Below, piece after piece: positions 1 to 64,000 of a DNA stretch of 64,000 nt; position 1 is the first letter of the stretch; every line of letters starts with the position of its first letter. The stretch spans positions 124,001 to 188,000 of the forward strand of contig CAMDNE010000003.1 of assembly GCA_945902745.1 (NCBI GenBank), in the 5' to 3' direction. The notes under the pieces were generated by a model. It had not been told where the DNA came from. It saw nothing but the letters and a program-made list of their open reading frames with translations, and did not search any database. A program made the position numbers and the translations under genes. Origin of the DNA: Chitinophaga pinensis. GTDB lineage: Bacteria; Bacteroidota; Bacteroidia; Flavobacteriales_D; Crocinitomicaceae.

Positions 1-2
1 CG

Positions 3-809
3 CCAATTATAGCAGGAATTCTTCCTAACAAAACAGAAGATTGTATACCTGGTTTCTTCGAATTCACAAATACTTCAACAAATGGAGGAGAAATAGCGAC
101 AACCTATTTCGAATTTTCTGACAACAATAGTTATCTTGAAATTGGAGCAGATTCAACATCTAATACGTTCACACAACCTAATGTGTATTCGTGTAATATG
201 ACAATTACATCGATTTACGGATGTGTTTACACTGGTGTGTTTAACAATCTTATTAATGTGAAACCATTGCCAACTGCAGATTTTACTTTCTCTAGTAACC
301 CTGCAACAATTTTTGAAACTGGTATTCATTTGCAAGACAGGTCTTCAATAGATGTTGTAGCATGGGAATGGTTTAGTCCAGGCTCAAGTCCATCGTATAG
401 TTTCGCGAAAAACCCATCTTTTGTTTTCCCAGAAGGTGAGATTGGTGATTATCCAATTACATTATTGGTCACTTCTGAATACGGGTGCGTTGATACAATT
501 ACATACATTATGCATATCATTCAAGATGTTATTTTCTATGCTCCTAATACGTTCACACCAGATGGCGATGAGCATAATCAATCTTGGGAAATATTTGTCG
601 AAGGAATTGATATTTACAAATTCGACTTATTTATTTTCAATAGATGGGGAGAAATAATTTGGGAATCACATGACCCTAAAGCTAAATGGGACGGAACATA
701 CAATGGTCAAATTGTACAATCTGGAACATACGTTTGGAAAGCTAGTGCAAAAGATTCTGTCAATGATGGAAAATATGAATTCTCAGGATACATTAACGTA
801 ATGAGATAA
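3..809 (+). CDS. C-terminal part of a secreted T9SS protein with PKD-like repeat and gliding-motility-type (CHU_C) sorting domain
   Basis: The reading frame is open from the left edge (first full codon at 3), so only the last 268 residues of a longer protein are visible. Visible residues about 88-172 look like a PKD/Ig-like repeat with regularly spaced Cys and aromatic residues. The last 95 residues match the type B sorting domain of type IX secretion substrates (TIGR04131/CHU_C): YAPNTFTPDGD, then NRWGEIIW, WDGTYNGQ and SGTYVWKA in the usual order. Proteins of this family are large exported adhesins or gliding-associated surface proteins; the domain directs them across the outer membrane. 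The function of the missing N-terminal part is unknown. A hairpin terminator follows 25 bp after the stop. Confidence 0.88.
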   Translation, partial: PIIAGILPNKTEDCIPGFFEFTNTSTNGGEIATTYFEFSDNNSYLEIGADSTSNTFTQPNVYSCNMTITSIYGCVYTGVFNNLINVKPLPTADFTFSSNPATIFETGIHLQDRSSIDVVAWEWFSPGSSPSYSFAKNPSFVFPEGEIGDYPITLLVTSEYGCVDTITYIMHIIQDVIFYAPNTFTPDGDEHNQSWEIFVEGIDIYKFDLFIFNRWGEIIWESHDPKAKWDGTYNGQIVQSGTYVWKASAKDSVNDGKYEFSGYINVMR

Positions 810-834
810 CTTAAAACCTAATACTACGAAGAAG

Positions 835-859
835 GGGAGAATTTATTCTCCCTTTTTTT
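835..859 (+). terminator. Rho-independent terminator after the T9SS protein gene
   Basis: A perfect 7-bp stem (GGGAGAA / TTCTCCC) with a 4-base loop is followed directly by seven T residues. It lies 25 bp after the stop of the upstream gene. Confidence 0.85.
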
Positions 860-878
860 ATGTCATTTTGGTATCGTT

Positions 879-909
879 TTTGCCTATCCAAAAAAATATA
901 GTATGTTTG
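879..909 (+). promoter_or_regulatory. Bacteroidota-type promoter of the DUF4197 gene
   Basis: TTTG at 879-882 and TATGTTTG at 902-909 are 19 bp apart. This fits the Bacteroidota consensus (TTTG, about 19 bp, TAnnTTTG). The start codon at 926 follows 16 bp after the -7 box. Confidence 0.7.
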
Positions 910-925
910 ACAAAATCTAAAAATC

Positions 926-1669
926 ATGAAACGAATTATTTATCCTTTAACAATTGTATTAACGACATTAATTCTTCCATCATGTGATGTATTGGAGGAA
1001 GCAGCAGCATTAGTTACAACTAATACAGAACCTACAAAACCACAATTATCGAATGCCGATGTGATTTCTGGATTAAAAGAAGCATTAAATGTTGGAATTA
1101 AAAATTCAGTAAATTTAACATCCGTTACAGATGGCTTTTTAGGTAATTCAGCTATCAAACTTCCTTTTCCGGAAGACGCTCTTAAAGTGAAACAAAAAGC
1201 ACTTGATTGGGGTTTGACTGAACAAGTTGCTAAATTTGAAACTACTTTAAATAGAGCTGCAGAAGAAGCAACGAAGGAAGCATTACCTATTTTCGCAAAT
1301 GCAATTACCAACATGAGCATTACTGATGGTTTTGCCATTTTAAACGGCGGAGATGGATCTGCAACAAAATTTTTGAAGGATAATACAACAGCTCAATTAG
1401 TGACAGCTTTTTCTCCAAAAGTAGAAGCAGCAATAGCAAAAGTAAAATTGACAGAATACTGGAATCCTATTATCACAAAATATAATACTGCAATGAATTT
1501 AACAGGAGGAGAAAAATTAAATCCAGACTTAACTAAATATGTCACAGAAAGAGCAATCAGTGGACTTTATCATATGGTAGCAATCGAGGAAAATAAAATC
1601 CGAAAAGATCCTTTGGCTCGCGTTACCGATATTTTACAGAAAGTGTTTGGAAGTTTGACTTCTAATTAA
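926..1669 (+). CDS. DUF4197 family lipoprotein
   Basis: 247 residues. The N-terminus is a lipoprotein signal: a hydrophobic stretch and a lipobox ending LPSC with the acceptor Cys at residue 20. The rest is rich in helices and matches DUF4197 in pattern: GLKEALNVG near residue 50, then VTDGFLGN, and later GDGSATKFL and a run of Lys/Ala-rich helices. DUF4197 proteins are found in many Gram-negative bacteria; their role is unknown. It has its own promoter and terminator, so it is probably transcribed alone. The family call is strong, the function unknown. Confidence 0.85.
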   Translation: MKRIIYPLTIVLTTLILPSCDVLEEAAALVTTNTEPTKPQLSNADVISGLKEALNVGIKNSVNLTSVTDGFLGNSAIKLPFPEDALKVKQKALDWGLTEQVAKFETTLNRAAEEATKEALPIFANAITNMSITDGFAILNGGDGSATKFLKDNTTAQLVTAFSPKVEAAIAKVKLTEYWNPIITKYNTAMNLTGGEKLNPDLTKYVTERAISGLYHMVAIEENKIRKDPLARVTDILQKVFGSLTSN

Positions 1670-1686
1670 TCTAAAATCGTATTTTT

Positions 1687-1717
1687 AAGGTGCTATGAAT
1701 TTTATAGCACCTTTTTT
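1687..1717 (+). terminator. Rho-independent terminator after the DUF4197 gene
   Basis: A perfect 10-bp stem (AAGGTGCTAT / ATAGCACCTT) with a short loop runs into a T tract. It sits 17 bp after the stop and just before the next gene. Confidence 0.88.
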
Positions 1718-1728
1718 ATTTTATATCT

Positions 1729-2592
1729 ATGCAGTTTCCTCCTTCAGAGCTAGTTCTCAATAGCAATAATCAAGTTTATCATTTGGGGTTGTCGCCTTCA
1801 ACTATTTCAGATAAAATCATTTTGGTTGGTGATCAAGATCGCGTTTCTATGATTTCATCTTTTTTTGACTCAATTGAACATAAATCACAGCACCGCGAAT
1901 TTGTTTGTCATACAGGAATTTACAAAGGGAAAAGAATAACTGTTATTTCAACAGGAATTGGAACCGATAATATTGATATCACATTAAATGAATTAGACGC
2001 TTTATGGAATATTGATTTAGAAAATCGTGAAGAAAAAAAGAATATTCGTTCATTAGATATTATTAGAATTGGCACGTGTGGTATTCTTCAAGCTCCAATT
2101 CCAATTCATTCATATATCGTTTCAACACACGCTTTTGGTTTAGACAATATTGCTCACTTCTATGAAATATCGTATACCGAAAAGGAGAAAAAACTAAAAG
2201 ATGAATTGGTAAACCATTTACAATTTCCTGTTGGAATCCAACCTTATTTGGTTGCTTCAAACCATGAATTGACTGAAAAATTAATTTCTGAAAAGACATT
2301 TCAAGGAATTACTGTTACAAGTAGTGGCTTTTATGGTCCACAAGGAAGGCAGCTGAGAGTTAAAAATACAACAGATGGAATGAATGAGAAATTGACATCT
2401 TTCAGCTTTGAAAATCATTTAGTGACCAATTTTGAAATGGAAAGCTCAGCTATTTTTGCATTAGGAAAAGCTATGGGACATCGATGTGCAACCATTTGTT
2501 TAGGGGTTGCTAACCGACCTAAAATGGAATTTTCTAATGGTTTTGATGCTGAAATGAAAGAATTGATTCTATATGTGTTAGATCGGATCTAA
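1729..2592 (+). CDS. Nucleoside phosphorylase (uridine phosphorylase-like, PNP/UDP family)
   Basis: 287 residues, the usual length for this Bacteroidota group. It carries the PNP_UDP_1 pattern: VGDQDRV near residue 34 (phosphate and nucleoside contact region), STGIGTDN near residue 70, RIGTCG near residue 111, and NFEMESSAIF near residue 237, the ribose-binding Met-Glu-Ser motif. These enzymes split nucleosides with phosphate to free base and ribose-1-phosphate in the cytoplasm (pyrimidine or purine salvage). The similarity points to uridine phosphorylase, but base specificity cannot be read from sequence alone. The start ATG lies 12 bp after a terminator T tract, so the leader is very short. 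Confidence 0.83.
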   Translation: MQFPPSELVLNSNNQVYHLGLSPSTISDKIILVGDQDRVSMISSFFDSIEHKSQHREFVCHTGIYKGKRITVISTGIGTDNIDITLNELDALWNIDLENREEKKNIRSLDIIRIGTCGILQAPIPIHSYIVSTHAFGLDNIAHFYEISYTEKEKKLKDELVNHLQFPVGIQPYLVASNHELTEKLISEKTFQGITVTSSGFYGPQGRQLRVKNTTDGMNEKLTSFSFENHLVTNFEMESSAIFALGKAMGHRCATICLGVANRPKMEFSNGFDAEMKELILYVLDRI

Positions 2593-2594
2593 AT

Positions 2595-3065
2595 TTACTT
2601 TTCAGGCCTATAGATGTAATATTTGCCCGAAATAATTGTTGAAAATTTTAAAGAACTCGTTCCAACTTTTCTGCCTGAATAACCAGTATTTTGATGAATT
2701 AAGGTTATCTCATCTTGGTTCATAACTTTATACACTATTGCTGTATGATGAGGCATTGTTTCAGTGAAAATCTGTTTTCCTTTTTTGTATTTTATTTTAA
2801 TCTTTTCGAATTGAATGATATCGCCTGGATAAATGCATTCAGAAGCGGACAATTTTCTTCCATAGACCAATCCTCCATCCCATTTTGCATCAACTTCATC
2901 TAAGGCAAATTTCGCTAAATCCCAGCATTCTCCTGTTCCAACTTTTTTATTGATTTTAAGTCCAACTAAATTCGTTATTTCTTTGTTTAAAAGAGGAATT
3001 GAATCGCATTGAGCGAATGATGTAGCTATAAATATCATGAAATAGATAAATAAAATACTTTTCAT
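2595..3065 (-). CDS. Small secreted CHAP-like (NlpC/P60-type) cysteine amidase/peptidase
   Basis: 156 residues with a signal peptide (hydrophobic residues 3-17, cleavage likely after SFA). The mature part has the CHAP/papain-like signature: GTGECWDLA with the nucleophile Cys47, a GDIIQF strand near residue 81, and PHHTAIV with His106/His107 near residue 105. CHAP and NlpC/P60 proteins usually cut peptidoglycan peptides. It is a single catalytic domain without a wall-binding module. Its stop lies 3 bp from the stop of the convergent phosphorylase gene. Catalytic identity is inferred from the Cys and His motifs only. Confidence 0.68.
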   Translation of the reverse strand: MKSILFIYFMIFIATSFAQCDSIPLLNKEITNLVGLKINKKVGTGECWDLAKFALDEVDAKWDGGLVYGRKLSASECIYPGDIIQFEKIKIKYKKGKQIFTETMPHHTAIVYKVMNQDEITLIHQNTGYSGRKVGTSSLKFSTIISGKYYIYRPEK

Positions 3066-3102
3066 TTCCCTTAAACGCTATATAGTTGAAAAGATTACAT
3101 AA

Positions 3103-3801
3103 TTAGGTTTTGGCTGCATCCAGAATTCTTTGAACTCTTGCTTTATCAACCTTCAAAACTGATTCAGAAAAAAGCGATTCTTCGTCTTGTTGAAATTTAA
3201 CGGTACCCGAAAAATGTATTGCACTTGGTCGAAGTTCTTTGGCAATTTTACTTACGTTTGCTGCACTTACTCCGCCTCCAGTCATAATTTCTATTCTGCC
3301 AGCACTATGCGTCATCATTTGCTCTAAGATAGGCATTCCGATTTCCACATTTCGAGATAATCCAGAAGAAAGGATTCTATTGACTTTATTTTCAATAAGA
3401 ATATCCATTGCCTTTTCCCATTCAATACAATCATCAAATGCTCTATGGAAAGTTACTTCCATTCCTTTTGCTTTTGTCATTATCTGAGACAATATTGCTT
3501 CATCAATTTCTCCAGATTCAGTTAATGCACCAATCACAACACCAGCTGCTCCCATCTCCTTGCAATTGATTATTTCGCGCAGCATTACTTCTAATTCATC
3601 TTCAGAATAATTAAACCCTCCGGGCCGCGGACGAATTAAAACATGTGTTTCAATTCCATGTGCAATCGCATATTCAATCATTCCGTAAGATGGCGTTATT
3701 CCTCCTTGTTCAAGATTTTGACATAATTCTATTCTATCAAAATTAAATTCTTTGGCAATACGAATAGCTTCCAAAGAAGCAGCACATAATTCAAATTTCA
3801 T
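3103..3801 (-). CDS. cutC: CutC family copper homeostasis protein
   Basis: 232 residues, a single TIM-barrel domain. Characteristic CutC stretches are present: ELCAASLEAI at the N-terminus, DRIELCQNLEQGG, HVLIRPRPGGF, VIGALT, FHRAFDDC and IEIMTGGGV. CutC has been linked to copper tolerance in E. coli, but the biochemical activity is not settled. The ATG at 3801-3799 was chosen over the GTG one codon upstream because it shares its A with the TGA stop of the upstream hexosaminidase gene (TGATG), a translational-coupling arrangement, and gives the usual MKFELCA start. Confidence 0.92.
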   Translation of the reverse strand: MKFELCAASLEAIRIAKEFNFDRIELCQNLEQGGITPSYGMIEYAIAHGIETHVLIRPRPGGFNYSEDELEVMLREIINCKEMGAAGVVIGALTESGEIDEAILSQIMTKAKGMEVTFHRAFDDCIEWEKAMDILIENKVNRILSSGLSRNVEIGMPILEQMMTHSAGRIEIMTGGGVSAANVSKIAKELRPSAIHFSGTVKFQQDEESLFSESVLKVDKARVQRILDAAKT

Positions 3802-6089
3802 CACTTAAAAAATATAATTAGTTCATCCATGAAAGTCCAAGGAATATTTCCTTCTCCTGGTATTCCTTGCGGAATTGCATCAAACGTGGTAATTAATACT
3901 TTCACGTATCTACCTTTGTTATTTATAATTGTTGAAAAAGGAAGTGTTTTACCTTTTTTTGCTTCATTTGAATTCAATTTCAAGTCAGAATCTTTCAAAT
4001 ATTTCCATTTTTTTCCTTTTTTGGAAACTGAAAATCGAATGAAATTCGGATAGTGAATCCAAGAGCCCTCATCTTCAAGGAAACCTATTTCCAATGAATC
4101 AATTTTTGAATATTTCTTAAGATCAACAACAAATTCTATTTCTTGCTCTTGAAAACCTAACCATTCGTTCCCTTTCCAAGGTTTGCATCCAATAATTCCA
4201 TCTACAAGAGTTGACGATCCTGAACCGCTATATTTCTCACTAGGCTTCGATTTTAATTCGATAGGTAATTCAAGTGCCGGATGAACTGTAAAATTGTAAA
4301 CAGAAGATTCTGTCGTAAATTCTGAAGATACTTTAAACGAATAATTGACAACTTTTGAACCTGTTGTTCTCTCAAAATACAAGGAATCTTTTTCACCAAT
4401 TACCTGTCCCCCGCTCAAAGCTGGATGAATTTCATCTGACTTTACAAATAAATCGAAATGATAATTAGGTTCTCCACTTTTAAAATGGATAGTAACACCT
4501 TCCAATTTTTGATTAAGTTCCATTTTAGGATAGAAAAAGGCTTTGGAAAAATTGACATCATATCGATTCATGTATTTCAACTGATAGTCAACAAACGATT
4601 TTTTAAAATCTTCAAATGGCGGTTTTGAAGTGCACCATAATGCTTGTGATAACGCCAATGCACGTGGATAAGTCATGTACTCCAACTTTTTCATATCAGG
4701 GATGTATTCTGTCCATAAATTTGCTTGACCCCCTAAAACATAAAGTGCTTGCTGCTCCGTAAATCCTTCTGGAATTGGATTAAAATCATACACTTTTTCT
4801 AATGGCGTAAATCCCCCAATTGCAAGTGGCTCATTTGGATTTGAACTTTGATAATGATCAAAATAACAATGTGATCCAGGTGTCATCACAACATAATGTT
4901 CTTGTTTTGCTGCTTCAATTCCACCTTCGAATCCTCTCCAAGACATAACAGCAGCATTTGGTGACAATCCGCCTTCTAAAATTTCATCCCAACCAATTAA
5001 TTTTCGTCCTTTAGAGGTCAAAAACTCATCAATTTCTCGAATGAAAAAACTTTGCAGCTCATGTTCATCTTTCAAACCATTTTCACGAATTACTTTTTGA
5101 CAACGTGGACATGTTTTCCAACGTGTTTTAGGTGCTTCGTCTCCACCGATATGGATATAAGGAGAAGGGAACAATTCTAACACTTCAGCTAAAATATCTT
5201 TCAGAAAATCTATACTTTCTTCTTTCGCACAAAAAACTTCATCAAAAACGCCCCACAAACCTGGCACTTCTAATTGTTTTCCAGTGCAAGAATAATAAGG
5301 ATAAGCAGCTAAAGCAGCACGACTATGGCCTGGCATTTCAATTTCAGGAACAATTGTAACGAACCTATTTTGAGCATATTCTACAACATCTTTAATTTGT
5401 TCTTGGGTATAAAATCCGCCGTATTTCTCGACAGTATACGTTCTCGGTTTTGTAGTGTAATGGTCATTCACTGTGCTATCTCTCCAAGCCCCAATTTCAG
5501 TTAGTTTTGGATATTTTTTTATTTCAATTCGCCAACCTTGGTCATCGGTGAGGTGCCAATGAAACGTATTGAACTTATACATCGCCATCAAATCGATGAA
5601 TCTTTTCACTTCATCAACACTGTAGAAATGCCTACTTACATCTAAATGCAAACCGCGCCAAGCAAATTTCGGATAATCCTGTATATAACATTGGTTGAAA
5701 TAATAAGCATCTTTTTCACCTTGAATTAATTGCAATAACGAATTAACAGCGTAGAAACAACTTGCTTGAGAACTATAAGTAATCAAAATATTATCTGTGA
5801 TATTAATCGTGTAATAATCAGGGGGAGTATTCACTAATTTCTTAAAAACAATTTTTTTAGAATTGGAATTAACCACCACTTGGATACCAAATACATTAAT
5901 TAATTTATCGATGAAATATTCTTTAATTTCTTCAGGTAAATTTTCGGGATTCAATGAAATAAGATTACCAATTTCATTTATACCTTCTTGTTCTATAAAA
6001 ACAACTGGTGCAGGAATTATTGGTGATTGAGCAAGTGTTAAATCAAAAATAGAAATCCAAAAAAATAACACTATCAACTGTTTTCTCAT
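3801..6089 (-). CDS. Beta-N-acetylhexosaminidase, glycoside hydrolase family 20
   Basis: 762 residues with a signal peptide (ends near residue 20). Residues about 22-135 form the GH20b N-terminal domain. The catalytic barrel follows from about residue 143 (WRGLHLDVSRHF), with HWHLTDDQGWR near 177, PEIEMPGHSRA near 248 and the catalytic pair Asp317-Glu318 in HIGGDEAPK. Tryptophans in the sugar pocket (MSWRGFEGG, NLWTEY) are present. The last 220 residues hold a chitobiase-type C-terminal domain and a carbohydrate-binding-like sandwich. It removes terminal GlcNAc or GalNAc from chito-oligosaccharides or glycans, in the periplasm or at the surface. Overlaps cutC by 1 nt. Confidence 0.94.
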   Translation of the reverse strand: MRKQLIVLFFWISIFDLTLAQSPIIPAPVVFIEQEGINEIGNLISLNPENLPEEIKEYFIDKLINVFGIQVVVNSNSKKIVFKKLVNTPPDYYTINITDNILITYSSQASCFYAVNSLLQLIQGEKDAYYFNQCYIQDYPKFAWRGLHLDVSRHFYSVDEVKRFIDLMAMYKFNTFHWHLTDDQGWRIEIKKYPKLTEIGAWRDSTVNDHYTTKPRTYTVEKYGGFYTQEQIKDVVEYAQNRFVTIVPEIEMPGHSRAALAAYPYYSCTGKQLEVPGLWGVFDEVFCAKEESIDFLKDILAEVLELFPSPYIHIGGDEAPKTRWKTCPRCQKVIRENGLKDEHELQSFFIREIDEFLTSKGRKLIGWDEILEGGLSPNAAVMSWRGFEGGIEAAKQEHYVVMTPGSHCYFDHYQSSNPNEPLAIGGFTPLEKVYDFNPIPEGFTEQQALYVLGGQANLWTEYIPDMKKLEYMTYPRALALSQALWCTSKPPFEDFKKSFVDYQLKYMNRYDVNFSKAFFYPKMELNQKLEGVTIHFKSGEPNYHFDLFVKSDEIHPALSGGQVIGEKDSLYFERTTGSKVVNYSFKVSSEFTTESSVYNFTVHPALELPIELKSKPSEKYSGSGSSTLVDGIIGCKPWKGNEWLGFQEQEIEFVVDLKKYSKIDSLEIGFLEDEGSWIHYPNFIRFSVSKKGKKWKYLKDSDLKLNSNEAKKGKTLPFSTIINNKGRYVKVLITTFDAIPQGIPGEGNIPWTFMDELIIFFK

Positions 6090-6141
6090 AATATCAAGAC
6101 ATTAAATTTAATTGAATTACTAATTTTTAAATCTCAAAATA

Positions 6142-9100
6142 CTACATATTGCGTCTATACTGTCCACCAACTTCAAAAAGTGCATTTGTTATTTGACCTA
6201 AAGATGAATATTTACATGTTTCCATCAATTGTTCAAACATGTTTTCATTTTTAATCGCTGCTTCCTGGACTTTTCGTATTCCTTCTTCAGCAATTGATTG
6301 GTTTCCTTTTTGAAGATTCGTCAACATTCCAATTTGGTATTGTTTTTCTTCCTCCGTTGCACGAATTACTTCTTTTGGCAGCATTGTAGGAGATCCTTTT
6401 GAACTCAAGAACGTATTCACACCGATTATAGGAAACTCACCTGTATGTTTCAACATTTCATAATACAATGATTCTTCTTGAATTTTAGATCGTTGATACA
6501 TTGTTTCCATTGCTCCTAAAACTCCACCACGTTCTGTGATGCGGTCAAATTCCAATAAAACAGCTTCTTCAACTAATTCGGTTAATTCTTCAATGATGAA
6601 AGCACCTTGTAAAGGATTTTCATTTTTCGCTAACCCTAATTCTCTATTTATAATTAATTGAATTGCCATCGCTCTTCTCACTGATTCTTCAGTTGGCGTT
6701 GTAATAGCTTCATCATACGCGTTTGTATGTAAAGAATTACAATTATCATAAATAGCGTACAAAGCTTGTAAGGTTGTTCTAATATCATTGAAATCTATTT
6801 CCTGCGCATGCAATGAGCGTCCAGAAGTTTGAATATGGTATTTCAACATTTGAGCACGTGCATTTGCGCCATACTTTTTAGCTAATGCTTTTGCCCAAAT
6901 TCTTCTTGAAACTCGACCAATAACCGCATATTCTGGATCAATTCCATTCGAGAAGAAGAATGATAAATTTGGTCCAAAGTCATTGATGCTCATTCCTCTA
7001 CTCATGTAATATTCTACATATGTAAATCCATTCGCAAGCGTAAAAGCTAACTGTGTAATTGGGTTTGCTCCTGCTTCTGCAATATGATAGCCAGAAATTG
7101 AAACAGAATAGAAATTGCGAACAGCATTATCAATAAAATATTGTTGCACATCACCCATTAAACGCAACGCAAATTCAGTCGAGAAAATACATGTATTTTG
7201 AGCCTGATCTTCTTTCAATATATCAGCTTGAACAGTTCCACGAACTTGCGTTAATGTTTCTGCTTTGATTTTCTCATAAACATTCAAGGGTAAAACTTGA
7301 TCTCCAGTAACTCCGAGCAACATTAAACCTAAACCATCATTTCCTTGAGGAAGTTCACCTTGGTATTTTGGTCGCTCAACACCTTTTGATTTATAAATGG
7401 TAACGATTTTTGTTTCAATTTCTGACTCAATACTATTCTCTTTAATGAACTTCTCACAATTTTGATCAATTGCCGCATTCATGAAATAACCCAACATCAT
7501 TGGTGCAGGACCATTGATTGTCATGGAAACAGAAGTCATTGGGTGACATAAATCAAACCCTGAATACAGTTTTTTCGCATCGTCTAAACAACAGATCGAA
7601 ACTCCTGAATTCCCAATTTTACCATAAATATCAGGTCTCAAGTCTGGATCATTTCCATACAACGTAACTGAGTCAAAAGCAGTTGACAAGCGTTTCGCAG
7701 GCATTCCAATTGACACATAATGAAAACGCTTATTGGTTCTTTCAGGACCACCTTCTCCAGCAAACATTCTTGTTGGGTCTTCCCCTTCTCGTTTGAATGG
7801 AAATAATCCAGCAGTATATGGGAATTCACCCGGCACATTTTCTTGCAACGACCATCTTAAAATATCACCCCAACCTCTATACTTAGGCATTGATATTTTT
7901 GGAATTTGCAAATGCGAAAGTGATTCTGTATGTGTTTCAATTTTTAGCACTTTATCACGAACTTTAAATTCGAATGCTGGATTTTTGTATGTTAATTTCT
8001 TGTCTTCCCATTTCTGAAGAATTTCCCAGTTTTTAGGGTCAAAATTCAATTTTTCAGTCTCAAAAGCTTCTTGTAAACCTTTAACCAATCGATCTTTGTC
8101 TTCATATGAAGAAGCTTTCATTGTTTGAATTGCCGTATCCAATCCATTTAGCTTTTCAGCAACTAACACTTGTTCATCGACCCATTTATCGAAAGCACGG
8201 TTGTTTTCAGAAATTTCAGATAAGTAACGTGTTCTATCCGGCGGAATGACATAAATTTTCTCGGACATTTCTTTCGTTATTTCGAAAGTTGAATGCATCG
8301 TTGAACCTGCTTTTTCGACCATTTTATCCATGATCACTTTATAAAGTGAATTCATTCCAGGATCATTGAATTGCGAAGCGATTGTACCGTAAACAGGCAT
8401 GGAATCAACATCTTTTTCCCACAAATTATGGTTGCGTTGATATTGCTTGCGCACATCTCTCAATGCATCTAAAGCGCCTCGTTTATCAAATTTATTCAAA
8501 GCAATAACATCAGCAAAATCGAGCATGTCAATTTTTTCTAATTGCGTTGCAGCACCATATTCAGGCGTCATTACATACAATGAAACATCTGAATGGTCCA
8601 ATATTTCAGTATCTGATTGACCAATTCCAGAAGTTTCGAGAATAATTAAATCATATTCTGCCGCTTTCAAGATTGTAATCGCTTCAGCAACGTGTTTTGA
8701 AAGTGCTAAATTGGATTGACGCGTAGCAAGAGAGCGCATATACACACGATCACTTTTAATAGAGTTCATTCTGATTCTATCTCCTAATAATGCTCCACCC
8801 GTTTTTCTTTTTGATGGATCCACTGAAACAACAGCAATTTGTTTGGTTGGAAAATCCACTAAAAAACGGCGAACTAATTCATCAACAAGGGAAGATTTTC
8901 CAGAACCACCTGTTCCTGTAATCCCAAGTACTGGAACTGCAGTATTTTTTGCCATTTCCTGAACGATTGCCAAACTTTCTTTCGCTTCTTCAGCAAAATT
9001 CTCTGCGGCAGAAATAAGTCGTGCAATTGCTGGAACACTTTTTTCTTTCACATGTTTCACTTCATCCGTCAAATTTTGACCAACTGGAAAATCACATCGT

Positions 9101-9522
9101 TGAATCAAATCATTGATCATTCCTTGCAATCCCATTGATCTTCCATCATCAGGATGATAAAGACGTGTAATTCCGTATCCTTGAAGTTCTTCAATTTCTG
9201 AAGGAAGGATTGTTCCTCCTCCTCCAGCGAATATTTTTATTTGTGGGGCACCTTTTTCTTTCAATAAATCATACATGTATTTGAAGTATTCCATGTGTCC
9301 ACCTTGGTAGGATGTCATAGCAATAGCTTGCGCATCTTCTTGAATGGCACAATTTACTACTTCCTCTACAGAGCGGTCATGTCCGAGATGAATTACTTCA
9401 CATCCAGTTGATTGAATAATACGACGCATAATATTTATTGCTGCATCGTGTCCGTCAAACAAAGAAGCTGCAGTTACTATGCGAACTTTATTTACTGGTT
9501 TGTAAGGCTCTACTTTTTCCAT
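6142..9522 (-). CDS. icmF: Fused isobutyryl-CoA mutase (B12-binding domain, G-protein chaperone and mutase in one chain)
   Basis: 1126 residues. Residues 12-145 are a B12-binding domain with DGHDAA (His25 as lower cobalt ligand) and the Gly-rich loop at 100-103. Residues 195-420 are a MeaB-like GTPase with P-loop GTGGSGKS at 203-210 and NKFD. The rest is the mutase barrel. In the substrate region it reads [14 protein letters not shown] where methylmalonyl-CoA mutase has a Tyr (RQYAG); the Phe fits the isobutyryl-CoA type described for IcmF. The enzyme interconverts isobutyryl- and n-butyryl-CoA in branched-chain acid metabolism with its own G-protein chaperone. Annotation as plain methylmalonyl-CoA mutase would be wrong. 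Cobalamin-dependent; no riboswitch seen upstream. Confidence 0.93.
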
Positions 9523-9554
9523 TTATGCTGATTTATTGTGTTTTTTAAGCGTTC

Positions 9555-9562
9555 CAAAGGTA
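9555..9562 (-). promoter_or_regulatory. Probable -7 box for icmF
   Basis: On the minus strand this reads TACCTTTG, a match to TAnnTTTG, 32 bp upstream of the icmF start. No clear -33 TTTG box was found at 17-23 bp. Confidence 0.5.
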
Positions 9563-9630
9563 CAAAAAACTTGAAAACTTAGTCTTGTAAGAATAGATTT
9601 GATTGCATAAAAAAACTGCTGGTATATTTA

Positions 9631-9743
9631 GCCACAGATGCACAGATTTTTTTCTCGAAACAACATACTTTAAAAGGAATTAAATCATAACATTCAAACT
9701 ATATTTTTTTAATATAATTTAAATTAATCTGTGCATCTGTGGC
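9631..9743. repeat. Long intergenic inverted repeat of octamer type (CACAGATG/CACAGATT)
   Basis: An 18-base arm at 9631-9648 is matched perfectly as its reverse complement at 9726-9743, with a 77-bp AT-rich spacer. Each arm is two 8-base units (CACAGATG, CACAGATT). It fills the middle of the 356-bp gap between icmF and lemA, which holds no gene. The layout resembles the CACATAG hairpins at 27.4 and 51.5 kb. Confidence 0.8.
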
Positions 9744-9878
9744 ACATTTTTCAGGTTATTAGCTGAATGTCTAAGAGGATTAATCCAGTATCCAAAAAAA
9801 ATAATTCCCATTTTTTGTTAAGGACTATAACCACCGAATCAAAAAAAAAATACCTTTATGTATAAATTAAACTTAAAC

Positions 9879-10457
9879 ATGAAAAAATCGTATATTATTT
9901 TCGGTGGAATCGCACTTTTAGCGATTATTTTATTCTTCTCTTACAGAGGAACGTATAACAAAGCAATTGAATTTCGAAATAAAGTAGATAATGAAGCTTG
10001 GGGAAATGTTCAAACTATGTATCAGAGACGGGCAGATTTAGTACCTCAATTAGTAGAAACTGTTAAAGGCGCTGCTGCAAATGAAAAAGACATCTTGACG
10101 AAGGTTACCAATGCAAGAGCAGGAATAGCTGGTATTAATGATGAGATTCTGAATGCTAAAAATCCTGAACAAATGGAAATCGCTGGGAAGAAGATAAATA
10201 CTGCTATCAACCTTGCTTTTGAGGCATATCCTCAAATCCAATCGACAAAAAATTTCCAAGATTTACAAGGTCAATTGGAAGGAAGTGAAAACCGAATTGC
10301 AAAGGCAAGAACTGATTATAACGAAGCTGTAAAAAATTACAACACACATATTGAAGGATTTTTTAATAGTATGTTTTTGAATAAACAAACTTTTCCAGTT
10401 AAAGAAAGTTTCAAAGCTTCAGCAGGATCAGAAGTTGCTCCAGAAGTTAAATTTTAA
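9879..10457 (+). CDS. lemA: LemA family membrane protein
   Basis: 192 residues from the chosen start. One N-terminal membrane anchor (IIFGGIALLAIILFF) precedes a long helical domain with the LemA pattern: YN, then W-x-N-V and Q-RRADLVPQLVETVKG, AAANEK, NARAGI, and NRIAKARTDYNEAVKNYN near the C-terminus. LemA is a four-helix cytoplasmic or periplasmic domain of unknown function, often next to TPM/YgcG genes, as here. An ATG 21 bases earlier (9858) is possible, but the second ATG gives the normal MKK lysine-rich start directly before the membrane segment. A hairpin follows the gene. Confidence 0.9.
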   Translation: MKKSYIIFGGIALLAIILFFSYRGTYNKAIEFRNKVDNEAWGNVQTMYQRRADLVPQLVETVKGAAANEKDILTKVTNARAGIAGINDEILNAKNPEQMEIAGKKINTAINLAFEAYPQIQSTKNFQDLQGQLEGSENRIAKARTDYNEAVKNYNTHIEGFFNSMFLNKQTFPVKESFKASAGSEVAPEVKF

Positions 10458-10472
10458 TAGTAAAAACTTAAA

Positions 10473-10500
10473 AAAAGCGATTTGAAAGAGTCGCTTTTTT
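10473..10500 (+). terminator. Hairpin terminator between lemA and the first TPM gene
   Basis: AAAAAAGCGA and TCGCTTTTTT form a 10-bp stem around a 10-base loop, ending in six T residues. It lies 16 bp after lemA and 15 bp before the next start, so it may attenuate rather than fully stop read-through. Confidence 0.75.
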
Positions 10501-10514
10501 AATATCCCATAATT

Positions 10515-10958
10515 GTGGCTAAAAATCCATTTTCCGAAACACAACAAAAGGCAATTCAAGATGCAATTGCCGCTGCCGAGTTGAATACTTCAGGTGAAAT
10601 ACGAGTTCATGTAGATTCTCGTTGCAAAGACGAACCGATGAAACAGGCGGTTGTTACGTTTGAAAAATTAGGAATGCATAAAACAGAACTTCGCAATGCT
10701 GTTTTATTTTATGTTGCAATGGATGATAAGAAATTGGCAATTTTAGGAGATAAAGGAATTAATGAGGCCGTTCCTGAAAATTTTTGGGATAGTATCAAAA
10801 CGAATATGGTTGCACATTTCAAAGCATCCAATTTTACGGAAGGATTAATAGAAGGAATATTGAAAGCGGGTGAACAATTAAAAGCTGCTTTTCCTTATCA
10901 ATCGGATGATAGTAACGAATTAAGCAATGAAATCTCATTTCAGGACAACAACGAATGA
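10515..10958 (+). CDS. TPM domain protein without membrane anchor (YgcG family)
   Basis: 147 residues. It has no signal peptide or membrane segment. The TPM pattern is visible: AIAAAELNTSGEIRVHV near residue 20, LRNAVLFYVA near residue 60, LAILGDKGI, and FTEGLIEGI near residue 118. TPM_phosphatase (PF04536) domains occur in the plant photosystem II repair phosphatase and in many bacterial membrane proteins; bacterial roles are not settled. The GTG start is chosen because no ATG precedes the conserved N-terminus. Its stop overlaps the next start by 4 nt, and both genes encode TPM proteins, so they are probably coupled. Confidence 0.82.
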   Translation: MAKNPFSETQQKAIQDAIAAAELNTSGEIRVHVDSRCKDEPMKQAVVTFEKLGMHKTELRNAVLFYVAMDDKKLAILGDKGINEAVPENFWDSIKTNMVAHFKASNFTEGLIEGILKAGEQLKAAFPYQSDDSNELSNEISFQDNNE

Positions 10959-11773
10959 AAAACACAAATAACACCCCATTTACAATGAAATTAGCAAAAA
11001 CAGGAATTCTATTCTTTCTTTTAAGCTTCATGAGTGTTCTTTCATTTGGTCAAAGTGACATTCCTGAGCCTTCTAACCCACCTAAACTTTACAATAATTT
11101 CTCAACTGCTTTCCCAAATTTTCTATCACCAAGTGAAGCACAGCAACTAGAGTTAGATTTAGAGGAATTTGCAAAACAAACTTCCAATCAAATTGTGGTC
11201 ATCGTTATTGATGATTTAGCGGGATATGAACCTGTTGAATTTGCTGCTAAAATTGGTGACAAATGGAAAGTAGGTCATGAAAAGGAGGACAATGGAATTG
11301 TTCTTTTAATAAAACCAACAGGAGGAAAAGGTGATCGCAAAACATTTATTGCAACCGGTCGTGGATTAGAAGGTGCTATTCCTGATTATACGTGCAATGA
11401 AATTGTAAATAACGAATTGCTCCCAAATTTCAAGAATGAAGCTTATTATGAGGGAATCACAAGTGCATTAAAGGTTTTAAAAGCACTTTCAAAAGGCGAA
11501 TACAATTCCAATCAATATGCAAAGGCGAATAAAAAGAAAGATAGTTTGGTAAAAGTTATCATTGTCATCATCTTGATTATCATTGTTGTGATCGTTATTG
11601 CTCGCGGAAACAAACGTGGTGGAGGCGGAAACGGATTCACAATGGGCGCTGCAGGAATGTTTTTTGGTGGTGGTTTTGGAGGTGGAAGTTCTGGTGGGGG
11701 AAGTTCAGGCGGCGGATTCGGTGGTTTTGGAGGCGGAAGTTTTGGCGGTGGTGGATCTGGAGGAAGTTGGTGA
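10955..11773 (+). CDS. Membrane-anchored TPM domain protein with glycine-rich tail (YgcG family)
   Basis: 272 residues: signal peptide (residues 11-33, ending SFGQ), TPM domain about 45-180 (ELEEFAKQTSNQIVVIVID-like strand, DNGIVLLI, ATGRGLEGAIPD), a transmembrane helix of Ile/Val at about 198-215, then a Gly/Ser/Phe tail ending GGSGGSW. This is the standard YgcG layout. The start overlaps the preceding TPM gene by 4 nt; an internal ATG 30 bases later would put the signal peptide closer to the start. With lemA this makes a lemA-TPM-TPM group. No activity can be assigned. Confidence 0.9.
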   Translation: MKNTNNTPFTMKLAKTGILFFLLSFMSVLSFGQSDIPEPSNPPKLYNNFSTAFPNFLSPSEAQQLELDLEEFAKQTSNQIVVIVIDDLAGYEPVEFAAKIGDKWKVGHEKEDNGIVLLIKPTGGKGDRKTFIATGRGLEGAIPDYTCNEIVNNELLPNFKNEAYYEGITSALKVLKALSKGEYNSNQYAKANKKKDSLVKVIIVIILIIIVVIVIARGNKRGGGGNGFTMGAAGMFFGGGFGGGSSGGGSSGGGFGGFGGGSFGGGGSGGSW

Positions 11774-11888
11774 CCTCGACATCTCGACATCTCGACAAGC
11801 TCGATGTCCGAGGACCGAGAAGCACGATGTCCGAATATTATAAGCTCGATGACCGAATATGACAAGCTCGATGACCGAAATTCGTCAA
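11774..11888. repeat. Tandem array of about 22-bp units with CTCGATG(T/A)CCGA cores
   Basis: Starting directly after the stop of the TPM gene, CTCGACAT repeats lead into four units of 22-23 bp: 11800-11822, 11823-11844, 11845-11866 and 11867-11889, each with CGATGTCCGA or CGATGACCGA and ending AAG. CTCGACAT and ATGTCCGAG are imperfect inverted copies, so hairpins are possible. GC content is clearly higher than in the surroundings. Confidence 0.8.
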
Positions 11889-11927
11889 GTGTTAAGATCA
11901 GATAAACAGGATAGAATTATAGAGACT

Positions 11928-11962
11928 AAAAAAGGGATACGTTTTTCAACTTATCCCTTTTT
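11928..11962. terminator. Bidirectional terminator between convergent genes
   Basis: AAAAAAGGGATA and TATCCCTTTTT form an 11-bp stem with A and T tracts on both sides, about midway between the convergent TPM gene and the receiver gene. It can serve both strands. Confidence 0.82.
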
Positions 11963-12019
11963 GTATTTTATGACCTATTATGAAACACTTTTAATTAAGT
12001 GAATGATTCAGATTTAAAA

Positions 12020-12430
12020 TCAACATTTTACTTTACTTAACCAGGGTTGCATTGCGTTTATCAAATGAGTCTCACTCCACGGTTTCCCGATGAATGAAAA
12101 TAACAAATCATCACTTTCAAGTTCTTCTATTTGAATTGCATTTGCTTCACCTGATAACATCAAGCATGGAATTTCCGGATGACGATCTTTTACTGCGCGG
12201 ATAAATTTTGCACCATTCATTTCTGGCATTTGAAAATCTACAATAACGAAAATCATATTTAACCCCACTTCTACTAAATCTTCTATTGTCAATAATGCAT
12301 CCTCAGGAGATAAAAACGATTCAATTAAAACGCATCTATCATCAATGCACTTTGATAATTGAAATTTCAAGGTTTGTAAAATCAGGAAATCATCATCAAC
12401 ACAAATTATTGCATATTTAAAATTATTCAT
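12020..12430 (-). CDS. Stand-alone response regulator receiver (CheY-like), partner of the H-NOX-linked kinase
   Basis: 136 residues, a single receiver domain with no output domain. Acidic pocket Asp12-Asp13-Asp14, phospho-acceptor Asp65 (VIVDFQMPEMNG), Ser93 at the switch position and Lys116 (GKPW) are all present. It overlaps the end of the kinase gene by 8 nt, so it is co-translated with it and is the likely phosphate acceptor. With no output domain it must act by protein contact or pass the phosphate on. Third gene of the H-NOX operon. Confidence 0.92.
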   Translation of the reverse strand: MNNFKYAIICVDDDFLILQTLKFQLSKCIDDRCVLIESFLSPEDALLTIEDLVEVGLNMIFVIVDFQMPEMNGAKFIRAVKDRHPEIPCLMLSGEANAIQIEELESDDLLFSFIGKPWSETHLINAMQPWLSKVKC

Positions 12431-15400
12431 TTCTTTTTTTATTAAATGATACTACAAATATAGTTGAAAATTCTGATGAGGAAACTTTAATCTCAGCATC
12501 ATGTTCAGAAATAATATTTTTAACGATACTCAAACCTAAACCTGATTTTTTGTTTCCTAATTTAGATGAATAAAATTTATCAAATATTCTAGCTAACGCT
12601 TCATCTGGGATTTTTACACCATTATTTTCTATAGAGACAACTATCGTATCATCGGTTTCCACTGATGAAATTTTCAAAAGCTTCTCTCCGACATTATTGT
12701 CCATTGCTTCAATTGCATTTTTAATAATATTGGACCAAAGCTGGAACAATCGGATGTCATAACCATCAATAAAAGCCGATTTATCTACGTTAAAATCAAT
12801 TTCAACATTTGTTTTTAATTCGAAACCAAAAACATTTAAAACTGTCGTTATATTTTCATGTAAATTCACGGATGAACGTTCCGATTTTTGATTCTTAATT
12901 AGAGAACGGAGGTCATTAACTACATTTGCTGCCCTATCTGCTGAAACAACAATTGAATCAATAAATTTCCATGTTGTCTGCAAATTGTCAATTAGTTTTA
13001 TGAGCTCCAATGCATTTGAATTATTTATAATTGTTGCAATCACATCTCTTTCATTTAAATCAATTCGTGTTTTCACAAATGCTGATGCAAATTCTGAAAT
13101 TTGATTTTCTGTCAGTTGCTTATAATTTTCTGATAAAAAGGTTCTAAATTCTTTTAAAAGCTGGATATATTGAATCCCTCTTATAAAGCCGTCAGATTTA
13201 TTTTCAATTGATGTTTTGATAGCAAAACTGACTTGTTCGGGTGTAAATTTCCAAATTAATTCATTTAAAATGGTGTCAATTGTATAACGAATTGCCTCCC
13301 CACCATTTTTAATTGTACCCAATGGGGTATTTAAATCATGTGCAATTCCCGATGCTAATTCACCAATAGTTGATAGTTTTTCACTTTCATTTAATGATTG
13401 TGACAACTTTAAATTCTTTTTAGTTTCTTCTTGAACGAGACCTTGAAGATTCAAATTTATACGCTCAACTTCTTTTTTTGCAATTACAACATTTTCCTCT
13501 GCAATTTTTCGAGAAGTGATTTCAAGACCATAACCAATAACTAAGACAAGTTCACCTTCTTTATTATAAATTGGTCCCATTTTACGCAAGGTAATGTGCC
13601 TTTCTCCATTGTCGAGAATTTTCTCATCTTCCCATTCTACAAACTCTTTATTTGCTATTAGTTCATTAAACGCATTTCTTCTTTCAATTGCTAATGAGCT
13701 GTCTATTCCTTTAAATTCACAATACTCAAAATCATCCTTACCAATCATAAATTTGCGTAATTCAGTATTTTTAATTGCAACTGGATTTATGAATAAGTAT
13801 TTATGATCAGGACTGAATACCGCAATATCCGCCGGAAGATTATTTAAAATGAATTCATAAAATTGTTTTTGTTCTTCTATTTTTTGTTTGTTAACCACCT
13901 TATCGGTTGAATCAGAACGAATTGACACATATTGATAAGGTTTTCCCTCTTTCATAAATGGGACAATGGAAGAATCTACATAATATTCTGATCCATCTTT
14001 CGCTATATTTTTTATTTCTCCCTTCCATATATTTCCAGTTGAAATTGTTTGCCACATTTCCTGAAAAAATTCTTTTGAATGGTGACCTGAATTTAAAATA
14101 TTATGATTTTGACCAATTAATTCTTCAGCGGAATATTTAGATATTTCACAAAAATTCTCGTTTGTATAAAAGATAATTCCTTTCTCATCAGTAATACTCA
14201 CAATAGCAGCTGAATCTAAAGCATTTTTATAATTAATTAATTCAAGTTCATTTTTTTTCTTGCTTGTGACATCCTCATTAGTGCCAGACATGAAAATTGG
14301 AATTCCTTTTTCGTCTTTAACGATTCTAGTCCGTTTCTGAATCCATTTCAACTTGTTTTTTGGTGTGATAATTCGAAATTCCAATTCAATATACCCTTGA
14401 GAAAAAAGAATTAAATTCTGTTTTTCAACATACTCTTTATCATCTGGATGAACTAAATCAAACCAAAACGTCGGATTTTCAATTAAAGTCTCGATTGGTG
14501 TATCAAATAAATCTTCTGAAGATTTACTTATGTAATCCAACTCGTAACTTGGCCATTTATAAGCCCAAACAGATTCTGTTAAGGAATCAATTAGCAATTT
14601 CAGTTTTTCTTCACTTTCAATTAATTCAATCTCAAGTTTTTTCCTTTTCGTAATATCTGCACCGATTCCTGTCATTAAATAGGGGATTCCATCTGCATTT
14701 TTAACTATTTTAGTTCGCGTCTGGATCCATTTTACTTCATTCTTTGGTGTTACAATTCGATATTCTAATTCTGAAAAACCATCCGAAAAAAGATTGGAAT
14801 TTTCAATTAGAACTCTCTCAGCATCGTCTGGATGGATTATTTCAATCCAACTATATGGGTTTTTTAGCCAATTTTCAGCTGATATTCCATATAAATCTAA
14901 AACAGAATTACTTAAATATTGATTTTTATAATCTGGTAAACTAACACCCCAAACAGTTTCTGTTAAAGAGTTTATAAGCACTTCAAGTTTTTCTTTACTT
15001 TTAAGTATCTCTTTCGTTTTCTCCTCTTCGATTCTTCTAAGATTATTAATTTCTGTTACATCTGTCAAAAATGAATTTCCCTCAAAAAGCTGATTCTGCT
15101 CATATTTACATATGATTGTACCTTCTATATCAATTTTTTCGCCATGCCGATTGATCAAGCTATAATTGACATCAAGTTGTTCAGGTGAATTGGACATTAA
15201 GTATTGAAAAAATACAGAGCAATGATCTTGAGATTCTGGATGCACATGCTTAAAAATGGAATTGCCTATAACTTCATCTTCACGATAACCCATCTTTTTG
15301 AGCCATGAATCGTTCACAAAAAGTATGGTTCCGGTATTATCAATCGTTGAAATTAAGTCATTCGTTGCATGAACAATGTTACTATATTTCTCTTTTGCTT

Positions 15401-16430
15401 TTTCTGTATTCAATAAATTCGCTCGCAAAAGGTCTTGATTTTGCTCTATTTGTTTTTTCTGTTCTTCAAGCTCACTATTCCTTTTTGTCGCTGTATCCAT
15501 TAAAGAACGTGATTCATTAAGTGATTTTTGAGCAGATTGCTGTAAGAACAAATATTCAATAATAAAGTCGTGTTGAGAGAAATCGTTGATCGTTAAATTA
15601 TAATTTTTTAAAGGAAAGTTTTCATTTATTATGGGTTGAGCAGTAATAACAAAATCGGTGTTAATTTTTCCAATCGAGCATTTAAACCGCTGTACTTTGT
15701 CTTTACTTGAAAAAAATAATATTCTACTTTTTCCTGAAATTGCCTTTTCTATTTCTGAAATTATATCAAATTCTAAGGTAAAAAAATCTGTTATTTTATT
15801 TTGAATTTTTATATCTGGAATTGCCTTTAAAAATGACTTTCCAATTGATGTTATTTCAAACTTTGAATTTAGAATTAAATAAAATGAATTATTTAATTCC
15901 AGTGCCTTGTTGATTTTTTCCTGTTCAAGAAAGGGTTCTTCCTTCGTCTTTCTCAATTCTAACAACCTCACAACTCCTTTTGCGATTGTTTGCAATGATT
16001 TTAAATCCTTCGAGGAAATTTCTCTTGATTTAAAGTCAATAATTGAGAGTGTACCAAGAGCATTTTTATTACTATCAACGAGTGGGATTCCAATGTAGAA
16101 TGCTATTAACTTATTATTTAAATAATGGGGTGTTTTAGCAAAACGCGGGTCAGAAAGCGCATCGTTAATAATTAAAGGTTTCTCAATAGAATTTATTGCA
16201 ATTGAACAAAAAGAATCTTCTCTTGGGATTTCAGAAATATTAATTCCAAAACTAGATTTAACCCATTGTCTTTTTTCATCGATGAAACTAATTAAAGCAA
16301 TTGGAGCATCTGCAATCTCTGCTGCTAGAGCCGTAATTTCATCAAACTCATCTTCAGACTCTGAATCTAGAATTGCATAACTTTTTAACACTTCAATGCG
16401 CTTATCTTCCTCTTCTATCAATTTATGCAT
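12423..16430 (-). CDS. H-NOX-associated hybrid sensor kinase: GAF, HNOBA, five PAS, HisKA-like and HATPase domains
   Basis: 1335 residues, no membrane segment, so cytoplasmic. Domains in order: GAF about 1-160; an HNOBA (H-NOX-associated, PAS-like) domain about 178-300, recognised by LILNSKFEITSIGKSF and LTINDFSQHDF followed by LFLQQSA; a coiled coil 300-350; PAS domains about 346-460, 482-597, 610-725, 735-850 and 855-975; the H-box with His1031 (GIAHDLNTP); a long helical insert; and the ATPase with N-box Asn1238, ENNG near 1270 and GLGLS near 1297. The second and third PAS are close internal copies. HNOBA domains normally pair with H-NOX proteins, and an H-NOX gene ends 4 bp upstream. It should autophosphorylate and pass phosphate to the overlapping receiver. 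Confidence 0.9.
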   Translation of the reverse strand: MHKLIEEEDKRIEVLKSYAILDSESEDEFDEITALAAEIADAPIALISFIDEKRQWVKSSFGINISEIPREDSFCSIAINSIEKPLIINDALSDPRFAKTPHYLNNKLIAFYIGIPLVDSNKNALGTLSIIDFKSREISSKDLKSLQTIAKGVVRLLELRKTKEEPFLEQEKINKALELNNSFYLILNSKFEITSIGKSFLKAIPDIKIQNKITDFFTLEFDIISEIEKAISGKSRILFFSSKDKVQRFKCSIGKINTDFVITAQPIINENFPLKNYNLTINDFSQHDFIIEYLFLQQSAQKSLNESRSLMDTATKRNSELEEQKKQIEQNQDLLRANLLNTEKAKEKYSNIVHATNDLISTIDNTGTILFVNDSWLKKMGYREDEVIGNSIFKHVHPESQDHCSVFFQYLMSNSPEQLDVNYSLINRHGEKIDIEGTIICKYEQNQLFEGNSFLTDVTEINNLRRIEEEKTKEILKSKEKLEVLINSLTETVWGVSLPDYKNQYLSNSVLDLYGISAENWLKNPYSWIEIIHPDDAERVLIENSNLFSDGFSELEYRIVTPKNEVKWIQTRTKIVKNADGIPYLMTGIGADITKRKKLEIELIESEEKLKLLIDSLTESVWAYKWPSYELDYISKSSEDLFDTPIETLIENPTFWFDLVHPDDKEYVEKQNLILFSQGYIELEFRIITPKNKLKWIQKRTRIVKDEKGIPIFMSGTNEDVTSKKKNELELINYKNALDSAAIVSITDEKGIIFYTNENFCEISKYSAEELIGQNHNILNSGHHSKEFFQEMWQTISTGNIWKGEIKNIAKDGSEYYVDSSIVPFMKEGKPYQYVSIRSDSTDKVVNKQKIEEQKQFYEFILNNLPADIAVFSPDHKYLFINPVAIKNTELRKFMIGKDDFEYCEFKGIDSSLAIERRNAFNELIANKEFVEWEDEKILDNGERHITLRKMGPIYNKEGELVLVIGYGLEITSRKIAEENVVIAKKEVERINLNLQGLVQEETKKNLKLSQSLNESEKLSTIGELASGIAHDLNTPLGTIKNGGEAIRYTIDTILNELIWKFTPEQVSFAIKTSIENKSDGFIRGIQYIQLLKEFRTFLSENYKQLTENQISEFASAFVKTRIDLNERDVIATIINNSNALELIKLIDNLQTTWKFIDSIVVSADRAANVVNDLRSLIKNQKSERSSVNLHENITTVLNVFGFELKTNVEIDFNVDKSAFIDGYDIRLFQLWSNIIKNAIEAMDNNVGEKLLKISSVETDDTIVVSIENNGVKIPDEALARIFDKFYSSKLGNKKSGLGLSIVKNIISEHDAEIKVSSSEFSTIFVVSFNKKRNE

Positions 16431-16434
16431 CTTA

Positions 16435-16980
16435 TTAATTCCAAGTTATTTTGAATACATGGCAATCATTAGTTTCATTCTTCTCTTGAATTTGCTCTGT
16501 AGAAACATTCAAATCAAACCGCTTTCCTAATCCTTTAATTAAACCATAAAGCATTGGAACAAAACCATTTCTATGAGATCGGTACTCCAATTCAATAGAT
16601 TTTTCCTGTGGATTCCTTGTTGTAAATTGAGGAGCTTTTAAATCAGGCATAATATTGTTAATTCGAAAATGTAGCATATCCAAATTATCAAGAAATTCTG
16701 GAAATGAATTCCCTGTCATACTCATTAAATCTCCATAACCTTCATCCGCTGTATATAGAATCCAATATTCTCCGAAAGTTTCAAGAATCTTATCAGAATC
16801 TGCTTTTAATACACGTGATGCATTTTTTACTAAATCATAGGTTAGTTTATCTGGATATGAATTCATTCCTACGAATTCTTCCTCATAAAACCCAGTCAAT
16901 TCGCAGATTTCATGCCACTTTTCATTGCCGTAATTACTTACAACTAAATTTTTTATAGCTTTGTTTACTAGTCCGTACAT
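16435..16980 (-). CDS. H-NOX heme nitric-oxide/oxygen-binding sensor, probably NO-selective
   Basis: 181 residues, full H-NOX length. It starts MYGLVNKAIKNLV as the family does. Heme contacts are all present: proximal ligand His104 (LDNLDMLHFRI), Pro117, and the YxSxR motif Tyr133-Ser135-Arg137. The position matching the distal Tyr140 of the O2-binding Thermoanaerobacter protein is Pro142, which is usual in NO sensors that exclude O2. It is first in a three-gene operon with the HNOBA kinase (4 bp apart) and the receiver. Expected action: NO binding to heme changes contact with the kinase and its phosphorylation. Ligand preference is inferred. Confidence 0.94.
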   Translation of the reverse strand: MYGLVNKAIKNLVVSNYGNEKWHEICELTGFYEEEFVGMNSYPDKLTYDLVKNASRVLKADSDKILETFGEYWILYTADEGYGDLMSMTGNSFPEFLDNLDMLHFRINNIMPDLKAPQFTTRNPQEKSIELEYRSHRNGFVPMLYGLIKGLGKRFDLNVSTEQIQEKNETNDCHVFKITWN

Positions 16981-17154
16981 TTAAATTCCCTTTTTTATTG
17001 CGTTAAATTAAAAAAAAAGAATAACTATTAAAACTTTAATTTTCTGGTCGCTTTGTTACCACAATATCTTTTTGACATGATTCCCCAGCTGGAGGATATC
17101 ATAATTAAATTTAAAAGCTAAAATTATTCATTAGTGCAAAAGCAAATAATCACT

Positions 17155-18345
17155 TTACATCACCACATTTGTTTCTTTATCAAAACGTTTATAAGAAACG
17201 AAGACAGCAAGAGTTGCTAAAACAAACATCACTGAAAAACTCAAAGCCACCAAGCTAAAGTCCAACGTCCCAGTAATCAATTCTTTTGTTGCTAAAACAA
17301 TATTTACAACCGGGATACATGCCGTAACAAGATTTAATTCGACACCTGGGAAAAAGCCAACCATTGCGGGTAATACCATAACGATATTCAACGGTGTAAT
17401 AATACTTTGAGCCTCTTTAAAGCTTTTTGCATATACGGCGATTGGAATCATTACTCCAGCAAAGAAAACGGTTAAGGGAATCAATAGACTATATAACAAA
17501 ATGATAAAAGATGGACTTAATATGCTGTGAATAATATTCAGTATTTCTTTGTTATCGACTACATCTAGCACTTCGATTGACAAGAATAATCCAAGTAAAG
17601 CACATGAGGCTGCAACTAATCCAGACAATACGACAACGCCCATTTTTCCAAATAGAATTTGCCAACGGGCAACCGGAGTCGTTAATAATGTTTCGATTGT
17701 TCCACGTTCTTTTTCTCCTGTAAATAAATCAATCGCAGGATACATACACCCAATAAATCCAAAAGCAATAAAAATATACGGCAAAATTCCGCCTGCTAAT
17801 TTCCCAACCATTTCTTTGTCGGATGCTATATTTTTGTAGGTTGTTTCAATCGGTTTAACTTTTTCTTGATTGACTCCTAATTTCAAATAGCGTTTTTGAA
17901 TTGCTTTTTCTTCAATGATTTTCATGTATCCCTCTGCCCTTTCTTGCATTCCCATGTCTGTTGCATTGAAGTAAAATGTCAAAGGCGCTGGTTTCATTGA
18001 ATCGAGATACAAATTAAAATCTGACTTCACATAAGCACCAAGTTGAAGAGAATCAATTTTAAGATCCGCTAACATTGACAAAGTATCTTTGTAAAGAATC
18101 ACTTCTTTGTTACCAAAACTTGCAGGAATTGCATTTAATTCAGTTTGAAGGAAATTATTTGGTGCACCAACAATTCCAATTTTAATTTTTTTTGTTGCTG
18201 CTTCTTCTTGAAAACTGGCTGAAACAGACACAAAAACATTCATTATAACTGGAAATATCAACATCGGTATTACCAGCATCATCATCAACGTTCTACGATC
18301 GCGCAATGTATCTTTTAATTCTTTTTTGAATATTGTAAAAATCAT
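17155..18345 (-). CDS. natB: ABC transporter permease, NatB/ABC-2 type
   Basis: 396 residues. One N-terminal membrane helix (about 20-45), a large extracytoplasmic loop (about 46-185), then five or more helices. The loop-to-membrane region carries ERGTIETLLTTPVARWQI, typical of NatB/YhaP-like ABC-2 permeases, and the N-terminus reads KELKDTLRDRRTL as in NatB. In Bacillus NatAB exports Na+; in Bacteroidota the substrate is not established. The partner ATPase gene lies 3 bp upstream, so the two are one operon. The family is sure, the sodium substrate is not. Confidence 0.85.
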   Translation of the reverse strand: MIFTIFKKELKDTLRDRRTLMMMLVIPMLIFPVIMNVFVSVSASFQEEAATKKIKIGIVGAPNNFLQTELNAIPASFGNKEVILYKDTLSMLADLKIDSLQLGAYVKSDFNLYLDSMKPAPLTFYFNATDMGMQERAEGYMKIIEEKAIQKRYLKLGVNQEKVKPIETTYKNIASDKEMVGKLAGGILPYIFIAFGFIGCMYPAIDLFTGEKERGTIETLLTTPVARWQILFGKMGVVVLSGLVAASCALLGLFLSIEVLDVVDNKEILNIIHSILSPSFIILLYSLLIPLTVFFAGVMIPIAVYAKSFKEAQSIITPLNIVMVLPAMVGFFPGVELNLVTACIPVVNIVLATKELITGTLDFSLVALSFSVMFVLATLAVFVSYKRFDKETNVVM

Positions 18346-18348
18346 GGT

Positions 18349-19119
18349 TTAAGCATTTTGAGATTCGTGAACTATTCGAATAAATTCTGCAGTTAAATTT
18401 TCTGCTTTCATATTTTCTTTAAACGTTGACATGGTTCCAGAAAAAAGCAATTTTCCTTTGTGAATTATTGCTAAATCATCACACAATAAATCAACTTCAC
18501 TCATAATATGACTTGAGAAAATCACTGTTTTACCTTGCTGTTTACAATCCAAAATCAACTTAATGATATTTTCAGCTGTGATAACATCTAATCCACTTGT
18601 GGGCTCATCGAAAACCACAACTTCAGGATCATGAATCATCGTTCTACAGATAGAAACCTTTTGTTTCATTCCTGTACTCAATTTTCCAATGCGTTTATTT
18701 TGGAATTCCTTCATGTCCAACAACGTGTACAATCGTTCTTTTCTTTCTTCCAAATCTTTTTTGGAAACGCCATATAAATCAGCGAAATATTGAATTAATT
18801 CATTTGGTGTCAATCGAGCATATAAACCAGTTGAACCAGTTAAAAATCCAATTTTTTTGCGAGCTTCTTGAGAATTTGAAACTGCATCAATTCCAGCAAT
18901 TTTAATTGTTCCAGATGTAGGTTTAAAAATAGTCGACAACATTCTCAAAGTCGTTGTTTTTCCTGCACCATTTGGACCCAATAATGAAAACACTCTTCCT
19001 GGTTCACATTTAAAACTGATATTATCAACGGCCAATGCTGTTTTTTCAAGTGTATTGAGTTCTTTTCTTTGTTGCCTATTCAGCACAAACTCTTTACTTA
19101 GATTAATTACTTCTATCAT
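18349..19119 (-). CDS. natA: ABC transporter ATPase, NatA type
   Basis: 256 residues. Walker A GPNGAGKTT near residue 49, Q-loop region, signature LSTGMKQK near 148, Walker B VVVFDEPTSGLD near 169 and the switch His (FSSHIMSEVD) near 203. It energises the NatB-like permease encoded 3 bp downstream. Signature TGMKQK is common in the export-type DRA/NatA group. Confidence 0.9.
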   Translation of the reverse strand: MIEVINLSKEFVLNRQQRKELNTLEKTALAVDNISFKCEPGRVFSLLGPNGAGKTTTLRMLSTIFKPTSGTIKIAGIDAVSNSQEARKKIGFLTGSTGLYARLTPNELIQYFADLYGVSKKDLEERKERLYTLLDMKEFQNKRIGKLSTGMKQKVSICRTMIHDPEVVVFDEPTSGLDVITAENIIKLILDCKQQGKTVIFSSHIMSEVDLLCDDLAIIHKGKLLFSGTMSTFKENMKAENLTAEFIRIVHESQNA

Positions 19120-19233
19120 ATTGAGGGAAATTGAAGTTTAAAATTAGTTAACTCACTTGAAGAAAATCAATCAAATACATAAAAGGAGTAAATAGCTTAA
19201 AAAAGATCAAAAAAAAGGATAAGCAAATTTGAA

Positions 19234-20238
19234 TTAATCACAAATTCGACCTTTGTGTTCATCGTTGTGAAAATGGGCATCCAAATCTTTTAATTCTTCT
19301 AATAATTCTGCTGAAGGCGGAATATTTTGTAAAGCACTTAAATCAGGTTGACCTGCATCAACCCATGCTGTATACCAAATAGAACCGACAGCAATTATTG
19401 CAGCTCTCATTCTTCTTTCGACCATTCCGTTCATTCGTTTGTGGTATTCTTGAGAAAACTCATAAGAATAAACAGGAATTGTTGTTGTTCCTCTTTGTTC
19501 GAAACTGTATTTTTTATCAGAAGGGAAAATTGCCGTTAATTCTTTTTCAATTCTTAAGACAGAATCTAAAGCAGTATGTGATCCTTTCACTGCTTCCCAC
19601 GCCAGATCATTCACATTTTTAACATAGATTCCCTTACCAATAAAATAATCATAATCTTCTGCATTTATTTCAACCAGACGACTTTCCCAGAGACCATGAA
19701 TCCCTTTTTGACCTGTCATTTGACCGTTATAATTTTCAGTCGTATGCAATGGAACGTGTGCATCACCAATGTAATGACCAATATCGGCGGAATATTTCAA
19801 GATTAAATCAACATTTTTTGCTTCAAATGCTTTTTGAAGCCTCAATTTCATAATGTTTATATGCCACGGCACAATTCCATAAGTTTGTAAAGTATCTTCC
19901 GTAAACTTTGTCACGGCATCATACCATTTGCGTGGAATAATTGTAAAAGGATCTTCGCCAGGCTTGTAATAATGGTCTAAATCGATATAATGACATTGTG
20001 CTTCCCCTTCAACGGCATAGCGCCTTTTGTCTGGATCTACAGCATGTTCTGTAAGGTATTCGATGTGTTCTTTATAAAACCCGAACATTTCTGGAGGAAG
20101 CGTAAAAACTGCTACACGATTAATTCGTTTATGACCAAAAAAGCCCCATTTTTTTTGAAGAGAATCTGTGTTACTTATTGCCATTATAAAAGGCAAAGTA
20201 ATCAGAAGAATGAGTTTATAGTTTAACCAATTTACCAT
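19234..20238 (-). CDS. Zinc-dependent phospholipase C / S1-P1 nuclease family protein
   Basis: 334 residues with an N-terminal hydrophobic signal. After it come KKWGFFGHKRINRVA (Trp and His of the tri-zinc site), CHYIDLDHYY near residue 80, and DIGHYIGDAHVPLHTTENY near 150 with the HxxxD/H pattern, then GIHGLWES. These ligands match the S1/P1 nuclease and zinc-dependent phospholipase C fold; which substrate is cut cannot be told. The protein is exported. The start lies 23 nt inside the end of comB, so the two genes are coupled. The C-terminus extends past the catalytic domain with an acidic His-containing tail. Confidence 0.85.
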   Translation of the reverse strand: MVNWLNYKLILLITLPFIMAISNTDSLQKKWGFFGHKRINRVAVFTLPPEMFGFYKEHIEYLTEHAVDPDKRRYAVEGEAQCHYIDLDHYYKPGEDPFTIIPRKWYDAVTKFTEDTLQTYGIVPWHINIMKLRLQKAFEAKNVDLILKYSADIGHYIGDAHVPLHTTENYNGQMTGQKGIHGLWESRLVEINAEDYDYFIGKGIYVKNVNDLAWEAVKGSHTALDSVLRIEKELTAIFPSDKKYSFEQRGTTTIPVYSYEFSQEYHKRMNGMVERRMRAAIIAVGSIWYTAWVDAGQPDLSALQNIPPSAELLEELKDLDAHFHNDEHKGRICD

Positions 20239-20935
20239 TTCTAAGAATTGGGATAACGTCTGTTTGATTCGGTGTTAAACAATATTTAATATCCTCGTTA
20301 AGATTCAAATTTTTCAATCTTCGTCGGTGCGAGCTGCTTTTTAAATAACCAAAATAATTATCCTTAGCTGAAAGATACAAATATTTTGCAGCAATTGACG
20401 AATCTTCGTCTGAAGTAAATTTCCCAGTATTCAATAAATAATCAGAAATTGCTCCAGCGCAAATTGTATCTTCTAGGTTAAATTTATCTTGCCAACCTGA
20501 ACATAAACATAATACGTTTTTATCTTGTTCAGACAACCATTTGGACAAGGCATCCAAGTTTAAAAATGAACCGATAACAACAATTTCAGCATCTTTTGCC
20601 ACGTCAAGCGATTTTGTTCCATTAGTAGTTGTTAAAACCACTTCTTTCCCTCTAAAATCTTCATTCATATATGAAAATGGTGAATTTCCGAAATCGAAAC
20701 CTTCAACAATTTGACCTTTACGTTCTGCTCCAGCCAAATATCCTTTTTGCTTATACTCCCATGCTTCCTCAACTGAAGGTACCGGAATAATTGCAGCAAT
20801 TCCATTATCAAATGCAGCGCACATTGCAGATGTAGCGCGTAAAACATCAATCACAACAACTATTTCGTAATCGTCTTTATAGTAATCGTATTCACCTGGC
20901 GTGAAACAAACTTCAATGTGTTTTCTTGTATCCAT
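20216..20935 (-). CDS. comB: 2-phosphosulfolactate phosphatase (ComB family)
   Basis: 239 residues. ComB motifs: VVVIDVLRATSAM near residue 26, LAGAERKG near 68, GFDFGNSP near 79, TTTNGTKS near 103 and GAISDYLL. ComB removes phosphate from 2-phosphosulfolactate in coenzyme M synthesis of methanogens; many Bacteroidota carry it without making coenzyme M, so here the physiological substrate is open (sulfolactate formation is one possibility). None of the other coenzyme M genes (comA, comC) is nearby. It shares 23 nt with the downstream S1/P1-like gene. Confidence 0.9.
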   Translation of the reverse strand: MDTRKHIEVCFTPGEYDYYKDDYEIVVVIDVLRATSAMCAAFDNGIAAIIPVPSVEEAWEYKQKGYLAGAERKGQIVEGFDFGNSPFSYMNEDFRGKEVVLTTTNGTKSLDVAKDAEIVVIGSFLNLDALSKWLSEQDKNVLCLCSGWQDKFNLEDTICAGAISDYLLNTGKFTSDEDSSIAAKYLYLSAKDNYFGYLKSSSHRRRLKNLNLNEDIKYCLTPNQTDVIPILRNGKLVKL

Positions 20936-20978
20936 AATTAGTGGTGAAGATAGGGATTTTAGTTGAATTAGAGTTTAA

Positions 20979-21107
20979 GAGTGATGAGTGTGAAGTGTGG
21001 AGTGAGGAGCGAGGAGTGAGGAGTGAGGAGTGAGGAGTGAGGAGCGAGGAGTGAGGAGCGAGGAGCGATGCAATGAGCTTACCGAATTGTGTGGAGTGAG
21101 GAGTGAT
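20979..21107 (+). repeat. Heptamer array A-left: 13 exact 7-bp units plus two more
   Basis: Positions 20979-21069 divide without any slip into 13 units of 7 bases: GAGTGAT, GAGTGTG, AAGTGTG, then GAGTGAG and GAGCGAG in mixture, ending GAGCGAT. Two further units (GAGTGAG, GAGTGAT) sit at 21094-21107, out of phase. The strand is purely purine-rich apart from T and C at fixed positions. It lies between comB and the divergent four-helix-bundle gene. Confidence 0.9.
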
Positions 21108-21202
21108 AAATAATATTTGATAATAACAGAAAAAATAATTCTTGTAATTAAAGAGATAATTTTTCTTAACTTAATAATAGATAAATATAAAAACAATTCA
21201 AA

Positions 21203-21556
21203 ATGAGTGTGTTACGTGATAAAAGCTACAAGTTTGCATTAGATACAATTTTGTTGAGCAAAGAATTAATTGAAAAGAAAGAATATGTATTAAGCAGGCA
21301 ATTACTGAGATCAGGAACGTCTATTGGTGCAAATATTAGAGAAGCTGGCAGCGCACAATCGAAACGTGATTTCATTCATAAATTATCAATTTCTCAAAAA
21401 GAATGCGACGAATCATTATATTGGCTTGAACTTTTAAAAGACAGTTATTGCATTAATCAACAGCAGTTTGAGTCAATGCATGTGCAAGCAAATGAAATTT
21501 TTAAAATGTTAAAAAGTAGTATTATTACCGCTAGACAAAACCTTAATCAAAATTGA
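21203..21556 (+). CDS. Four-helix-bundle protein (S23/IVP family)
   Basis: 117 residues. It has the family signature LLRSGTSIGANIREA (residues 34-48), followed by KRDFIHKLSISQKECDE and YWLELL. Relatives are encoded in intervening sequences of 23S rRNA genes, and the Avd proteins of diversity-generating retroelements share the fold; stand-alone copies are common in Bacteroidota without known role. No reverse transcriptase, template repeat or rRNA is near. The gene lies between inverted heptamer arrays (20979-21107 and 21601-21629), which suggests a unit that moved together. Start ATG at 21203 follows an AT-rich leader with no clear Shine-Dalgarno site. Confidence 0.88.
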   Translation: MSVLRDKSYKFALDTILLSKELIEKKEYVLSRQLLRSGTSIGANIREAGSAQSKRDFIHKLSISQKECDESLYWLELLKDSYCINQQQFESMHVQANEIFKMLKSSIITARQNLNQN

Positions 21557-21600
21557 TTTTTTTGCAAACAATCATTACTCATCCAATAAATTAGAAAAAA

Positions 21601-21629
21601 ACTCCTCGTTCATCACTCTTCACTCGTCA
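21601..21629 (-). repeat. Heptamer array A-right, inverted relative to A-left
   Basis: Read on the minus strand, the array starts inside the TGA stop of the DUF3817 gene (21629-21627) and continues with units GAGTGAA, GAGTGAT, GAACGAG and part of a fifth. The units are the same type as the array on the other side of the four-helix-bundle gene but in opposite orientation. Confidence 0.78.
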
Positions 21630-21923
21630 CTGAGCAGTTTTCTTCAAAAGCTTCCAATCGGCCCAAAAAGTCATAAATGGGATAAGTGACGCAATCAAAA
21701 GAATTGCTGCAGTTTTGGTTGAATATTTGCGGTCAAAATAATTTAGAGCGACCCATAAACAATATGCTAAAAATAAACCTCCATGGATGATTCCAACAAC
21801 ATAATTAGGTCCTTTGATTTCCATCATATATTTCAAAGGCATTGTTAGTCCAAATGAGATGTATGAAATTCCTTCTAGTATTGCGAGTAATCGCAATTGT
21901 CCGTATTTAGTTTTTAAATTCAT
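21627..21923 (-). CDS. DUF3817 small membrane protein
   Basis: 98 residues with three predicted membrane helices (about 10-32, 42-62, 72-90). The pattern LRLLAILEGISYISFG and VVGIIHGGLF matches DUF3817 (YdzA-like). The function is unknown. The gene lies 6 bp after the stop of the GNAT gene, so the two form one operon. Confidence 0.87.
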   Translation of the reverse strand: MNLKTKYGQLRLLAILEGISYISFGLTMPLKYMMEIKGPNYVVGIIHGGLFLAYCLWVALNYFDRKYSTKTAAILLIASLIPFMTFWADWKLLKKTAQ

Positions 21924-21929
21924 GTTGTT

Positions 21930-22451
21930 TTATTTATGATTCCCAGTGCCAAAAATAAACACTTCCATGCCTTCATAGGTAGAATTGAAGATTATTTCCA
22001 TATTATTTTTTCTAGCCACGTTTTGAGACGCATAATTTTCGAGATCTATAATCGAAATAAACTGTGTAGCAATCTTGTTTTCAAAACCAAATTTTTTCAT
22101 TTGTTGAGAAGCTTCAGATGCAAATCCTTTTCCCCAATAATTCGGCATGAATGAATAAGCAATTTCATGAAAAGAATTTCCTTCTAATTCTCGAGGAATA
22201 ATTCCTGACATTCCAATCAACTTACCTGTTGCTTTTTCAATAACTGCTAAATGACCTAATCCTTCTTCTTCGTAGCGCTGAAATTGGCGTGTAATCCATC
22301 CTGTGGCCAATTCCAAATGAGATTTTGTCATGTCAAGTCCAAGAAAATGAAGCAAATTATTATCAATGAAAAATTCTGTCCATAAAGAAATATCAGCTTC
22401 AGTGAGTTTTCTATAGTGTAATCGTTCAGATTCTTGGTTGAAATAAGTCAT
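21930..22451 (-). CDS. GNAT family N-acetyltransferase (RimJ-like)
   Basis: 173 residues. A RimJ/RimL-type start (ERLHYRKLTEADI) leads to the acetyl-CoA loop (MPNYWGKGFASEASQ, near residues 101-115) and a typical end with ENYASQNVARKNNM. It moves an acetyl group from acetyl-CoA to an amine; the target may be a protein N-terminus or small molecule and cannot be inferred. Operon with DUF3817. Confidence 0.88.
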   Translation of the reverse strand: MTYFNQESERLHYRKLTEADISLWTEFFIDNNLLHFLGLDMTKSHLELATGWITRQFQRYEEEGLGHLAVIEKATGKLIGMSGIIPRELEGNSFHEIAYSFMPNYWGKGFASEASQQMKKFGFENKIATQFISIIDLENYASQNVARKNNMEIIFNSTYEGMEVFIFGTGNHK

Positions 22452-22467
22452 GGGTTAAAGATACGAA

Positions 22468-22523
22468 GGGATTCGGAATTTGGGATTCGGGATTCGGGAT
22501 TTTTAATTAATAACTTGTAATGC
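22468..22523. repeat. Heptamer array E with GGGATTC units
   Basis: Positions 22468-22502 are five clean 7-base units: GGGATTC, GGAATTT, GGGATTC, GGGATTC and GGGATTT. The 7-base pattern continues with TTAATTA and ATAACTT. It sits between the pseudouridine synthase stop and the GNAT start. Confidence 0.82.
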
Positions 22524-22583
22524 TCCTTCATAAAATGTTCTTTAAATAATTTTTAAATCTATTTTTAAAATTAAACTTTCCTC

Positions 22584-24263
22584 TCAAAACTCCGCCTCAA
22601 CTCTTACCACCATTTTCTCCTTCGTTATTGGATGAAGAAATTCAATAGCTTCTGCATGTAAATATAATCGATTAGCTTTTACACCGTATAAATCATCACC
22701 AACTATAGCGCAATTTAAACCAAGAGAATGTGCTGAATGCACGCGTAATTGATGCGTTCGACCGGTTATAGGGAAAAATTGAATCCGTGTTTGCCCATTC
22801 AAACGTTTTAAAACTTTCCATTTGGTGTAGGCTCTTTTGCCATGCTCAAAACAAACTAATTGTTGTGGTCGATTCTCTAAGTCTACGCGCAATGGCAACT
22901 CAATAACTCCTTCCTCCTCTTCAATGATTCCATCTAGAAGTGCTACATATTGTTTTTTAACTACCCGGTTTAAAAATTGTCGTTGCAAGGTTTTATGTAC
23001 TTCCTTCGTTTTGGAAATAAGCATCAAACCAGAAGTAGACATATCTAAACGGTGAACGATCAGCGGACCTTTGGCTTCGGGATATTTTAATTTCATGCGG
23101 TCATAAACCGAATCTTGAATATTTTTCCCTGGAACCGATAAAAATTCTGCTGGTTTATTAATGACAACTATATATTCGTCTTCAAAAATAGTTTCTAATT
23201 CTTTTCCGAATGCAGGATTGGTGAGCATCGGATTTTCATCCATGTTCATACCTTGAAGCATATGCGCTAAAATCGGCTCACATTTTCCACGACAAGCGGG
23301 ATAAAAATTCCCATGCTTACGAATTTCAGAATCAGGCGATTGACCCCACCAAAATTCAGCAATGGATAGCGGTTTCAAATCATGCAAAAAAGCATATTGT
23401 AGTAATTTCGGTGCTGCACATTCTCCAGCTCCGGCAGGTGGTTTTATTTCTAAATTTCTTTGAAAAATATCCGTTAAGTTCTTTGTCGCTTTTTGCTGAT
23501 TCAAGAAATTATAGTGTTCAAAAATCTGATTTTGAAGGGCGGATGATTTTTGTTTGCGCTCTTCTTTTAGTAGATTAATCTCCTTTTCAAAAAATTCTAT
23601 CTCAGCTGATATGTTTGCTAATTTATCTTTCCAAAAATTCGTGCAATCCTTTACTGCGTAATGTTGTTGTACACTTTCTTTACCCAATTCAATTAAAAGA
23701 AGTGCTAATTCGGATTCATTTAAGGACACTTTTGCGCTTTGTCGTAATTCTTTACGACCTTCTTTTCCGTTACGTGCTTTTTGCTTGATTTCATTCAGTT
23801 CTATTGCTGATTTCGCCTTTTCTTCGGTCAACAGTTTTTTTAAATCAATTAGTTCTACCCTATTTTCAAGCGCTTCGATTCTCGAATTTATTTCACTGAT
23901 TATAATTTCACCTTGTCTGAAAAAACCTGTTTCTTCCAAGATATCAAACACGGGAGGCACAAAGTTGGGTAAGTGATTCACACCAGCCAATTTTCCTGAA
24001 AAAGCCGAAAGATAGCCAATCACCCCTTCCCTGTTTTGCACGACCAACACACCAAACATTTTTCCAATTGCAAGGCCTTCTTGATCTTCAATCAAACCAA
24101 AATTATGTTTCCATAAAGTTTGAATAGTCAAGGATTCTTGTAATTCTTTCGCTGCCAAAACACATAACGGATCTGGCGTGTAATAAAATGGGAAATTGAA
24201 CTTGACAGGAAGTTTAAATGAATCAATTGATTCTTTGAAATGGGTAAAACAGTTTTGATTCAA
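22584..24263 (-). CDS. RluA family pseudouridine synthase with long N-terminal extension
   Basis: 559 residues, about twice a plain RluA. The C-terminal catalytic domain (about 355-559) has HRLDMSTSG with catalytic Asp407 and GRTHQLRVH near 501. The first 350 residues hold an alpha/beta region (GKMFGVLVV, GYLSAFSG near 67-90), a long charged coiled coil (about 120-260), and a Cys-bearing segment GECAAPKLLQYA near 280 with PACRGKC at 322-328. The enzyme isomerises uridine in rRNA or tRNA (RluA type: 23S U746 and tRNA U32). This long form is seen in Bacteroidota and some gammaproteobacteria; the role of the N-terminal part is unknown. Confidence 0.88.
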   Translation of the reverse strand: MNQNCFTHFKESIDSFKLPVKFNFPFYYTPDPLCVLAAKELQESLTIQTLWKHNFGLIEDQEGLAIGKMFGVLVVQNREGVIGYLSAFSGKLAGVNHLPNFVPPVFDILEETGFFRQGEIIISEINSRIEALENRVELIDLKKLLTEEKAKSAIELNEIKQKARNGKEGRKELRQSAKVSLNESELALLLIELGKESVQQHYAVKDCTNFWKDKLANISAEIEFFEKEINLLKEERKQKSSALQNQIFEHYNFLNQQKATKNLTDIFQRNLEIKPPAGAGECAAPKLLQYAFLHDLKPLSIAEFWWGQSPDSEIRKHGNFYPACRGKCEPILAHMLQGMNMDENPMLTNPAFGKELETIFEDEYIVVINKPAEFLSVPGKNIQDSVYDRMKLKYPEAKGPLIVHRLDMSTSGLMLISKTKEVHKTLQRQFLNRVVKKQYVALLDGIIEEEEGVIELPLRVDLENRPQQLVCFEHGKRAYTKWKVLKRLNGQTRIQFFPITGRTHQLRVHSAHSLGLNCAIVGDDLYGVKANRLYLHAEAIEFLHPITKEKMVVRVEAEF

Positions 24264-24354
24264 TGAGAAAACTTGAAATATTTACGTGTAAAAATAGCAA
24301 GGATTAACTGATTGAAGTCCGTGATTCCAGAGAATTATAGTAAATTTATTTTCT

Positions 24355-24912
24355 ATGATAACGTATATTTTAATTTTAAGAGGAATTAATGTTGGCGGAC
24401 ATCGATCAATAAAAATGACAGATTTAAAAATTCTATTGTCTAGTTTAGGCTTTATGAATATCCAAACCTATATTCAAAGTGGAAACATCGTTTTTCAATT
24501 TGCTGAAACAAGTGAGAAAGTACTTGAAGAAATGATCTGTTCGGCCATTAAAAAACAGTATGATTTTGATGTTCCAACAATGGTGAAAGGTATCACCGAA
24601 ATGAAAGAGATTGTGGCTAAAAATCCCTATTTGAAAGATGAATCAAAGGATATTTCTCATTTGCATGTCACTTTTCTAGATGATATTCCGGCTCAAGAAA
24701 TACTCAACACACTCGCAAGTGGTGATTATAAATCTGATGAATATACATTGGTTGGAAAAAACATCTACGTCTATTGCCCGAATGGTTATGGAAAAACCAA
24801 ACTCACTAATACTTTTTTCGAAAATAAATTGAAAGTTGCAGCAACGACAAGAAATTGGAAAACAACGAATGAATTAATAAAGATGGCAGAGAAAATTGAA
24901 ATTAGTTGTTAG
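24355..24912 (+). CDS. DUF1697 family protein
   Basis: 185 residues, no membrane segment. The N-terminus carries the family pattern LRGINVGGHRSIKM (residues 8-21), then YIQSGNIVF, and the C-terminal TRNWKTTNELIKMA. DUF1697 has two ferredoxin-like domains and no known function. The final codons and the stop lie inside a heptamer array (24902-24943), so the last residues come from repeat DNA. Confidence 0.9.
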   Translation: MITYILILRGINVGGHRSIKMTDLKILLSSLGFMNIQTYIQSGNIVFQFAETSEKVLEEMICSAIKKQYDFDVPTMVKGITEMKEIVAKNPYLKDESKDISHLHVTFLDDIPAQEILNTLASGDYKSDEYTLVGKNIYVYCPNGYGKTKLTNTFFENKLKVAATTRNWKTTNELIKMAEKIEISC

Positions 24913-24943
24913 TTGTTAGTTGCGAATTACAAATTACTAGTTT
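24902..24943 (+). repeat. Heptamer array D-left, covering the DUF1697 stop codon
   Basis: Six 7-base units run without slip: TTAGTTG three times, then CGAATTA, CAAATTA and CTAGTTT. The TAG stop of DUF1697 (24910-24912) lies in the array, so the repeat begins in the coding end. Confidence 0.85.
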
Positions 24944-24989
24944 TTGAACCAAAATGATTTGTTGAATTTTCATGATACCAGCGGATTTC

Positions 24990-25047
24990 TAATTAACTCG
25001 CAACTTGTAATTATTTTAACTTGTAACTGTCAACTTGTAATTAGCAA
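24990..25047 (-). repeat. Heptamer array D-right, inverted partner of D-left
   Basis: Units TAATTAA, CTCGCAA and CTTGTAA, a 2-base slip, then CTTGTAA, CTGTCAA, CTTGTAA and TTAGCAA. In reverse complement these resemble D-left (shared AATTACAA). The two arrays are about 46 bp apart. Confidence 0.82.
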
Positions 25048-25072
25048 ATTCAGTTTAAACTCTCTTTTTAAT

Positions 25073-25080
25073 TATATTTG
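25073..25080 (+). promoter_or_regulatory. -7 box for the PagL-like gene
   Basis: TATATTTG matches TAnnTTTG. It overlaps a possible TTG start at 25078, so translation must begin at the ATG at 25096. Confidence 0.6.
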
Positions 25081-25095
25081 ACTACAGTATTAACC

Positions 25096-26205
25096 ATGAA
25101 CTTTAAAACCATTAAAATTTTCTGTTTGCTTTTCTGCTTGACTTCATGTTATGTGGCAAATTCGCAATCTAAATTCACAGATAATTTATCATTGAGGCTG
25201 GATGCGCATTATGGTTTTATATTACCCGAATACAGTAATTTCAATCTTCTCATCAATAAACCATCATCGGGTTTTGAATTTAGTTTAGAAAAGAAAACAA
25301 CTGGGAAAACATTTTGGGAACAGGTTTATAAATACCCAGAATTTGGACTGACATTTTTCTTCATTACATTAGGGAATAAAGATGTTTTAGGCAATGAATT
25401 GGCTATATATCCTTATGTTAAAACGTTTTTAATTCGCAAGGAACGTTTTCAACTCACCAATCAATTTGGTTTAGGTGTTGGCTATCTTACCAAGAAATTC
25501 GATTTACAGACCAACTACCAAGAAATAGCGATTGGTTCGCACTTAAACGTACATTTTAATTATAAATTAGCTACTCAATATAGACTTTCAAATCGCTTCA
25601 CCTTGAATGCTGGAATCTCCTTTAGCCATTGTTCTAATGCTAATATGTCAGAGCCTAATTTGGGAATCAATCTGGTAACAGGTTTTGCTGGTTTGAATTA
25701 CGCATTGAGTAAACCATCTAAATTCTCAACAAATGAAATTCCTCAACATCAACCAAAACACGAATTTGCGCTAATATACGCCGCAGGAGGAAAACATACA
25801 CGTGCACTTCAATCAACGGTTTATTTCACTTCCTCTCTTTCAGCCGAATATAAATTTCATTGGAAACGTAAATTTCATTTTGGTGGAGGATTAGATTTGT
25901 TTTATGATTCATCCACAAAAGTAGAAATGGGACAGGATAACCCCGATTATAAATCCATTTATGATTTCAGGACAGGCTTTCATATTTCCCAAGAGTTTGT
26001 ATATGATCGATTTAGCTTCATTTTACAAGAAGGAATTTATGTCGGTTTGGTTGATCGAGTAGATAAAAGTGTGATGTACAACCGTGCAATTTTGCGCTGG
26101 AAGTTCAGTGATCGCTTCTTAATCAGTGTGTCAATGAAATCCCATTTGCACATTTTAGATTACCCTGAATTAGGATTTGGATATTATTTTATCAAAAAGA
26201 AATGA
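25096..26205 (+). CDS. Acyloxyacyl hydrolase / lipid A deacylase-like outer-membrane protein (PagL family)
   Basis: 369 residues from the chosen ATG. Signal peptide at the N-terminus, ending near residue 24, with a possible lipobox (LTSC). The body alternates aromatic strands as in a beta-barrel. Near residue 185 it carries HCSNANMSEPNLG; PagL proteins use a His-x-Ser pair in such a motif to remove an acyl chain from lipid A. Most PagL are about 150-190 residues, so this is a longer Bacteroidota type. The ATG was preferred to the upstream TTG because a promoter -7 box covers that TTG. Overlaps the next start by 4 nt. Confidence 0.8.
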   Translation: MNFKTIKIFCLLFCLTSCYVANSQSKFTDNLSLRLDAHYGFILPEYSNFNLLINKPSSGFEFSLEKKTTGKTFWEQVYKYPEFGLTFFFITLGNKDVLGNELAIYPYVKTFLIRKERFQLTNQFGLGVGYLTKKFDLQTNYQEIAIGSHLNVHFNYKLATQYRLSNRFTLNAGISFSHCSNANMSEPNLGINLVTGFAGLNYALSKPSKFSTNEIPQHQPKHEFALIYAAGGKHTRALQSTVYFTSSLSAEYKFHWKRKFHFGGGLDLFYDSSTKVEMGQDNPDYKSIYDFRTGFHISQEFVYDRFSFILQEGIYVGLVDRVDKSVMYNRAILRWKFSDRFLISVSMKSHLHILDYPELGFGYYFIKKK

Positions 26206-26918
26206 AACTAGTTATCTATATCGCTCTGTTAGTAGGATTTATTGGAATTAATTCTTGTAAAAAATCAATGAATTCAACTATCATTGAAAAATCGTTGGAA
26301 GAATTTGACACAGTAACATTTAATAGCTCCTTTGAAGTATTTTTAATTCAAGGAACCGAGAATAAAATTAAAATTGAAGGAGCCGAACGAATCATTGACA
26401 ATATTGATTTCACTATAAAAAATAATACCTTAACACTTGAAAATTCATTCAAACATGGTTGGCTTCATCCTTCTAAAAACAAAATCAAAGTTTATTTAAC
26501 AGTTAATCAATTAAGTCGAATCAATGCAAATGAAACATGCAAAATTCAATCTATCAATACGCTTATTGGAACTGAAATTGGTTTAGTCTTTACAAGTAAA
26601 CTGAACGAAGCGACATTAAATTTAAATTGTAACACGTTCTATTACTGGAACAATTTTCCATGTGGAGGAAAAGTAACTTTATCTGGAACCACGAACGAAT
26701 TAAAAATTTGGAATGTTGCTTTAATGGCAGTCGATGCTCAAGATCTTGTTTCAAACTATGTATTAGTAAACAATGCATCAAAAGGTGACTGTAAATTCAC
26801 TTGTCTTCAAACATTAGATTACTCAATTACAGGTGAAGGAAATATTTATGTTAGTGGCAATCCATCTTCAATTATCAAAAGTGGCGAAAGTTCAACTGGA
26901 AAATTAATCTTACAATAA
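26202..26918 (+). CDS. DUF2807 (putative adhesin head GIN) lipoprotein
   Basis: 238 residues with a lipoprotein signal (GINSCKK, acceptor Cys near residue 19). The rest is a repetitive beta-helix-like domain with DUF2807 features: FDTVTFNSSFEVFLIQG near residue 35, IKIEGAERII, and a closing SGEGNIYVSGNP-like turn near 212. DUF2807 proteins are surface or periplasmic, of unknown function. It overlaps the PagL-like gene by 4 nt, so the two are made together at the envelope. Confidence 0.83.
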   Translation: MKLVIYIALLVGFIGINSCKKSMNSTIIEKSLEEFDTVTFNSSFEVFLIQGTENKIKIEGAERIIDNIDFTIKNNTLTLENSFKHGWLHPSKNKIKVYLTVNQLSRINANETCKIQSINTLIGTEIGLVFTSKLNEATLNLNCNTFYYWNNFPCGGKVTLSGTTNELKIWNVALMAVDAQDLVSNYVLVNNASKGDCKFTCLQTLDYSITGEGNIYVSGNPSSIIKSGESSTGKLILQ

Positions 26919-26919
26919 A

Positions 26920-27375
26920 ATGATCAGTAAATCCTCAACAATTGAAGAATACATAAGTCAACTTCCAGAAGACCGAATTGAATTCATGGAAACGTTGAGA
27001 AACGTAATTAAAGATAATTTACCAGCTGGATTTCATGAAGAAATGAGTTATGGAATGATTGGTTATGTTGTGCCATTTTCAATTTATCCTAGCGGTTATC
27101 ATTGTAATACAAAATTGCCGTTGCCATTCATGAATATTGCTTCACAGAAAAATTTCATTGCAATTTATCACATGGGTTTATATGCAGATCCGTTTTTAAA
27201 TAGCTGGTTTTTGGAGGAATATCCAAAATTCAGTTCTAAAAAATTGGACATGGGAAAAAGTTGCTTGCGATTCAAAAAAGGGGAAGATATTCCGTTTGAA
27301 TTAATTGGAATGTTAGTTCAAAAAATGAGTCCTACAGATTGGATAGCCATGTATGAGAAACTTTATAAGAAGTGA
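26920..27375 (+). CDS. DUF1801 domain protein
   Basis: 151 residues, cytoplasmic. The pattern EEYISQLPEDRIEFMETLR near the N-terminus and EEMSYGMIGY near residue 41, and KSCLRFKKGEDIP near 107, match DUF1801 (YdhG/YjbR-like fold). The function is unknown. It starts 1 bp after the stop of the DUF2807 gene, so it is the third gene of this operon. Confidence 0.87.
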   Translation: MISKSSTIEEYISQLPEDRIEFMETLRNVIKDNLPAGFHEEMSYGMIGYVVPFSIYPSGYHCNTKLPLPFMNIASQKNFIAIYHMGLYADPFLNSWFLEEYPKFSSKKLDMGKSCLRFKKGEDIPFELIGMLVQKMSPTDWIAMYEKLYKK

Positions 27376-27398
27376 GGATCAACAGAATCTATTTTTTT

Positions 27399-27620
27399 AC
27401 CACATAGGCACATAGTGGACATAGAAAATATAAAGTTGCTCATATAAAATTCTCAAGCTTTGTTTTATCTCATTTAAAAGAATGAATCCTATGTGTTTAA
27501 TATGCCGCTTTCTATAGGTCATCGTATCACTTTGTGGTTTCAAAAAGTATTGAGTGATGAAAACTAAACGATGATTTTTTCATAGATAATCCGCCTATGT
27601 TTTCTATGTGCCTATGTGGT
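27399..27620. repeat. Long inverted repeat of octamer type (ACCACATAGGCACATAG)
   Basis: A 17-base arm at 27399-27415 is matched perfectly as reverse complement at 27604-27620, 188 bp apart. Outside the perfect arms further 8-base steps appear (GGACATAG, TTCTATGT, CCTATGTT). Together they fill the 250-bp gap between the DUF1801 gene and lgt, which holds no gene. Confidence 0.85.
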
Positions 27621-27625
27621 TCAAT

Positions 27626-28477
27626 TTAAGCTAACTCTTTTTTCGTTAAGCCTTTCCAAACCAAATACACCCCAACCAAAACAAGCGGTAAACTAAGAAT
27701 TTGTCCTGTATTTATTGGTAAATTGAAATCCCGAGCTGTTTGACCCAACTTCAAGAATTCAATAAAGAAGCGTGAACCAAAGATGAAAATAAGAAACGTT
27801 CCAAAAACAACACCTGGTTTGTTCCAAAGGTCTTTTTTCCAATACATAAACATTAAGATTCCAAAAGCGATTAAGTAACAAATTGCCTCATATAATTGTG
27901 TTGGGTGTCTTGGTGTTGAATCATAAATCCCTCTTGTTTCGTCATAATAGCGCGAAAAACTAAATGCCCAAGGTACATTTGTAGGATCTCCCACAATTTC
28001 ATGGTTCACCAAATTTCCAAGTCTTATAAACATTGCTGCAATAGCAATAGGTGCTGAAATAATATCCAAAATCCATAAGAATGGCTTGTGAACTACTTTT
28101 TTAGAATAAATGAACAACATAACTAACAACATCACTGCAGCACCGTGACTCGCTAAACCACCTTCCCAAATTTTTATGATATCACCCGGATGAGAAAAAT
28201 ACCCTCTTTCCAAAACAACTCCTTCCACATCAATTACATCCCAATAAGGTCCATAGAAAAAAACATGGCCTAACCGAGCCCCGATAATTGTTCCCGCTAC
28301 TACATATAAGACTAATTTATCAAGTTCTTTTTCTCCAATCCCCTCTTTTTTGAACATCTTTTTAACGAGGAAATATCCCATTATAAGACCAGAAACGAAA
28401 AGTAAGCCATATAAATTTGGTGTTTTCCATCCATCAATTAATTCAGAACTCATGTCCCAGTTTATTACACCTATCAT
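27626..28477 (-). CDS. lgt: Prolipoprotein diacylglyceryl transferase
   Basis: 283 residues, seven membrane helices. Lgt landmarks: GTIIGARLGHVFFY near residue 65 and HPGDIIKIWEGGLASHGA near 96, and the signature RLGNLVNHEIVGDPT near 150. It transfers diacylglyceryl from phosphatidylglycerol to the lipobox Cys of prelipoproteins, the first step of lipoprotein maturation in the inner membrane. Many proteins in this window have lipoboxes. The start overlaps the trhO stop by 4 nt (ATGA). Confidence 0.95.
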   Translation of the reverse strand: MIGVINWDMSSELIDGWKTPNLYGLLFVSGLIMGYFLVKKMFKKEGIGEKELDKLVLYVVAGTIIGARLGHVFFYGPYWDVIDVEGVVLERGYFSHPGDIIKIWEGGLASHGAAVMLLVMLFIYSKKVVHKPFLWILDIISAPIAIAAMFIRLGNLVNHEIVGDPTNVPWAFSFSRYYDETRGIYDSTPRHPTQLYEAICYLIAFGILMFMYWKKDLWNKPGVVFGTFLIFIFGSRFFIEFLKLGQTARDFNLPINTGQILSLPLVLVGVYLVWKGLTKKELA

Positions 28478-29556
28478 TTTGTTTTTATTGGTTCGAATAA
28501 AGATAATGGTTTTTCCGTATTGGATTGAAAAGGTAATTTCTCTGAACGACCTTTCTTAAATATTTTGTTACTTGCTTCTTTTCCCTTTCGCAATTCTTTT
28601 TGAACATCTAAAGGCAATTGAATCGTTTCCAAACATTCTTGTGAGCAGCAAGCTTCCATTTTTTGTCGACAACTGTCACATTGAATAAACAATAAATGAC
28701 ACGCTTCGTTTGCACAATTATTGTGCGTATCAGCGGGCAAGCCGCATTGATGACAAACAGAAACAATATCTTCAGAGATTCGTTCGCCTCTGCGTTCATC
28801 AAAAACGAAATTTTTTCCGATGAATTTATTTTCAATTCCTGCAACTATACAATCGTTGGCATACTTGATGATTCCACCTTCCAACTGATGTACATTTTTG
28901 AACCCTCGGTGTTTAAACCACGCACTCGCCTTTTCACAGCGAATTCCTCCAGTACAATACATCACCAAATTCTTATCTTGATTTCCTTTCAGGTATTCTT
29001 CTTCGATAAATGGTAATGATTCACGAAACGTATCTACATCTGGTAAAATTGCTCCTATAAAGTGCCCCACTTCCGATTCATAATGATTTCTGAAATCAAT
29101 CAAAATTGTGTTTGGATCATCCGTTAATTGATTGAATTCCTCCGCTAATAAATGCTTTCCAGTATTGGTAACATCAAACGTCTCATCCATCAATCCATCA
29201 GCAAGAATTTTATCTCTGACTTTAATTTTCAATTTCAAAAAGGCAAATTCAGCTTCTGATTCATCAACAGCAATATTCAAACGAATATCTTTTAAAAAAT
29301 CAATTTGATTGAGTTCATTTCGGAATTGATCCAATTGATGCAAAGGAACTGCTATTTGCGCATTAATACCTTCTTTTGCGACGTATGTTCGACCTACAAC
29401 ATCAATGTTTGACCACATTTGAAATAAGTGATCTCTGAATAAACGAGGATTTTCGATTTTAGCATATTGATAAAAAGAAATCGTTACGAATTTGTACCCA
29501 CTCTCTTTCCATTTTGCTTCTAATTCCTCTTTACTTAATGTATTCCACAGTTGCAT
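28474..29556 (-). CDS. trhO: tRNA uridine(34) hydroxylase (rhodanese-like, TrhO/YceA)
   Basis: 360 residues from the chosen start. The N-terminal domain has VGRTYVAKEGINAQIAVP, then a rhodanese domain with active-site loop MYCTGGIRCEKA (Cys near residue 187) and a Cys-rich C-terminal part (CHQCGLP, CDSCRQK, CCSQEC). TrhO hydroxylates U34 of certain tRNAs using O2. An upstream ATG at 29604 would add 16 residues, but the -7 box at 29585-29592 lies between the two, so the later ATG is favoured. Overlaps lgt by 4 nt. Confidence 0.91.
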   Translation of the reverse strand: MQLWNTLSKEELEAKWKESGYKFVTISFYQYAKIENPRLFRDHLFQMWSNIDVVGRTYVAKEGINAQIAVPLHQLDQFRNELNQIDFLKDIRLNIAVDESEAEFAFLKLKIKVRDKILADGLMDETFDVTNTGKHLLAEEFNQLTDDPNTILIDFRNHYESEVGHFIGAILPDVDTFRESLPFIEEEYLKGNQDKNLVMYCTGGIRCEKASAWFKHRGFKNVHQLEGGIIKYANDCIVAGIENKFIGKNFVFDERRGERISEDIVSVCHQCGLPADTHNNCANEACHLLFIQCDSCRQKMEACCSQECLETIQLPLDVQKELRKGKEASNKIFKKGRSEKLPFQSNTEKPLSLFEPIKTK

Positions 29557-29584
29557 GCTATGTTGTTTTAAATAAATAGTTTGG

Positions 29585-29592
29585 CAAAGATA
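29585..29592 (-). promoter_or_regulatory. -7 box for trhO-lgt
   Basis: On the minus strand it reads TATCTTTG, a perfect TAnnTTTG match, 28 bp upstream of the chosen trhO start at 29556 and downstream of the longer start at 29604. Confidence 0.62.
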
Positions 29593-29650
29593 TGAATTTG
29601 TCATTTATCAATGAGATTTAAAATAAGACTTTATGTGTATATTCGTCATT

Positions 29651-30247
29651 ATGAAAATTGTTAATCTTTTTGCTCTATTTTGTCTTTTCATACTGCTCAC
29701 CGCTTGCCCTGGTAGTAATTATGAGAATGCGCAAAAGAAATTGGAGAAAAACAATATGGATTTACCTGACCCAATCAAACAGTATCATAATGGTATACAT
29801 TATAAACTTTCAAACTTATTTGAAGAAGGCTATGACAAAGATTTTGTGATTAAAGATGATGCATCAACAAAAGTAATTTATGAATTGGGATTAAATTTCA
29901 GTGTCGAAGCATTTGATAAAAATGAAGCCAAAGCATTTCAATTTGCGTTTACTGATTCAGTTGATTTGTTAAATGCAGTTCATGATCAATACATTATTAA
30001 ACGGCAGAATTCATTATTCAACCAATTCACATCCATAAAAAAACCAATTGATCAATCAGTAGGATTTGATGGAATTATTCAAACAATACAAGGCGAAACC
30101 TATGAATTTGATAAGTCATCCACCTATTTGTTGGCAACTGTTAAAGTAGGAGATAATTACTATGTTTTTCAATTGATTGGTCTAAAAGAAAACATGGGAT
30201 ATTTGTACGATGATTTCCTAGACATTCTAAATACAATTGAAAAATGA
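29651..30247 (+). CDS. Putative lipoprotein of unknown function
   Basis: 198 residues from the chosen ATG, which gives a compact lipoprotein signal (KIVNLFALFCLF, lipobox LTAC, Cys near residue 19). The start at 29633 would place six extra hydrophobic residues in front. The mature part is charged, alpha/beta, without repeated motifs; I do not recognise the family. It overlaps the NUDIX gene by 4 nt. Confidence 0.72.
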   Translation: MKIVNLFALFCLFILLTACPGSNYENAQKKLEKNNMDLPDPIKQYHNGIHYKLSNLFEEGYDKDFVIKDDASTKVIYELGLNFSVEAFDKNEAKAFQFAFTDSVDLLNAVHDQYIIKRQNSLFNQFTSIKKPIDQSVGFDGIIQTIQGETYEFDKSSTYLLATVKVGDNYYVFQLIGLKENMGYLYDDFLDILNTIEK

Positions 30248-30885
30248 TCCAAGAGGATGATTTTTTGAAACAATTCAAAAAGGAACTTGCACATAATCTT
30301 CCAGGCGAAAGTGCTCATCAAAAAATGGCTCCATTAAACAGACCATTGTCAAGTTATGCAATAAAAGAGGCGACAAACATTCGAGAATCTGCCGTTGCAG
30401 TAATTCTTTTCCGAAAAAATGATGAAATACATTGTGTTTTAACTCAGCGACAAGAATATGAGGGTAATCACAGTGGGCAAATTAGTTTTCCAGGAGGTAA
30501 AAAAGATGAATCAGATTCACATTTAGAAGAAACGGCTCGCAGGGAATGTTTTGAGGAAATTGGAATCCAACGATCAATCGGTTTATTACTTGGCCAATTG
30601 ACAGATGTATTCATCCCAGTTAGCGGATTTAAAGTAAGTCCATTTGTCTATTATCTTCATGAATTACCTGAATTAATTCGAAACGAGCGTGAAGTCGCAG
30701 AAATCATAGACTTCCCTTTATTCGATTTAAAAAAGGAGGCAATTATCTCACAAATGGAAATAACACTTCCAAATGGAAACACATTGAAAAAGGTTCCTTA
30801 TTTCAATTTGTCAGACAAGCAGGTTTGGGGAGCAACAGCCTTAATTCTTAGTGAAATAAAAGAAATTTTACTTTCGATAGATTAA
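30244..30885 (+). CDS. NUDIX hydrolase, probable CoA diphosphatase (NudL-like)
   Basis: 213 residues. The NUDIX box runs GGKKDESDSHLEETARRECFEEIGI (Gly, Glu, Arg-Glu, Glu-Glu and Gly all in place) at about residues 80-104, preceded by the CoA-type motif LTQRQEYEGNHSGQISFPGG. The spacing and the HSGQISFPG element match CoA pyrophosphatases that split CoA and acyl-CoA to 4-phosphopantetheine and 3',5'-ADP. Translationally coupled to the lipoprotein gene upstream (4-nt overlap) and convergent with the DUF5723 gene (4-nt tail overlap). Confidence 0.87.
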   Translation: MIQEDDFLKQFKKELAHNLPGESAHQKMAPLNRPLSSYAIKEATNIRESAVAVILFRKNDEIHCVLTQRQEYEGNHSGQISFPGGKKDESDSHLEETARRECFEEIGIQRSIGLLLGQLTDVFIPVSGFKVSPFVYYLHELPELIRNEREVAEIIDFPLFDLKKEAIISQMEITLPNGNTLKKVPYFNLSDKQVWGATALILSEIKEILLSID

Positions 30886-32375
30886 AATCTAAATCTAGCG
30901 AACCCAAATGCTGCTGAAATACTATTTGATTTTTTACTGAAAAAAGAAATTGCATCATACGATGAAATTCCAATTTCGTAAGACCCATCTTTAAAAATGA
31001 AATTAATACCAACTGGGATATTATTTTTATAGATTCCACCACCAAAGTATCCAGCGCTTAATGCAATAAATTTAATTCTTATTTCTCCACCCACAGACAC
31101 AACAGGATTTGCAATACTTCCAGGATTGTCTTTATTCAATGGTGCAACAAAATCAAAACCAAACTTAACTACTTTCCCAAAATCCATACTAGCTCCAAAA
31201 CGAAAATCTGCCGCGTTTTTTAACACATACTTTTCTTCACCTTGTAATTTAAATAAGCCTCCATCATTTAATAATTTATTCACTGATTGAGAGATGTTGT
31301 AATCAGATAAACCATTAATTGAAACGTTTGTAAGCAGTGTGTCACTAGCTTTATAAACATTACGCGTATAAGTAACACTTCCAATATTATTCACTGCCGC
31401 CGCAATTTTTAGTTTATTAAAAAATATAGCACTTGCAGAAAGGTCTACTCCATATCCACTTCCAACAATTTTAGGCAAAAGCTTTCCTCGTTCAATAAAA
31501 GTTGAAGGATTAACAGATGCAACACTTCCATAATCAATATTAAAATTCGGGCTAATTGAAGAATACATATATAGCTCACCGTCTTTAGATTCCATGTTAA
31601 ACATCGCCATTGATTGAATAAATCGACCACCAATACCACCGTATAACATAAATACAGAATCTTTACCTAAAATTTTTCTTCCATACCCAAAGTTATAATA
31701 CCTGTTCCAAACTGATCTAATTTCAGAACCGTTCGTTATTTCAGATAATCTTAATGGAATAGAAGCGGTACCTAAAATTGCGCTATTCAATGTGTCAGCA
31801 GATAAATTACTTGAGTTTGCAATTACTGAAGTGTCTCCAGCAATAACAATTGTTAACGAATCGAAATAATTTGACAATTTACCTTTAAATATTAAATCAG
31901 TAACTTGATTATTGAATTTTGAATACCATTGATAATTTTCGCGCACGTTGAATGCAATTCCACCGAATTTTTCATTTTGAAAAGCAAAACCTCCCCAATT
32001 GTAATTTACAAACATTGATATTTTTGATCCCGCATAATCAGCAGCTGCCATTTGTTGCGCATTCCAATCAATAGAATCTGTTTGACTATTTGTGATTTCT
32101 CCTTTTACGGCTTTATAGAAGTTCTTTAATTTATCTGAGGATAATGAATCTGAATAAATTCCAAATCCAAATTCGGCCATACCGACAGTTATTTTTTTAT
32201 CCTTGTATCCTGTTCCCCAGCCTAAAGCAGAAGAATTAACGCCTAAAGAATGATAGTCATTTACAAAAGTTGTAGCGACACCTTTTCCAACTTCAGGATA
32301 AGCGATACTCTGAGTTTGAGAAAAAACGTTAATTGAAATTATAGAAAATGTAAGAAAAAGTAATTGTAGTTTCAT
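30882..32375 (-). CDS. DUF5723 family outer-membrane protein
   Basis: 497 residues with a signal peptide (ends at about residue 19, VFSQ). The mature part is rich in alternating hydrophobic and polar stretches ending with aromatic residues and the final residues FARFRF, typical of an outer-membrane beta-barrel. The overall order, from VNSSALGWG near residue 47 to the repeated FNFGYGRK and VDLSASAIFFNKL stretches, is that of DUF5723. The role is unknown. It overlaps the tail of the NUDIX gene by 4 nt. Confidence 0.72.
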   Translation of the reverse strand: MKLQLLFLTFSIISINVFSQTQSIAYPEVGKGVATTFVNDYHSLGVNSSALGWGTGYKDKKITVGMAEFGFGIYSDSLSSDKLKNFYKAVKGEITNSQTDSIDWNAQQMAAADYAGSKISMFVNYNWGGFAFQNEKFGGIAFNVRENYQWYSKFNNQVTDLIFKGKLSNYFDSLTIVIAGDTSVIANSSNLSADTLNSAILGTASIPLRLSEITNGSEIRSVWNRYYNFGYGRKILGKDSVFMLYGGIGGRFIQSMAMFNMESKDGELYMYSSISPNFNIDYGSVASVNPSTFIERGKLLPKIVGSGYGVDLSASAIFFNKLKIAAAVNNIGSVTYTRNVYKASDTLLTNVSINGLSDYNISQSVNKLLNDGGLFKLQGEEKYVLKNAADFRFGASMDFGKVVKFGFDFVAPLNKDNPGSIANPVVSVGGEIRIKFIALSAGYFGGGIYKNNIPVGINFIFKDGSYEIGISSYDAISFFSKKSNSISAAFGFARFRF

Positions 32376-32426
32376 ATGATGTTTTTAGTTGTCTTTGGTG
32401 AAGATATAAAAAAGTTTTTAAAATAA

Positions 32427-32466
32427 AAAAGAGGAACGAATTCTATATGGAATTTGTTCCTCTTTC
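32427..32466 (-). terminator. Terminator of the ZIP transporter gene (minus strand)
   Basis: GAGGAAC and GTTCCTC form a stem, extended by AATTC and GAATT after a single mismatch, with a loop of about 5 bases. On the minus strand it is followed by a T-rich tract. It lies between the ZIP gene stop and the DUF5723 start. Confidence 0.78.
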
Positions 32467-32601
32467 ACCTAAACCTTGCTAAAACTATAAAACCTAAAAC
32501 AACAACTATGAAATGCCGTTTTGATGGTGCAAAAATACATGCTTTTTTTAGATTAACAAGTATTTAAAATAAAAAATATGTTAAATAGTTTAAAACAACA
32601 A

Positions 32602-33426
32602 TTATCCTAGTGCTACATCCAAAATCATCATAACAAGGAATCCACCAATAAATCCTAAAACAGCGACATCTGTATATTTGTCACGTTGAGTTTCAGGGAT
32701 TACTTCTTCAACCACAACAAATATCATTGCTCCAGCAGCAAAAGCTAAAGCGAAAGGCAAAATTGGTTGCATATAAATTACCGCAACGGCACCAATTACA
32801 CCAGCAACTGGTTCAACAATAGCAGATAATTGTCCGTAAAAAAAGCTTTTTCTTCGACTAATTCCTACTCTTCTTAACGGCATAGCCACAGCAAATCCTT
32901 CGGGAAAATTTTGTATTCCAATTCCAATAGCTAAAGCAATTGCTCCACCTATAGTAGCGCCATCCATTCCAGATGCTGCTGCTCCAAACAATACACCAAC
33001 TGCAAGTCCTTCAGGAATATTGTGGAGTGTGATAGCAAGAACTAATAAAATGGATTTATGCATTTGCGTTTTAACGCCTTCTTTTTCGTCTTCTTTGAAA
33101 TTGATGTGTAAATGAGGAAGTTTTTTATCCAGAAAAAACAAGAAAATCGCTCCTAAAAAGAATCCAACCGCTGCTGGCATCCATGGCATAGATGGATACA
33201 TTTTCTCAGACATTTCAATTGCGGGATTCAACAAAGACCAAAAACTTGCTGCGACCATAACACCACCGGTAAAACCGAGCATTCCATCAAGCCAACCTCG
33301 GTGCATTGATTTAAAGAAAAAAACCAAAGATGCTCCAGCGGCAGTAACCAACCATGTAAAAGTTGTTGCGATTAAAGCAGCTAAAACTGGATCCATTCCC
33401 GTAAAAAAATGCTCTAACGTTTTCAT
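32602..33426 (-). CDS. ZIP family metal transporter
   Basis: 274 residues from the chosen start, eight membrane helices. TM4 carries HNIPEGLAVG and TM5 carries QNFPEGFAVA, the metal-binding helices of ZIP proteins, and a His-rich cytoplasmic loop (HLHINFKEDEKEG) precedes them. It imports divalent metals such as zinc into the cytoplasm; exact metal specificity is unknown. The ATG at 33426 is chosen because a -7 box at 33451-33458 covers the start of the longer frame (33453). Convergent neighbours share no promoter. Confidence 0.88.
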   Translation of the reverse strand: MKTLEHFFTGMDPVLAALIATTFTWLVTAAGASLVFFFKSMHRGWLDGMLGFTGGVMVAASFWSLLNPAIEMSEKMYPSMPWMPAAVGFFLGAIFLFFLDKKLPHLHINFKEDEKEGVKTQMHKSILLVLAITLHNIPEGLAVGVLFGAAASGMDGATIGGAIALAIGIGIQNFPEGFAVAMPLRRVGISRRKSFFYGQLSAIVEPVAGVIGAVAVIYMQPILPFALAFAAGAMIFVVVEEVIPETQRDKYTDVAVLGFIGGFLVMMILDVALG

Positions 33427-33450
33427 TTTATTCTTTTTTATTTTATGTCT

Positions 33451-33458
33451 CAAAGATA
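33451..33458 (-). promoter_or_regulatory. -7 box for the ZIP gene
   Basis: On the minus strand it reads TATCTTTG, 24 bp upstream of the start at 33426. With the ndk promoter it brackets the heptamer array at 33471-33505. Confidence 0.6.
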
Positions 33459-33470
33459 ATAAACTCCTTG

Positions 33471-33505
33471 AATTTGAAATTCATAATTCGCAATTCATAA
33501 TTTAT
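33471..33505. repeat. Heptamer array F with AATTCAT units
   Basis: Five 7-base units without slip: AATTTGA, AATTCAT, AATTCGC, AATTCAT and AATTTAT. It occupies the space between the divergent promoters of the ZIP gene and ndk. Confidence 0.75.
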
Positions 33506-33509
33506 GTAG

Positions 33510-33517
33510 TATCTTTG
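33510..33517 (+). promoter_or_regulatory. -7 box for ndk
   Basis: TATCTTTG followed by a purine-C start region, 31 bp upstream of the ndk ATG. This is the consensus seen at many strong Bacteroidota promoters. No clear -33 box, because the heptamer array takes that place. Confidence 0.65.
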
Positions 33518-33548
33518 CACCCAAATTTTAGAAAATAAATACACAAAA

Positions 33549-33968
33549 ATGGCAACAAACAGAACTTTCACGATGTTGAAGCCTGATGCAATCGAAAATG
33601 GTTACACAGGAAAAATCCTTGATATGATTATCGCAGCAGGATTTGAAATTAAAGCAATGAAATTAACACGTTTAACTACAGAACAAGCACAAGAATTTTA
33701 TGCAGTTCACTCTGAAAGACCTTTTTATGGTGAATTAGTTGAATATATGACTTCTGGACCAATTATCGCTGCCATTCTTGAAAAAGAAAATGCAGTTGCT
33801 GATTTTAGAACATTAATTGGTGCTACTGATCCAGCTGAAGCTGCTGAAGGTACTATTCGTAAATATTATGCTGAATCAAAAGGACGTAATGCTTGTCATG
33901 GTTCTGATTCAGATGAAAATGCTGAAATTGAAGGTAAGTTTCATTTTTCAGCTAATGAGATAATGTAA
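33549..33968 (+). CDS. ndk: Nucleoside-diphosphate kinase
   Basis: 139 residues, full length. The active-site motif NACHGSDS with catalytic His near residue 117, and the Arg/Thr phosphate contacts ([13 protein letters not shown]), are intact. It moves a phosphate from ATP to other NDPs to balance NTP pools, through a phospho-His intermediate. It stands alone with its own promoter and terminator. Confidence 0.96.
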
Positions 33969-33992
33969 TTCTATTTTTTACATAAACATTGA

Positions 33993-34019
33993 AAAGCTGC
34001 ATATTTTGCGGCTTTTTTT
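33993..34019 (+). terminator. Terminator of ndk
   Basis: AAGCTGCA pairs with TTGCGGCTT (one G-T pair) around a 4-base loop, followed by seven T residues, 25 bp after the stop. Confidence 0.83.
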
Positions 34020-34091
34020 ATGCATTTTATATTGATAGTAAATCGATGAATAAATCCTCATTTTTGGTTCATTATAAAACAAACTATTTAT

Positions 34092-34099
34092 TAACTTTG
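34092..34099 (+). promoter_or_regulatory. -7 box for pepT-holA-rsmE
   Basis: TAACTTTG, 16 bp upstream of the pepT start. TTTG at 34063-34066 is the nearest -33 candidate, spaced 25 bp, longer than ideal. Confidence 0.5.
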
Positions 34100-34115
34100 A
34101 GCTCAAAGTAAATTT

Positions 34116-35366
34116 ATGGAAGCAAAGAACTATACACTGGAAGAACGTTTTATTAAATATGTTCAAATAGATACAACCGCTGACCCAAATTCTGCTTCTT
34201 TTCCATCGTCGATGAAACAAAAAGATCTCGCAAAAGTGCTTTTTGAAGAATTAAAAGGATTAGGATTAGAAGACGTTGAAATGGATCAATGGGGCTATGT
34301 TTATGCGACAATTCCATCAACAAGTTCAAATAACAATTTACCGACTATTTGTTTTTGTTCTCACATGGATACAGCTCCAGATTGCAGTGGAACAGACGTA
34401 AAACCAATCGTTCATAGAAAATACAACGGTGATCCAATTACCCTTCCAGACGATACAACTCAGGTAATTACAACAACAAAACATCCTTATTTACTTGAAA
34501 AAATTGGTGATGATATAATCACTGCTAGTGGATTGACATTATTAGGTGCTGATGACAAAGCGGGAATTGCAATAATAATGGATTTTGCAAATTATATCAT
34601 AGCAAATCCAACAATTCCACATGGTCCAATCAGAATTTTATTCACTCCTGACGAAGAAGTTGGTCGTGGTGTGGAGCAATTAGACATGAAAAAACTAAAT
34701 GCGGATTACGGATACACGCTAGATGGTGCAAAATTAGGTGAAATCGAAGATGAATCTTTTTCTGCAGATGCTGTGAAAGTCACTATTCACGGAGTAAGCG
34801 CCCATCCAGGTTATGCAAAAAATAAAATGCAAAATGCATTGAAGATTGCAGCTGAATTCATTACTACACTACCAAAAGATAAATGGTCGCCAGAAACTAC
34901 TGAGCATCGTGAAGGATTTGTGCATCCAATGACAATTGAAGGAGGATTAGAAACTGCAACCGTTACTTTTATTATCCGTGATCACTTAACAGAAAAGCTA
35001 ACGGAATATGAAAACCGTTTAGAATCCATCTTGAAAATGGTAATGGAACAGTACAATGGTGCGTCATATGAATTTGAAATAACAGAACAATACCGAAACA
35101 TGAAAGAAGTATTGCGTTCTGTTCCATTTGTTACTGATTATGCTATTCAAGCAATGGGAAAAGCAGGAATCACAGCAAAACCAACAATTATACGTGGAGG
35201 AACTGATGGCTCTCGACTTTCATTTATGGGATTACCTTGTCCGAATATATTTACTGGTGAAATGGCAATTCATTCCCGACATGAATATGTAAGTATTCAA
35301 GACATGCAAAAAGCAGTTAAAACATTGGTTGAATTAGTTCAAATTTGGGAACAACATAAAAATTAA
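34116..35366 (+). CDS. pepT: Peptidase T (tripeptide aminopeptidase, M20B)
   Basis: 416 residues. Metal-binding M20 motifs are present: SHMDTAPD near residue 83 (His and Asp), GADDKAGIA near residue 148, FTPDEEVGRG near 180 (Glu pair), HPGYAKN near 229, and the final HSRHEYVS near 388. It removes the N-terminal residue of tripeptides in the cytoplasm. The stop TAA and the start of holA share one base (TAATG). Confidence 0.95.
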   Translation: MEAKNYTLEERFIKYVQIDTTADPNSASFPSSMKQKDLAKVLFEELKGLGLEDVEMDQWGYVYATIPSTSSNNNLPTICFCSHMDTAPDCSGTDVKPIVHRKYNGDPITLPDDTTQVITTTKHPYLLEKIGDDIITASGLTLLGADDKAGIAIIMDFANYIIANPTIPHGPIRILFTPDEEVGRGVEQLDMKKLNADYGYTLDGAKLGEIEDESFSADAVKVTIHGVSAHPGYAKNKMQNALKIAAEFITTLPKDKWSPETTEHREGFVHPMTIEGGLETATVTFIIRDHLTEKLTEYENRLESILKMVMEQYNGASYEFEITEQYRNMKEVLRSVPFVTDYAIQAMGKAGITAKPTIIRGGTDGSRLSFMGLPCPNIFTGEMAIHSRHEYVSIQDMQKAVKTLVELVQIWEQHKN

Positions 35367-36367
35367 TGGATTACAAACTCATCATAAAAGATATTCAGTC
35401 CAAAAAGTTGGAGAAAATTTATTTTCTTCATGGAGAAGAAGCATATTTTATTGATGAAATCACCAAAGCAATTACCGAAAATGCACTTGAAGAGCATGAA
35501 AGAGATTTCAATCAAGTAATTATTTATGGAAAAGATGCTGAGCCGCTAAGTTTAATGTCAGAATTGAAAAATTATCCAATGATGGCAGCTCGAAAATTGG
35601 TGATTTTGAAAGAAGCGCAAGATTTCAAACAGATGGATGATCTTGAATCTTATTTTGAACATCCTTCTGACACAACCATTTTTGTTGTTAATTATAAATA
35701 CAAAACCTTTGATGCACGTAAAAAGCTGATGAAGTTTGCAACAACAAATGGAATCGTTTTTAAGTCAGAAAAAGTAAAAGATTATCAATTAGGAAGTTGG
35801 ATTGAATTTTATTTAAAAACACTTGGATTTAAGATCACGTCAAAGGCAAGTATGCTTTTATCTGAATTTCTTGGTAATGATTTAGGTCGAATAGTGAATG
35901 AAATTGATAAACTGGCTATTCTAATTGAAAAAGATACGACTATCAACGACATTCATATCGAAGAGAACATTGGCATTTCCAAAGATTACAACGTTTTTGA
36001 ATTGAACAATGCTTTGGCTGTGAGAGATGTAACGAAAGCTTTTCAAATTGTAGATTATTTCGCTCACAACCCAAAAGCAACAGATATTATTGTGGTGATT
36101 TCGACGGTCTTCAATTATTATTCTCGCTTGATGCGCGTTCATTTTTTACAACATAAATCGAAAGAAGCAGTAGCGACAGCACTAAAAGTTCATCCGTTTG
36201 TTGCAGGTGAATTAATCAATGCTACGAAAGTTTACAATCCAAAGAAAATTGCCATCAACATTGCTATTTTACATGAATTTGATTTAAAATCAAAAGGTGT
36301 TGGCAACACAGGAGCATTTTCTCAAGGCGATTTAATGAAAGAAATGGTTTATCGATTATTACACTGA
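35366..36367 (+). CDS. holA: DNA polymerase III subunit delta
   Basis: 333 residues. Delta-subunit features: YFLHGEEAYFIDEI near residue 19, YPMMAARKLVILKEA near 68, ESYF and later LSEFLGNDLGRIVNEIDKL near 166-184, with the two-domain AAA+-like layout and a C-terminal helical collar. It opens the sliding clamp as part of the clamp loader. The gene is coupled on both sides by 1-nt stop/start overlaps (TAATG before, TGATG after). Confidence 0.93.
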   Translation: MDYKLIIKDIQSKKLEKIYFLHGEEAYFIDEITKAITENALEEHERDFNQVIIYGKDAEPLSLMSELKNYPMMAARKLVILKEAQDFKQMDDLESYFEHPSDTTIFVVNYKYKTFDARKKLMKFATTNGIVFKSEKVKDYQLGSWIEFYLKTLGFKITSKASMLLSEFLGNDLGRIVNEIDKLAILIEKDTTINDIHIEENIGISKDYNVFELNNALAVRDVTKAFQIVDYFAHNPKATDIIVVISTVFNYYSRLMRVHFLQHKSKEAVATALKVHPFVAGELINATKVYNPKKIAINIAILHEFDLKSKGVGNTGAFSQGDLMKEMVYRLLH

Positions 36368-37077
36368 TGCATTTATTCTACGATCCAACAATAAATTCAA
36401 CACATAAAACTCACACGCTTTCAGAAGAGGAGTCGAAGCACGCATGTCGCGTTTTGCGCCTAAAAGAAGGTGATGAAATTGCACTTTTAAATGGAAATGG
36501 TTTTGAGTTTCTTGCACGAATCATTGACTCAAACCCAAAAAAATGCACGGTTGAAATCGTTTCATTTAAGGAAGAGAAAATAAGCCCCTATTCTATTCAC
36601 ATTGCGATTGCTCCAACAAAAAACAATGACCGAATTGAATGGTTTTTGGAAAAAGCTACTGAAATTGGAATTACTGATATTACTTTTTTATTGTGTTCAA
36701 ATAACGAACGTAAACAGACTAAAGATGAACGGTTTGAAAAAATATTGATATCAGCAATGAAACAATCAAAGCGTTTATTCTTACCAAAATTAAATCCATT
36801 AACACCTTTTAAAGAGTTCATTTCAAAATACCCAAAAGGGTTAATTGCTCATTGTTACGATGGTGAAAAAACAACAATTTCTGCCGATTTTAAACCGACA
36901 AATTATCCTATATTAATAGGACCTGAAGGGGATTTTACCTTATCTGAGGTAGAATTAGCATTGCAAACTGGATACAAAACAATATCTTTAGGTGAAAATC
37001 GTTTACGAACTGAGACAGCTGGGTTGTATAGCTGCATGCAGGCGAAGATGTTTTTGGAGGGAGTGTTAAAGGAGTGA
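36367..37077 (+). CDS. rsmE: 16S rRNA (uracil(1498)-N3)-methyltransferase
   Basis: 236 residues. An N-terminal PUA-like domain (SEEESKHACRVLRLKEGD) is followed by a SPOUT domain with the SAM knot: PILIGPEGDFT near residue 180 and SLGENRLRTETA near 205. It methylates U1498 in the decoding region of 16S rRNA. Last gene of the pepT-holA-rsmE run. Its TGA stop lies inside the first unit of a heptamer array. Confidence 0.95.
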   Translation: MHLFYDPTINSTHKTHTLSEEESKHACRVLRLKEGDEIALLNGNGFEFLARIIDSNPKKCTVEIVSFKEEKISPYSIHIAIAPTKNNDRIEWFLEKATEIGITDITFLLCSNNERKQTKDERFEKILISAMKQSKRLFLPKLNPLTPFKEFISKYPKGLIAHCYDGEKTTISADFKPTNYPILIGPEGDFTLSEVELALQTGYKTISLGENRLRTETAGLYSCMQAKMFLEGVLKE

Positions 37078-37141
37078 TGAATGCAAAGTGATGAGTGAAA
37101 AGTGATGAGTACAAAGTGATGAGTTTATAACTTAGAGTTTA
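37072..37141 (+). repeat. Heptamer array B, from the rsmE stop codon to the next start
   Basis: Ten 7-base units fit without any slip, among them GAGTGAT, AAGTGAT (three times), GAGTGAA, GAGTTTA and TAACTTA. The array starts on the rsmE stop codon (37075-37077) and ends 2 bases before the ATG of the DUF4159 gene. The entire intergenic region is array. Confidence 0.9.
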
Positions 37142-37143
37142 AA

Positions 37144-37800
37144 ATGAAAAATACTTTTTTTTTAATTACATTTTTAATAATTGGATTTGTCTCATTTGTC
37201 AATGCACAGGGAACTTACCAATTGGCCGTTTTGAAATATAATGGCGGGGGCGATTATTATGCCAATCCAACTGCTTTACCAAATCTCATTACTTTTTGCA
37301 ATCAAAATTTAGCGACAAATATTTCTGCTGATGTTCCTTATGTGGAAGTTGGAAGTCAAGACATGTTTTTGTACCCAATGATACACATGACAGGACACGG
37401 GAATGTAGTTTTTTCTCCTGCAGAGGCTGAAAACTTAAGGAATTACATGTTGGCCGGTGGTTTTTTACACATTGATGACAATTATGGTATGGATGAATTT
37501 ATTCGGGTTGAAATAAAAAAAGTATTCCCAAATAACAACTTGATTGAATTACCCTTCGACCATCCAATTTTTCATCAAAAATTTGACTTTAATGGTTTAC
37601 CAAAAATTCACGAACATGATGGGAAACGTCCGCAAGCATTTGGGATTATTGATAATGGTCGTTTAGTGTGCTTGTATACCGTTGAAACAGATTTAAGTGA
37701 TGGTTGGGAAGATCAACCAGTGCACAATGACCCACCAGAAAAGAGAAAACAAGCGTTACAAATGGGCGCAAATATCTTGATGTATGCTTTTATGGAATAA
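37144..37800 (+). CDS. DUF4159 family secreted protein
   Basis: 218 residues with a signal peptide (ends VNAQ, residue 22). The DUF4159 landmarks are KYNGGGDYYANPTALPNL near residue 30, MTGHGNVVFSP near 79, GGFLHIDDNYGMDEF near 102 and FDHPIFHQ. The fold is glutaminase-amidotransferase-like without a known enzymatic activity. It is probably periplasmic. The following sialate esterase begins 19 bp after its stop. Confidence 0.9.
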   Translation: MKNTFFLITFLIIGFVSFVNAQGTYQLAVLKYNGGGDYYANPTALPNLITFCNQNLATNISADVPYVEVGSQDMFLYPMIHMTGHGNVVFSPAEAENLRNYMLAGGFLHIDDNYGMDEFIRVEIKKVFPNNNLIELPFDHPIFHQKFDFNGLPKIHEHDGKRPQAFGIIDNGRLVCLYTVETDLSDGWEDQPVHNDPPEKRKQALQMGANILMYAFME

Positions 37801-37819
37801 TAATATCTATCGTTCGTAT

Positions 37820-39226
37820 ATGAGTCGATTTCTTTTAGTTTTCCTGCTTCTTTTTATATCTTTTACTTCTTACTGCACAGTAATTCTTCCCGATGTTTTC
37901 AGTGACAACATGGTCTTACAGCAAAAAAGCACCATCAAAATATGGGGAATTGCAAAACCACACAAAAACGTAATTATAAAATCTTCTTGGTCTGAAAAAA
38001 CGTATAAATTCAGAACAAAAAAAGATGGTCGTTGGGTCATTTCGATAGAAACACCAGTTGCAAGTTTTGAAAAGCAAAGCATCACATTTAGCGATGGAAA
38101 AATCACCACTTTAAATAATATTCTTATTGGTGAAGTTTGGTTTTGTTCTGGTCAATCGAATATGGAAATGCCTTTGAGTGGTTTCAAAGAACAGCCAATC
38201 GATAAAGCAGAGGAAACAATAAAAAGTGGTGACCCAGAAAATGGCATCAGAATGCTAAAAGTAAAGCGAAATGCACAAGAAGTTCCTGTAACTTATGCTG
38301 AAGGAACTTGGATGATCAGTTCAAGTAAAAATCTGGAGAGTTTCAGCGCTGTCGCCTATTTTTATGCGTTAACGTTGAGACAAAAATTGAATGTTCCAAT
38401 TGGAATAATCAATTCTAGTTGGGGTGGGTCCTCTATTGAAGGATGGATGAGTAAAAGTTTGGTTGACTCCTATTCTGATTATACAAGCAATCAACCTTTT
38501 GCCGACAATGAAACGACAAAAAAGACTTCCGTTATGTACAACGGTATGATTCAACCATTTGTCAATTATGTTATTAAAGGATTCGTTTGGTATCAAGGTG
38601 AAGCAAATGTTGAACGATATAAAACATATGGAGCAAAATTAAAGGATATGATTTCACTTTGGCGGTTAAATTGGAATTTGGGTGATTTACCTTTTTATAT
38701 CGTGGAAATTGCGCCATATGACTATCAAAATTTTGACAATGCTCCAAGATTAAGGGAGCAACAATTTCAAGCTTCTCAGCAAATAATAAACTGTGGAATT
38801 GTAAACACAAACGACCTCATTAGAACTGATGAGATTGACATTATTCATCCATCCCAAAAAGAACCTGTAGGAAAAAGATTGGCCAACTTAGCACTAAATC
38901 AAACATATGGAATTGATACTATTTGTGCAAAAAGTCCCAACTATAAATTATACGAAATTCAAAACAATCAACTCATTCTTCATTTTGAAAATGTATTTGA
39001 TGGTTTCAAACCAGATTCACTTTATATCGGCTTCGAAATCGCAGGAAATGATCAAGTTTTCTACCCAGCAAACGCAGTGTTAAATTCAAACAACACAATC
39101 AATCTAAGTTCAAATCAGGTTTTAAATCCTATTGCTGCTCGTTATTGTTTTCATAATTTCTCAATTGGAAACATTTATAATAGTTGCGGATTGCCTTTGT
39201 TTGGTTTTAGAACGTATAATTGGTAA
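37820..39226 (+). CDS. Sialate O-acetylesterase
   Basis: 468 residues from the chosen start, with a signal peptide. The SGNH-type block is clear: GEVWFCSGQSNMEMPL with nucleophile Ser near residue 113, SWGGSSIEGWM near 207 and a late DIIHPSQKEPVG with the His-Asp pair near 346. It removes acetyl groups from sialic acid or other acetylated sugars. The ATG at 37820 was chosen because the longer frame starts inside DUF4159 and places 12 polar residues before the signal peptide. Confidence 0.9.
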   Translation: MSRFLLVFLLLFISFTSYCTVILPDVFSDNMVLQQKSTIKIWGIAKPHKNVIIKSSWSEKTYKFRTKKDGRWVISIETPVASFEKQSITFSDGKITTLNNILIGEVWFCSGQSNMEMPLSGFKEQPIDKAEETIKSGDPENGIRMLKVKRNAQEVPVTYAEGTWMISSSKNLESFSAVAYFYALTLRQKLNVPIGIINSSWGGSSIEGWMSKSLVDSYSDYTSNQPFADNETTKKTSVMYNGMIQPFVNYVIKGFVWYQGEANVERYKTYGAKLKDMISLWRLNWNLGDLPFYIVEIAPYDYQNFDNAPRLREQQFQASQQIINCGIVNTNDLIRTDEIDIIHPSQKEPVGKRLANLALNQTYGIDTICAKSPNYKLYEIQNNQLILHFENVFDGFKPDSLYIGFEIAGNDQVFYPANAVLNSNNTINLSSNQVLNPIAARYCFHNFSIGNIYNSCGLPLFGFRTYNW

Positions 39227-39240
39227 ACGAATAATGAAAC

Positions 39241-39266
39241 GCACGAATAATGAAACGTGCATTTTT
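39241..39266 (+). terminator. Small terminator after the sialate esterase gene
   Basis: GCACG and CGTGC form a 5-bp stem with a 10-base loop, then ATTTTT. The element is weak and overlaps the tail of argS on the other strand. Confidence 0.45.
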
Positions 39267-41169
39267 ACATTCGCTCTGGAACCTTCACCCCCAGCAATCT
39301 CATTGCTGAACTTATCACTTTTGCAACATTCACGCTCATGACTAAGCGCATGTGTTTTGTGATTTCATTCTCTTCAATTAAAATTGGAATAGTTTGATAA
39401 AAATTGTTGTAGGTTTTCACAAGTTCGTACGTATAATTAGCAATCACAGCTGGAGATTGCTCTTTAGCGGCTTCTTCAATGATACTTGGATATTCAACCA
39501 ATAACTTGATGATTTCCTTTTCTACATCTTCAATATTTTTGCAATCTGTTGCCTGTTCCAAATTCAATGCTGCAGATTTTGTCAACAACGATTTGATTCG
39601 AGCATGGGTGTATTGAATAAAAGGGCCTGTATTACCGTTCAATTCGATCGATTCATCTGGATTAAACATCATGCGTTTTTTAGGGTCAACTTTCAATAAA
39701 TAATATTTCAAGCCACCCATTCCAATCAAGTTGAACAAGTCATTTTTCTCATTTTCAGACATTCCTTCCAAATGACCACGCTCTCTTGTCATTTCAGTTG
39801 CTTTATCTACAACTTCTTGCATCAAATCATCTGCATCGACAACAGTTCCTTCACGAGATTTCATTTTTCCTGTTGGTAAATCTACCATACCATAAGATAG
39901 GTGGGAACAATTTTTTGCCCAAGCGTATCCCATTTTTTCAAGAATCAAAAACAATACTTTGAAATGGTAATCTTGCTCATTTCCAACGGTGTAAATCATC
40001 CCGTTTAACGCAGGATAATCATTAAAACGGTCAATTGCTGTTCCAATATCTTGTGTCATATAAACCGCTGTTCCATCTGAACGTAAAACAAGTTTTTCAT
40101 CCAAACCATCAGCAGTTAAATCAATCCAAACAGAACCATCATCTTTTTTGAAGAAAACGCCTTTTTTCAATCCTTCTAAAACAATATCTTTTCCAAGCAG
40201 GAATGTTTCTGATTCATAATACAATTTATCAAAATCAACGCCCATTGCTTTATATGTAACATCAAATCCTGCGTAAACCCAATTATTCATCGTTGTCCAC
40301 AATAAATATACTTGCGGATCACGTGCTTCCCACTTAATCAACATGTCTTTAGCTTCACGTATCAAAGTCGTTTGATTTTTAGCTAGATCTTTGATTTTTT
40401 CATCCAAGCCTTTTACAGCTTTTTCGTCCTTTCCTTCTTTTGCTTCTTCTAGTCGGTTGAATTCAGTTTTAATATCCTCTGAAAAATGAGTGAAATCGCC
40501 CGATTCCCAGCCAGTAATTATTGTTTTGGCTTCAGCATTGAATTGTTGATCAAATATTACATAATACTTCCCAACTAACTTATCTCCTTTTAAACCTGTG
40601 TTTTGAGGTGTTTCTCTCTCCCCTTTTTCATTTAACGGAGAAAATTTCTCCCACGCCAACATGCTTTTGCAAATATGAATTCCACGGTCATTGATAACTT
40701 GTGTCTTGATCACAGAATGTCCATTCGCCTTCAATATTTCTGAAACAGCATACCCTAAAAAGTTATTTCTTAAATGGCCAAGATGCAACGGTTTATTCGT
40801 GTTTGGCGACGAATATTCAACCATAATTAATGGCTTAGAATTTTCTTTTGCATAACCATAAGTTGCTTCTTGATGAATAGCATTCAATTTTGAAATCCAA
40901 AATTCAGGTGATATCACAAAATTTAAAAAACCGCTTACAACTTCATATTTTTCGATAGAACTATTTTGTTTCATCAAAAATCTCCCGATTTTATCTCCAG
41001 CTTCAAGCGGTGAACATCTTAGCAATTTCACAAAAGGAAAAATTACAAGTGTCAAATCTCCTTCCACCTCTTTACGGGTTTTTTGAAATTGAATTAATTG
41101 CTCTTCTACTTGTAAACCAAACAATTCGTTTGAATGTTTTAAGAGTATTTCCTTTAAATTTTGTTCCAT
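39265..41169 (-). CDS. argS: Arginyl-tRNA synthetase
   Basis: 634 residues. N-terminal Add-1 domain, then the class I signature PLHLGHLRNN with HLGH at 129-132 and VEYSSPNTNKP just before it, GKMKSREGTVV as the KMSKS-like loop near 440, and the C-terminal anticodon-binding helical domain ending MRLLGVKVPERM. Charges tRNA-Arg. It is longer than E. coli ArgS (577) mainly through a Lys/Glu-rich insert near residues 215-270, usual in Bacteroidota. Confidence 0.95.
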   Translation of the reverse strand: MEQNLKEILLKHSNELFGLQVEEQLIQFQKTRKEVEGDLTLVIFPFVKLLRCSPLEAGDKIGRFLMKQNSSIEKYEVVSGFLNFVISPEFWISKLNAIHQEATYGYAKENSKPLIMVEYSSPNTNKPLHLGHLRNNFLGYAVSEILKANGHSVIKTQVINDRGIHICKSMLAWEKFSPLNEKGERETPQNTGLKGDKLVGKYYVIFDQQFNAEAKTIITGWESGDFTHFSEDIKTEFNRLEEAKEGKDEKAVKGLDEKIKDLAKNQTTLIREAKDMLIKWEARDPQVYLLWTTMNNWVYAGFDVTYKAMGVDFDKLYYESETFLLGKDIVLEGLKKGVFFKKDDGSVWIDLTADGLDEKLVLRSDGTAVYMTQDIGTAIDRFNDYPALNGMIYTVGNEQDYHFKVLFLILEKMGYAWAKNCSHLSYGMVDLPTGKMKSREGTVVDADDLMQEVVDKATEMTRERGHLEGMSENEKNDLFNLIGMGGLKYYLLKVDPKKRMMFNPDESIELNGNTGPFIQYTHARIKSLLTKSAALNLEQATDCKNIEDVEKEIIKLLVEYPSIIEEAAKEQSPAVIANYTYELVKTYNNFYQTIPILIEENEITKHMRLVMSVNVAKVISSAMRLLGVKVPERM

Positions 41170-41297
41170 TCTGTTTTATACCATTTTAACACTTCAACCT
41201 GCTCAGTGCATTGTTTTTAAATTTCCTTCTTCTATTTTGGTATAATGCCGATATAGTTGCGCTACTGATAAAATCGGTATGCAAAACTCAATCGGTA

Positions 41298-42251
41298 TTA
41301 CTTCTTTATTGTTTCGACCAAACTTTCAATTAAATCAAAAGCTACTTCGCCCATTTTATTTTTCTTTTCATCCAAACACGGATTTACTTCTACGAATTCC
41401 ACGCAAACCACTTTTGGTGATTGACATAAACCATTCAAAATTTGTTCTGCTTGACCTGGTAATATCCCATTTTCAACAGGTGTTCCCGTTCCGTATGAAG
41501 TTGCTTTTGGATCCATTGAATCTACATCAAATGAAATGTAAATCATCTCACATGAATTTAGTTGTTCCAATGCTTTTTCTACAACTGTTTCAATACCTTT
41601 TTCATTGATTTCGGCAACAGTGAAATTCTTAATTTTCAATCTTTCAATGAGTGCTATTTCTTGTGATTCAAGATCCCGAACCGCCATAAAAATCAAATCC
41701 TCGGGTTGTACTTTTGCACCTTCAAAACCAATGTTTTTGAGTTTTTCCCAAAGTCCCACTGTTTCCTCTGGAACATCATTTATTTTACAAACCAAATTAT
41801 CATCTCCGATCACAGTGCTCAAAGGCATACCGTGCATATTACCTGAAGGAGTTGTATAAGGCGTATGCAGATCTCCGTGTGCATCGATCCAAATAACTCC
41901 CAATCTTTTATCCGGGAAAGCTTTTTTGATTCCTGCTATTGTTCCACCAGCTGAACCGTGATCCCCAGCCAAAATAAAAGGAAATTTATCGTTCAACAAT
42001 TCAGTTGAAACCGTATCGGTTAACGCTGAATAAATGTTAATTAACCCTTCTATTCTTTTTGCAAAATGATGTTTCACAGGCTGGTCCAACAGGTTGTTAT
42101 ACGTTGGTATCTCCAACATTTTAAACCCATTGAAAAAAGTACTATTTTTTGCTCTTGCGGCAGTAAAAATTGCGTCTGGACCTAAAGAAGCACCTCTTGT
42201 TCCTGCTGTTATTTCCGATCGATTAACGATGAATGTGATTTCTTTCTTCAT
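41298..42251 (-). CDS. Arginase
   Basis: 317 residues. The manganese-binding motifs are complete: GDHGSAGG near residue 94, WIDAHGDLHTP near 123 and SFDVDSMDP near 232, followed by GTGTPVENGI. The pattern SGNMHGMPL is arginase-like rather than agmatinase. It splits arginine to ornithine and urea. No urease gene is in the window. It is transcribed away from a conserved short intergenic region with a 7-3-7 palindrome (42358-42374). Confidence 0.88.
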   Translation of the reverse strand: MKKEITFIVNRSEITAGTRGASLGPDAIFTAARAKNSTFFNGFKMLEIPTYNNLLDQPVKHHFAKRIEGLINIYSALTDTVSTELLNDKFPFILAGDHGSAGGTIAGIKKAFPDKRLGVIWIDAHGDLHTPYTTPSGNMHGMPLSTVIGDDNLVCKINDVPEETVGLWEKLKNIGFEGAKVQPEDLIFMAVRDLESQEIALIERLKIKNFTVAEINEKGIETVVEKALEQLNSCEMIYISFDVDSMDPKATSYGTGTPVENGILPGQAEQILNGLCQSPKVVCVEFVEVNPCLDEKKNKMGEVAFDLIESLVETIKK

Positions 42252-42397
42252 ACATACTAATGTGCTGCAAAATTAGCATATTTAATGAAATCAAAAAAGC
42301 AAAATACGTCGAGTAACTGAACTTATGTATTTACGTTATTTTAATAATTAGTTATAATAAGGAAATCTTCCTTACTTTCGAATTTTAAAATAAGATT

Positions 42398-43063
42398 ATG
42401 CGTTTTCTATTTTCACTTTTATTGCTCGTTTCAACAATTACTTTTGGTCAAAAACAGGAAGGTTTTGTGGGTAAATTGACTTATTCCGTTCAAATAGTTG
42501 ATACTGGACTTCAAACAATGATACCAGTAAGAGAAATGGTGATTTACACCAACGATACTTTGTTGAGAATAGAAAATGAAACCGATCAGCTTGGAATGCA
42601 AGTCGTTATTAAACACATGGCTTTGAACAAATCCTATTTGTTATTGCATACTCCTGTTGCTAATTATGCAATTCAAACAGATCACAACACGGAAAAAGTT
42701 GACACTTTTCCTTACACATTCAAAAAGAAATTCGGTCGAACTAAAATTTGTGGTTGGAAAGCAAAGAAATTGATGGTTAAACATGCTAATTTCACTGAAG
42801 AAATGGAATTCCTGTATTTCAAAAATTTGAGTGTGAAATATTTAAATACCTTAGAAAATTTCCCAGGATTACCTGTTAAATATTACATTTCTTCAGTTGA
42901 TGGAACTTATTTATACCAATTAACTGCAATAGACAGAATGGACGTTGAAAAAGATTATTTCGGTATTCCTTCGGATTTTAAAAAAGTAACATTCGATCAA
43001 TTTGTTGATGAAATGTTAATCCATAAGGAGCAGCAGGAAAAAGAGCGATTGAAAGAAGAATAG
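42398..43063 (+). CDS. Secreted protein of unknown function (DUF4412-like)
   Basis: 221 residues with a signal peptide (cleavage after TFGQ, residue 18). The mature protein alternates strands: GKLTYSVQIV, REMVIYTNDTLLRIENE, then a region that resembles DUF4412/GLPGLI-like proteins of Bacteroidota. Probable periplasmic or outer-membrane protein with a charged Lys/Glu tail. Function not recognised. The TAG stop begins a heptamer array. Confidence 0.65.
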   Translation: MRFLFSLLLLVSTITFGQKQEGFVGKLTYSVQIVDTGLQTMIPVREMVIYTNDTLLRIENETDQLGMQVVIKHMALNKSYLLLHTPVANYAIQTDHNTEKVDTFPYTFKKKFGRTKICGWKAKKLMVKHANFTEEMEFLYFKNLSVKYLNTLENFPGLPVKYYISSVDGTYLYQLTAIDRMDVEKDYFGIPSDFKKVTFDQFVDEMLIHKEQQEKERLKEE

Positions 43064-43240
43064 AGTGTTAAAGTGATGAGTGCGGAGTGATGAGTTTATA
43101 ACTGATAGTTTAAAGTTTGATTTCAATCGAGCAATAGTCGAGATGAAGGTTATAACTGATAGCGATGTCCTGAGCTTTTGCCGAAGGGTTGAAAGTTTAT
43201 GAACTATGTTAACTATGTTCCTATGTTGTTTAAAAACAAT
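43061..43240 (+). repeat. Heptamer array C, with other repeat families alongside
   Basis: The 315-bp gap before ftsK holds no gene. It begins on the TAG stop of the upstream gene with seven 7-base units at 43071-43119 (AAGTGAT, GAGTGCG, GAGTGAT, GAGTTTA, TAACTGA, TAGTTTA, AAGTTTG). A second piece with the TCCTGAGCTTTTGCCGAAGG type follows at about 43165-43188. A third, at about 43207-43235, has CTATGTT steps related to the CACATAG octamer family. Three repeat types meet in one gap. Confidence 0.8.
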
Positions 43241-43378
43241 TGAGTGCTGAACTGGATGGTTTATTTGGTTTGTAAAAATCACTATTCATTTAACTAACAC
43301 TGCACTGTGCATAGTTCTCTTCAACCGCAATCGGGAAGGCCTTTTTCATCGCTATCTTCGTGAGATATTCCAAAAGAA

Positions 43379-45928
43379 ATGGCAGAAAACGAATATAGAC
43401 CCAAAGAAGAAAAATCAATTGTAGAAGAGGTAACTCAGCCAACAAAAAAGGCTAAGACTTCCGCTCCTATTGATAAAGAGAAAACGAAATTCAAAAATCC
43501 AGTTGAGGGTTTGTCGAATCGTTTTGACAAGAAAAAAGTGAAATCGACTGTTGGCGTCTTGTTGATTCTTTTCTCATTTTACCTATTTCTTTCTTGTCTT
43601 TCCTATATTTTTACTTGGACTCAAGACCAAGATCGCGTTTTAGGGAAAGGTTTATTTGAATTTTTATTTGAACAAGATGACGTTCCTGTTGAAAACTGGT
43701 TGGGGAAATTTGGAGCTTGGACTTCCCATTTAATGATTTTTAGATGGTTTGGACTTTCCTCTTTTGGTTTTACGTTTTTATTATTCATTTCAGGAGTCAA
43801 AATACTTTTCAACATTACGCTTGTTCCTATTCAAAAAACGTATGCCCGTATTTTATTGATCATTGTTTGGTCATCCCTATTTCTTGGATTTTTCGCACAT
43901 GCTGTGAATTACCTCGGTGGTTCTTTCGGATTTTACATCAATCAATGGCTTACAGTATCACTTGGTAATTTTGGTTCAATTATTTTAATCGGCGTTTTAG
44001 GATATATTGTTTCAGTAATTCTGTTCAATCCTAATTTTAGAAAAATATTTGACCGACTTTTCGGAAGTAAAGAATTTGTAGCACAAGAAGAAAACTCCAT
44101 TCATACTTCTGCTGGAATGAATGACTTAAGAGTTGTCAACACCATCAAAGATGAAGAAATTGAAAATGATTTTGTGTCCGAAACAATTCATTTTGATGAA
44201 GAAGACGAGGACGAAGAAGACGATGATTTTGATGCTTCAGAGCTAATTATTACTGTTCGCGATCCAGAACCAGAAATGGAAGATGATTTCGAAATTGACA
44301 TGCCGGAAGAATCAACTATTACTAACGATATCAATTTAGAAGATTTCTCCGTTGAAGTTGCTGCACCGGACGAATCATTGAATGACGATGATTTGAATAA
44401 ATTGCGCAAAGAATATGGTGATTATGATCCAACACTTGATTTAGCAAGTTACGTGCTTCCATCAATCGATTTGTTGAAAGATTACGGTACAAATGGCGTT
44501 TCTGTCAACAAACAAGAACTTGAAGCCAATAAAAACAAGATTGTTGAAACGCTTTCTCATTATAAGATTGATATTGCGAAAATAAAGGCTACTGTTGGTC
44601 CAACGGTTACATTGTACGAAATAATTCCAGCTCCTGGTGTACGAATTTCAAAAATTAAAAACTTAGAAGATGATATTGCTTTAAGTTTAAGTGCTTTGGG
44701 AATCAGAATCATTGCGCCTATACCTGGTAAAGGTACGATTGGAATCGAGGTTCCAAATTCAAATCCTGAAATGGTCAGCATGCGTTCGTTGATTGCATCA
44801 GAAAAATTCCAAAATTCTGACTTCGAATTACCAATTGTAATGGGTAAAACAATCATGAACGAAACGTTTGTTTTTGACCTTACAAAAATGCCTCACCTTC
44901 TTGTAGCTGGTGCTACTGGACAAGGAAAATCAGTTGGTTTAAATGCGATTTTAATCTCCATTCTATACAAAAAACATCCTGCACAAGTTAAGTTTGTCTT
45001 GATTGACCCGAAGAAAGTTGAATTAACACTGTTCAATAAAATAGAACGTCATTTCTTAGCAAAATTACCTGGAGAAGAAGAGGCAATTATCACGGACGTT
45101 TCAAAAGTTGTTAATACGTTGAATTCTTTGTGTATCGAAATGGATGACCGTTACGAACTGCTCAAAAATGCAGGTTGTAGAACGATCAAAGAATACAATG
45201 TAAAGTTCATTGCGCGTAAATTAAATCCAGAAAATGGACACCGTTATTTGCCATATATCATCGTTTTAATTGATGAGTTCGCCGATTTAATTATGACTGC
45301 TGGAAAAGAAGTAGAACATCCGATTGCTCGAATTGCACAATTAGCAAGAGCAATTGGAATTCACTTAATTGTTGCGACACAGCGTCCTTCGGTGAACGTT
45401 ATTACTGGTATGATCAAAGCTAATTTCCCAGCGCGAATAGCATTTAGAGTATTATCGAAAATAGATTCACGTACCATTTTAGATGCGTCTGGTGCAGATC
45501 AATTAATCGGTCGTGGAGATATGCTTATTTCTACAGGGCAAGATATTCAACGTTTGCAATGCGGATTTGTTGACACTCCAGAAGTGGAAGAAATCTGCAG
45601 CTTCATTGGAAATCAACGTGCTTATCCAGAGGCATTGCTTTTACCAGAATATGTAGGTGAAGGTGGCGATGGCGGAAGTGATATCGATATGAATGAATTA
45701 GACGTAATGTTTGCCGATGCAGCGAGAATAGTTGTTATCAATCAACAAGGTTCTGCTAGTTTATTACAACGTAAATTGAAATTGGGTTACAACCGCGCAG
45801 GTCGTATCGTTGATCAATTAGAAGGTATGGGAATCATTGGCGCTTTCCAAGGAAGTAAAGCAAGAGATGTATTGTATTCTGACATTGAAGCGTTGGATGA
45901 ATTGTTAAGAGTGAAGGGGATAATTTAA
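43379..45928 (+). CDS. ftsK: DNA translocase FtsK
   Basis: 849 residues. Four N-terminal membrane helices (about 55-220), an acidic linker (about 240-330, Asp/Glu-rich), then the RecA-like motor with Walker A GATGQGKS at 511-518 and Walker B IVLIDEFADL near 630, and a C-terminal gamma winged-helix domain (about 780-849) that reads KOPS-like sequences. It pumps the chromosome ends through the division septum and activates XerCD recombination. Full length for Bacteroidota. No dif-like site is recognisable nearby. Confidence 0.95.
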   Translation: MAENEYRPKEEKSIVEEVTQPTKKAKTSAPIDKEKTKFKNPVEGLSNRFDKKKVKSTVGVLLILFSFYLFLSCLSYIFTWTQDQDRVLGKGLFEFLFEQDDVPVENWLGKFGAWTSHLMIFRWFGLSSFGFTFLLFISGVKILFNITLVPIQKTYARILLIIVWSSLFLGFFAHAVNYLGGSFGFYINQWLTVSLGNFGSIILIGVLGYIVSVILFNPNFRKIFDRLFGSKEFVAQEENSIHTSAGMNDLRVVNTIKDEEIENDFVSETIHFDEEDEDEEDDDFDASELIITVRDPEPEMEDDFEIDMPEESTITNDINLEDFSVEVAAPDESLNDDDLNKLRKEYGDYDPTLDLASYVLPSIDLLKDYGTNGVSVNKQELEANKNKIVETLSHYKIDIAKIKATVGPTVTLYEIIPAPGVRISKIKNLEDDIALSLSALGIRIIAPIPGKGTIGIEVPNSNPEMVSMRSLIASEKFQNSDFELPIVMGKTIMNETFVFDLTKMPHLLVAGATGQGKSVGLNAILISILYKKHPAQVKFVLIDPKKVELTLFNKIERHFLAKLPGEEEAIITDVSKVVNTLNSLCIEMDDRYELLKNAGCRTIKEYNVKFIARKLNPENGHRYLPYIIVLIDEFADLIMTAGKEVEHPIARIAQLARAIGIHLIVATQRPSVNVITGMIKANFPARIAFRVLSKIDSRTILDASGADQLIGRGDMLISTGQDIQRLQCGFVDTPEVEEICSFIGNQRAYPEALLLPEYVGEGGDGGSDIDMNELDVMFADAARIVVINQQGSASLLQRKLKLGYNRAGRIVDQLEGMGIIGAFQGSKARDVLYSDIEALDELLRVKGII

Positions 45929-45985
45929 ATTCCCCCCTATTTCAAACTAATCATTAAATTTGGATGAATCAAAAATTTATCCTGA

Positions 45986-48478
45986 ATGCTAAAACGTTCT
46001 CTTATTTCGATCTTAACACTTGTTATTTTTTCAGTTAACAGTCAAACCTTACAATCACCAGATCAATTTCTTGGCTATCCAATAGGAACCTATTTTTCAC
46101 GCCATCATCAAGTTGTTGATTACTTCAAACAATTAGAGAAAAATGCACCAAAGAATGTTCGTTTGGAGCAATATGGAACGACAAATGAGCACAGAGAATT
46201 GCTGGTAGCCTATATTTCTACAGAAGAAAACCTGAAAAATTTAGAACAAATAAAAGCAGATCATGGGAATTTGAACAAGGATGAAAAAATCACACTTGTT
46301 TGGCTGAGCTACAACGTTCATGGAAATGAAAGTTCAGGTACTGAAGCAGCAATGTTGACAGCCTATGAACTAATTACCCAAAAGCAAGAATGGTTGAAAA
46401 ATACGGTTGTTATACTAGATCCGTGCATCAATCCGGATGGAAGAGATCGCTATGTGAACTGGTTCAATCAATATCAAAACAAAGAAATAAACGTTGACCA
46501 AATGAGTGCGGAACACAGTGAACCATGGCCAGGTGGACGCCCAAACCATTATCTATTTGACTTAAACAGAGATTGGGCTTGGCTGACACAAAAAGAATCT
46601 CAAGAACGAATTGCGCTATATAATCAATGGTTGCCTCACGTACATGCTGACTTTCACGAACAGAGTATCAATGAACCTTATTATTTTGCTCCGGCTGCTG
46701 AACCGTTTCATGAAGTAATTACTAAATGGCAACGTGAATTTCAAAATGGCGTTGGAAAAAATAACGCGAAGTATTTTGATCAAAATGGATGGTTTTACTT
46801 TACAAAAGAATTTTTTGATTTGCTTTACCCAAGTTACGGCGATACCTATCCAACTTTTTCTGGGGCGATCGGAATGACTTACGAACAAGGAGGAAGTTCA
46901 AGTGCAGGGTTAGGCGTTATCAATCGTGATGGAGACACCTTAACATTAGTCGATCGGATTCAACACCACCATATTGCTGGATTGTCTACTGTAGAATATG
47001 CGCATCTGCAATCTCAAAAACTGATTACAGAATTCCAAAATTTCGCCAATTCTAAAAATTATAAATACAAAAGTTATGTTGTTGGTGGAAATCCAGATAG
47101 AATTCAAGATTTAAGAAAATTATTGGACGGACATAAAATCGCTTATTCATTTGGAGGCGGAGCAAGTGTGAAAGGATATAATTATGCCTCAAGAAGTGCA
47201 GGAAGTATGAAGGCTACTGAAAATCATTTGATTATTAGTACCAACCAAATTAAAGGAACATTGGTGAATGTTTTGTTTGAGCCTAAAACAAAGTTAGTCG
47301 ATTCGTTAACGTATGACATAACAGCTTGGTCATTGCCTTATGCTTATGGATTAGACGCAATTGCTTCAGAAACCATGATTTCTGGTTTTGCTGAAAAAGT
47401 TGTGCTAATTAAAAATGAAATAGTTGCAGGTGCTTATGCCTATTTATCTGATTGGAACAGCATGAAAGATGCCCAATTCATGACAGGATTACTTCAAAAA
47501 GGCATTCGCGTGCGTTATGCCGAAAACCCGTTCGTATTAAACGGCAAAAACTACGACAGAGGAACATTAATTATCGCAAAAGGAGACAATGAATATGCAA
47601 CTTTTGCCAAAGACGTGACCGACTTAGCTAATGCTATGAAAGTTCAATTGACACCAACTCCAACTGGAATGGTGGATTCAGGAAATGATTTTGGCTCTTC
47701 GAGTGTGAAATTGATTCCAAATCAAAAAATAGTGATGTTGAGCGGTTCTGAAACCTCGTCTTTGAATGTTGGTGAAGTTTGGCATTTCTTTGAAGAGCAA
47801 TTGCATTTTCCATTGACAGTAGTAGATATCAATGATTTCAGTTTTAAAGCCTTGGATAAATTCAACGTATTAATTGTTCCAGAAGGTTGGTACGGATCTC
47901 TCTCTTCTCCAGAAGCTCATAGTGAATTGAAAACTTGGATCTCAAATGGCGGAAAGGTAATTGCAATTGGAGAAGCTGTTCATCATTTCACAACGGCCAA
48001 TGGGTATTCGTTAAAATCTAAATCACCAGAAAAAGAAATGGGTGAAGAAGATGAGGAAATTGAAGACGCAATTGAAGGTCCAGAAAGACATGAGCATGCC
48101 CACATTAAATACAATGATCAAGAGCGCGAAGCGATTAAAAACACGATTACTGGCGCCATCATGAAATGCAAAGTGGAACAAACAAATCCTTTAGCATTCG
48201 GATATGGTGATTCTTATTATTCGTTGAAATTGACTCCAAATGCGTTTGAATGGTTAGAAGATGGAGGTAATGTTGTCTATTTAGATGACAAACCAGAAGT
48301 AATTGCTGGATTCGCAGGAAGTGAAGCAATGAAGAATCAACCTAAATCTTTGATCTTTGGTCAAGAGAATATAGGAAATGGTTGTTTAATCTACATGATT
48401 GATAATCCATTGTTCAGAGGTTTTTGGGAAAATGGTAAATTGTTTTTCGTGAATGCATTGTTTTTAACCAATAACTAG
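45986..48478 (+). CDS. M14 family zinc carboxypeptidase
   Basis: 830 residues with a signal peptide (ends VNSQ, residue 20). The zinc-binding pair His112-x-x-Glu115 in VHGNESSG, INPDGRDR near 148 and HVHADFHEQ near 218-225 give the M14 ligands. The second half is a large accessory region, partly alpha/beta with a glutamine-amidotransferase-like look (LIVPEGWYGSL, AIGEAVHHF). It trims C-terminal residues from peptides outside the cytoplasm. A gap of 57 bp separates it from ftsK. Confidence 0.88.
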   Translation: MLKRSLISILTLVIFSVNSQTLQSPDQFLGYPIGTYFSRHHQVVDYFKQLEKNAPKNVRLEQYGTTNEHRELLVAYISTEENLKNLEQIKADHGNLNKDEKITLVWLSYNVHGNESSGTEAAMLTAYELITQKQEWLKNTVVILDPCINPDGRDRYVNWFNQYQNKEINVDQMSAEHSEPWPGGRPNHYLFDLNRDWAWLTQKESQERIALYNQWLPHVHADFHEQSINEPYYFAPAAEPFHEVITKWQREFQNGVGKNNAKYFDQNGWFYFTKEFFDLLYPSYGDTYPTFSGAIGMTYEQGGSSSAGLGVINRDGDTLTLVDRIQHHHIAGLSTVEYAHLQSQKLITEFQNFANSKNYKYKSYVVGGNPDRIQDLRKLLDGHKIAYSFGGGASVKGYNYASRSAGSMKATENHLIISTNQIKGTLVNVLFEPKTKLVDSLTYDITAWSLPYAYGLDAIASETMISGFAEKVVLIKNEIVAGAYAYLSDWNSMKDAQFMTGLLQKGIRVRYAENPFVLNGKNYDRGTLIIAKGDNEYATFAKDVTDLANAMKVQLTPTPTGMVDSGNDFGSSSVKLIPNQKIVMLSGSETSSLNVGEVWHFFEEQLHFPLTVVDINDFSFKALDKFNVLIVPEGWYGSLSSPEAHSELKTWISNGGKVIAIGEAVHHFTTANGYSLKSKSPEKEMGEEDEEIEDAIEGPERHEHAHIKYNDQEREAIKNTITGAIMKCKVEQTNPLAFGYGDSYYSLKLTPNAFEWLEDGGNVVYLDDKPEVIAGFAGSEAMKNQPKSLIFGQENIGNGCLIYMIDNPLFRGFWENGKLFFVNALFLTNN

Positions 48479-48482
48479 AACC

Positions 48483-48878
48483 ATGAGAACAATTTCATCT
48501 GCCATAATAGGAATTATCACCTGCTTTGTTTTAATCTATGCTATTGAAATGATAGGGATGAATTTATTTCCAGTAAAAGTAAAGATTAATCCAAAAAACT
48601 ATAATGAATTTAAAGCATTAATTGATAGTATTCCACTACCCGCGTTAATAATAATTATTGTAGGTCATGGGGTATCTTTATTCGCTGGGATATATGTTTC
48701 CAAAAAAATTCAGAACAAATCTTCAATTCCTTTTTTACTCGTTTTTTTAGTTATGCTGATGGCTACAATCTCAAATTTAGCAATGATTCCACATCCTATT
48801 TGGTTCAAAATCGCCGACATTGGAATCGTAATTTTAGCCGGATTGATATCTTGGAGGACTTTTAAATGGACGCTTTAA
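48483..48878 (+). CDS. Small four-helix membrane protein of unknown function
   Basis: 131 residues with four hydrophobic segments (about 6-27, 51-73, 82-103, 109-127). No motif recognised. It starts 4 bp after the stop of the M14 peptidase and shares its direction, so it is part of that operon. Its stop abuts the stop of the convergent glycosyltransferase gene. Confidence 0.65.
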   Translation: MRTISSAIIGIITCFVLIYAIEMIGMNLFPVKVKINPKNYNEFKALIDSIPLPALIIIIVGHGVSLFAGIYVSKKIQNKSSIPFLLVFLVMLMATISNLAMIPHPIWFKIADIGIVILAGLISWRTFKWTL

Positions 48879-50552
48879 TTAGTTATAACACTGTAATCGC
48901 ATTGCTGTAATTTCTGCTTCTGTCGAAGTATCACCGTTCCACACATAGTAACTCAGAATTTGATTCTTTAAATTGGGTAATTCAATCTTAAATTCCATTT
49001 GAGTTGCTGAACCTGAGATAAAATCACCTAAATAAACGTCCTTATACAACGTTCCATCTTGATTACCTAACACTAAGCGCAAATCAGGTTTCCTATCATT
49101 ACAAGCTATTTCTATTGTCAAAACAACAATTTTAACCGATTTTAATTCGCGTGATTTTATCGACTGAGAAAAAGGATGACTTTTATCTATTTTCTGTACT
49201 AAATTCAATGCTTTTTGATCTATCAATTTCCAATTTTCAGATACAACAACACTTGGAGCATCTCTTTTCAATTGTAAAAAATGACTCCAATACTGCTCTT
49301 TTGTTGTCGTTCCTCCACTTAAAATACTATTTGTAATTTGATAACTCTGAATCATTGATAATATACAAAATGGCAAAACAATGAAATAAGCAAAATTGAT
49401 TCTTTTAAATTCATTCAAAAATAAAGCAGCACCAATTGCTATAAAGGGCAAGAAATCAATCATTGGGCGTTGGCCAAAACCTGCACCGTAAGTCCAGCAC
49501 CACCAGGAAGATAATACATAAACAATCAATACCAATGGTAACATAAAACCTACTAATTGAAACAATGATTTTTTCGAAAAACAGAATCCACTAACTACAA
49601 TAGAAAGAAAAAGTAATGGACTATAAACCAACCATCCTTTTTGGTATGAGTATAAAAAATCAAAAAAATGAGGTTTCTTAAAATTAAATCCTTCCTCATT
49701 ATACGAATAAACCAACCATAAATCGCTTTGCCATTTCCATAATAAAAAGGGAATCGAAAAAATGATCAGTCCAATAATTAAATAAGGTATCAGTCTTTTT
49801 ATTTGGAAGTATTCTTTCGTGATTAAATCCTTCAATTGCCTTCCTGAAAGCATTGTCAACAGAGGTAAAAACATCAGCATCAAACCATTTGTAGGACGAG
49901 TAATTATCAATAAACTGAGGATAATTCCACTCCAACCAAGATACTGCAAGCGTTTGGTTTGAATCCAATTCAATAACATCCACATGAATACTGTTGCCAA
50001 AAAGAAATTATGAATATGACTTACAGTATGGTCGTACACTAAATAATACCAACTATTCGTTCCGAAAGTCAACCCTATGAAAACGAAATAACTTACAGCA
50101 TCTCGAATTTTTAAACGACGAAATACCGATAATAAAAACCGCAAACCAATAAAGAAGTAGACGACATGTGAAAAAGCAATTCCCCATTGAAAAGGTGCAG
50201 AATACCCGTCAACTGCAAATCCACCAACCCATGCGACAAGCATTGAAAGAAAGAAAAATGGAGCGTATAAAATACTTAGCCCTGGGAAGGTTTTATTGAC
50301 ATATTTCCCATTTTTTTGCTTGTTTCTAAAATCCTTGAATTGTGATTTATCGGTTGGATAATACTTTAGTTCAACCTCATCAATAAATGAAAATGTTGGA
50401 TCTTGATAAATGAAAATTGCAGGTAAATAAGCATAATATGCCTTTCCATCTCCATTGATTGACCGTCCGTATCGACCGTCAAATTCATGTGCTGAAAAGA
50501 TTCCACACAAAACAATTGTTATACTAACCCACCAAAATAGATTTTTCTTCAT
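48879..50552 (-). CDS. Membrane glycosyltransferase, GT39/ArnT-like (GT-C fold)
   Basis: 557 residues with about ten membrane helices. The first loop has NGDGKAYYAYLPAI, with an Asp in the position of the catalytic Asp of GT-C enzymes such as ArnT and protein mannosyltransferases. The last 150 residues are extracytoplasmic. The enzyme would use a lipid-linked sugar to modify a lipid or protein on the outer face of the inner membrane. The acceptor is unknown. A GT2 dolichyl-phosphate sugar synthase-like gene is transcribed away from it, which is a likely source of its donor. Confidence 0.68.
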   Translation of the reverse strand: MKKNLFWWVSITIVLCGIFSAHEFDGRYGRSINGDGKAYYAYLPAIFIYQDPTFSFIDEVELKYYPTDKSQFKDFRNKQKNGKYVNKTFPGLSILYAPFFFLSMLVAWVGGFAVDGYSAPFQWGIAFSHVVYFFIGLRFLLSVFRRLKIRDAVSYFVFIGLTFGTNSWYYLVYDHTVSHIHNFFLATVFMWMLLNWIQTKRLQYLGWSGIILSLLIITRPTNGLMLMFLPLLTMLSGRQLKDLITKEYFQIKRLIPYLIIGLIIFSIPFLLWKWQSDLWLVYSYNEEGFNFKKPHFFDFLYSYQKGWLVYSPLLFLSIVVSGFCFSKKSLFQLVGFMLPLVLIVYVLSSWWCWTYGAGFGQRPMIDFLPFIAIGAALFLNEFKRINFAYFIVLPFCILSMIQSYQITNSILSGGTTTKEQYWSHFLQLKRDAPSVVVSENWKLIDQKALNLVQKIDKSHPFSQSIKSRELKSVKIVVLTIEIACNDRKPDLRLVLGNQDGTLYKDVYLGDFISGSATQMEFKIELPNLKNQILSYYVWNGDTSTEAEITAMRLQCYN

Positions 50553-50634
50553 TCTTTAATTTAAAAACAAATATAAAAAACACGTCTCCTTTTGATGAAA
50601 TTGTATTTTTTAGAACTCTCGTAAAATTAAACTT

Positions 50635-50642
50635 TATCTTTG
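50635..50642 (+). promoter_or_regulatory. -7 box for the GT2 gene
   Basis: TATCTTTG, 34 bp upstream of the GT2 start. No clear -33 box. Confidence 0.55.
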
Positions 50643-50676
50643 ACGCAAGTTGAATTACCGATTTATAAAATAATAA

Positions 50677-51396
50677 ATGCAGATTACAAAACTTTCAATC
50701 ATTATTCCAGCCTACAACGAAGGTAAAACGATACGTAATGTACTAGAAAACGTTGCGAATTTAGCATTGGTAAACGACATTGAAAAGGAAATTATTGTAA
50801 TCAATGATTGTTCAACAGATAATACATTGGATGAAATAGAGCAATTTATTCAAGATAATCCGAGTCAACCAATTTTGGCATTTTATCAAAACGTTAATAA
50901 AGGCAAAGGAGCTGCTATTCATAAAGGAATTCAATTGGCAACTGGAGATTATATTGTTATACAAGATGCTGATTTGGAATTGGACCCAACTGATATAAAT
51001 AAATTACTCGAAGGGTTATCAACTAAAAATGTTGATGTAATTTATGGCTCCCGCTTTTTAACAAAGGAACATAAGAATACTTCTTTTATTTGGCACATAC
51101 TCGGTAATGGATTTTTGACGAAGCTATCGAATGTATTCACAGGATTTCGCCTCACTGATATGATGACGTGTTACAAACTTGTTCCAGCGTCTATTCTAAA
51201 ATCAATTCAACTCAAAGAAAATCGTTTTGGTTTCGAACCAGAAGTCACATTGAAGCTTTCCAAAATAAAAAACCTTTCAATTGCAGAAGTTCCTATTTCT
51301 TATATTGCTAGAAGTAAATCAGAAGGTAAGAAAATCAATTCAGGCGATGGAATGCGCGTGATTTATTGTATTTTGAAGTATAAGATCAAAAACTAA
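50677..51396 (+). CDS. Glycosyltransferase family 2, polyprenyl-phosphate sugar synthase-like
   Basis: 239 residues. A GT-A core: SIIIPAYNEGKTI near residue 8, IVINDCSTDNT near 40 and the DxD-type motif VIQDADLELDP near 94, then GSRF and GFEPEVTLKL near 187. It lacks membrane helices, like DPM1-type enzymes. It transfers a sugar from NDP-sugar to polyprenyl phosphate, and could feed the neighbouring GT-C enzyme. Confidence 0.87.
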   Translation: MQITKLSIIIPAYNEGKTIRNVLENVANLALVNDIEKEIIVINDCSTDNTLDEIEQFIQDNPSQPILAFYQNVNKGKGAAIHKGIQLATGDYIVIQDADLELDPTDINKLLEGLSTKNVDVIYGSRFLTKEHKNTSFIWHILGNGFLTKLSNVFTGFRLTDMMTCYKLVPASILKSIQLKENRFGFEPEVTLKLSKIKNLSIAEVPISYIARSKSEGKKINSGDGMRVIYCILKYKIKN

Positions 51397-51419
51397 AGTC
51401 CTTTCGGTTTTATGCTCAT

Positions 51420-51660
51420 TCAAATTTCAAACACATAGAAACATAGGTCACATAGTGAATGTCCTAGCATTATGTTCATCGGAGTTAAAACCCGTTTTTT
51501 TTATTCTCTTTCAAATTTCAAACACATAGAAACATAGGACACATAGCTTATTCCCTAGCTTTATGTTCATCGGAGTTAAAACCCGTTTTTTTATTCTCAG
51601 TCAAATTTCAAACACATAGAAACATAGGTCACATAGCTAATTCCATAGCTTTATGTTCCT
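51420..51660. repeat. Three direct repeats of about 90 bp with CACATAG octamers
   Basis: Units begin at 51420, 51511 and 51601 (periods 91 and 90); the third loses similarity after about 60 bases. Each starts TCAAATTTCAAACACATAG and passes through octamer steps (CACATAGA, AACATAGG, TCACATAG). Units one and two end in CGGAGTTAAAACCCG with a T run, a terminator-like hairpin with one bulge. The 382-bp gap between the GT2 gene and 51779 contains no gene. Confidence 0.9.
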
Positions 51661-51675
51661 TCAATAAATAATGTA

Positions 51676-51704
51676 CTTCTATGTGAGCTATGCGCCTATG
51701 TGGT
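51676..51704 (-). repeat. Inverted arm of the CACATAG family
   Basis: In reverse complement this segment reads ACCACATAGGCGCATAG, nearly identical to the arm at 27399-27415. It closes the three-copy repeat at 51420-51660. Confidence 0.8.
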
Positions 51705-51778
51705 AAAAGAAAAACTGCCAATGTCTGTGCTTTTAACCATTTACTTGTTGGTTCCTGAGCATACAAGAATGTACCTTT

Positions 51779-52354
51779 TTATTTCTTTTTTCTAGTTTGC
51801 AAATTAAACCCTAAACCAGCAGACAAAATCAATTCATCTGTTTTTTCACTGCCAAATGATAATCCACGATAAGTTGAATTTACGTATGCGACATCCACAA
51901 AGAAATTAAAAAACTTCCATATATAATAGGTTGAACCAATGTGGACAGCAAACGATGGACTTGCTTGTAATCGTGCATTTGGATCAATTGAGGCAAGTGG
52001 TTTAAAAACAGCAATACCAGGTTCAATACCAACATAATTATCCCAGTTTTTCTTTCCTGTATGATAAAATACACCGAAATATGTTCTAAATCCTTCTTTA
52101 AAGAATAAATTATCTGTCCCGGTTTTTGATTTTCCGTCCATAAAATACATTAAATCGCCTCTGAAACTTAATTTCTTATCAACATAATATTCAAGAAATC
52201 CAGAAAGATAATAGTTCTGAACACCACGATTCAGCATGGTTGACGGGGAAATGGTTCCTGTAGATTTTAACAATCCAGGTTGGATGAATAATTCTTGGGA
52301 TAAAGCCACTCCAGATAACAAGAAAATACTGCTAAAAATGATTATTCTTACCAT
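51779..52354 (-). CDS. Outer-membrane beta-barrel protein of unknown function
   Basis: 191 residues with a signal peptide (ends ALSQ, residue 19). The mature part alternates strands with aromatic residues at the ends: YYLSGFLEYYV, FRGDLMYFMD, TYFGVFYHTG, YVGIEPGIAVF, ending in LSAGLGFNLQ. About eight strands fit a small barrel. No family recognised. It overlaps the upstream barrel gene by 7 nt, so the two proteins are probably made together. Confidence 0.68.
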   Translation of the reverse strand: MVRIIIFSSIFLLSGVALSQELFIQPGLLKSTGTISPSTMLNRGVQNYYLSGFLEYYVDKKLSFRGDLMYFMDGKSKTGTDNLFFKEGFRTYFGVFYHTGKKNWDNYVGIEPGIAVFKPLASIDPNARLQASPSFAVHIGSTYYIWKFFNFFVDVAYVNSTYRGLSFGSEKTDELILSAGLGFNLQTRKKK

Positions 52355-52962
52355 AAGTCTGCGATTTTATAATTAATACCAACATGAAATAATAAATGTC
52401 CTTCTAAACTTGAACCTTTTTCTTTGTGAAAAACTACTATATCATCAATTAACTCAGAATGCACATCTGTTCCTAAATGCACCATATATTGACTAACAAC
52501 TGAAATGTCCATTCTGTCCGAAAGATTAAAATGAACCCCTAAACCTCCTTGAACGGCAGAACTCCAGCGCTCAATTGAATTAGATCTATTTGTATTATCA
52601 ACTATTTCAGTATGATCAAAGCAGTGCCCAGCTAAAATATATGGTCGAACTTTAGGAGTTAAATTTTTTGTAGGATAAAACAAAACGCTCCACCCAATGT
52701 GATAATCAGTCCTATGAGCATATTCTTCTATATCGCTTGTTATATAATCAAAATACCAATCTGTATTGACTTTATCTGAAACTTGGACACGAAATTGACC
52801 TCCAACACCTACACCTGGAGGACCGGTTTCTCCATCATTAAAAGCGCTTAGTGTGGTTCGAACTCCAAAGCTCACTAATCCACTTTGATTATTTTTTATT
52901 TTTAATGGTTGAGCTTGAACTATTGTCGTCAATAGAAAGCAAAGTATGAAAGGATATTTCAT
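52348..52962 (-). CDS. Outer-membrane beta-barrel protein of unknown function
   Basis: 204 residues from the chosen start (MKYPFILCFLL), which gives a clean signal peptide ending VQAQ (residue 19). Strands such as SFGVRTTLSAF, GVGVGGQFRV and WYFDYITS suggest a small beta-barrel. The longer frame from 53082 begins inside the fabI terminator and adds 40 hydrophobic residues that do not look like a gene start. Forms an operon with the 51779 gene. Confidence 0.68.
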   Translation of the reverse strand: MKYPFILCFLLTTIVQAQPLKIKNNQSGLVSFGVRTTLSAFNDGETGPPGVGVGGQFRVQVSDKVNTDWYFDYITSDIEEYAHRTDYHIGWSVLFYPTKNLTPKVRPYILAGHCFDHTEIVDNTNRSNSIERWSSAVQGGLGVHFNLSDRMDISVVSQYMVHLGTDVHSELIDDIVVFHKEKGSSLEGHLLFHVGINYKIADLW

Positions 52963-53052
52963 AATGATAGTTTTTGGGATAATAGTAAAACGCAAAATTT
53001 TAACAATTATTATGTATGCATATAAAATAGCATTAAAAAAACTTAATAAAAA

Positions 53053-53083
53053 CAAAAAAAATGCAGCACTTTCGCACTGCATT
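53053..53083 (-). terminator. Terminator of fabI (minus strand)
   Basis: AAATGCAG and CTGCATTT form an 8-bp stem with a loop of 10 bases; on the minus strand a T run follows. It lies 21 bp after the fabI stop. Confidence 0.83.
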
Positions 53084-53103
53084 TCAACTCTTTAGAGCAA
53101 TAA

Positions 53104-53916
53104 TTATTCTCCGAATTTTTCAATTACTTGAGCAGTAACTCCAGTATTAGAGAAACCTCCATCATGGAATAAATTCTGCATGGTAACATATCTTGTTAAA
53201 TCTGAGAAAAGTGTGATGCAATAATCTGCACAAGCATCTGCATCTGCATTTCCTAAAGGAGACATCATTTCAGAAAAATTAATGAATTCACTAAAACCTT
53301 TCACTCCACTTCCTGCTGTAGTCATTGTTGGAGATTGAGAAATCGTGTTCACACGAACTTTCTTATCTACTCCATATTGGTAACCAAAACTACGCGCAAT
53401 TGATTCTAAATATGCTTTATTGTCAGCCATATCATTGTAATCAGGAAACACTCTTTGAGCAGCAATATACGTTAATGCAACGATAGAACCCCATTCATTC
53501 ATGGCATCCAATTTCTTTGCAGTTTGCATTACTTTATGAAACGAAAGCGCTGAAACATCCAATCCTTTCATCGTGTAATCATAATTTTGAGCAGTATAAT
53601 GATTCCCTTTACGAACATTAACTGACATTCCAATCGAATGAAGAATAAAATCAATTTTACCTCCAAGAATTTCCATTGATTCTGAGATCAATTTCTCTAA
53701 ATCTTCAACACTTGTTGCATCAGCTGGAATTACTTTTGACCCTGTTTTTTCTGCTAAGCCATTTATTTCACCCATTCTCATCGCAATAGGTGCATTTGTC
53801 AAGACAAATTGAGCTCCTTGCTCGTGAGCTTTTTCAGCAACATGCCAAGCAATCGATTGACTGTTTAGTGCTCCGAAAATAATTCCTCTTTTTCCTTTCA
53901 ATAAATTATTCGCCAT
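53104..53916 (-). CDS. fabI: Enoyl-[acyl-carrier-protein] reductase, NADH type
   Basis: 270 residues. The FabI-type SDR layout is present: GALNSQSIAWHVA near residue 15 (NAD-binding, with the non-standard loop typical of FabI), HSIGMS near 91, and the catalytic Tyr-x6-Lys (YNDMADNK, Tyr near 159, Lys near 166). It reduces trans-2-enoyl-ACP in the last step of each fatty-acid elongation round. Stands alone with promoter and terminator. Confidence 0.94.
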   Translation of the reverse strand: MANNLLKGKRGIIFGALNSQSIAWHVAEKAHEQGAQFVLTNAPIAMRMGEINGLAEKTGSKVIPADATSVEDLEKLISESMEILGGKIDFILHSIGMSVNVRKGNHYTAQNYDYTMKGLDVSALSFHKVMQTAKKLDAMNEWGSIVALTYIAAQRVFPDYNDMADNKAYLESIARSFGYQYGVDKKVRVNTISQSPTMTTAGSGVKGFSEFINFSEMMSPLGNADADACADYCITLFSDLTRYVTMQNLFHDGGFSNTGVTAQVIEKFGE

Positions 53917-53933
53917 CTTCGTTTAATTTGGGA

Positions 53934-53941
53934 CAAATATA
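53934..53941 (-). promoter_or_regulatory. -7 box for fabI
   Basis: On the minus strand it reads TATATTTG, 17 bp upstream of the fabI start. Confidence 0.6.
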
Positions 53942-54000
53942 GCGTAGAAATCTGAATTGGAAGAAAGGATTTTAATATTAATCAATTAACATTTTTTAAA

Positions 54001-54085
54001 AAGGTAAAGGGAAGAAGGTAAAAGTAATTTGGTTCTTGTGAAGCAAACTTTTTACTTCTTACTTTTCAATTCTTACTTTTTCCCT
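54001..54085. repeat. Heptamer arrays G, left and right, inverted pair
   Basis: Left array 54001-54028: four units AAGGTAA, AGGGAAG, AAGGTAA, AAGTAAT. Right array 54051-54085: five units TTTACTT, CTTACTT, TTCAATT, CTTACTT, TTTCCCT, the reverse complement type. The right array ends on the TAG stop (54084-54086, minus strand) of the MBL gene. Spacer 22 bp. Confidence 0.85.
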
Positions 54086-54848
54086 AAAACTCAATTTCTA
54101 AACCGTCATAAGCAATAAACACATTTTCTGGCAACGATTCTTCAATCTCACTGTGTTTGCCAAATAAATGAGAAATATGCGTCAAATACGCTTTTTCAGG
54201 TTGAATAATCGCAATAAAAGCGAGTGCCTCCTCCAAATTAAAATGAGAAATATGTTCGGAACGGTGCAAGGCATTCACAATTAATATTTTTGTACCCTTT
54301 ACTTTCTCAATTTCTGTTGGCGCGATTGTTTTAGCATCTGTTATATAGGTAAAATCATTGATGCGATATCCAAATACAGGCATTTTATAATGCATTACTT
54401 CAATCGGTGTAATCATTGGACCGTCTGGCAATTGAAATGATTTATTCTCAATTCTATTCAGATGAACAGTTGGAATTCCTGGATAATTATCGTTGGAAAA
54501 AACATAATGGAATTCTTTCTTTAACGCATTTTCAACACGTTCCGTACAAAATATTTCCATGTCTCTTCTTTCGCAATAATTAAACGCACGAACATCATCC
54601 ATTCCTGCAACATGATCCTTGTGTTCATGTGTATAGATAATGGCACGTAATGACTTTACGTGTGCTCGCAGCATTTGTTGCCTGAAGTCTGGACCGGTAT
54701 CAATCACAAAATTCTGATCCTTGTCTGAAATTAAAATTGATGCTCTTAACCTTTTATCCAAAGAATCAGTTGAAGCACAAACATCACATTCGCATGCTAT
54801 AACAGGAACACCTTGAGAAGTTCCAGAACCGAGGATTGTTATTTTCAT
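54084..54848 (-). CDS. MBL-fold metallo-hydrolase (PhnP-like)
   Basis: 254 residues. The zinc site THEHKDHVAGMDD near residue 76 is complete. The N-terminal ILGSGTSQGVPVIACECDVC carries a Cys pair seen in PhnP-type phosphodiesterases, which use an added zinc. Later ligands ITDAKT, LHRSEHISH and LTHISHLFG. It cuts a cyclic phosphate diester, probably of a sugar or nucleotide metabolite; the natural substrate is unknown. It is last in a run with wecB, the deacetylase and DUF423. Confidence 0.85.
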   Translation of the reverse strand: MKITILGSGTSQGVPVIACECDVCASTDSLDKRLRASILISDKDQNFVIDTGPDFRQQMLRAHVKSLRAIIYTHEHKDHVAGMDDVRAFNYCERRDMEIFCTERVENALKKEFHYVFSNDNYPGIPTVHLNRIENKSFQLPDGPMITPIEVMHYKMPVFGYRINDFTYITDAKTIAPTEIEKVKGTKILIVNALHRSEHISHFNLEEALAFIAIIQPEKAYLTHISHLFGKHSEIEESLPENVFIAYDGLEIEF

Positions 54849-54867
54849 TTGAACATCATTTTAGATT

Positions 54868-55254
54868 TCAAGCTTTTGAACGAATAATTTTAACCAAAAA
54901 TAATATCCATCCCGTTATCATCAAAACACCACCAAGTGGAGTTACTGGTCCCAAAAACTTCAATGAAACACCCAGCATTTCTTGTATGGCAAGAAAATAA
55001 ATTGAAACTGAAAACATAAGAACACCTGCGAAAATTAAGCGAATTGGCAACTTCAATGAAAACTGAACTTTATCGGCCGACAATCCTAAAATTAAAAATG
55101 CCAATCCATGATAAATCTGATACCTCACTCCTACTTCAAACGTATTCAACTTTTCGGGTGTCAAATGTTCTTTTAAGCCATGTGCACCAAAAGCACCGAG
55201 GATAATAGCAATCACCAACATCACAACACCAATAATAACTACCGATTTATTCAT
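54868..55254 (-). CDS. DUF423 membrane protein
   Basis: 128 residues, four membrane helices. The N-terminal AIILGAFGAHGLKEHL and the later VRYQIYHGLAFLI match DUF423 (YgdD family). Function unknown. It overlaps the end of the deacetylase gene by 8 nt and lies 19 bp before the MBL gene. Confidence 0.9.
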   Translation of the reverse strand: MNKSVVIIGVVMLVIAIILGAFGAHGLKEHLTPEKLNTFEVGVRYQIYHGLAFLILGLSADKVQFSLKLPIRLIFAGVLMFSVSIYFLAIQEMLGVSLKFLGPVTPLGGVLMITGWILFLVKIIRSKA

Positions 55255-56542
55255 TTTCTGTTTGTTTTAAATTCAATGTAAATTCAAGAACTTCCTGCCA
55301 ACCTTGCCATTTGCCATAATTGCCAATTGTTTCATTGTGCCAAATAAAGACAAAATCACCACCAAATTGAACAACTTCTTTGTGTAATTTTGAAATAACG
55401 TTCTTGGATTCTTCAGGAGATATACATAAATATTCATTCAAGGTTCCATCCATATAAACAAAAGGATGAATGGTTAAATCTGAAATACAATTTTTGGTCA
55501 AATCAAACCATTTATGAGGTCGTGCTGTGCCAGATCTAAAACCTACCTTTTCAGCAAATCCCATTGTATAGTCATGCTTGATTCCCATGGATGATATAGT
55601 TGTATAAGTAACAGGGAGTTTTAATTTCAAGAAATGTTGTCGCGAATTTTCAACATCTTGGTGAAGAATAAATTCTAACCGTTCTTTTTCATTTAAGAAA
55701 TGATACTCATAACTGTTTGATTTATAACTTGGGTGAATTCCAACTGTAGTTTTTAAATTCATTTTTCGAATTAAACGCTGATGACGCACATTTTTATACG
55801 AAATATTCTTATCAAATTTGGCGTAATCACCCAAAAGCCAAAACATATTTACCTTAAACCCACGGTTTGCAATTGATAAAATGTAATCATACGTATCATA
55901 AGGGTCTATTTTTGACCCGTCCAAAACTAAATCTCTTTCCTTTAATCGGATACTATTTCTATTCAATATATCTTTTGAAGTTGAAAGCCATTTTCTCCAA
56001 CCTGTTTTAAGTTGATACGCGTATGCATTGTCAATATCAAAAGTTGGACGAATTTCTACTTTATGTATTTGATTTTGGAAAACAATTAATTCATGCTGAT
56101 TTAAAAAATTCAAAAAAGCTACAGCCCATCTATCACACATTGCTTTATCTAACCAATGATAACGATCCAGTACACTGTTTTTTACTTGAAAACGACCATG
56201 TTCATCTTCCAACGTTGAAGTATATTCTTCCATTCGTGACAGCACAAAAAAGATACTTCCCAATGGATCAATAACACCATTGATTTTCAAACAATCCTCT
56301 TTTTCATACATTCCTGAATGAATATCATAAATGATGATTTCTTCATCAAATAAGATAGAAGATGGGGAGATTTGTATTATGTTTTCAAAATAACGCTCCG
56401 AATAATTGATTTTCTTGCACTCAGATGCAATAAACGTATGATGATCATTCGTTAAAGTATACTCCAAACCTCGCTCTTTGAACACAAAATCTAATGTGTA
56501 CAATAAACGTTCTGAAATAGCTTCAACAAAGATTTGAATCAT
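55247..56542 (-). CDS. Polysaccharide deacetylase family protein with DUF7033-like N-terminal domain
   Basis: 431 residues, no signal peptide. The first 130 residues resemble the DUF7033 domain that precedes NodB-like domains in Bacteroidota. The catalytic half has RPTFDIDNAYAY near residue 168 (Asp pair in the metal-site position), VGIHPSYKSN near 292 (His of the site), and further His/Glu near the C-terminus (FIWHNETIG). It would deacetylate an N-acetyl sugar in a glycan. It starts 5 bp after wecB, which fits ManNAc or GlcNAc chemistry. Substrate not known. Confidence 0.82.
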   Translation of the reverse strand: MIQIFVEAISERLLYTLDFVFKERGLEYTLTNDHHTFIASECKKINYSERYFENIIQISPSSILFDEEIIIYDIHSGMYEKEDCLKINGVIDPLGSIFFVLSRMEEYTSTLEDEHGRFQVKNSVLDRYHWLDKAMCDRWAVAFLNFLNQHELIVFQNQIHKVEIRPTFDIDNAYAYQLKTGWRKWLSTSKDILNRNSIRLKERDLVLDGSKIDPYDTYDYILSIANRGFKVNMFWLLGDYAKFDKNISYKNVRHQRLIRKMNLKTTVGIHPSYKSNSYEYHFLNEKERLEFILHQDVENSRQHFLKLKLPVTYTTISSMGIKHDYTMGFAEKVGFRSGTARPHKWFDLTKNCISDLTIHPFVYMDGTLNEYLCISPEESKNVISKLHKEVVQFGGDFVFIWHNETIGNYGKWQGWQEVLEFTLNLKQTENE

Positions 56543-56547
56543 AATAT

Positions 56548-57696
56548 TTATAAATCTTCAATTATTTTCTCACAAATGAACTGTGCTGCTTGACCATTAC
56601 CATACAATTGGGGATACGTAAAATTGTTTTTTTCGATCAAGCTTGTATATCCTTCTAAAATGCGCTTTTTTGAAGCATCAACAAGTATCGCATTGCCATT
56701 TTCCACAATTTCCACCCATTCTGTTTGCGGACGTAAAATCAAACACGGTTTTTCAAAAAAGAAAGCCTCTTTTTGCAAGCCACCACTATCGGTAATTATA
56801 AGCCGTGCATTTTTCTCCAAGGAAATTATATCAATAAATCCAGCAGGCGGAACAATTTTAAAATGCGTGTTAGATTCAATTTTACCATATAATTCAGCGC
56901 TCAATTGATCTTTCATTTTACTTTTAGTGCGCGGATGAATGGGCAAAACAATATCGAAACCTGAATTTTCTTGAATTTCATACAAAGCAGAAAAAATCTG
57001 TTCCATATTCTCAGCAATGTCTGTATTAGAATCTCGGTGAATCGTTGTTAAGATATACGCATTTTTCTCAATTCCTATTTGCTCTAAAATGGTTGAATTC
57101 TGATCTGATACATCAGAGAAATAGAGACTATTATCAAACATTACATCACCACAATGATACACTTTCGGATGGTTTGCAGTTGCTTTATGTCCATCGTGTA
57201 ACTTAAAGCCTTCATTTTTCAAATTCTCTAAGCCAGTTATTGTTGGAGTAAACAATAAAGTCGACATGTGATCACATGCAATGCGGTTTACTTCTTCTGG
57301 CATCGCTTTGTTAAAACTTCTCAAACCTGCTTCAACATGAATGACTGGAATGTGAATTTTTGTCGCTGCTAATGCGCCTGCTATTGTTGAATTTGTATCG
57401 CCATAAACTAAAACAGCACTTGGTTTTTCAGCTAAAAATATCTCTTCTAAACCTTCAAGCATTTTAGCGGTTTGCGCACCATGTGATCCACTTCCAACAT
57501 TCAAATTATAATTCGGTTGTGGAATTCCCATTTCTTGAAAGAAAACTTGAGACATATTTTCGTCATAATGTTGACCAGTATGAACAATTATTTCTTCCAA
57601 TTCATCTTTAAATTGGTTTTGTATAACCCTACTTATTGCAGAAGATTTGATTATCTGAGGTCTAGCTCCAACAATCGTTACAATGCGTTTTTTCAA
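56548..57696 (-). CDS. wecB: UDP-N-acetylglucosamine 2-epimerase
   Basis: 382 residues. Landmarks include GARPQIIKSSAISR at the N-terminus, VHTGQHYDENMS near residue 37, VYGDTNSTIAGALAA near 96, VIHVEAGLRSF near 116 and the nucleotide loop SGGLQKEAFFFEKPC near 310. It interconverts UDP-GlcNAc and UDP-ManNAc for surface polysaccharide synthesis. It lies between radC (10 bp) and the deacetylase (5 bp). Confidence 0.95.
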   Translation of the reverse strand: MKKRIVTIVGARPQIIKSSAISRVIQNQFKDELEEIIVHTGQHYDENMSQVFFQEMGIPQPNYNLNVGSGSHGAQTAKMLEGLEEIFLAEKPSAVLVYGDTNSTIAGALAATKIHIPVIHVEAGLRSFNKAMPEEVNRIACDHMSTLLFTPTITGLENLKNEGFKLHDGHKATANHPKVYHCGDVMFDNSLYFSDVSDQNSTILEQIGIEKNAYILTTIHRDSNTDIAENMEQIFSALYEIQENSGFDIVLPIHPRTKSKMKDQLSAELYGKIESNTHFKIVPPAGFIDIISLEKNARLIITDSGGLQKEAFFFEKPCLILRPQTEWVEIVENGNAILVDASKKRILEGYTSLIEKNNFTYPQLYGNGQAAQFICEKIIEDL

Positions 57697-57706
57697 TTCA
57701 CTTCTT

Positions 57707-58399
57707 TTAAGAAATCATGCCATTATCGGCGAAGCTAAAATAACCATTATCCGTGAATATGACGTGATCTAATACAGGCAAATCAATGTATTTCCCAAAT
57801 TCGACCATCTTTTTCGTTAAACTCTTGTCTGAATCACTTGGTTTTTTTTGTCCACTCGGATGATTGTGAATTAGAATAATTCCATGTGCACAATAGTCTA
57901 ATCCTGCTTTAAAAATCACTTTCCCATCAGCCACTGTTCCCGAAAGTCCACCAATGGATATTTGTTTACTTCGAATCACCTCGTTTGCTCGATTCAAAAA
58001 CAAGGCATAAAATTCTTCGTGCTGCAAATCCAATAAATAGGATCGCATGTAATCATAGACCATTTGAGAAGACGTAATTTTCACTTTCGACTTGGATTCA
58101 ATTTCTTTCCTTCTTCTTCCCAATTCAAGTGCTGCTATAACGCCAATTGCTTTTGCCTCTCCTATTCCTTTGAATTTCTTCAAATCTTCGAGCGAAAATT
58201 TTGAAAACAGCGCCAAATCATTTTGTGCAAAACGCAATATTTCTTGTGCCAATTCTACCGCTGTTTGATTCCGAGATCCCGAACCTAAAACGATGGCTAA
58301 TAATTCGGCATCCGATAATGCTGCCTTGCCTTTTAACGATAATTTTTCTCTTGGTCGATCGTCTTCCGCCCAAGTTTTAATGGATGAATTTATTCTCAT
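57707..58399 (-). CDS. radC: RadC family JAMM-domain protein
   Basis: 230 residues. An N-terminal helix-hairpin-helix-like part (about 1-100, GIGEAKA near 79) and a JAMM/MPN domain with His178-x-His180, Ser182 and Asp191 (HNHPSGQKKPSDSD) make RadC. Historically annotated as DNA repair, but the activity is not shown. First gene of the run with wecB, deacetylase, DUF423 and MBL (spacing 10, 5, overlap 8, 19). Confidence 0.93.
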   Translation of the reverse strand: MRINSSIKTWAEDDRPREKLSLKGKAALSDAELLAIVLGSGSRNQTAVELAQEILRFAQNDLALFSKFSLEDLKKFKGIGEAKAIGVIAALELGRRRKEIESKSKVKITSSQMVYDYMRSYLLDLQHEEFYALFLNRANEVIRSKQISIGGLSGTVADGKVIFKAGLDYCAHGIILIHNHPSGQKKPSDSDKSLTKKMVEFGKYIDLPVLDHVIFTDNGYFSFADNGMIS

Positions 58400-58468
58400 A
58401 TTTCTTTTTTCTCTCTTGAATTTAAGTAAAAATGTTCAATTTAGCACTCTAAAAATTCTCAATTCTTA

Positions 58469-59488
58469 ATGGATTCATTAACACAAATAATTCTTGGTGC
58501 CGCGGTTGCCGAAGCTGTTGGAGGTCGTAAAATGGGTAACAAGGCTGCACTTTGGGGTGCAATTGCGGGAACTCTTCCAGATTTGGATGTGTTTTTAATG
58601 CAATTTTATCATCCAATTGATGCTGCTCTAATGCACAGAGGTTTTTCCCATTCGATTTTATTTGCAGTATTAATGGGACCAATTCTCGGATGGTTGATTC
58701 ACCGTCTATATAAAAAACGATACGACCAAAAAACATGGGTGTGGTTATTTTTTCTATCAATTATCACACATCCTATGTTGGATATTTTCACCAATTACGG
58801 GACAGAATTTTTATGGCCATTTAGTACCAGAATAACCTTTAACACTGTTTTTGTTATTGACCCATTATACACGGTTCCTTTCATGACATGTCTGTTAGTG
58901 GCACTTTTCATGAAAAGAGAAAATCCAAAACGCAAAAAATGGAACCTATTTGGAATTTACTATTCAAGTGCTTATTTGTTATGGGGAGTAATTGTGAAAT
59001 TGTTTATCCTGAGCAATTCAACTGGGTATTTCGCTGAGAATGGTTTAAAAACAACGAATCCAATGGTGACACCAATGCCCTTGACAAGCTTTTACTGGAT
59101 GGTGTTAACCGAGGACGATAACAATTATTATGTAGGTTATAAATCCATTTTTTATAGTTTCAATCCTTCAGATGTCGATACCATTCAAAAAGATAAGACA
59201 ACTTTAAAAAACCTTAAATGGTCGGGAAAAAATTACAGTTCTCAATTGGAGTTCATATCTAACGGTTATTATACAACTGAAACAATTGGCGACACAATCA
59301 ACTATTACGATTTGCGTTTTGGTGTAACATCAAAACTTTCAAACGGAGTCTTTACAAAACCAATTATGGGCTTCGGCATGGTTGTTGACAATGGGATTGT
59401 TCAAAAAACGATACCATATCGACCAACTCAAATGCTAAAACACCTTAATTTTACATCTTATCTACATAAAATATTTTCGAATGACTAA
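58469..59488 (+). CDS. Metal-dependent hydrolase, DUF457/YdjM family membrane protein
   Basis: 339 residues. The N-terminus has GAAVAEAVGGRKMGNKAALWGAIAGTLPDLDV, then HRGFSHSILFA near residue 56, the signature of YdjM/LexA-regulated metal-dependent hydrolases (His and Asp residues). Four to five membrane helices follow, then a soluble C-terminal domain of about 130 residues. Substrate unknown. Overlaps the GH3 start by 8 nt. Confidence 0.83.
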   Translation: MDSLTQIILGAAVAEAVGGRKMGNKAALWGAIAGTLPDLDVFLMQFYHPIDAALMHRGFSHSILFAVLMGPILGWLIHRLYKKRYDQKTWVWLFFLSIITHPMLDIFTNYGTEFLWPFSTRITFNTVFVIDPLYTVPFMTCLLVALFMKRENPKRKKWNLFGIYYSSAYLLWGVIVKLFILSNSTGYFAENGLKTTNPMVTPMPLTSFYWMVLTEDDNNYYVGYKSIFYSFNPSDVDTIQKDKTTLKNLKWSGKNYSSQLEFISNGYYTTETIGDTINYYDLRFGVTSKLSNGVFTKPIMGFGMVVDNGIVQKTIPYRPTQMLKHLNFTSYLHKIFSND

Positions 59489-60620
59489 ATTTATTTTAAT
59501 CCCAATTTTATTTGCTTTCCTTTTTCAAGGTTGTGCCCAAGCTGAACAAAAGAAAGAAGCTGTTAAACGCGTTCAACCACAAGTGAAAGTTGATTTCAAA
59601 TTAACTGACTTTTTAACACAGAATGCTGAATTAGACAAGGAAGTAGAAAAAGTGTTTGCAACGCTTGATGATACTGCGATTGTAGCGCAATTGGTTATGC
59701 CCGCAGTTGGTAGATTGGGGCAAACAGAAGCAACGATTAAAAGTTTAATCAAACAGCGCCTAATTGGTGGAGTTTTGATGCTGAATGGTACAAAAGATGA
59801 ATTCACAAACTGGATCAAGAATTTTGAAACCATAAATGACACAATTGGAAACCTCCCATTTTTATACAGTGCGGATGCTGAACCAAGTTTAGTAAATCGT
59901 AAAATTATTGGTTCAACTCCTGTAAAAAAAGCAAATGAATTGAAAACAGTTGAAGAAGTTCGTTCTGTTGCTCAAGTAATTTCAGCAGAGCTTAATGCGA
60001 TTGGAATTAATTACAACTTCTCACCTGTTGTTGACATGTCTCCTAATAAAACAGTTGGTTTCAGAAGTTTTGGAGCAATTCCAGCTAACATTATTCCTTG
60101 GTCAGATGCTTTCATTCAAGAAACACAAGCAAAAAACATTATTGCAACAGCGAAGCATTTCCCAGGTCACGGACTTGTTACAGGAGATACACATAAGTCA
60201 TTACAAACTATTGATGGTGAATTAAAGGAAATTGGTAACTATCCGACTTTAATTGAAAATGGTGTTTTGTCAATCATGGTAGCACACATTGGTGTAATGA
60301 ACAATCCTAAATACGATACGAAAGGAATGCCAGCGACAACTTCAGAAGTAATTGTAACGCAATTATTAAGAAACGAATACGGATTTAAAGGTTTAATCGT
60401 AACAGACGCAATGAACATGGGAGGAGTTGCAAGTATTCCGCAGTGCGAAGTAAAAGCAATCAACGCTGGTTGTGATATCGTTTTGATGCCTGTTGATGCT
60501 AAAAAAGCACATACTGACATCTTGAAAAGATATAAAACAGATGCTGAATTCAAGAAAAAAGTAGATGCTTCGGCAAAGCGAGTTATTCGAATGAAAATCG
60601 CTTTGGGGTTGTTGAAGTAA
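59481..60620 (+). CDS. Glycoside hydrolase family 3, NagZ-like beta-N-acetylhexosaminidase lipoprotein
   Basis: 379 residues. The signal is lipoprotein type (FLFQGCAQA, Cys near residue 18). NagZ landmarks: FSPVVDMSPNKTVGFRSFG near residue 179, KHFPGHGLVTGDTHKSL near 220 with catalytic His-Asp, and VTDAMNMGG near 307 with the nucleophile Asp. NagZ removes N-acetylglucosamine from peptidoglycan fragments. The signal puts it in the periplasm, unlike the cytoplasmic E. coli enzyme. Coupled to the DUF457 gene upstream. Confidence 0.9.
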   Translation: MTKFILIPILFAFLFQGCAQAEQKKEAVKRVQPQVKVDFKLTDFLTQNAELDKEVEKVFATLDDTAIVAQLVMPAVGRLGQTEATIKSLIKQRLIGGVLMLNGTKDEFTNWIKNFETINDTIGNLPFLYSADAEPSLVNRKIIGSTPVKKANELKTVEEVRSVAQVISAELNAIGINYNFSPVVDMSPNKTVGFRSFGAIPANIIPWSDAFIQETQAKNIIATAKHFPGHGLVTGDTHKSLQTIDGELKEIGNYPTLIENGVLSIMVAHIGVMNNPKYDTKGMPATTSEVIVTQLLRNEYGFKGLIVTDAMNMGGVASIPQCEVKAINAGCDIVLMPVDAKKAHTDILKRYKTDAEFKKKVDASAKRVIRMKIALGLLK

Positions 60621-60682
60621 GAATTTATTCTGTCTTAAGTTAGTTTTAGACCGCAAGTTTTCAATAAAAAAATTCTCTTATA

Positions 60683-60713
60683 GTTGCAAAACCCATTCAA
60701 AAATTTAACTTTG
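60683..60713 (+). promoter_or_regulatory. Promoter of the VTC-DUF4956 genes
   Basis: GTTG at 60683-60686 and TAACTTTG at 60706-60713 are 19 bp apart, a good Bacteroidota promoter. The -7 box ends 5 bases before the ATG at 60719, so the transcript should start at or next to the start codon (leaderless). Confidence 0.7.
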
Positions 60714-60718
60714 AGTTA

Positions 60719-61483
60719 ATGTTAAGTCAACAAATTAATAAAGTTCTTGAATCATTTGAACCTATTTCCTTATTGGAAATGGATAGAGTGAAATTAATGA
60801 ATCGTGTTGATACGAAGTTTGCCTTTTCATTTTCCGAATTTTTAGAATTTCTTCCGGAACTTTCTCAATATTATAAAATCCTTGAAATTGAAAATGTTAG
60901 AACTCCATTTTATGAGAGTTTGTATTTTGATGATGATAATTTTTCATTCTTTAAGGATCACCATAATGGCAGAACAAGTAGATTCAAAGTACGATTCAGA
61001 AAATATGTTGAATCAAATTTAGTGTTTTTAGAAATCAAACATAAATTCAAAGGAAGAACGCTAAAAAGTAGAATTAAAGTAGACGAAATTCCAACAGAAT
61101 TAACTGAAAAACAAAAAGAGTTTATTCAAAGTGTGATTCCGAAAGAACATGACTTAAAACCAGTAATGTGGAATTCATTTCATAGATTGACATTGGTAAA
61201 CAAAATTGAAAATGAACGGCTGACATTAGATTTCAATATTACTTTTAAATGGGAAAATCACCGTCAAACGTTCAATAATCTTATTATTGCAGAATTAAAA
61301 CAGGAAACGGTTAATCGAAATTCTGCTTTCTTTGCATTAATGAAAACCAAAAGTATACGTCCGTATCGGCTAAGTAAATACTGTCTCGGATCTATCGAAT
61401 TATATGGCGGAATCAATTTAAAATTCAATCGCTTTAAAAAGAAATTATTAAAACTTAAAAAAATAAATGCTCATGCTGCTTGA
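60719..61483 (+). CDS. Polyphosphate polymerase domain protein (VTC family)
   Basis: 254 residues, a single VTC tunnel domain with no SPX domain. The pattern NRVDTKFAFS near residue 28, YESLYFDDDNFSFF near 64, and RFKVRFRKYVESNLVFLEIKHK near 86-107 with Arg and Lys residues lining the tunnel, then KSRIKVDEI and LRP-like SIRPYRLSKYC near 220. VTC4 in yeast makes polyphosphate from ATP inside vacuoles; bacterial VTC proteins are less studied. It overlaps the membrane protein DUF4956 by 17 nt, and this pair is common in bacteria, so the two probably act together. Confidence 0.9.
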   Translation: MLSQQINKVLESFEPISLLEMDRVKLMNRVDTKFAFSFSEFLEFLPELSQYYKILEIENVRTPFYESLYFDDDNFSFFKDHHNGRTSRFKVRFRKYVESNLVFLEIKHKFKGRTLKSRIKVDEIPTELTEKQKEFIQSVIPKEHDLKPVMWNSFHRLTLVNKIENERLTLDFNITFKWENHRQTFNNLIIAELKQETVNRNSAFFALMKTKSIRPYRLSKYCLGSIELYGGINLKFNRFKKKLLKLKKINAHAA

Positions 61484-62138
61484 TTTCCTTATGCCTCTTG
61501 CTAAATCTGAAAAAGATTTAGGTTTTTCTCTTTTTAGTAATGATGCGTATGTATTATTGGTCAGGCTTGCTGTCAACATGACTGTTTTAACCATACTTAT
61601 ACGCTATTTATATTACCCAAAAACGCAACGAAAAGATTATTTATTTACATACTATTTAATTGGTACAATTACTTTTTTCTTGTGTTTCGGGCTGAAGAAG
61701 TTAGACATTGATACAGGAATGGGATTGGGCTTGTTTGCTATTTTTGGAATTATCCGCTACAGAACGGATGCTATAGAAATCAAGGAAATGACATACTTAT
61801 TCCTGATTATAGGAATCAGTGTAGTGAACTCATTGGCTTCTAACCAGATTAGTATTGCCGAAGTTGCGATCATTAATGGTTCAGTAATTCTTTTAACATT
61901 CATCCTGGAAAAAGTTTGGCTAATTAAACATGAAACGCGTAAAACAATCAATTACGAACGAATTGATTTAATCGTTCCTGAAAAATACCAAGAAATGAAA
62001 GATGACCTTGAGAAACGCACTGGAATAGTTGTAAATCGTTTTGAAATCGGTAAAATTGATTTTCTTACGGATACAGCTCAAGTTCGAATTTACTACTTTG
62101 CTGACGACCAACAGTTTTCTGACTATTCTGCCAATTAA
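61467..62138 (+). CDS. DUF4956 membrane protein, partner of the VTC polymerase
   Basis: 223 residues. Four membrane helices (about 28-48, 58-78, 86-104, 108-145) then a soluble tail. The loop MGLGLFAIFGIIRYRTDAIEIKEMTYLFLIIG between helices matches DUF4956. The family usually follows VTC-type genes and could be the membrane part of a polyphosphate synthesis or export unit, but this is not shown. It overlaps the VTC gene by 17 nt. Confidence 0.88.
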   Translation: MLMLLDFLMPLAKSEKDLGFSLFSNDAYVLLVRLAVNMTVLTILIRYLYYPKTQRKDYLFTYYLIGTITFFLCFGLKKLDIDTGMGLGLFAIFGIIRYRTDAIEIKEMTYLFLIIGISVVNSLASNQISIAEVAIINGSVILLTFILEKVWLIKHETRKTINYERIDLIVPEKYQEMKDDLEKRTGIVVNRFEIGKIDFLTDTAQVRIYYFADDQQFSDYSAN

Positions 62139-62217
62139 TTTCAAGATTACCCTCTTTCTTAGAATTACTTTTTTGAATGGCTTTTCATTTGGATTAAAGT
62201 CTCAAAAAACTATTTGC

Positions 62218-62225
62218 TATATTTG
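62218..62225 (+). promoter_or_regulatory. -7 box directly before lpxK
   Basis: TATATTTG, 4 bases before the lpxK ATG, so a leaderless or very short leader is expected. TTTG at 62188-62191 is the -33 candidate (26-bp spacing, long). Confidence 0.5.
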
Positions 62226-62229
62226 AACT

Positions 62230-63258
62230 ATGCGAATAATCCGTATTCTCTTATGGCCAATATCTCTCATCTATGGTATAATCACCTATTTGAGAAACAA
62301 GTGTTATAATTTCGGTTTTTTTCAAGTCTATGAAATCCCAAAAAAATCAATTTGCGTTGGTAATTTAAGTACAGGAGGAACAGGTAAAACCCCTCATGTT
62401 GCATATTTGGCAGAGCTTTTAAAGAATAAAATTCAAACTAGTATCCTCAGTCGTGGATATGGAAGAACCACGAAAGGTTTTATTCTTGTTAACGATAAAC
62501 ACACCAGTAACGAAGTTGGTGATGAACCACTTTTTTACCATTCACTATTTAATTCTAAAATAAACATTGCGGTATGTGAGAAACGTAAAATTGGTGTACA
62601 ACAAATTCAATCTCTTTTTCCTCAAAATGAATTGATTATTTTAGATGATGCTTTTCAACACAGAGCAGTAAAGGCTGGATTCAACATTTTATTGACTGAT
62701 TTTAATTCACCGTTTTCAAAAGATATTATGTTACCGACAGGTAATTTACGAGAGTGGAAATCTGGTCGGAAACGTGCAGATTGTATTGTTGTTACCAAAT
62801 GCACGTATGCTTTATCACAGCATGAAAAAAACAAATGGGCAACAGATTTAAAGGTTGATTCTCAAAAATTATTTTTCTCTTCTATAAATTATGGTGAAAT
62901 TGTACCTTTCGGAAAGGTGATTGAAAGTCCAAAATCGGCCTTATTGATAACTGGAATAGCAAACCCTTTGCCTCTGGTTGACTATATAAAAGATTCATTT
63001 CAAATTGAACACCTTCAATTTGCAGATCATCATGCTTTTAATGCACAAGATATTCAGGAAATTCATCAAAAATTTGATACTTTTGCTGTCAAGAATAAAA
63101 TCATTCTTACAACGGAGAAAGATTATATGCGTTTAAAGGATTTAATCCCTGAAAACGAATTAACAAAATATCCATGGTATTACTTGCCAATCGCAGTAAA
63201 AATGGATGAAGAAGAGAAATTTAATGACTTAATAAATCAATATGTTAGAAAAATTTAG
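62230..63258 (+). CDS. lpxK: Tetraacyldisaccharide 4'-kinase
   Basis: 342 residues. A membrane anchor at the N-terminus (LLWPISLIYGIITYL), then the P-loop STGGTGKTPHVAYL near residue 49 and the LpxK pattern LSRGYGRTTKGF near 77, GDEPLF near 98 and LDDAFQHRAV near 138. It phosphorylates the lipid A disaccharide at 4'. Overlaps the purine nucleoside phosphorylase by 17 nt. Confidence 0.94.
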   Translation: MRIIRILLWPISLIYGIITYLRNKCYNFGFFQVYEIPKKSICVGNLSTGGTGKTPHVAYLAELLKNKIQTSILSRGYGRTTKGFILVNDKHTSNEVGDEPLFYHSLFNSKINIAVCEKRKIGVQQIQSLFPQNELIILDDAFQHRAVKAGFNILLTDFNSPFSKDIMLPTGNLREWKSGRKRADCIVVTKCTYALSQHEKNKWATDLKVDSQKLFFSSINYGEIVPFGKVIESPKSALLITGIANPLPLVDYIKDSFQIEHLQFADHHAFNAQDIQEIHQKFDTFAVKNKIILTTEKDYMRLKDLIPENELTKYPWYYLPIAVKMDEEEKFNDLINQYVRKI

Positions 63259-64000
63259 AGAATCAGTTTCATACATCGAAAGCAAAACAAAAGTTGAACC
63301 TACAATTGGGATTATTTTAGGAACAGGACTAGGTGGATTGGTAAAAGAAATCAACGTAATTGACGAAATCAATTATGAAGACATCCCAAACTTTCCTGTC
63401 TCAACAGTTGAAAGTCACTCAGGAAAACTAATTTTCGGTGAATTGGGTGGTAAAAAAGTTGTTGCAATGCAAGGTCGTTTCCACTTCTACGAAGGATATA
63501 ACATGCAAGAAGTAACGTTCCCAGTTCGTGTAATGAAATTGTTAGGAATAGAACGTTTATTTCTTTCAAATGCTTCTGGTGGTGTTAATCCTGATTTTGA
63601 AGTTGGAGAAATAATGATCCAAAATGATCATATCAACCTTTTTCCTGCACACCCACTTATTGGAAAAAACATTGACAAACTAGGACCACGTTTCCCAGAC
63701 ATGAGCGATGCATATGATGCGGACATGATTGCTTTGGCTCAAACAATTGCTGCAGAAAACAATATTAAAGTTTCTGTTGGAACTTACGCTGGCTTAACTG
63801 GACCGACGTTGGAAACACCAGCTGAATATGGTTATGTTCGTGCAATTGGTGCTGACGCAGTTGGAATGTCAACTGTTCCTGAAGTAATTGTTGCTCGTCA
63901 TATGGATATTCCATGTTTCGCAATTTCAATTATTACGGATTTAGGTGTTCCTGGTAAAATTCAAAAAGTAAGTGTTCAAGACGTTATTGAAGTAGCAAGT
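63242..64000 (+). CDS. Purine nucleoside phosphorylase (trimeric class), cut by the right edge
   Basis: 253 codons are visible from ATG 63242 to the edge, with no stop, so the C-terminal 20 or so residues are missing. Landmarks: IGIILGTGLGG near residue 22 (phosphate loop), ESHSGKL near 57 and MQGRFHFYEGY near 75, FLSNASGGVN near 107, GTYAGLTGPTLETPAEY near 184 with the catalytic Glu, and VGMSTVPEVIVA near 210. It splits inosine and guanosine nucleosides with phosphate. The start lies 17 nt inside the lpxK end. Confidence 0.93.
   Translation, partial: MLEKFRESVSYIESKTKVEPTIGIILGTGLGGLVKEINVIDEINYEDIPNFPVSTVESHSGKLIFGELGGKKVVAMQGRFHFYEGYNMQEVTFPVRVMKLLGIERLFLSNASGGVNPDFEVGEIMIQNDHINLFPAHPLIGKNIDKLGPRFPDMSDAYDADMIALAQTIAAENNIKVSVGTYAGLTGPTLETPAEYGYVRAIGADAVGMSTVPEVIVARHMDIPCFAISIITDLGVPGKIQKVSVQDVIEVAS

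What the first reader, a model, noticed from the sequence alone, without database searches (positions are those of the whole stretch)
20979..21629. Four-helix-bundle gene enclosed by inverted heptamer arrays: possible autonomous version of the repeat
A-left (plus) and A-right (minus) carry the same unit type in opposite orientation on either side of a solitary S23/IVP-type protein. Inverted pairs D (24902/24990) and G (54001/54051) have the same layout but only 22-46 bp between the arms. This resembles an element with a gene and shorter gene-less relatives. The protein family is small, basic, associated elsewhere with rRNA insertions and with DGR Avd proteins, and has no known role when alone.
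Basis: partly seen in the sequence, partly recalled or inferred. Interest (0 to 1): 0.66.

Follow-up and report, generated by a model that had tools for sequence, protein, structure and literature searches.

The report
Small gene between mirrored heptamer repeats
A small protein gene known from insertions in ribosomal RNA genes also sits in ordinary bacterial operons between two mirror-image runs of a seven-base repeat, and the pair looks like one compact genetic element found across several bacterial phyla.

Summary
The S23/IVP gene (window 21203-21556) is enclosed by inverted heptamer arrays (arm score 42, 0 of 1000 shuffles). This is a family trend: in 56 S23 loci of related genomes the two flanks match as inverted repeats better than those of 861 control genes (median 30.5 v 19) or swapped S23 arms (18), with a period of 7. 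Units differ between loci; the G-rich strand lies upstream of S23 in 31 loci, reversed in 2. The layout recurs in other phyla and on cyanobacterial plasmids with STRR-like units (8 of 10). Sister species show empty sites, deletion derivatives and gene-less hairpins at the same junctions. The unit changes between species while both arms stay matched, without G.U excess, pointing to DNA-level copying. Best reading: a compact S23 element, an intervening-sequence-like unit living in protein operons.

The parts
20979..21108 (+). left (upstream) arm: degenerate heptamer array, unit GAGTGAG/GAGCGAG, G-rich on the S23 sense strand; best-matched part 21022-21052
21203..21556 (+). S23 / 23S rRNA IVP four-helix-bundle gene, 117 aa
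   Evidence: PF05635 4.5e-28, TIGR02436 1.3e-30, PDB 2rld 1.2e-28
21601..21631 (-). right (downstream) arm: same unit inverted
   Evidence: conserved in sister genome G081 (by eye)
24899..25047 (.). gene-less repeat D: left heptamer array TTAGTTG; inverted partner weak (16-bp match, 34 of 1000 shuffles as good)
53999..54085 (.). repeat G: A/G-rich v T/C-rich stretches, inverted match not significant
22468..22503 (.). gene-less single heptamer array GGGATTC (by eye the same unit type as the arms of the S23 gene L052 of this genome)
37073..37124 (.). gene-less array, AGTGATGAGTGCAA (14 = 2 x 7), GAGTGA-like

Best explanation
The feature is a compact two-part element of about 0.65 kb: an S23 gene plus two inverted arms made of a degenerate heptamer array. 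Shown: the parts occur together in several phyla; arms are matched locus by locus with a preferred polarity; the unit sits mainly in gaps between genes of one direction; sister species lack it, or keep arms with a deleted or absent gene; the gene is under strong purifying selection; and arms stay alike while their sequence changes. Inferred: the arms fold back as a hairpin or cruciform; slippage adds heptamers and template switching copies one arm onto the other, so both drift together; S23 protein binds the G-rich arm strand or the folded arm and makes insertion or upkeep of the unit possible, probably with a host or borrowed enzyme since it has no nuclease motif known to me (recalled, not tested). 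It has the layout of the 23S rRNA intervening sequence (S23 ORF inside a terminal stem), but in protein operons.
For: Flank complementarity v 861 control genes AUC 0.855, intergenic parts only 0.896 (52 v 411); own arms v swapped arms 30.5 v 18. Lag-7 identity 0.412 v 0.314. 41 of 76 long arrays in 1.17 Mb lie within 300 bp of S23 (stretches chosen around S23), 37.7-fold by density. Polarity 31 v 2 of 56, controls 68 v 69 of 297; neighbours codirectional 52 of 57, convergent 0 of 57, v 529 and 159 of 840. Other phyla: own arms 30, swapped 14, control genes 15, polarity 60 v 1. Cyanobacterial plasmids 8 of 10 with 250-bp flanks. comB site: 4 of 23 loci filled, 1 remnant, 13 empty, 5 not scorable. 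sdhA-sdhB: 7 of 25 full, 2 with S23 remnant, 1 downstream side only, 3 gene-less hairpins, 11 clean, 1 not scorable. Concerted arms: same-site pairs at 40-60% S23 identity, own arms beat swapped arms in 130 of 143 (pairs not independent). Median dN/dS 0.08 in 50 pairs. Arm mismatches G.U-type 130 v A.C-type 125.
Against: Only 28 of 56 family loci exceed the control 99th percentile, 18 of 84 in the cross-phylum set (26 of 84 above the swap 99th), and only 28 of 60 S23 genes have an array by the strict detector. One clade of six S23s mostly lacks arms. No pair at different sites is above 75.4% identical, so no recent copy was caught; a few pairs at 55-71% at different or wrongly called sites share a unit (L158/L160, L153/L171, L100/L101), unresolved. 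Site labels change only 25 times on the tree v 71.9 shuffled, so movement is rare. No target-site duplication was established. The window's unit occurs in three sister genomes, two of which have a different S23 at this site. The three gene-less sdhA-sdhB hairpins have another unit than any S23 seen there. In the larger set 4 of 107 S23s do lie between convergent genes.
Confidence: 0.6

Rival explanations
1. S23 is a host regulator resident in operons; the arms are its binding or RNA-processing sites between co-transcribed subunit genes (sdhA-sdhB, fadB-fadA, scoA-scoB, sufB-sufC), tuning their expression.
For: Same junctions in many species, several with one origin per site; dN/dS 0.08; sense orientation with both neighbours in 49 of 57 and 94 of 107.
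Against: Presence is patchy between sister species at the same junction (11 of 25 clean at sdhA-sdhB); unit sequence is not conserved; no G.U excess in arm mismatches; different S23 lineages at one junction.
Confidence: 0.2
2. Heptamer hairpins are primary, made by slippage and palindrome copying without S23, and S23 is a passenger that inserts into such hairpins, as it does into helices of 23S rRNA.
For: Gene-less arrays and hairpins exist; dispersed units do not track the S23 at the comB site; an S23-rich genome (G004) had no array in 99.5 kb sampled.
Against: Arrays are 37.7-fold concentrated at S23 and absent from 372 kb of four S23-less genomes; polarity is tied to S23 orientation, also in the window where S23 opposes both neighbours; the 13 empty comB sites show no array by eye.
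Confidence: 0.17
3. Chance or composition: AT-rich intergenic DNA gives apparent heptamers and inverted matches.
For: Pairs D and G are within shuffle range.
Against: 0 of 1000 shuffles for pair A; 861 and 182 control genes from the same contigs; 0 arrays in shuffles of 30 stretches v 39 real.
Confidence: 0.02

Closest known systems
23S rRNA intervening sequence (IVS) with S23 ORF, e.g. Coxiella burnetii (PMC4990558, passages read)
   Same: S23 ORF enclosed by terminal inverted repeats; the paper calls it a selfish genetic element with a 28-bp terminal stem, excised by RNase III
   Different: here in protein operons, not rRNA; arms are degenerate heptamer arrays that differ between loci
REP-RAYT elements / BIMEs (PMC2817692, passages read)
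   Same: small gene flanked by inverted repeats that are also dispersed without the gene in intergenic DNA; the paper found no multiple copies or moves of RAYT genes
   Different: RAYTs are IS200/IS605-type transposases with catalytic residues and conserved REP sequence; S23 is a four-helix bundle, and the repeat keeps its period rather than its sequence
Heptamer tandem repeats: cyanobacterial STRRs (PMC2670836, one passage), Xanthomonas GGGAATC and Nostoc GGGGA(C/T)T repeats (PMC4692102, passages), TAACTGA repeats of Beggiatoaceae, cyanobacteria and Bacteroidetes (PMC4679880, passages and one section)
   Same: intergenic heptamer arrays; in two Xanthomonas genomes 70 and 75 inverted pairs
   Different: the passages seen do not mention S23; the terms 'helix bundle' and '23S' (PMC4679880) and 'S23', '23S' and 'four helix' (PMC4692102) occur zero times; PMC4692102 says the repeats were generally not associated with mobile elements
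DGR accessory protein Avd
   Same: same protein family by recall; weak PF05635 hit in this genome (L010, 24 bits, below the cut-off)
   Different: L010 shows no heptamer arms by eye; its DGR context is my reading by eye, no RT search was made

Membership tests
S23 / 23S rRNA IVP protein family (PF05635, TIGR02436) | profile match above curated cut-off | tested here: met
   98 bits v 33.8; 105.8 v 24
23S rRNA intervening sequence | located inside a 23S rRNA gene | tested here: not met
   between a 2-phosphosulpholactate phosphatase gene and a DUF3817 gene
23S rRNA intervening sequence | S23 ORF inside terminal inverted repeats | tested here: met
23S rRNA intervening sequence | excision by RNase III | not testable with these tools
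   needs RNA work
REP-RAYT element | gene flanked by inverted copies of a repeat dispersed in the genome | tested here: met
REP-RAYT element | IS200/IS605-type tyrosine transposase | tested here: not met
   only PF05635 found in Pfam at E <= 0.001
Insertion sequence or MITE | transposase and target-site duplication | tested here: inconclusive
   no transposase family in the ORF; duplications not established, alignments at scoA-scoB too rearranged
Diversity-generating retroelement (Avd) | reverse transcriptase, TR and VR beside the gene | not tested
   the two immediate neighbours are not RT; no wider RT search was made
Heptamer tandem repeat class (STRR-like) | intergenic tandem array of 7-bp units | tested here: met

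The most novel reading that the evidence does not exclude
There is a broad class of minimal selfish elements made of a small non-transposase protein and inverted, fast-drifting tandem arrays whose period is set by the protein family: S23 with period 7, and GxxExxY (PF13366) nucleases with CACAGAG-type arrays of period about 10. The long-unexplained heptamer repeats of cyanobacteria, Xanthomonas and Beggiatoaceae are the gene-less or decayed members of the S23 class, and the rRNA intervening sequence and Avd are its specialised branches.
Probability: 0.35. Interest if true: 0.92.

Novelty: new variant of a known kind. Interest (0 to 1): 0.77.

Why it matters
Many genes named 'four helix bundle protein' (587 relatives in one capped scan) have no known role outside rRNA and DGRs (recalled), and heptamer arrays have been described in cyanobacteria, Xanthomonas and Beggiatoaceae without an agent (passages). 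Tying the two together gives both a partner and a test. It would also put the rRNA intervening sequence and the Avd protein into a wider family of elements, and show inverted arms that evolve in concert at DNA level, a natural system for template switching at palindromes.

Tried and rejected
Rejected: chance. Rejected as the main force: selection for RNA pairing between arms, since G.U-type and A.C-type mismatches are equal (130 v 125; caveat: alignments may join different units of an array). Rejected in simple form: each S23 spreads its own unit; both units tested occur in the same four genomes whatever S23 sits at the comB site. Considered: inversion of one S23 at the comB site between G000 and G037; the two S23s are 62% identical while the neighbours are 93-98%, so replacement or separate insertion fits better, though they are sisters on the tree. 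A family meant as a neutral control, GxxExxY, turned out to have inverted repeats of its own with no rise at lag 7: kept as a lead, no longer a negative control. The six-member long-branch clade suspected to be Avd showed no RT among its printed neighbours by eye. Led nowhere: viral contigs gave one relative; phages 2 records; the first alignment was too diverse for the search for related loci. Not done: XCC0516 of Xanthomonas campestris (PDB 2gsc, E 0.034) could not be fetched to see whether GGGAATC arrays flank it. Gene calling in scripts was a greedy longest-ORF rule, so control genes are approximate. Rows dropped: one search scored 56 of 60 S23 hits (flank near an end, or N), 52 for the intergenic version; one search used 106 of 123 loci; one search used 119 of 123; one search scored 84 S23 genes, the number dropped was not printed; one search looked at 10 of 30 records, chosen by me among the cyanobacteria. 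One search compared only 5 stretches per genome. Two stretches (L068, L069) were fetched because they hold arrays, which raises the gene-less count.

Full report
Observation. The window is part of G000, a 3.46 Mb genome in 54 contigs. At 20979-21065 TRF finds 12.4 copies of a heptamer; the periodic stretch reaches about 21108 by eye. At 21601-21631 the same unit lies inverted. The match of the two arms scores 42; the best of 1000 dinucleotide shuffles scores 32. Between them lies a 117-aa gene of PF05635/TIGR02436, closest in the PDB to 2rld.

Own genome. There are six PF05635 matches. By eye the four strongest are each enclosed by inverted heptamer-like arms, each with a different unit, the fifth (L009) weakly, and the sixth (weak, 24 bits, below the cut-off) not at all.

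Family test. PF05635 matches at E <= 0.001 in 54 of 60 genomes of the taxonomic family. I fetched 60 stretches, 58 of them around S23 genes, and found 60 S23 hits with the window. For 56 loci with full flanks, the match of the upstream flank with the reversed downstream flank has median 30.5, against 19 for 861 other genes of the same stretches and 18 for swapped arms of S23 loci; 28 of 56 exceed the control 99th percentile and 29 of 56 the swap 99th percentile; the intergenic-only AUC is 0.896. Identity at lag 7 is 0.412 against 0.314, with secondary rises at 8, 14, 15, 16 and 21. So about half the loci are individually clear and the shift is general.

Polarity and place. Upstream intergenic flanks have G-C skew +0.300 and downstream -0.122; 31 loci have the sign pair plus/minus, 2 the reverse, 23 neither; controls 68 and 69 of 297. 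Neighbours are codirectional in 52 of 57 (controls 529 of 840; Fisher p 5e-6) and convergent in 0 of 57 (controls 159 of 840). In the larger set of 123 loci, both neighbours are known for 107: 98 codirectional (94 with S23 in the same sense), 5 divergent, 4 convergent. The window locus is unusual: S23 opposes both neighbours, yet its arms keep the polarity relative to S23 (skew +0.69 and -0.56); of the other two such loci outside the odd clade, L092 keeps it (+0.30, -0.16) and L100 does not (-0.42, -0.04).

Recurrent junctions. In 123 distinct loci (family sample plus genus), 75 fall in 15 sites where both neighbour families recur, and 4 more in two classes with one neighbour undetermined. By my reading of the proteins the largest are fadB-fadA, sdhA-sdhB, imuB-dnaE, kynU-kmo, ssb-ssb, scoA-scoB and sufB-sufC; 'comB' is likewise my name for the phosphatase gene (names recalled, not searched one by one). 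On a tree of 119 S23 proteins the site labels need 25 changes against 71.9 shuffled; nine listed sites need one change, while sdhA-sdhB needs 3, fadB-fadA 6 and ssb 2 (few columns, many weak forks). So S23s are mostly inherited in place, move rarely, and different lineages reach the same junction.

Presence and absence. At the comB-DUF3817 site of the window, of 23 loci from 22 genomes, 4 carry S23 (G000 and G081 with one S23 and orientation; G037 and G061 with another S23, 61-62% identical, in the other orientation and with another unit, although the neighbours are 93-98% identical to G000's), 1 (G051) has arms around what I read by eye as the 3' end of S23, 13 are short empty gaps, and 5 could not be scored. 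At sdhA-sdhB, of 25 loci: 7 full, 2 with S23 remnants between arms, 1 with only the downstream side, 3 gene-less inverted heptamer hairpins of another unit, 11 short gaps of 33-49 bp (two of them, G069 and G074, with a short TTAGAAATTA-like repeat), 1 unscorable. At scoA-scoB, of 6 genomes asked, 4 matched: G000 and G080 full, G037 a gene-less inverted repeat of another unit with a local duplication, G061 only the S23 3' end and downstream arm. The classes were assigned by eye from printed gaps.

Concerted arms. For 264 pairs of loci at the same site, the match of a locus's own two arms stays at 27-32 from 40% S23 identity upward (18 and 24 for the 16 pairs under 40%). Same-arm similarity between species falls from 118 (S23 90% or more identical) to 78 (80-90%), 41 (70-80%), 31 (60-70%) and about 20 (40-60%). 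Own arms beat swapped arms in 130 of 143 pairs at 40-60%, in 52 of 77 at 60-80%, and not clearly above 80% (8 of 12, then 2 of 16), as expected if the unit is replaced slowly while the arms stay matched (pairs are not independent, and some same-site pairs may be separate insertions). Mismatches inside arms are as often A.C-type as G.U-type (125 v 130, expected share 0.507, 82 loci), which argues for copying at DNA level, not for selected RNA pairing. The S23 gene itself is under purifying selection, dN/dS median 0.08, range 0.02-0.49, 50 non-independent pairs.

Gene-less arrays. In 1.17 Mb, 76 long arrays of period 7 or 8 were found, 41 within 300 bp of S23, 35 elsewhere; 28 of 60 S23 genes have one; none appeared in shuffles of 30 stretches against 39 real. 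The stretches were chosen around S23, and two because they hold arrays. Units are lineage dialects: GAGTGAGGAGTGAG and TTTAGAACTGATAGTTT occur in G000, G037, G061 and G081 and, of the other 22 genus genomes, in none and one. Four genomes without PF05635 matches gave 0 arrays in 372 kb; four with S23 gave 5 in 367 kb, of which G004, with 8 S23 matches, gave 0 (p 0.03; G+C differs for three of the four S23-less genomes).

Other phyla. Of at least 588 candidate places the tool kept the best 80. In 84 S23 genes there, own arms score 30, swapped arms 14, 182 control genes 15; 18 of 84 exceed the control 99th percentile and 26 of 84 the swap 99th; lag 7 is 0.433 v 0.348; polarity 60 v 1. Clear cases are in records titled Terriglobia, Omnitrophota, Planctomycetaceae, Atribacterota, Ignavibacteriae, Clostridia and Betaproteobacteria, all MAGs, so binning errors are possible; most of the 80 are Bacteroidota. 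Low scores exist too (for example L390, L391, L383). On plasmids, 30 records carry S23, mostly cyanobacteria. Of 10 fetched, 8 have arms scoring 30-63 with 250-bp flanks and 2 do not (18, 19); cut at the annotated neighbours, 6 of 10 score 30 or more. Own median 52.5, swap median 18, swap maximum 59 because some records share units such as TAGGGAG, GGGAACA and AAAAGGG. Calling these STRR-like rests on recall and one passage. Two S23 genes lie between cas6 and cas4.

A second family. PF13366 (GxxExxY), meant as a control, is also flanked by inverted repeats (median 29, 13 of 27 scored loci above 30.4; 30 fetched, 3 without a readable ORF), by eye of CACAGAG type, lag 7 not raised (0.293), lag 10 highest (0.324). 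The 91-bp array at 51408-51658 of the window looks like that type.

Literature. Ten searches of the held library were made; only listed rows were seen, 15 of 40 in the last. By titles, abstract starts and term counts, no listed paper joins S23 and heptamer arrays. I looked at passages of eight papers: PMC4990558 describes the rRNA element; PMC4679880, PMC4692102 and PMC2670836 describe heptamers; PMC2817692 RAYTs; in PMC5524665 and PMC8700078 the passages only list 'four helix bundle protein' genes; PMC11270868 notes the 23S_rRNA_IVP ORF in rRNA insertions of CPR bacteria. Few subscription papers and few preprints are held, so novelty is provisional.

Reading. The data support one unit of S23 plus inverted heptamer arms. 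That it moves by its own protein is not shown; rare moves, replacement at one site and remnants make past movement likely. Likeness to the rRNA intervening sequence is of layout; membership fails on location. Likeness to REP-RAYT is of logic; membership fails on the transposase.

Noticed in passing
window 51408-51658: 91-bp tandem repeat with CACATAGAAACATAGGTCACATAG motifs; by eye it resembles the inverted CACAGAG/CTCTGTG-type repeats that flank GxxExxY (PF13366) genes in this family of bacteria.
   Followed up: partly
L394-L423 (PF13366 loci): GxxExxY nuclease genes are flanked by inverted repeats of their own kind, period about 10; 13 of 27 scored loci exceed 30.4: a possible sister class to S23 elements.
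   Followed up: partly
L431, L432: S23 gene with heptamer arrays between cas6 and cas4 on plasmids of Pseudanabaena galeata and Anabaena sp. 90 (type I-D is named only in the Anabaena record).
   Followed up: partly
L108 10286-10798: An ORF that looks like an ORF6N/KilA-N protein (by eye) lies directly beyond an S23 gene, with the same array unit again on its far side.
   Followed up: no
L178, L179, L181, L182, L185, L191: Long-branch S23 clade (MFDFEKLDIYKKAK type) that mostly lacks arms (4 of 5 scored at 17-24, L182 at 44); L185 lies beside what looks like a translated tRNA region.
   Followed up: partly
L010 (G000:C1:220778): Weak S23/Avd-like gene beside repeated 'TATTGGAGTTCTACGGAG' segments that look like a DGR template and variable repeat; no reverse transcriptase search was made.
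   Followed up: no
L051, L056, L134, L135 arms: Arms at the imuB-dnaE site contain a second motif like GCTCCGCTGGGAGA / GCGAAGCGGTC mixed with the heptamers.
   Followed up: no
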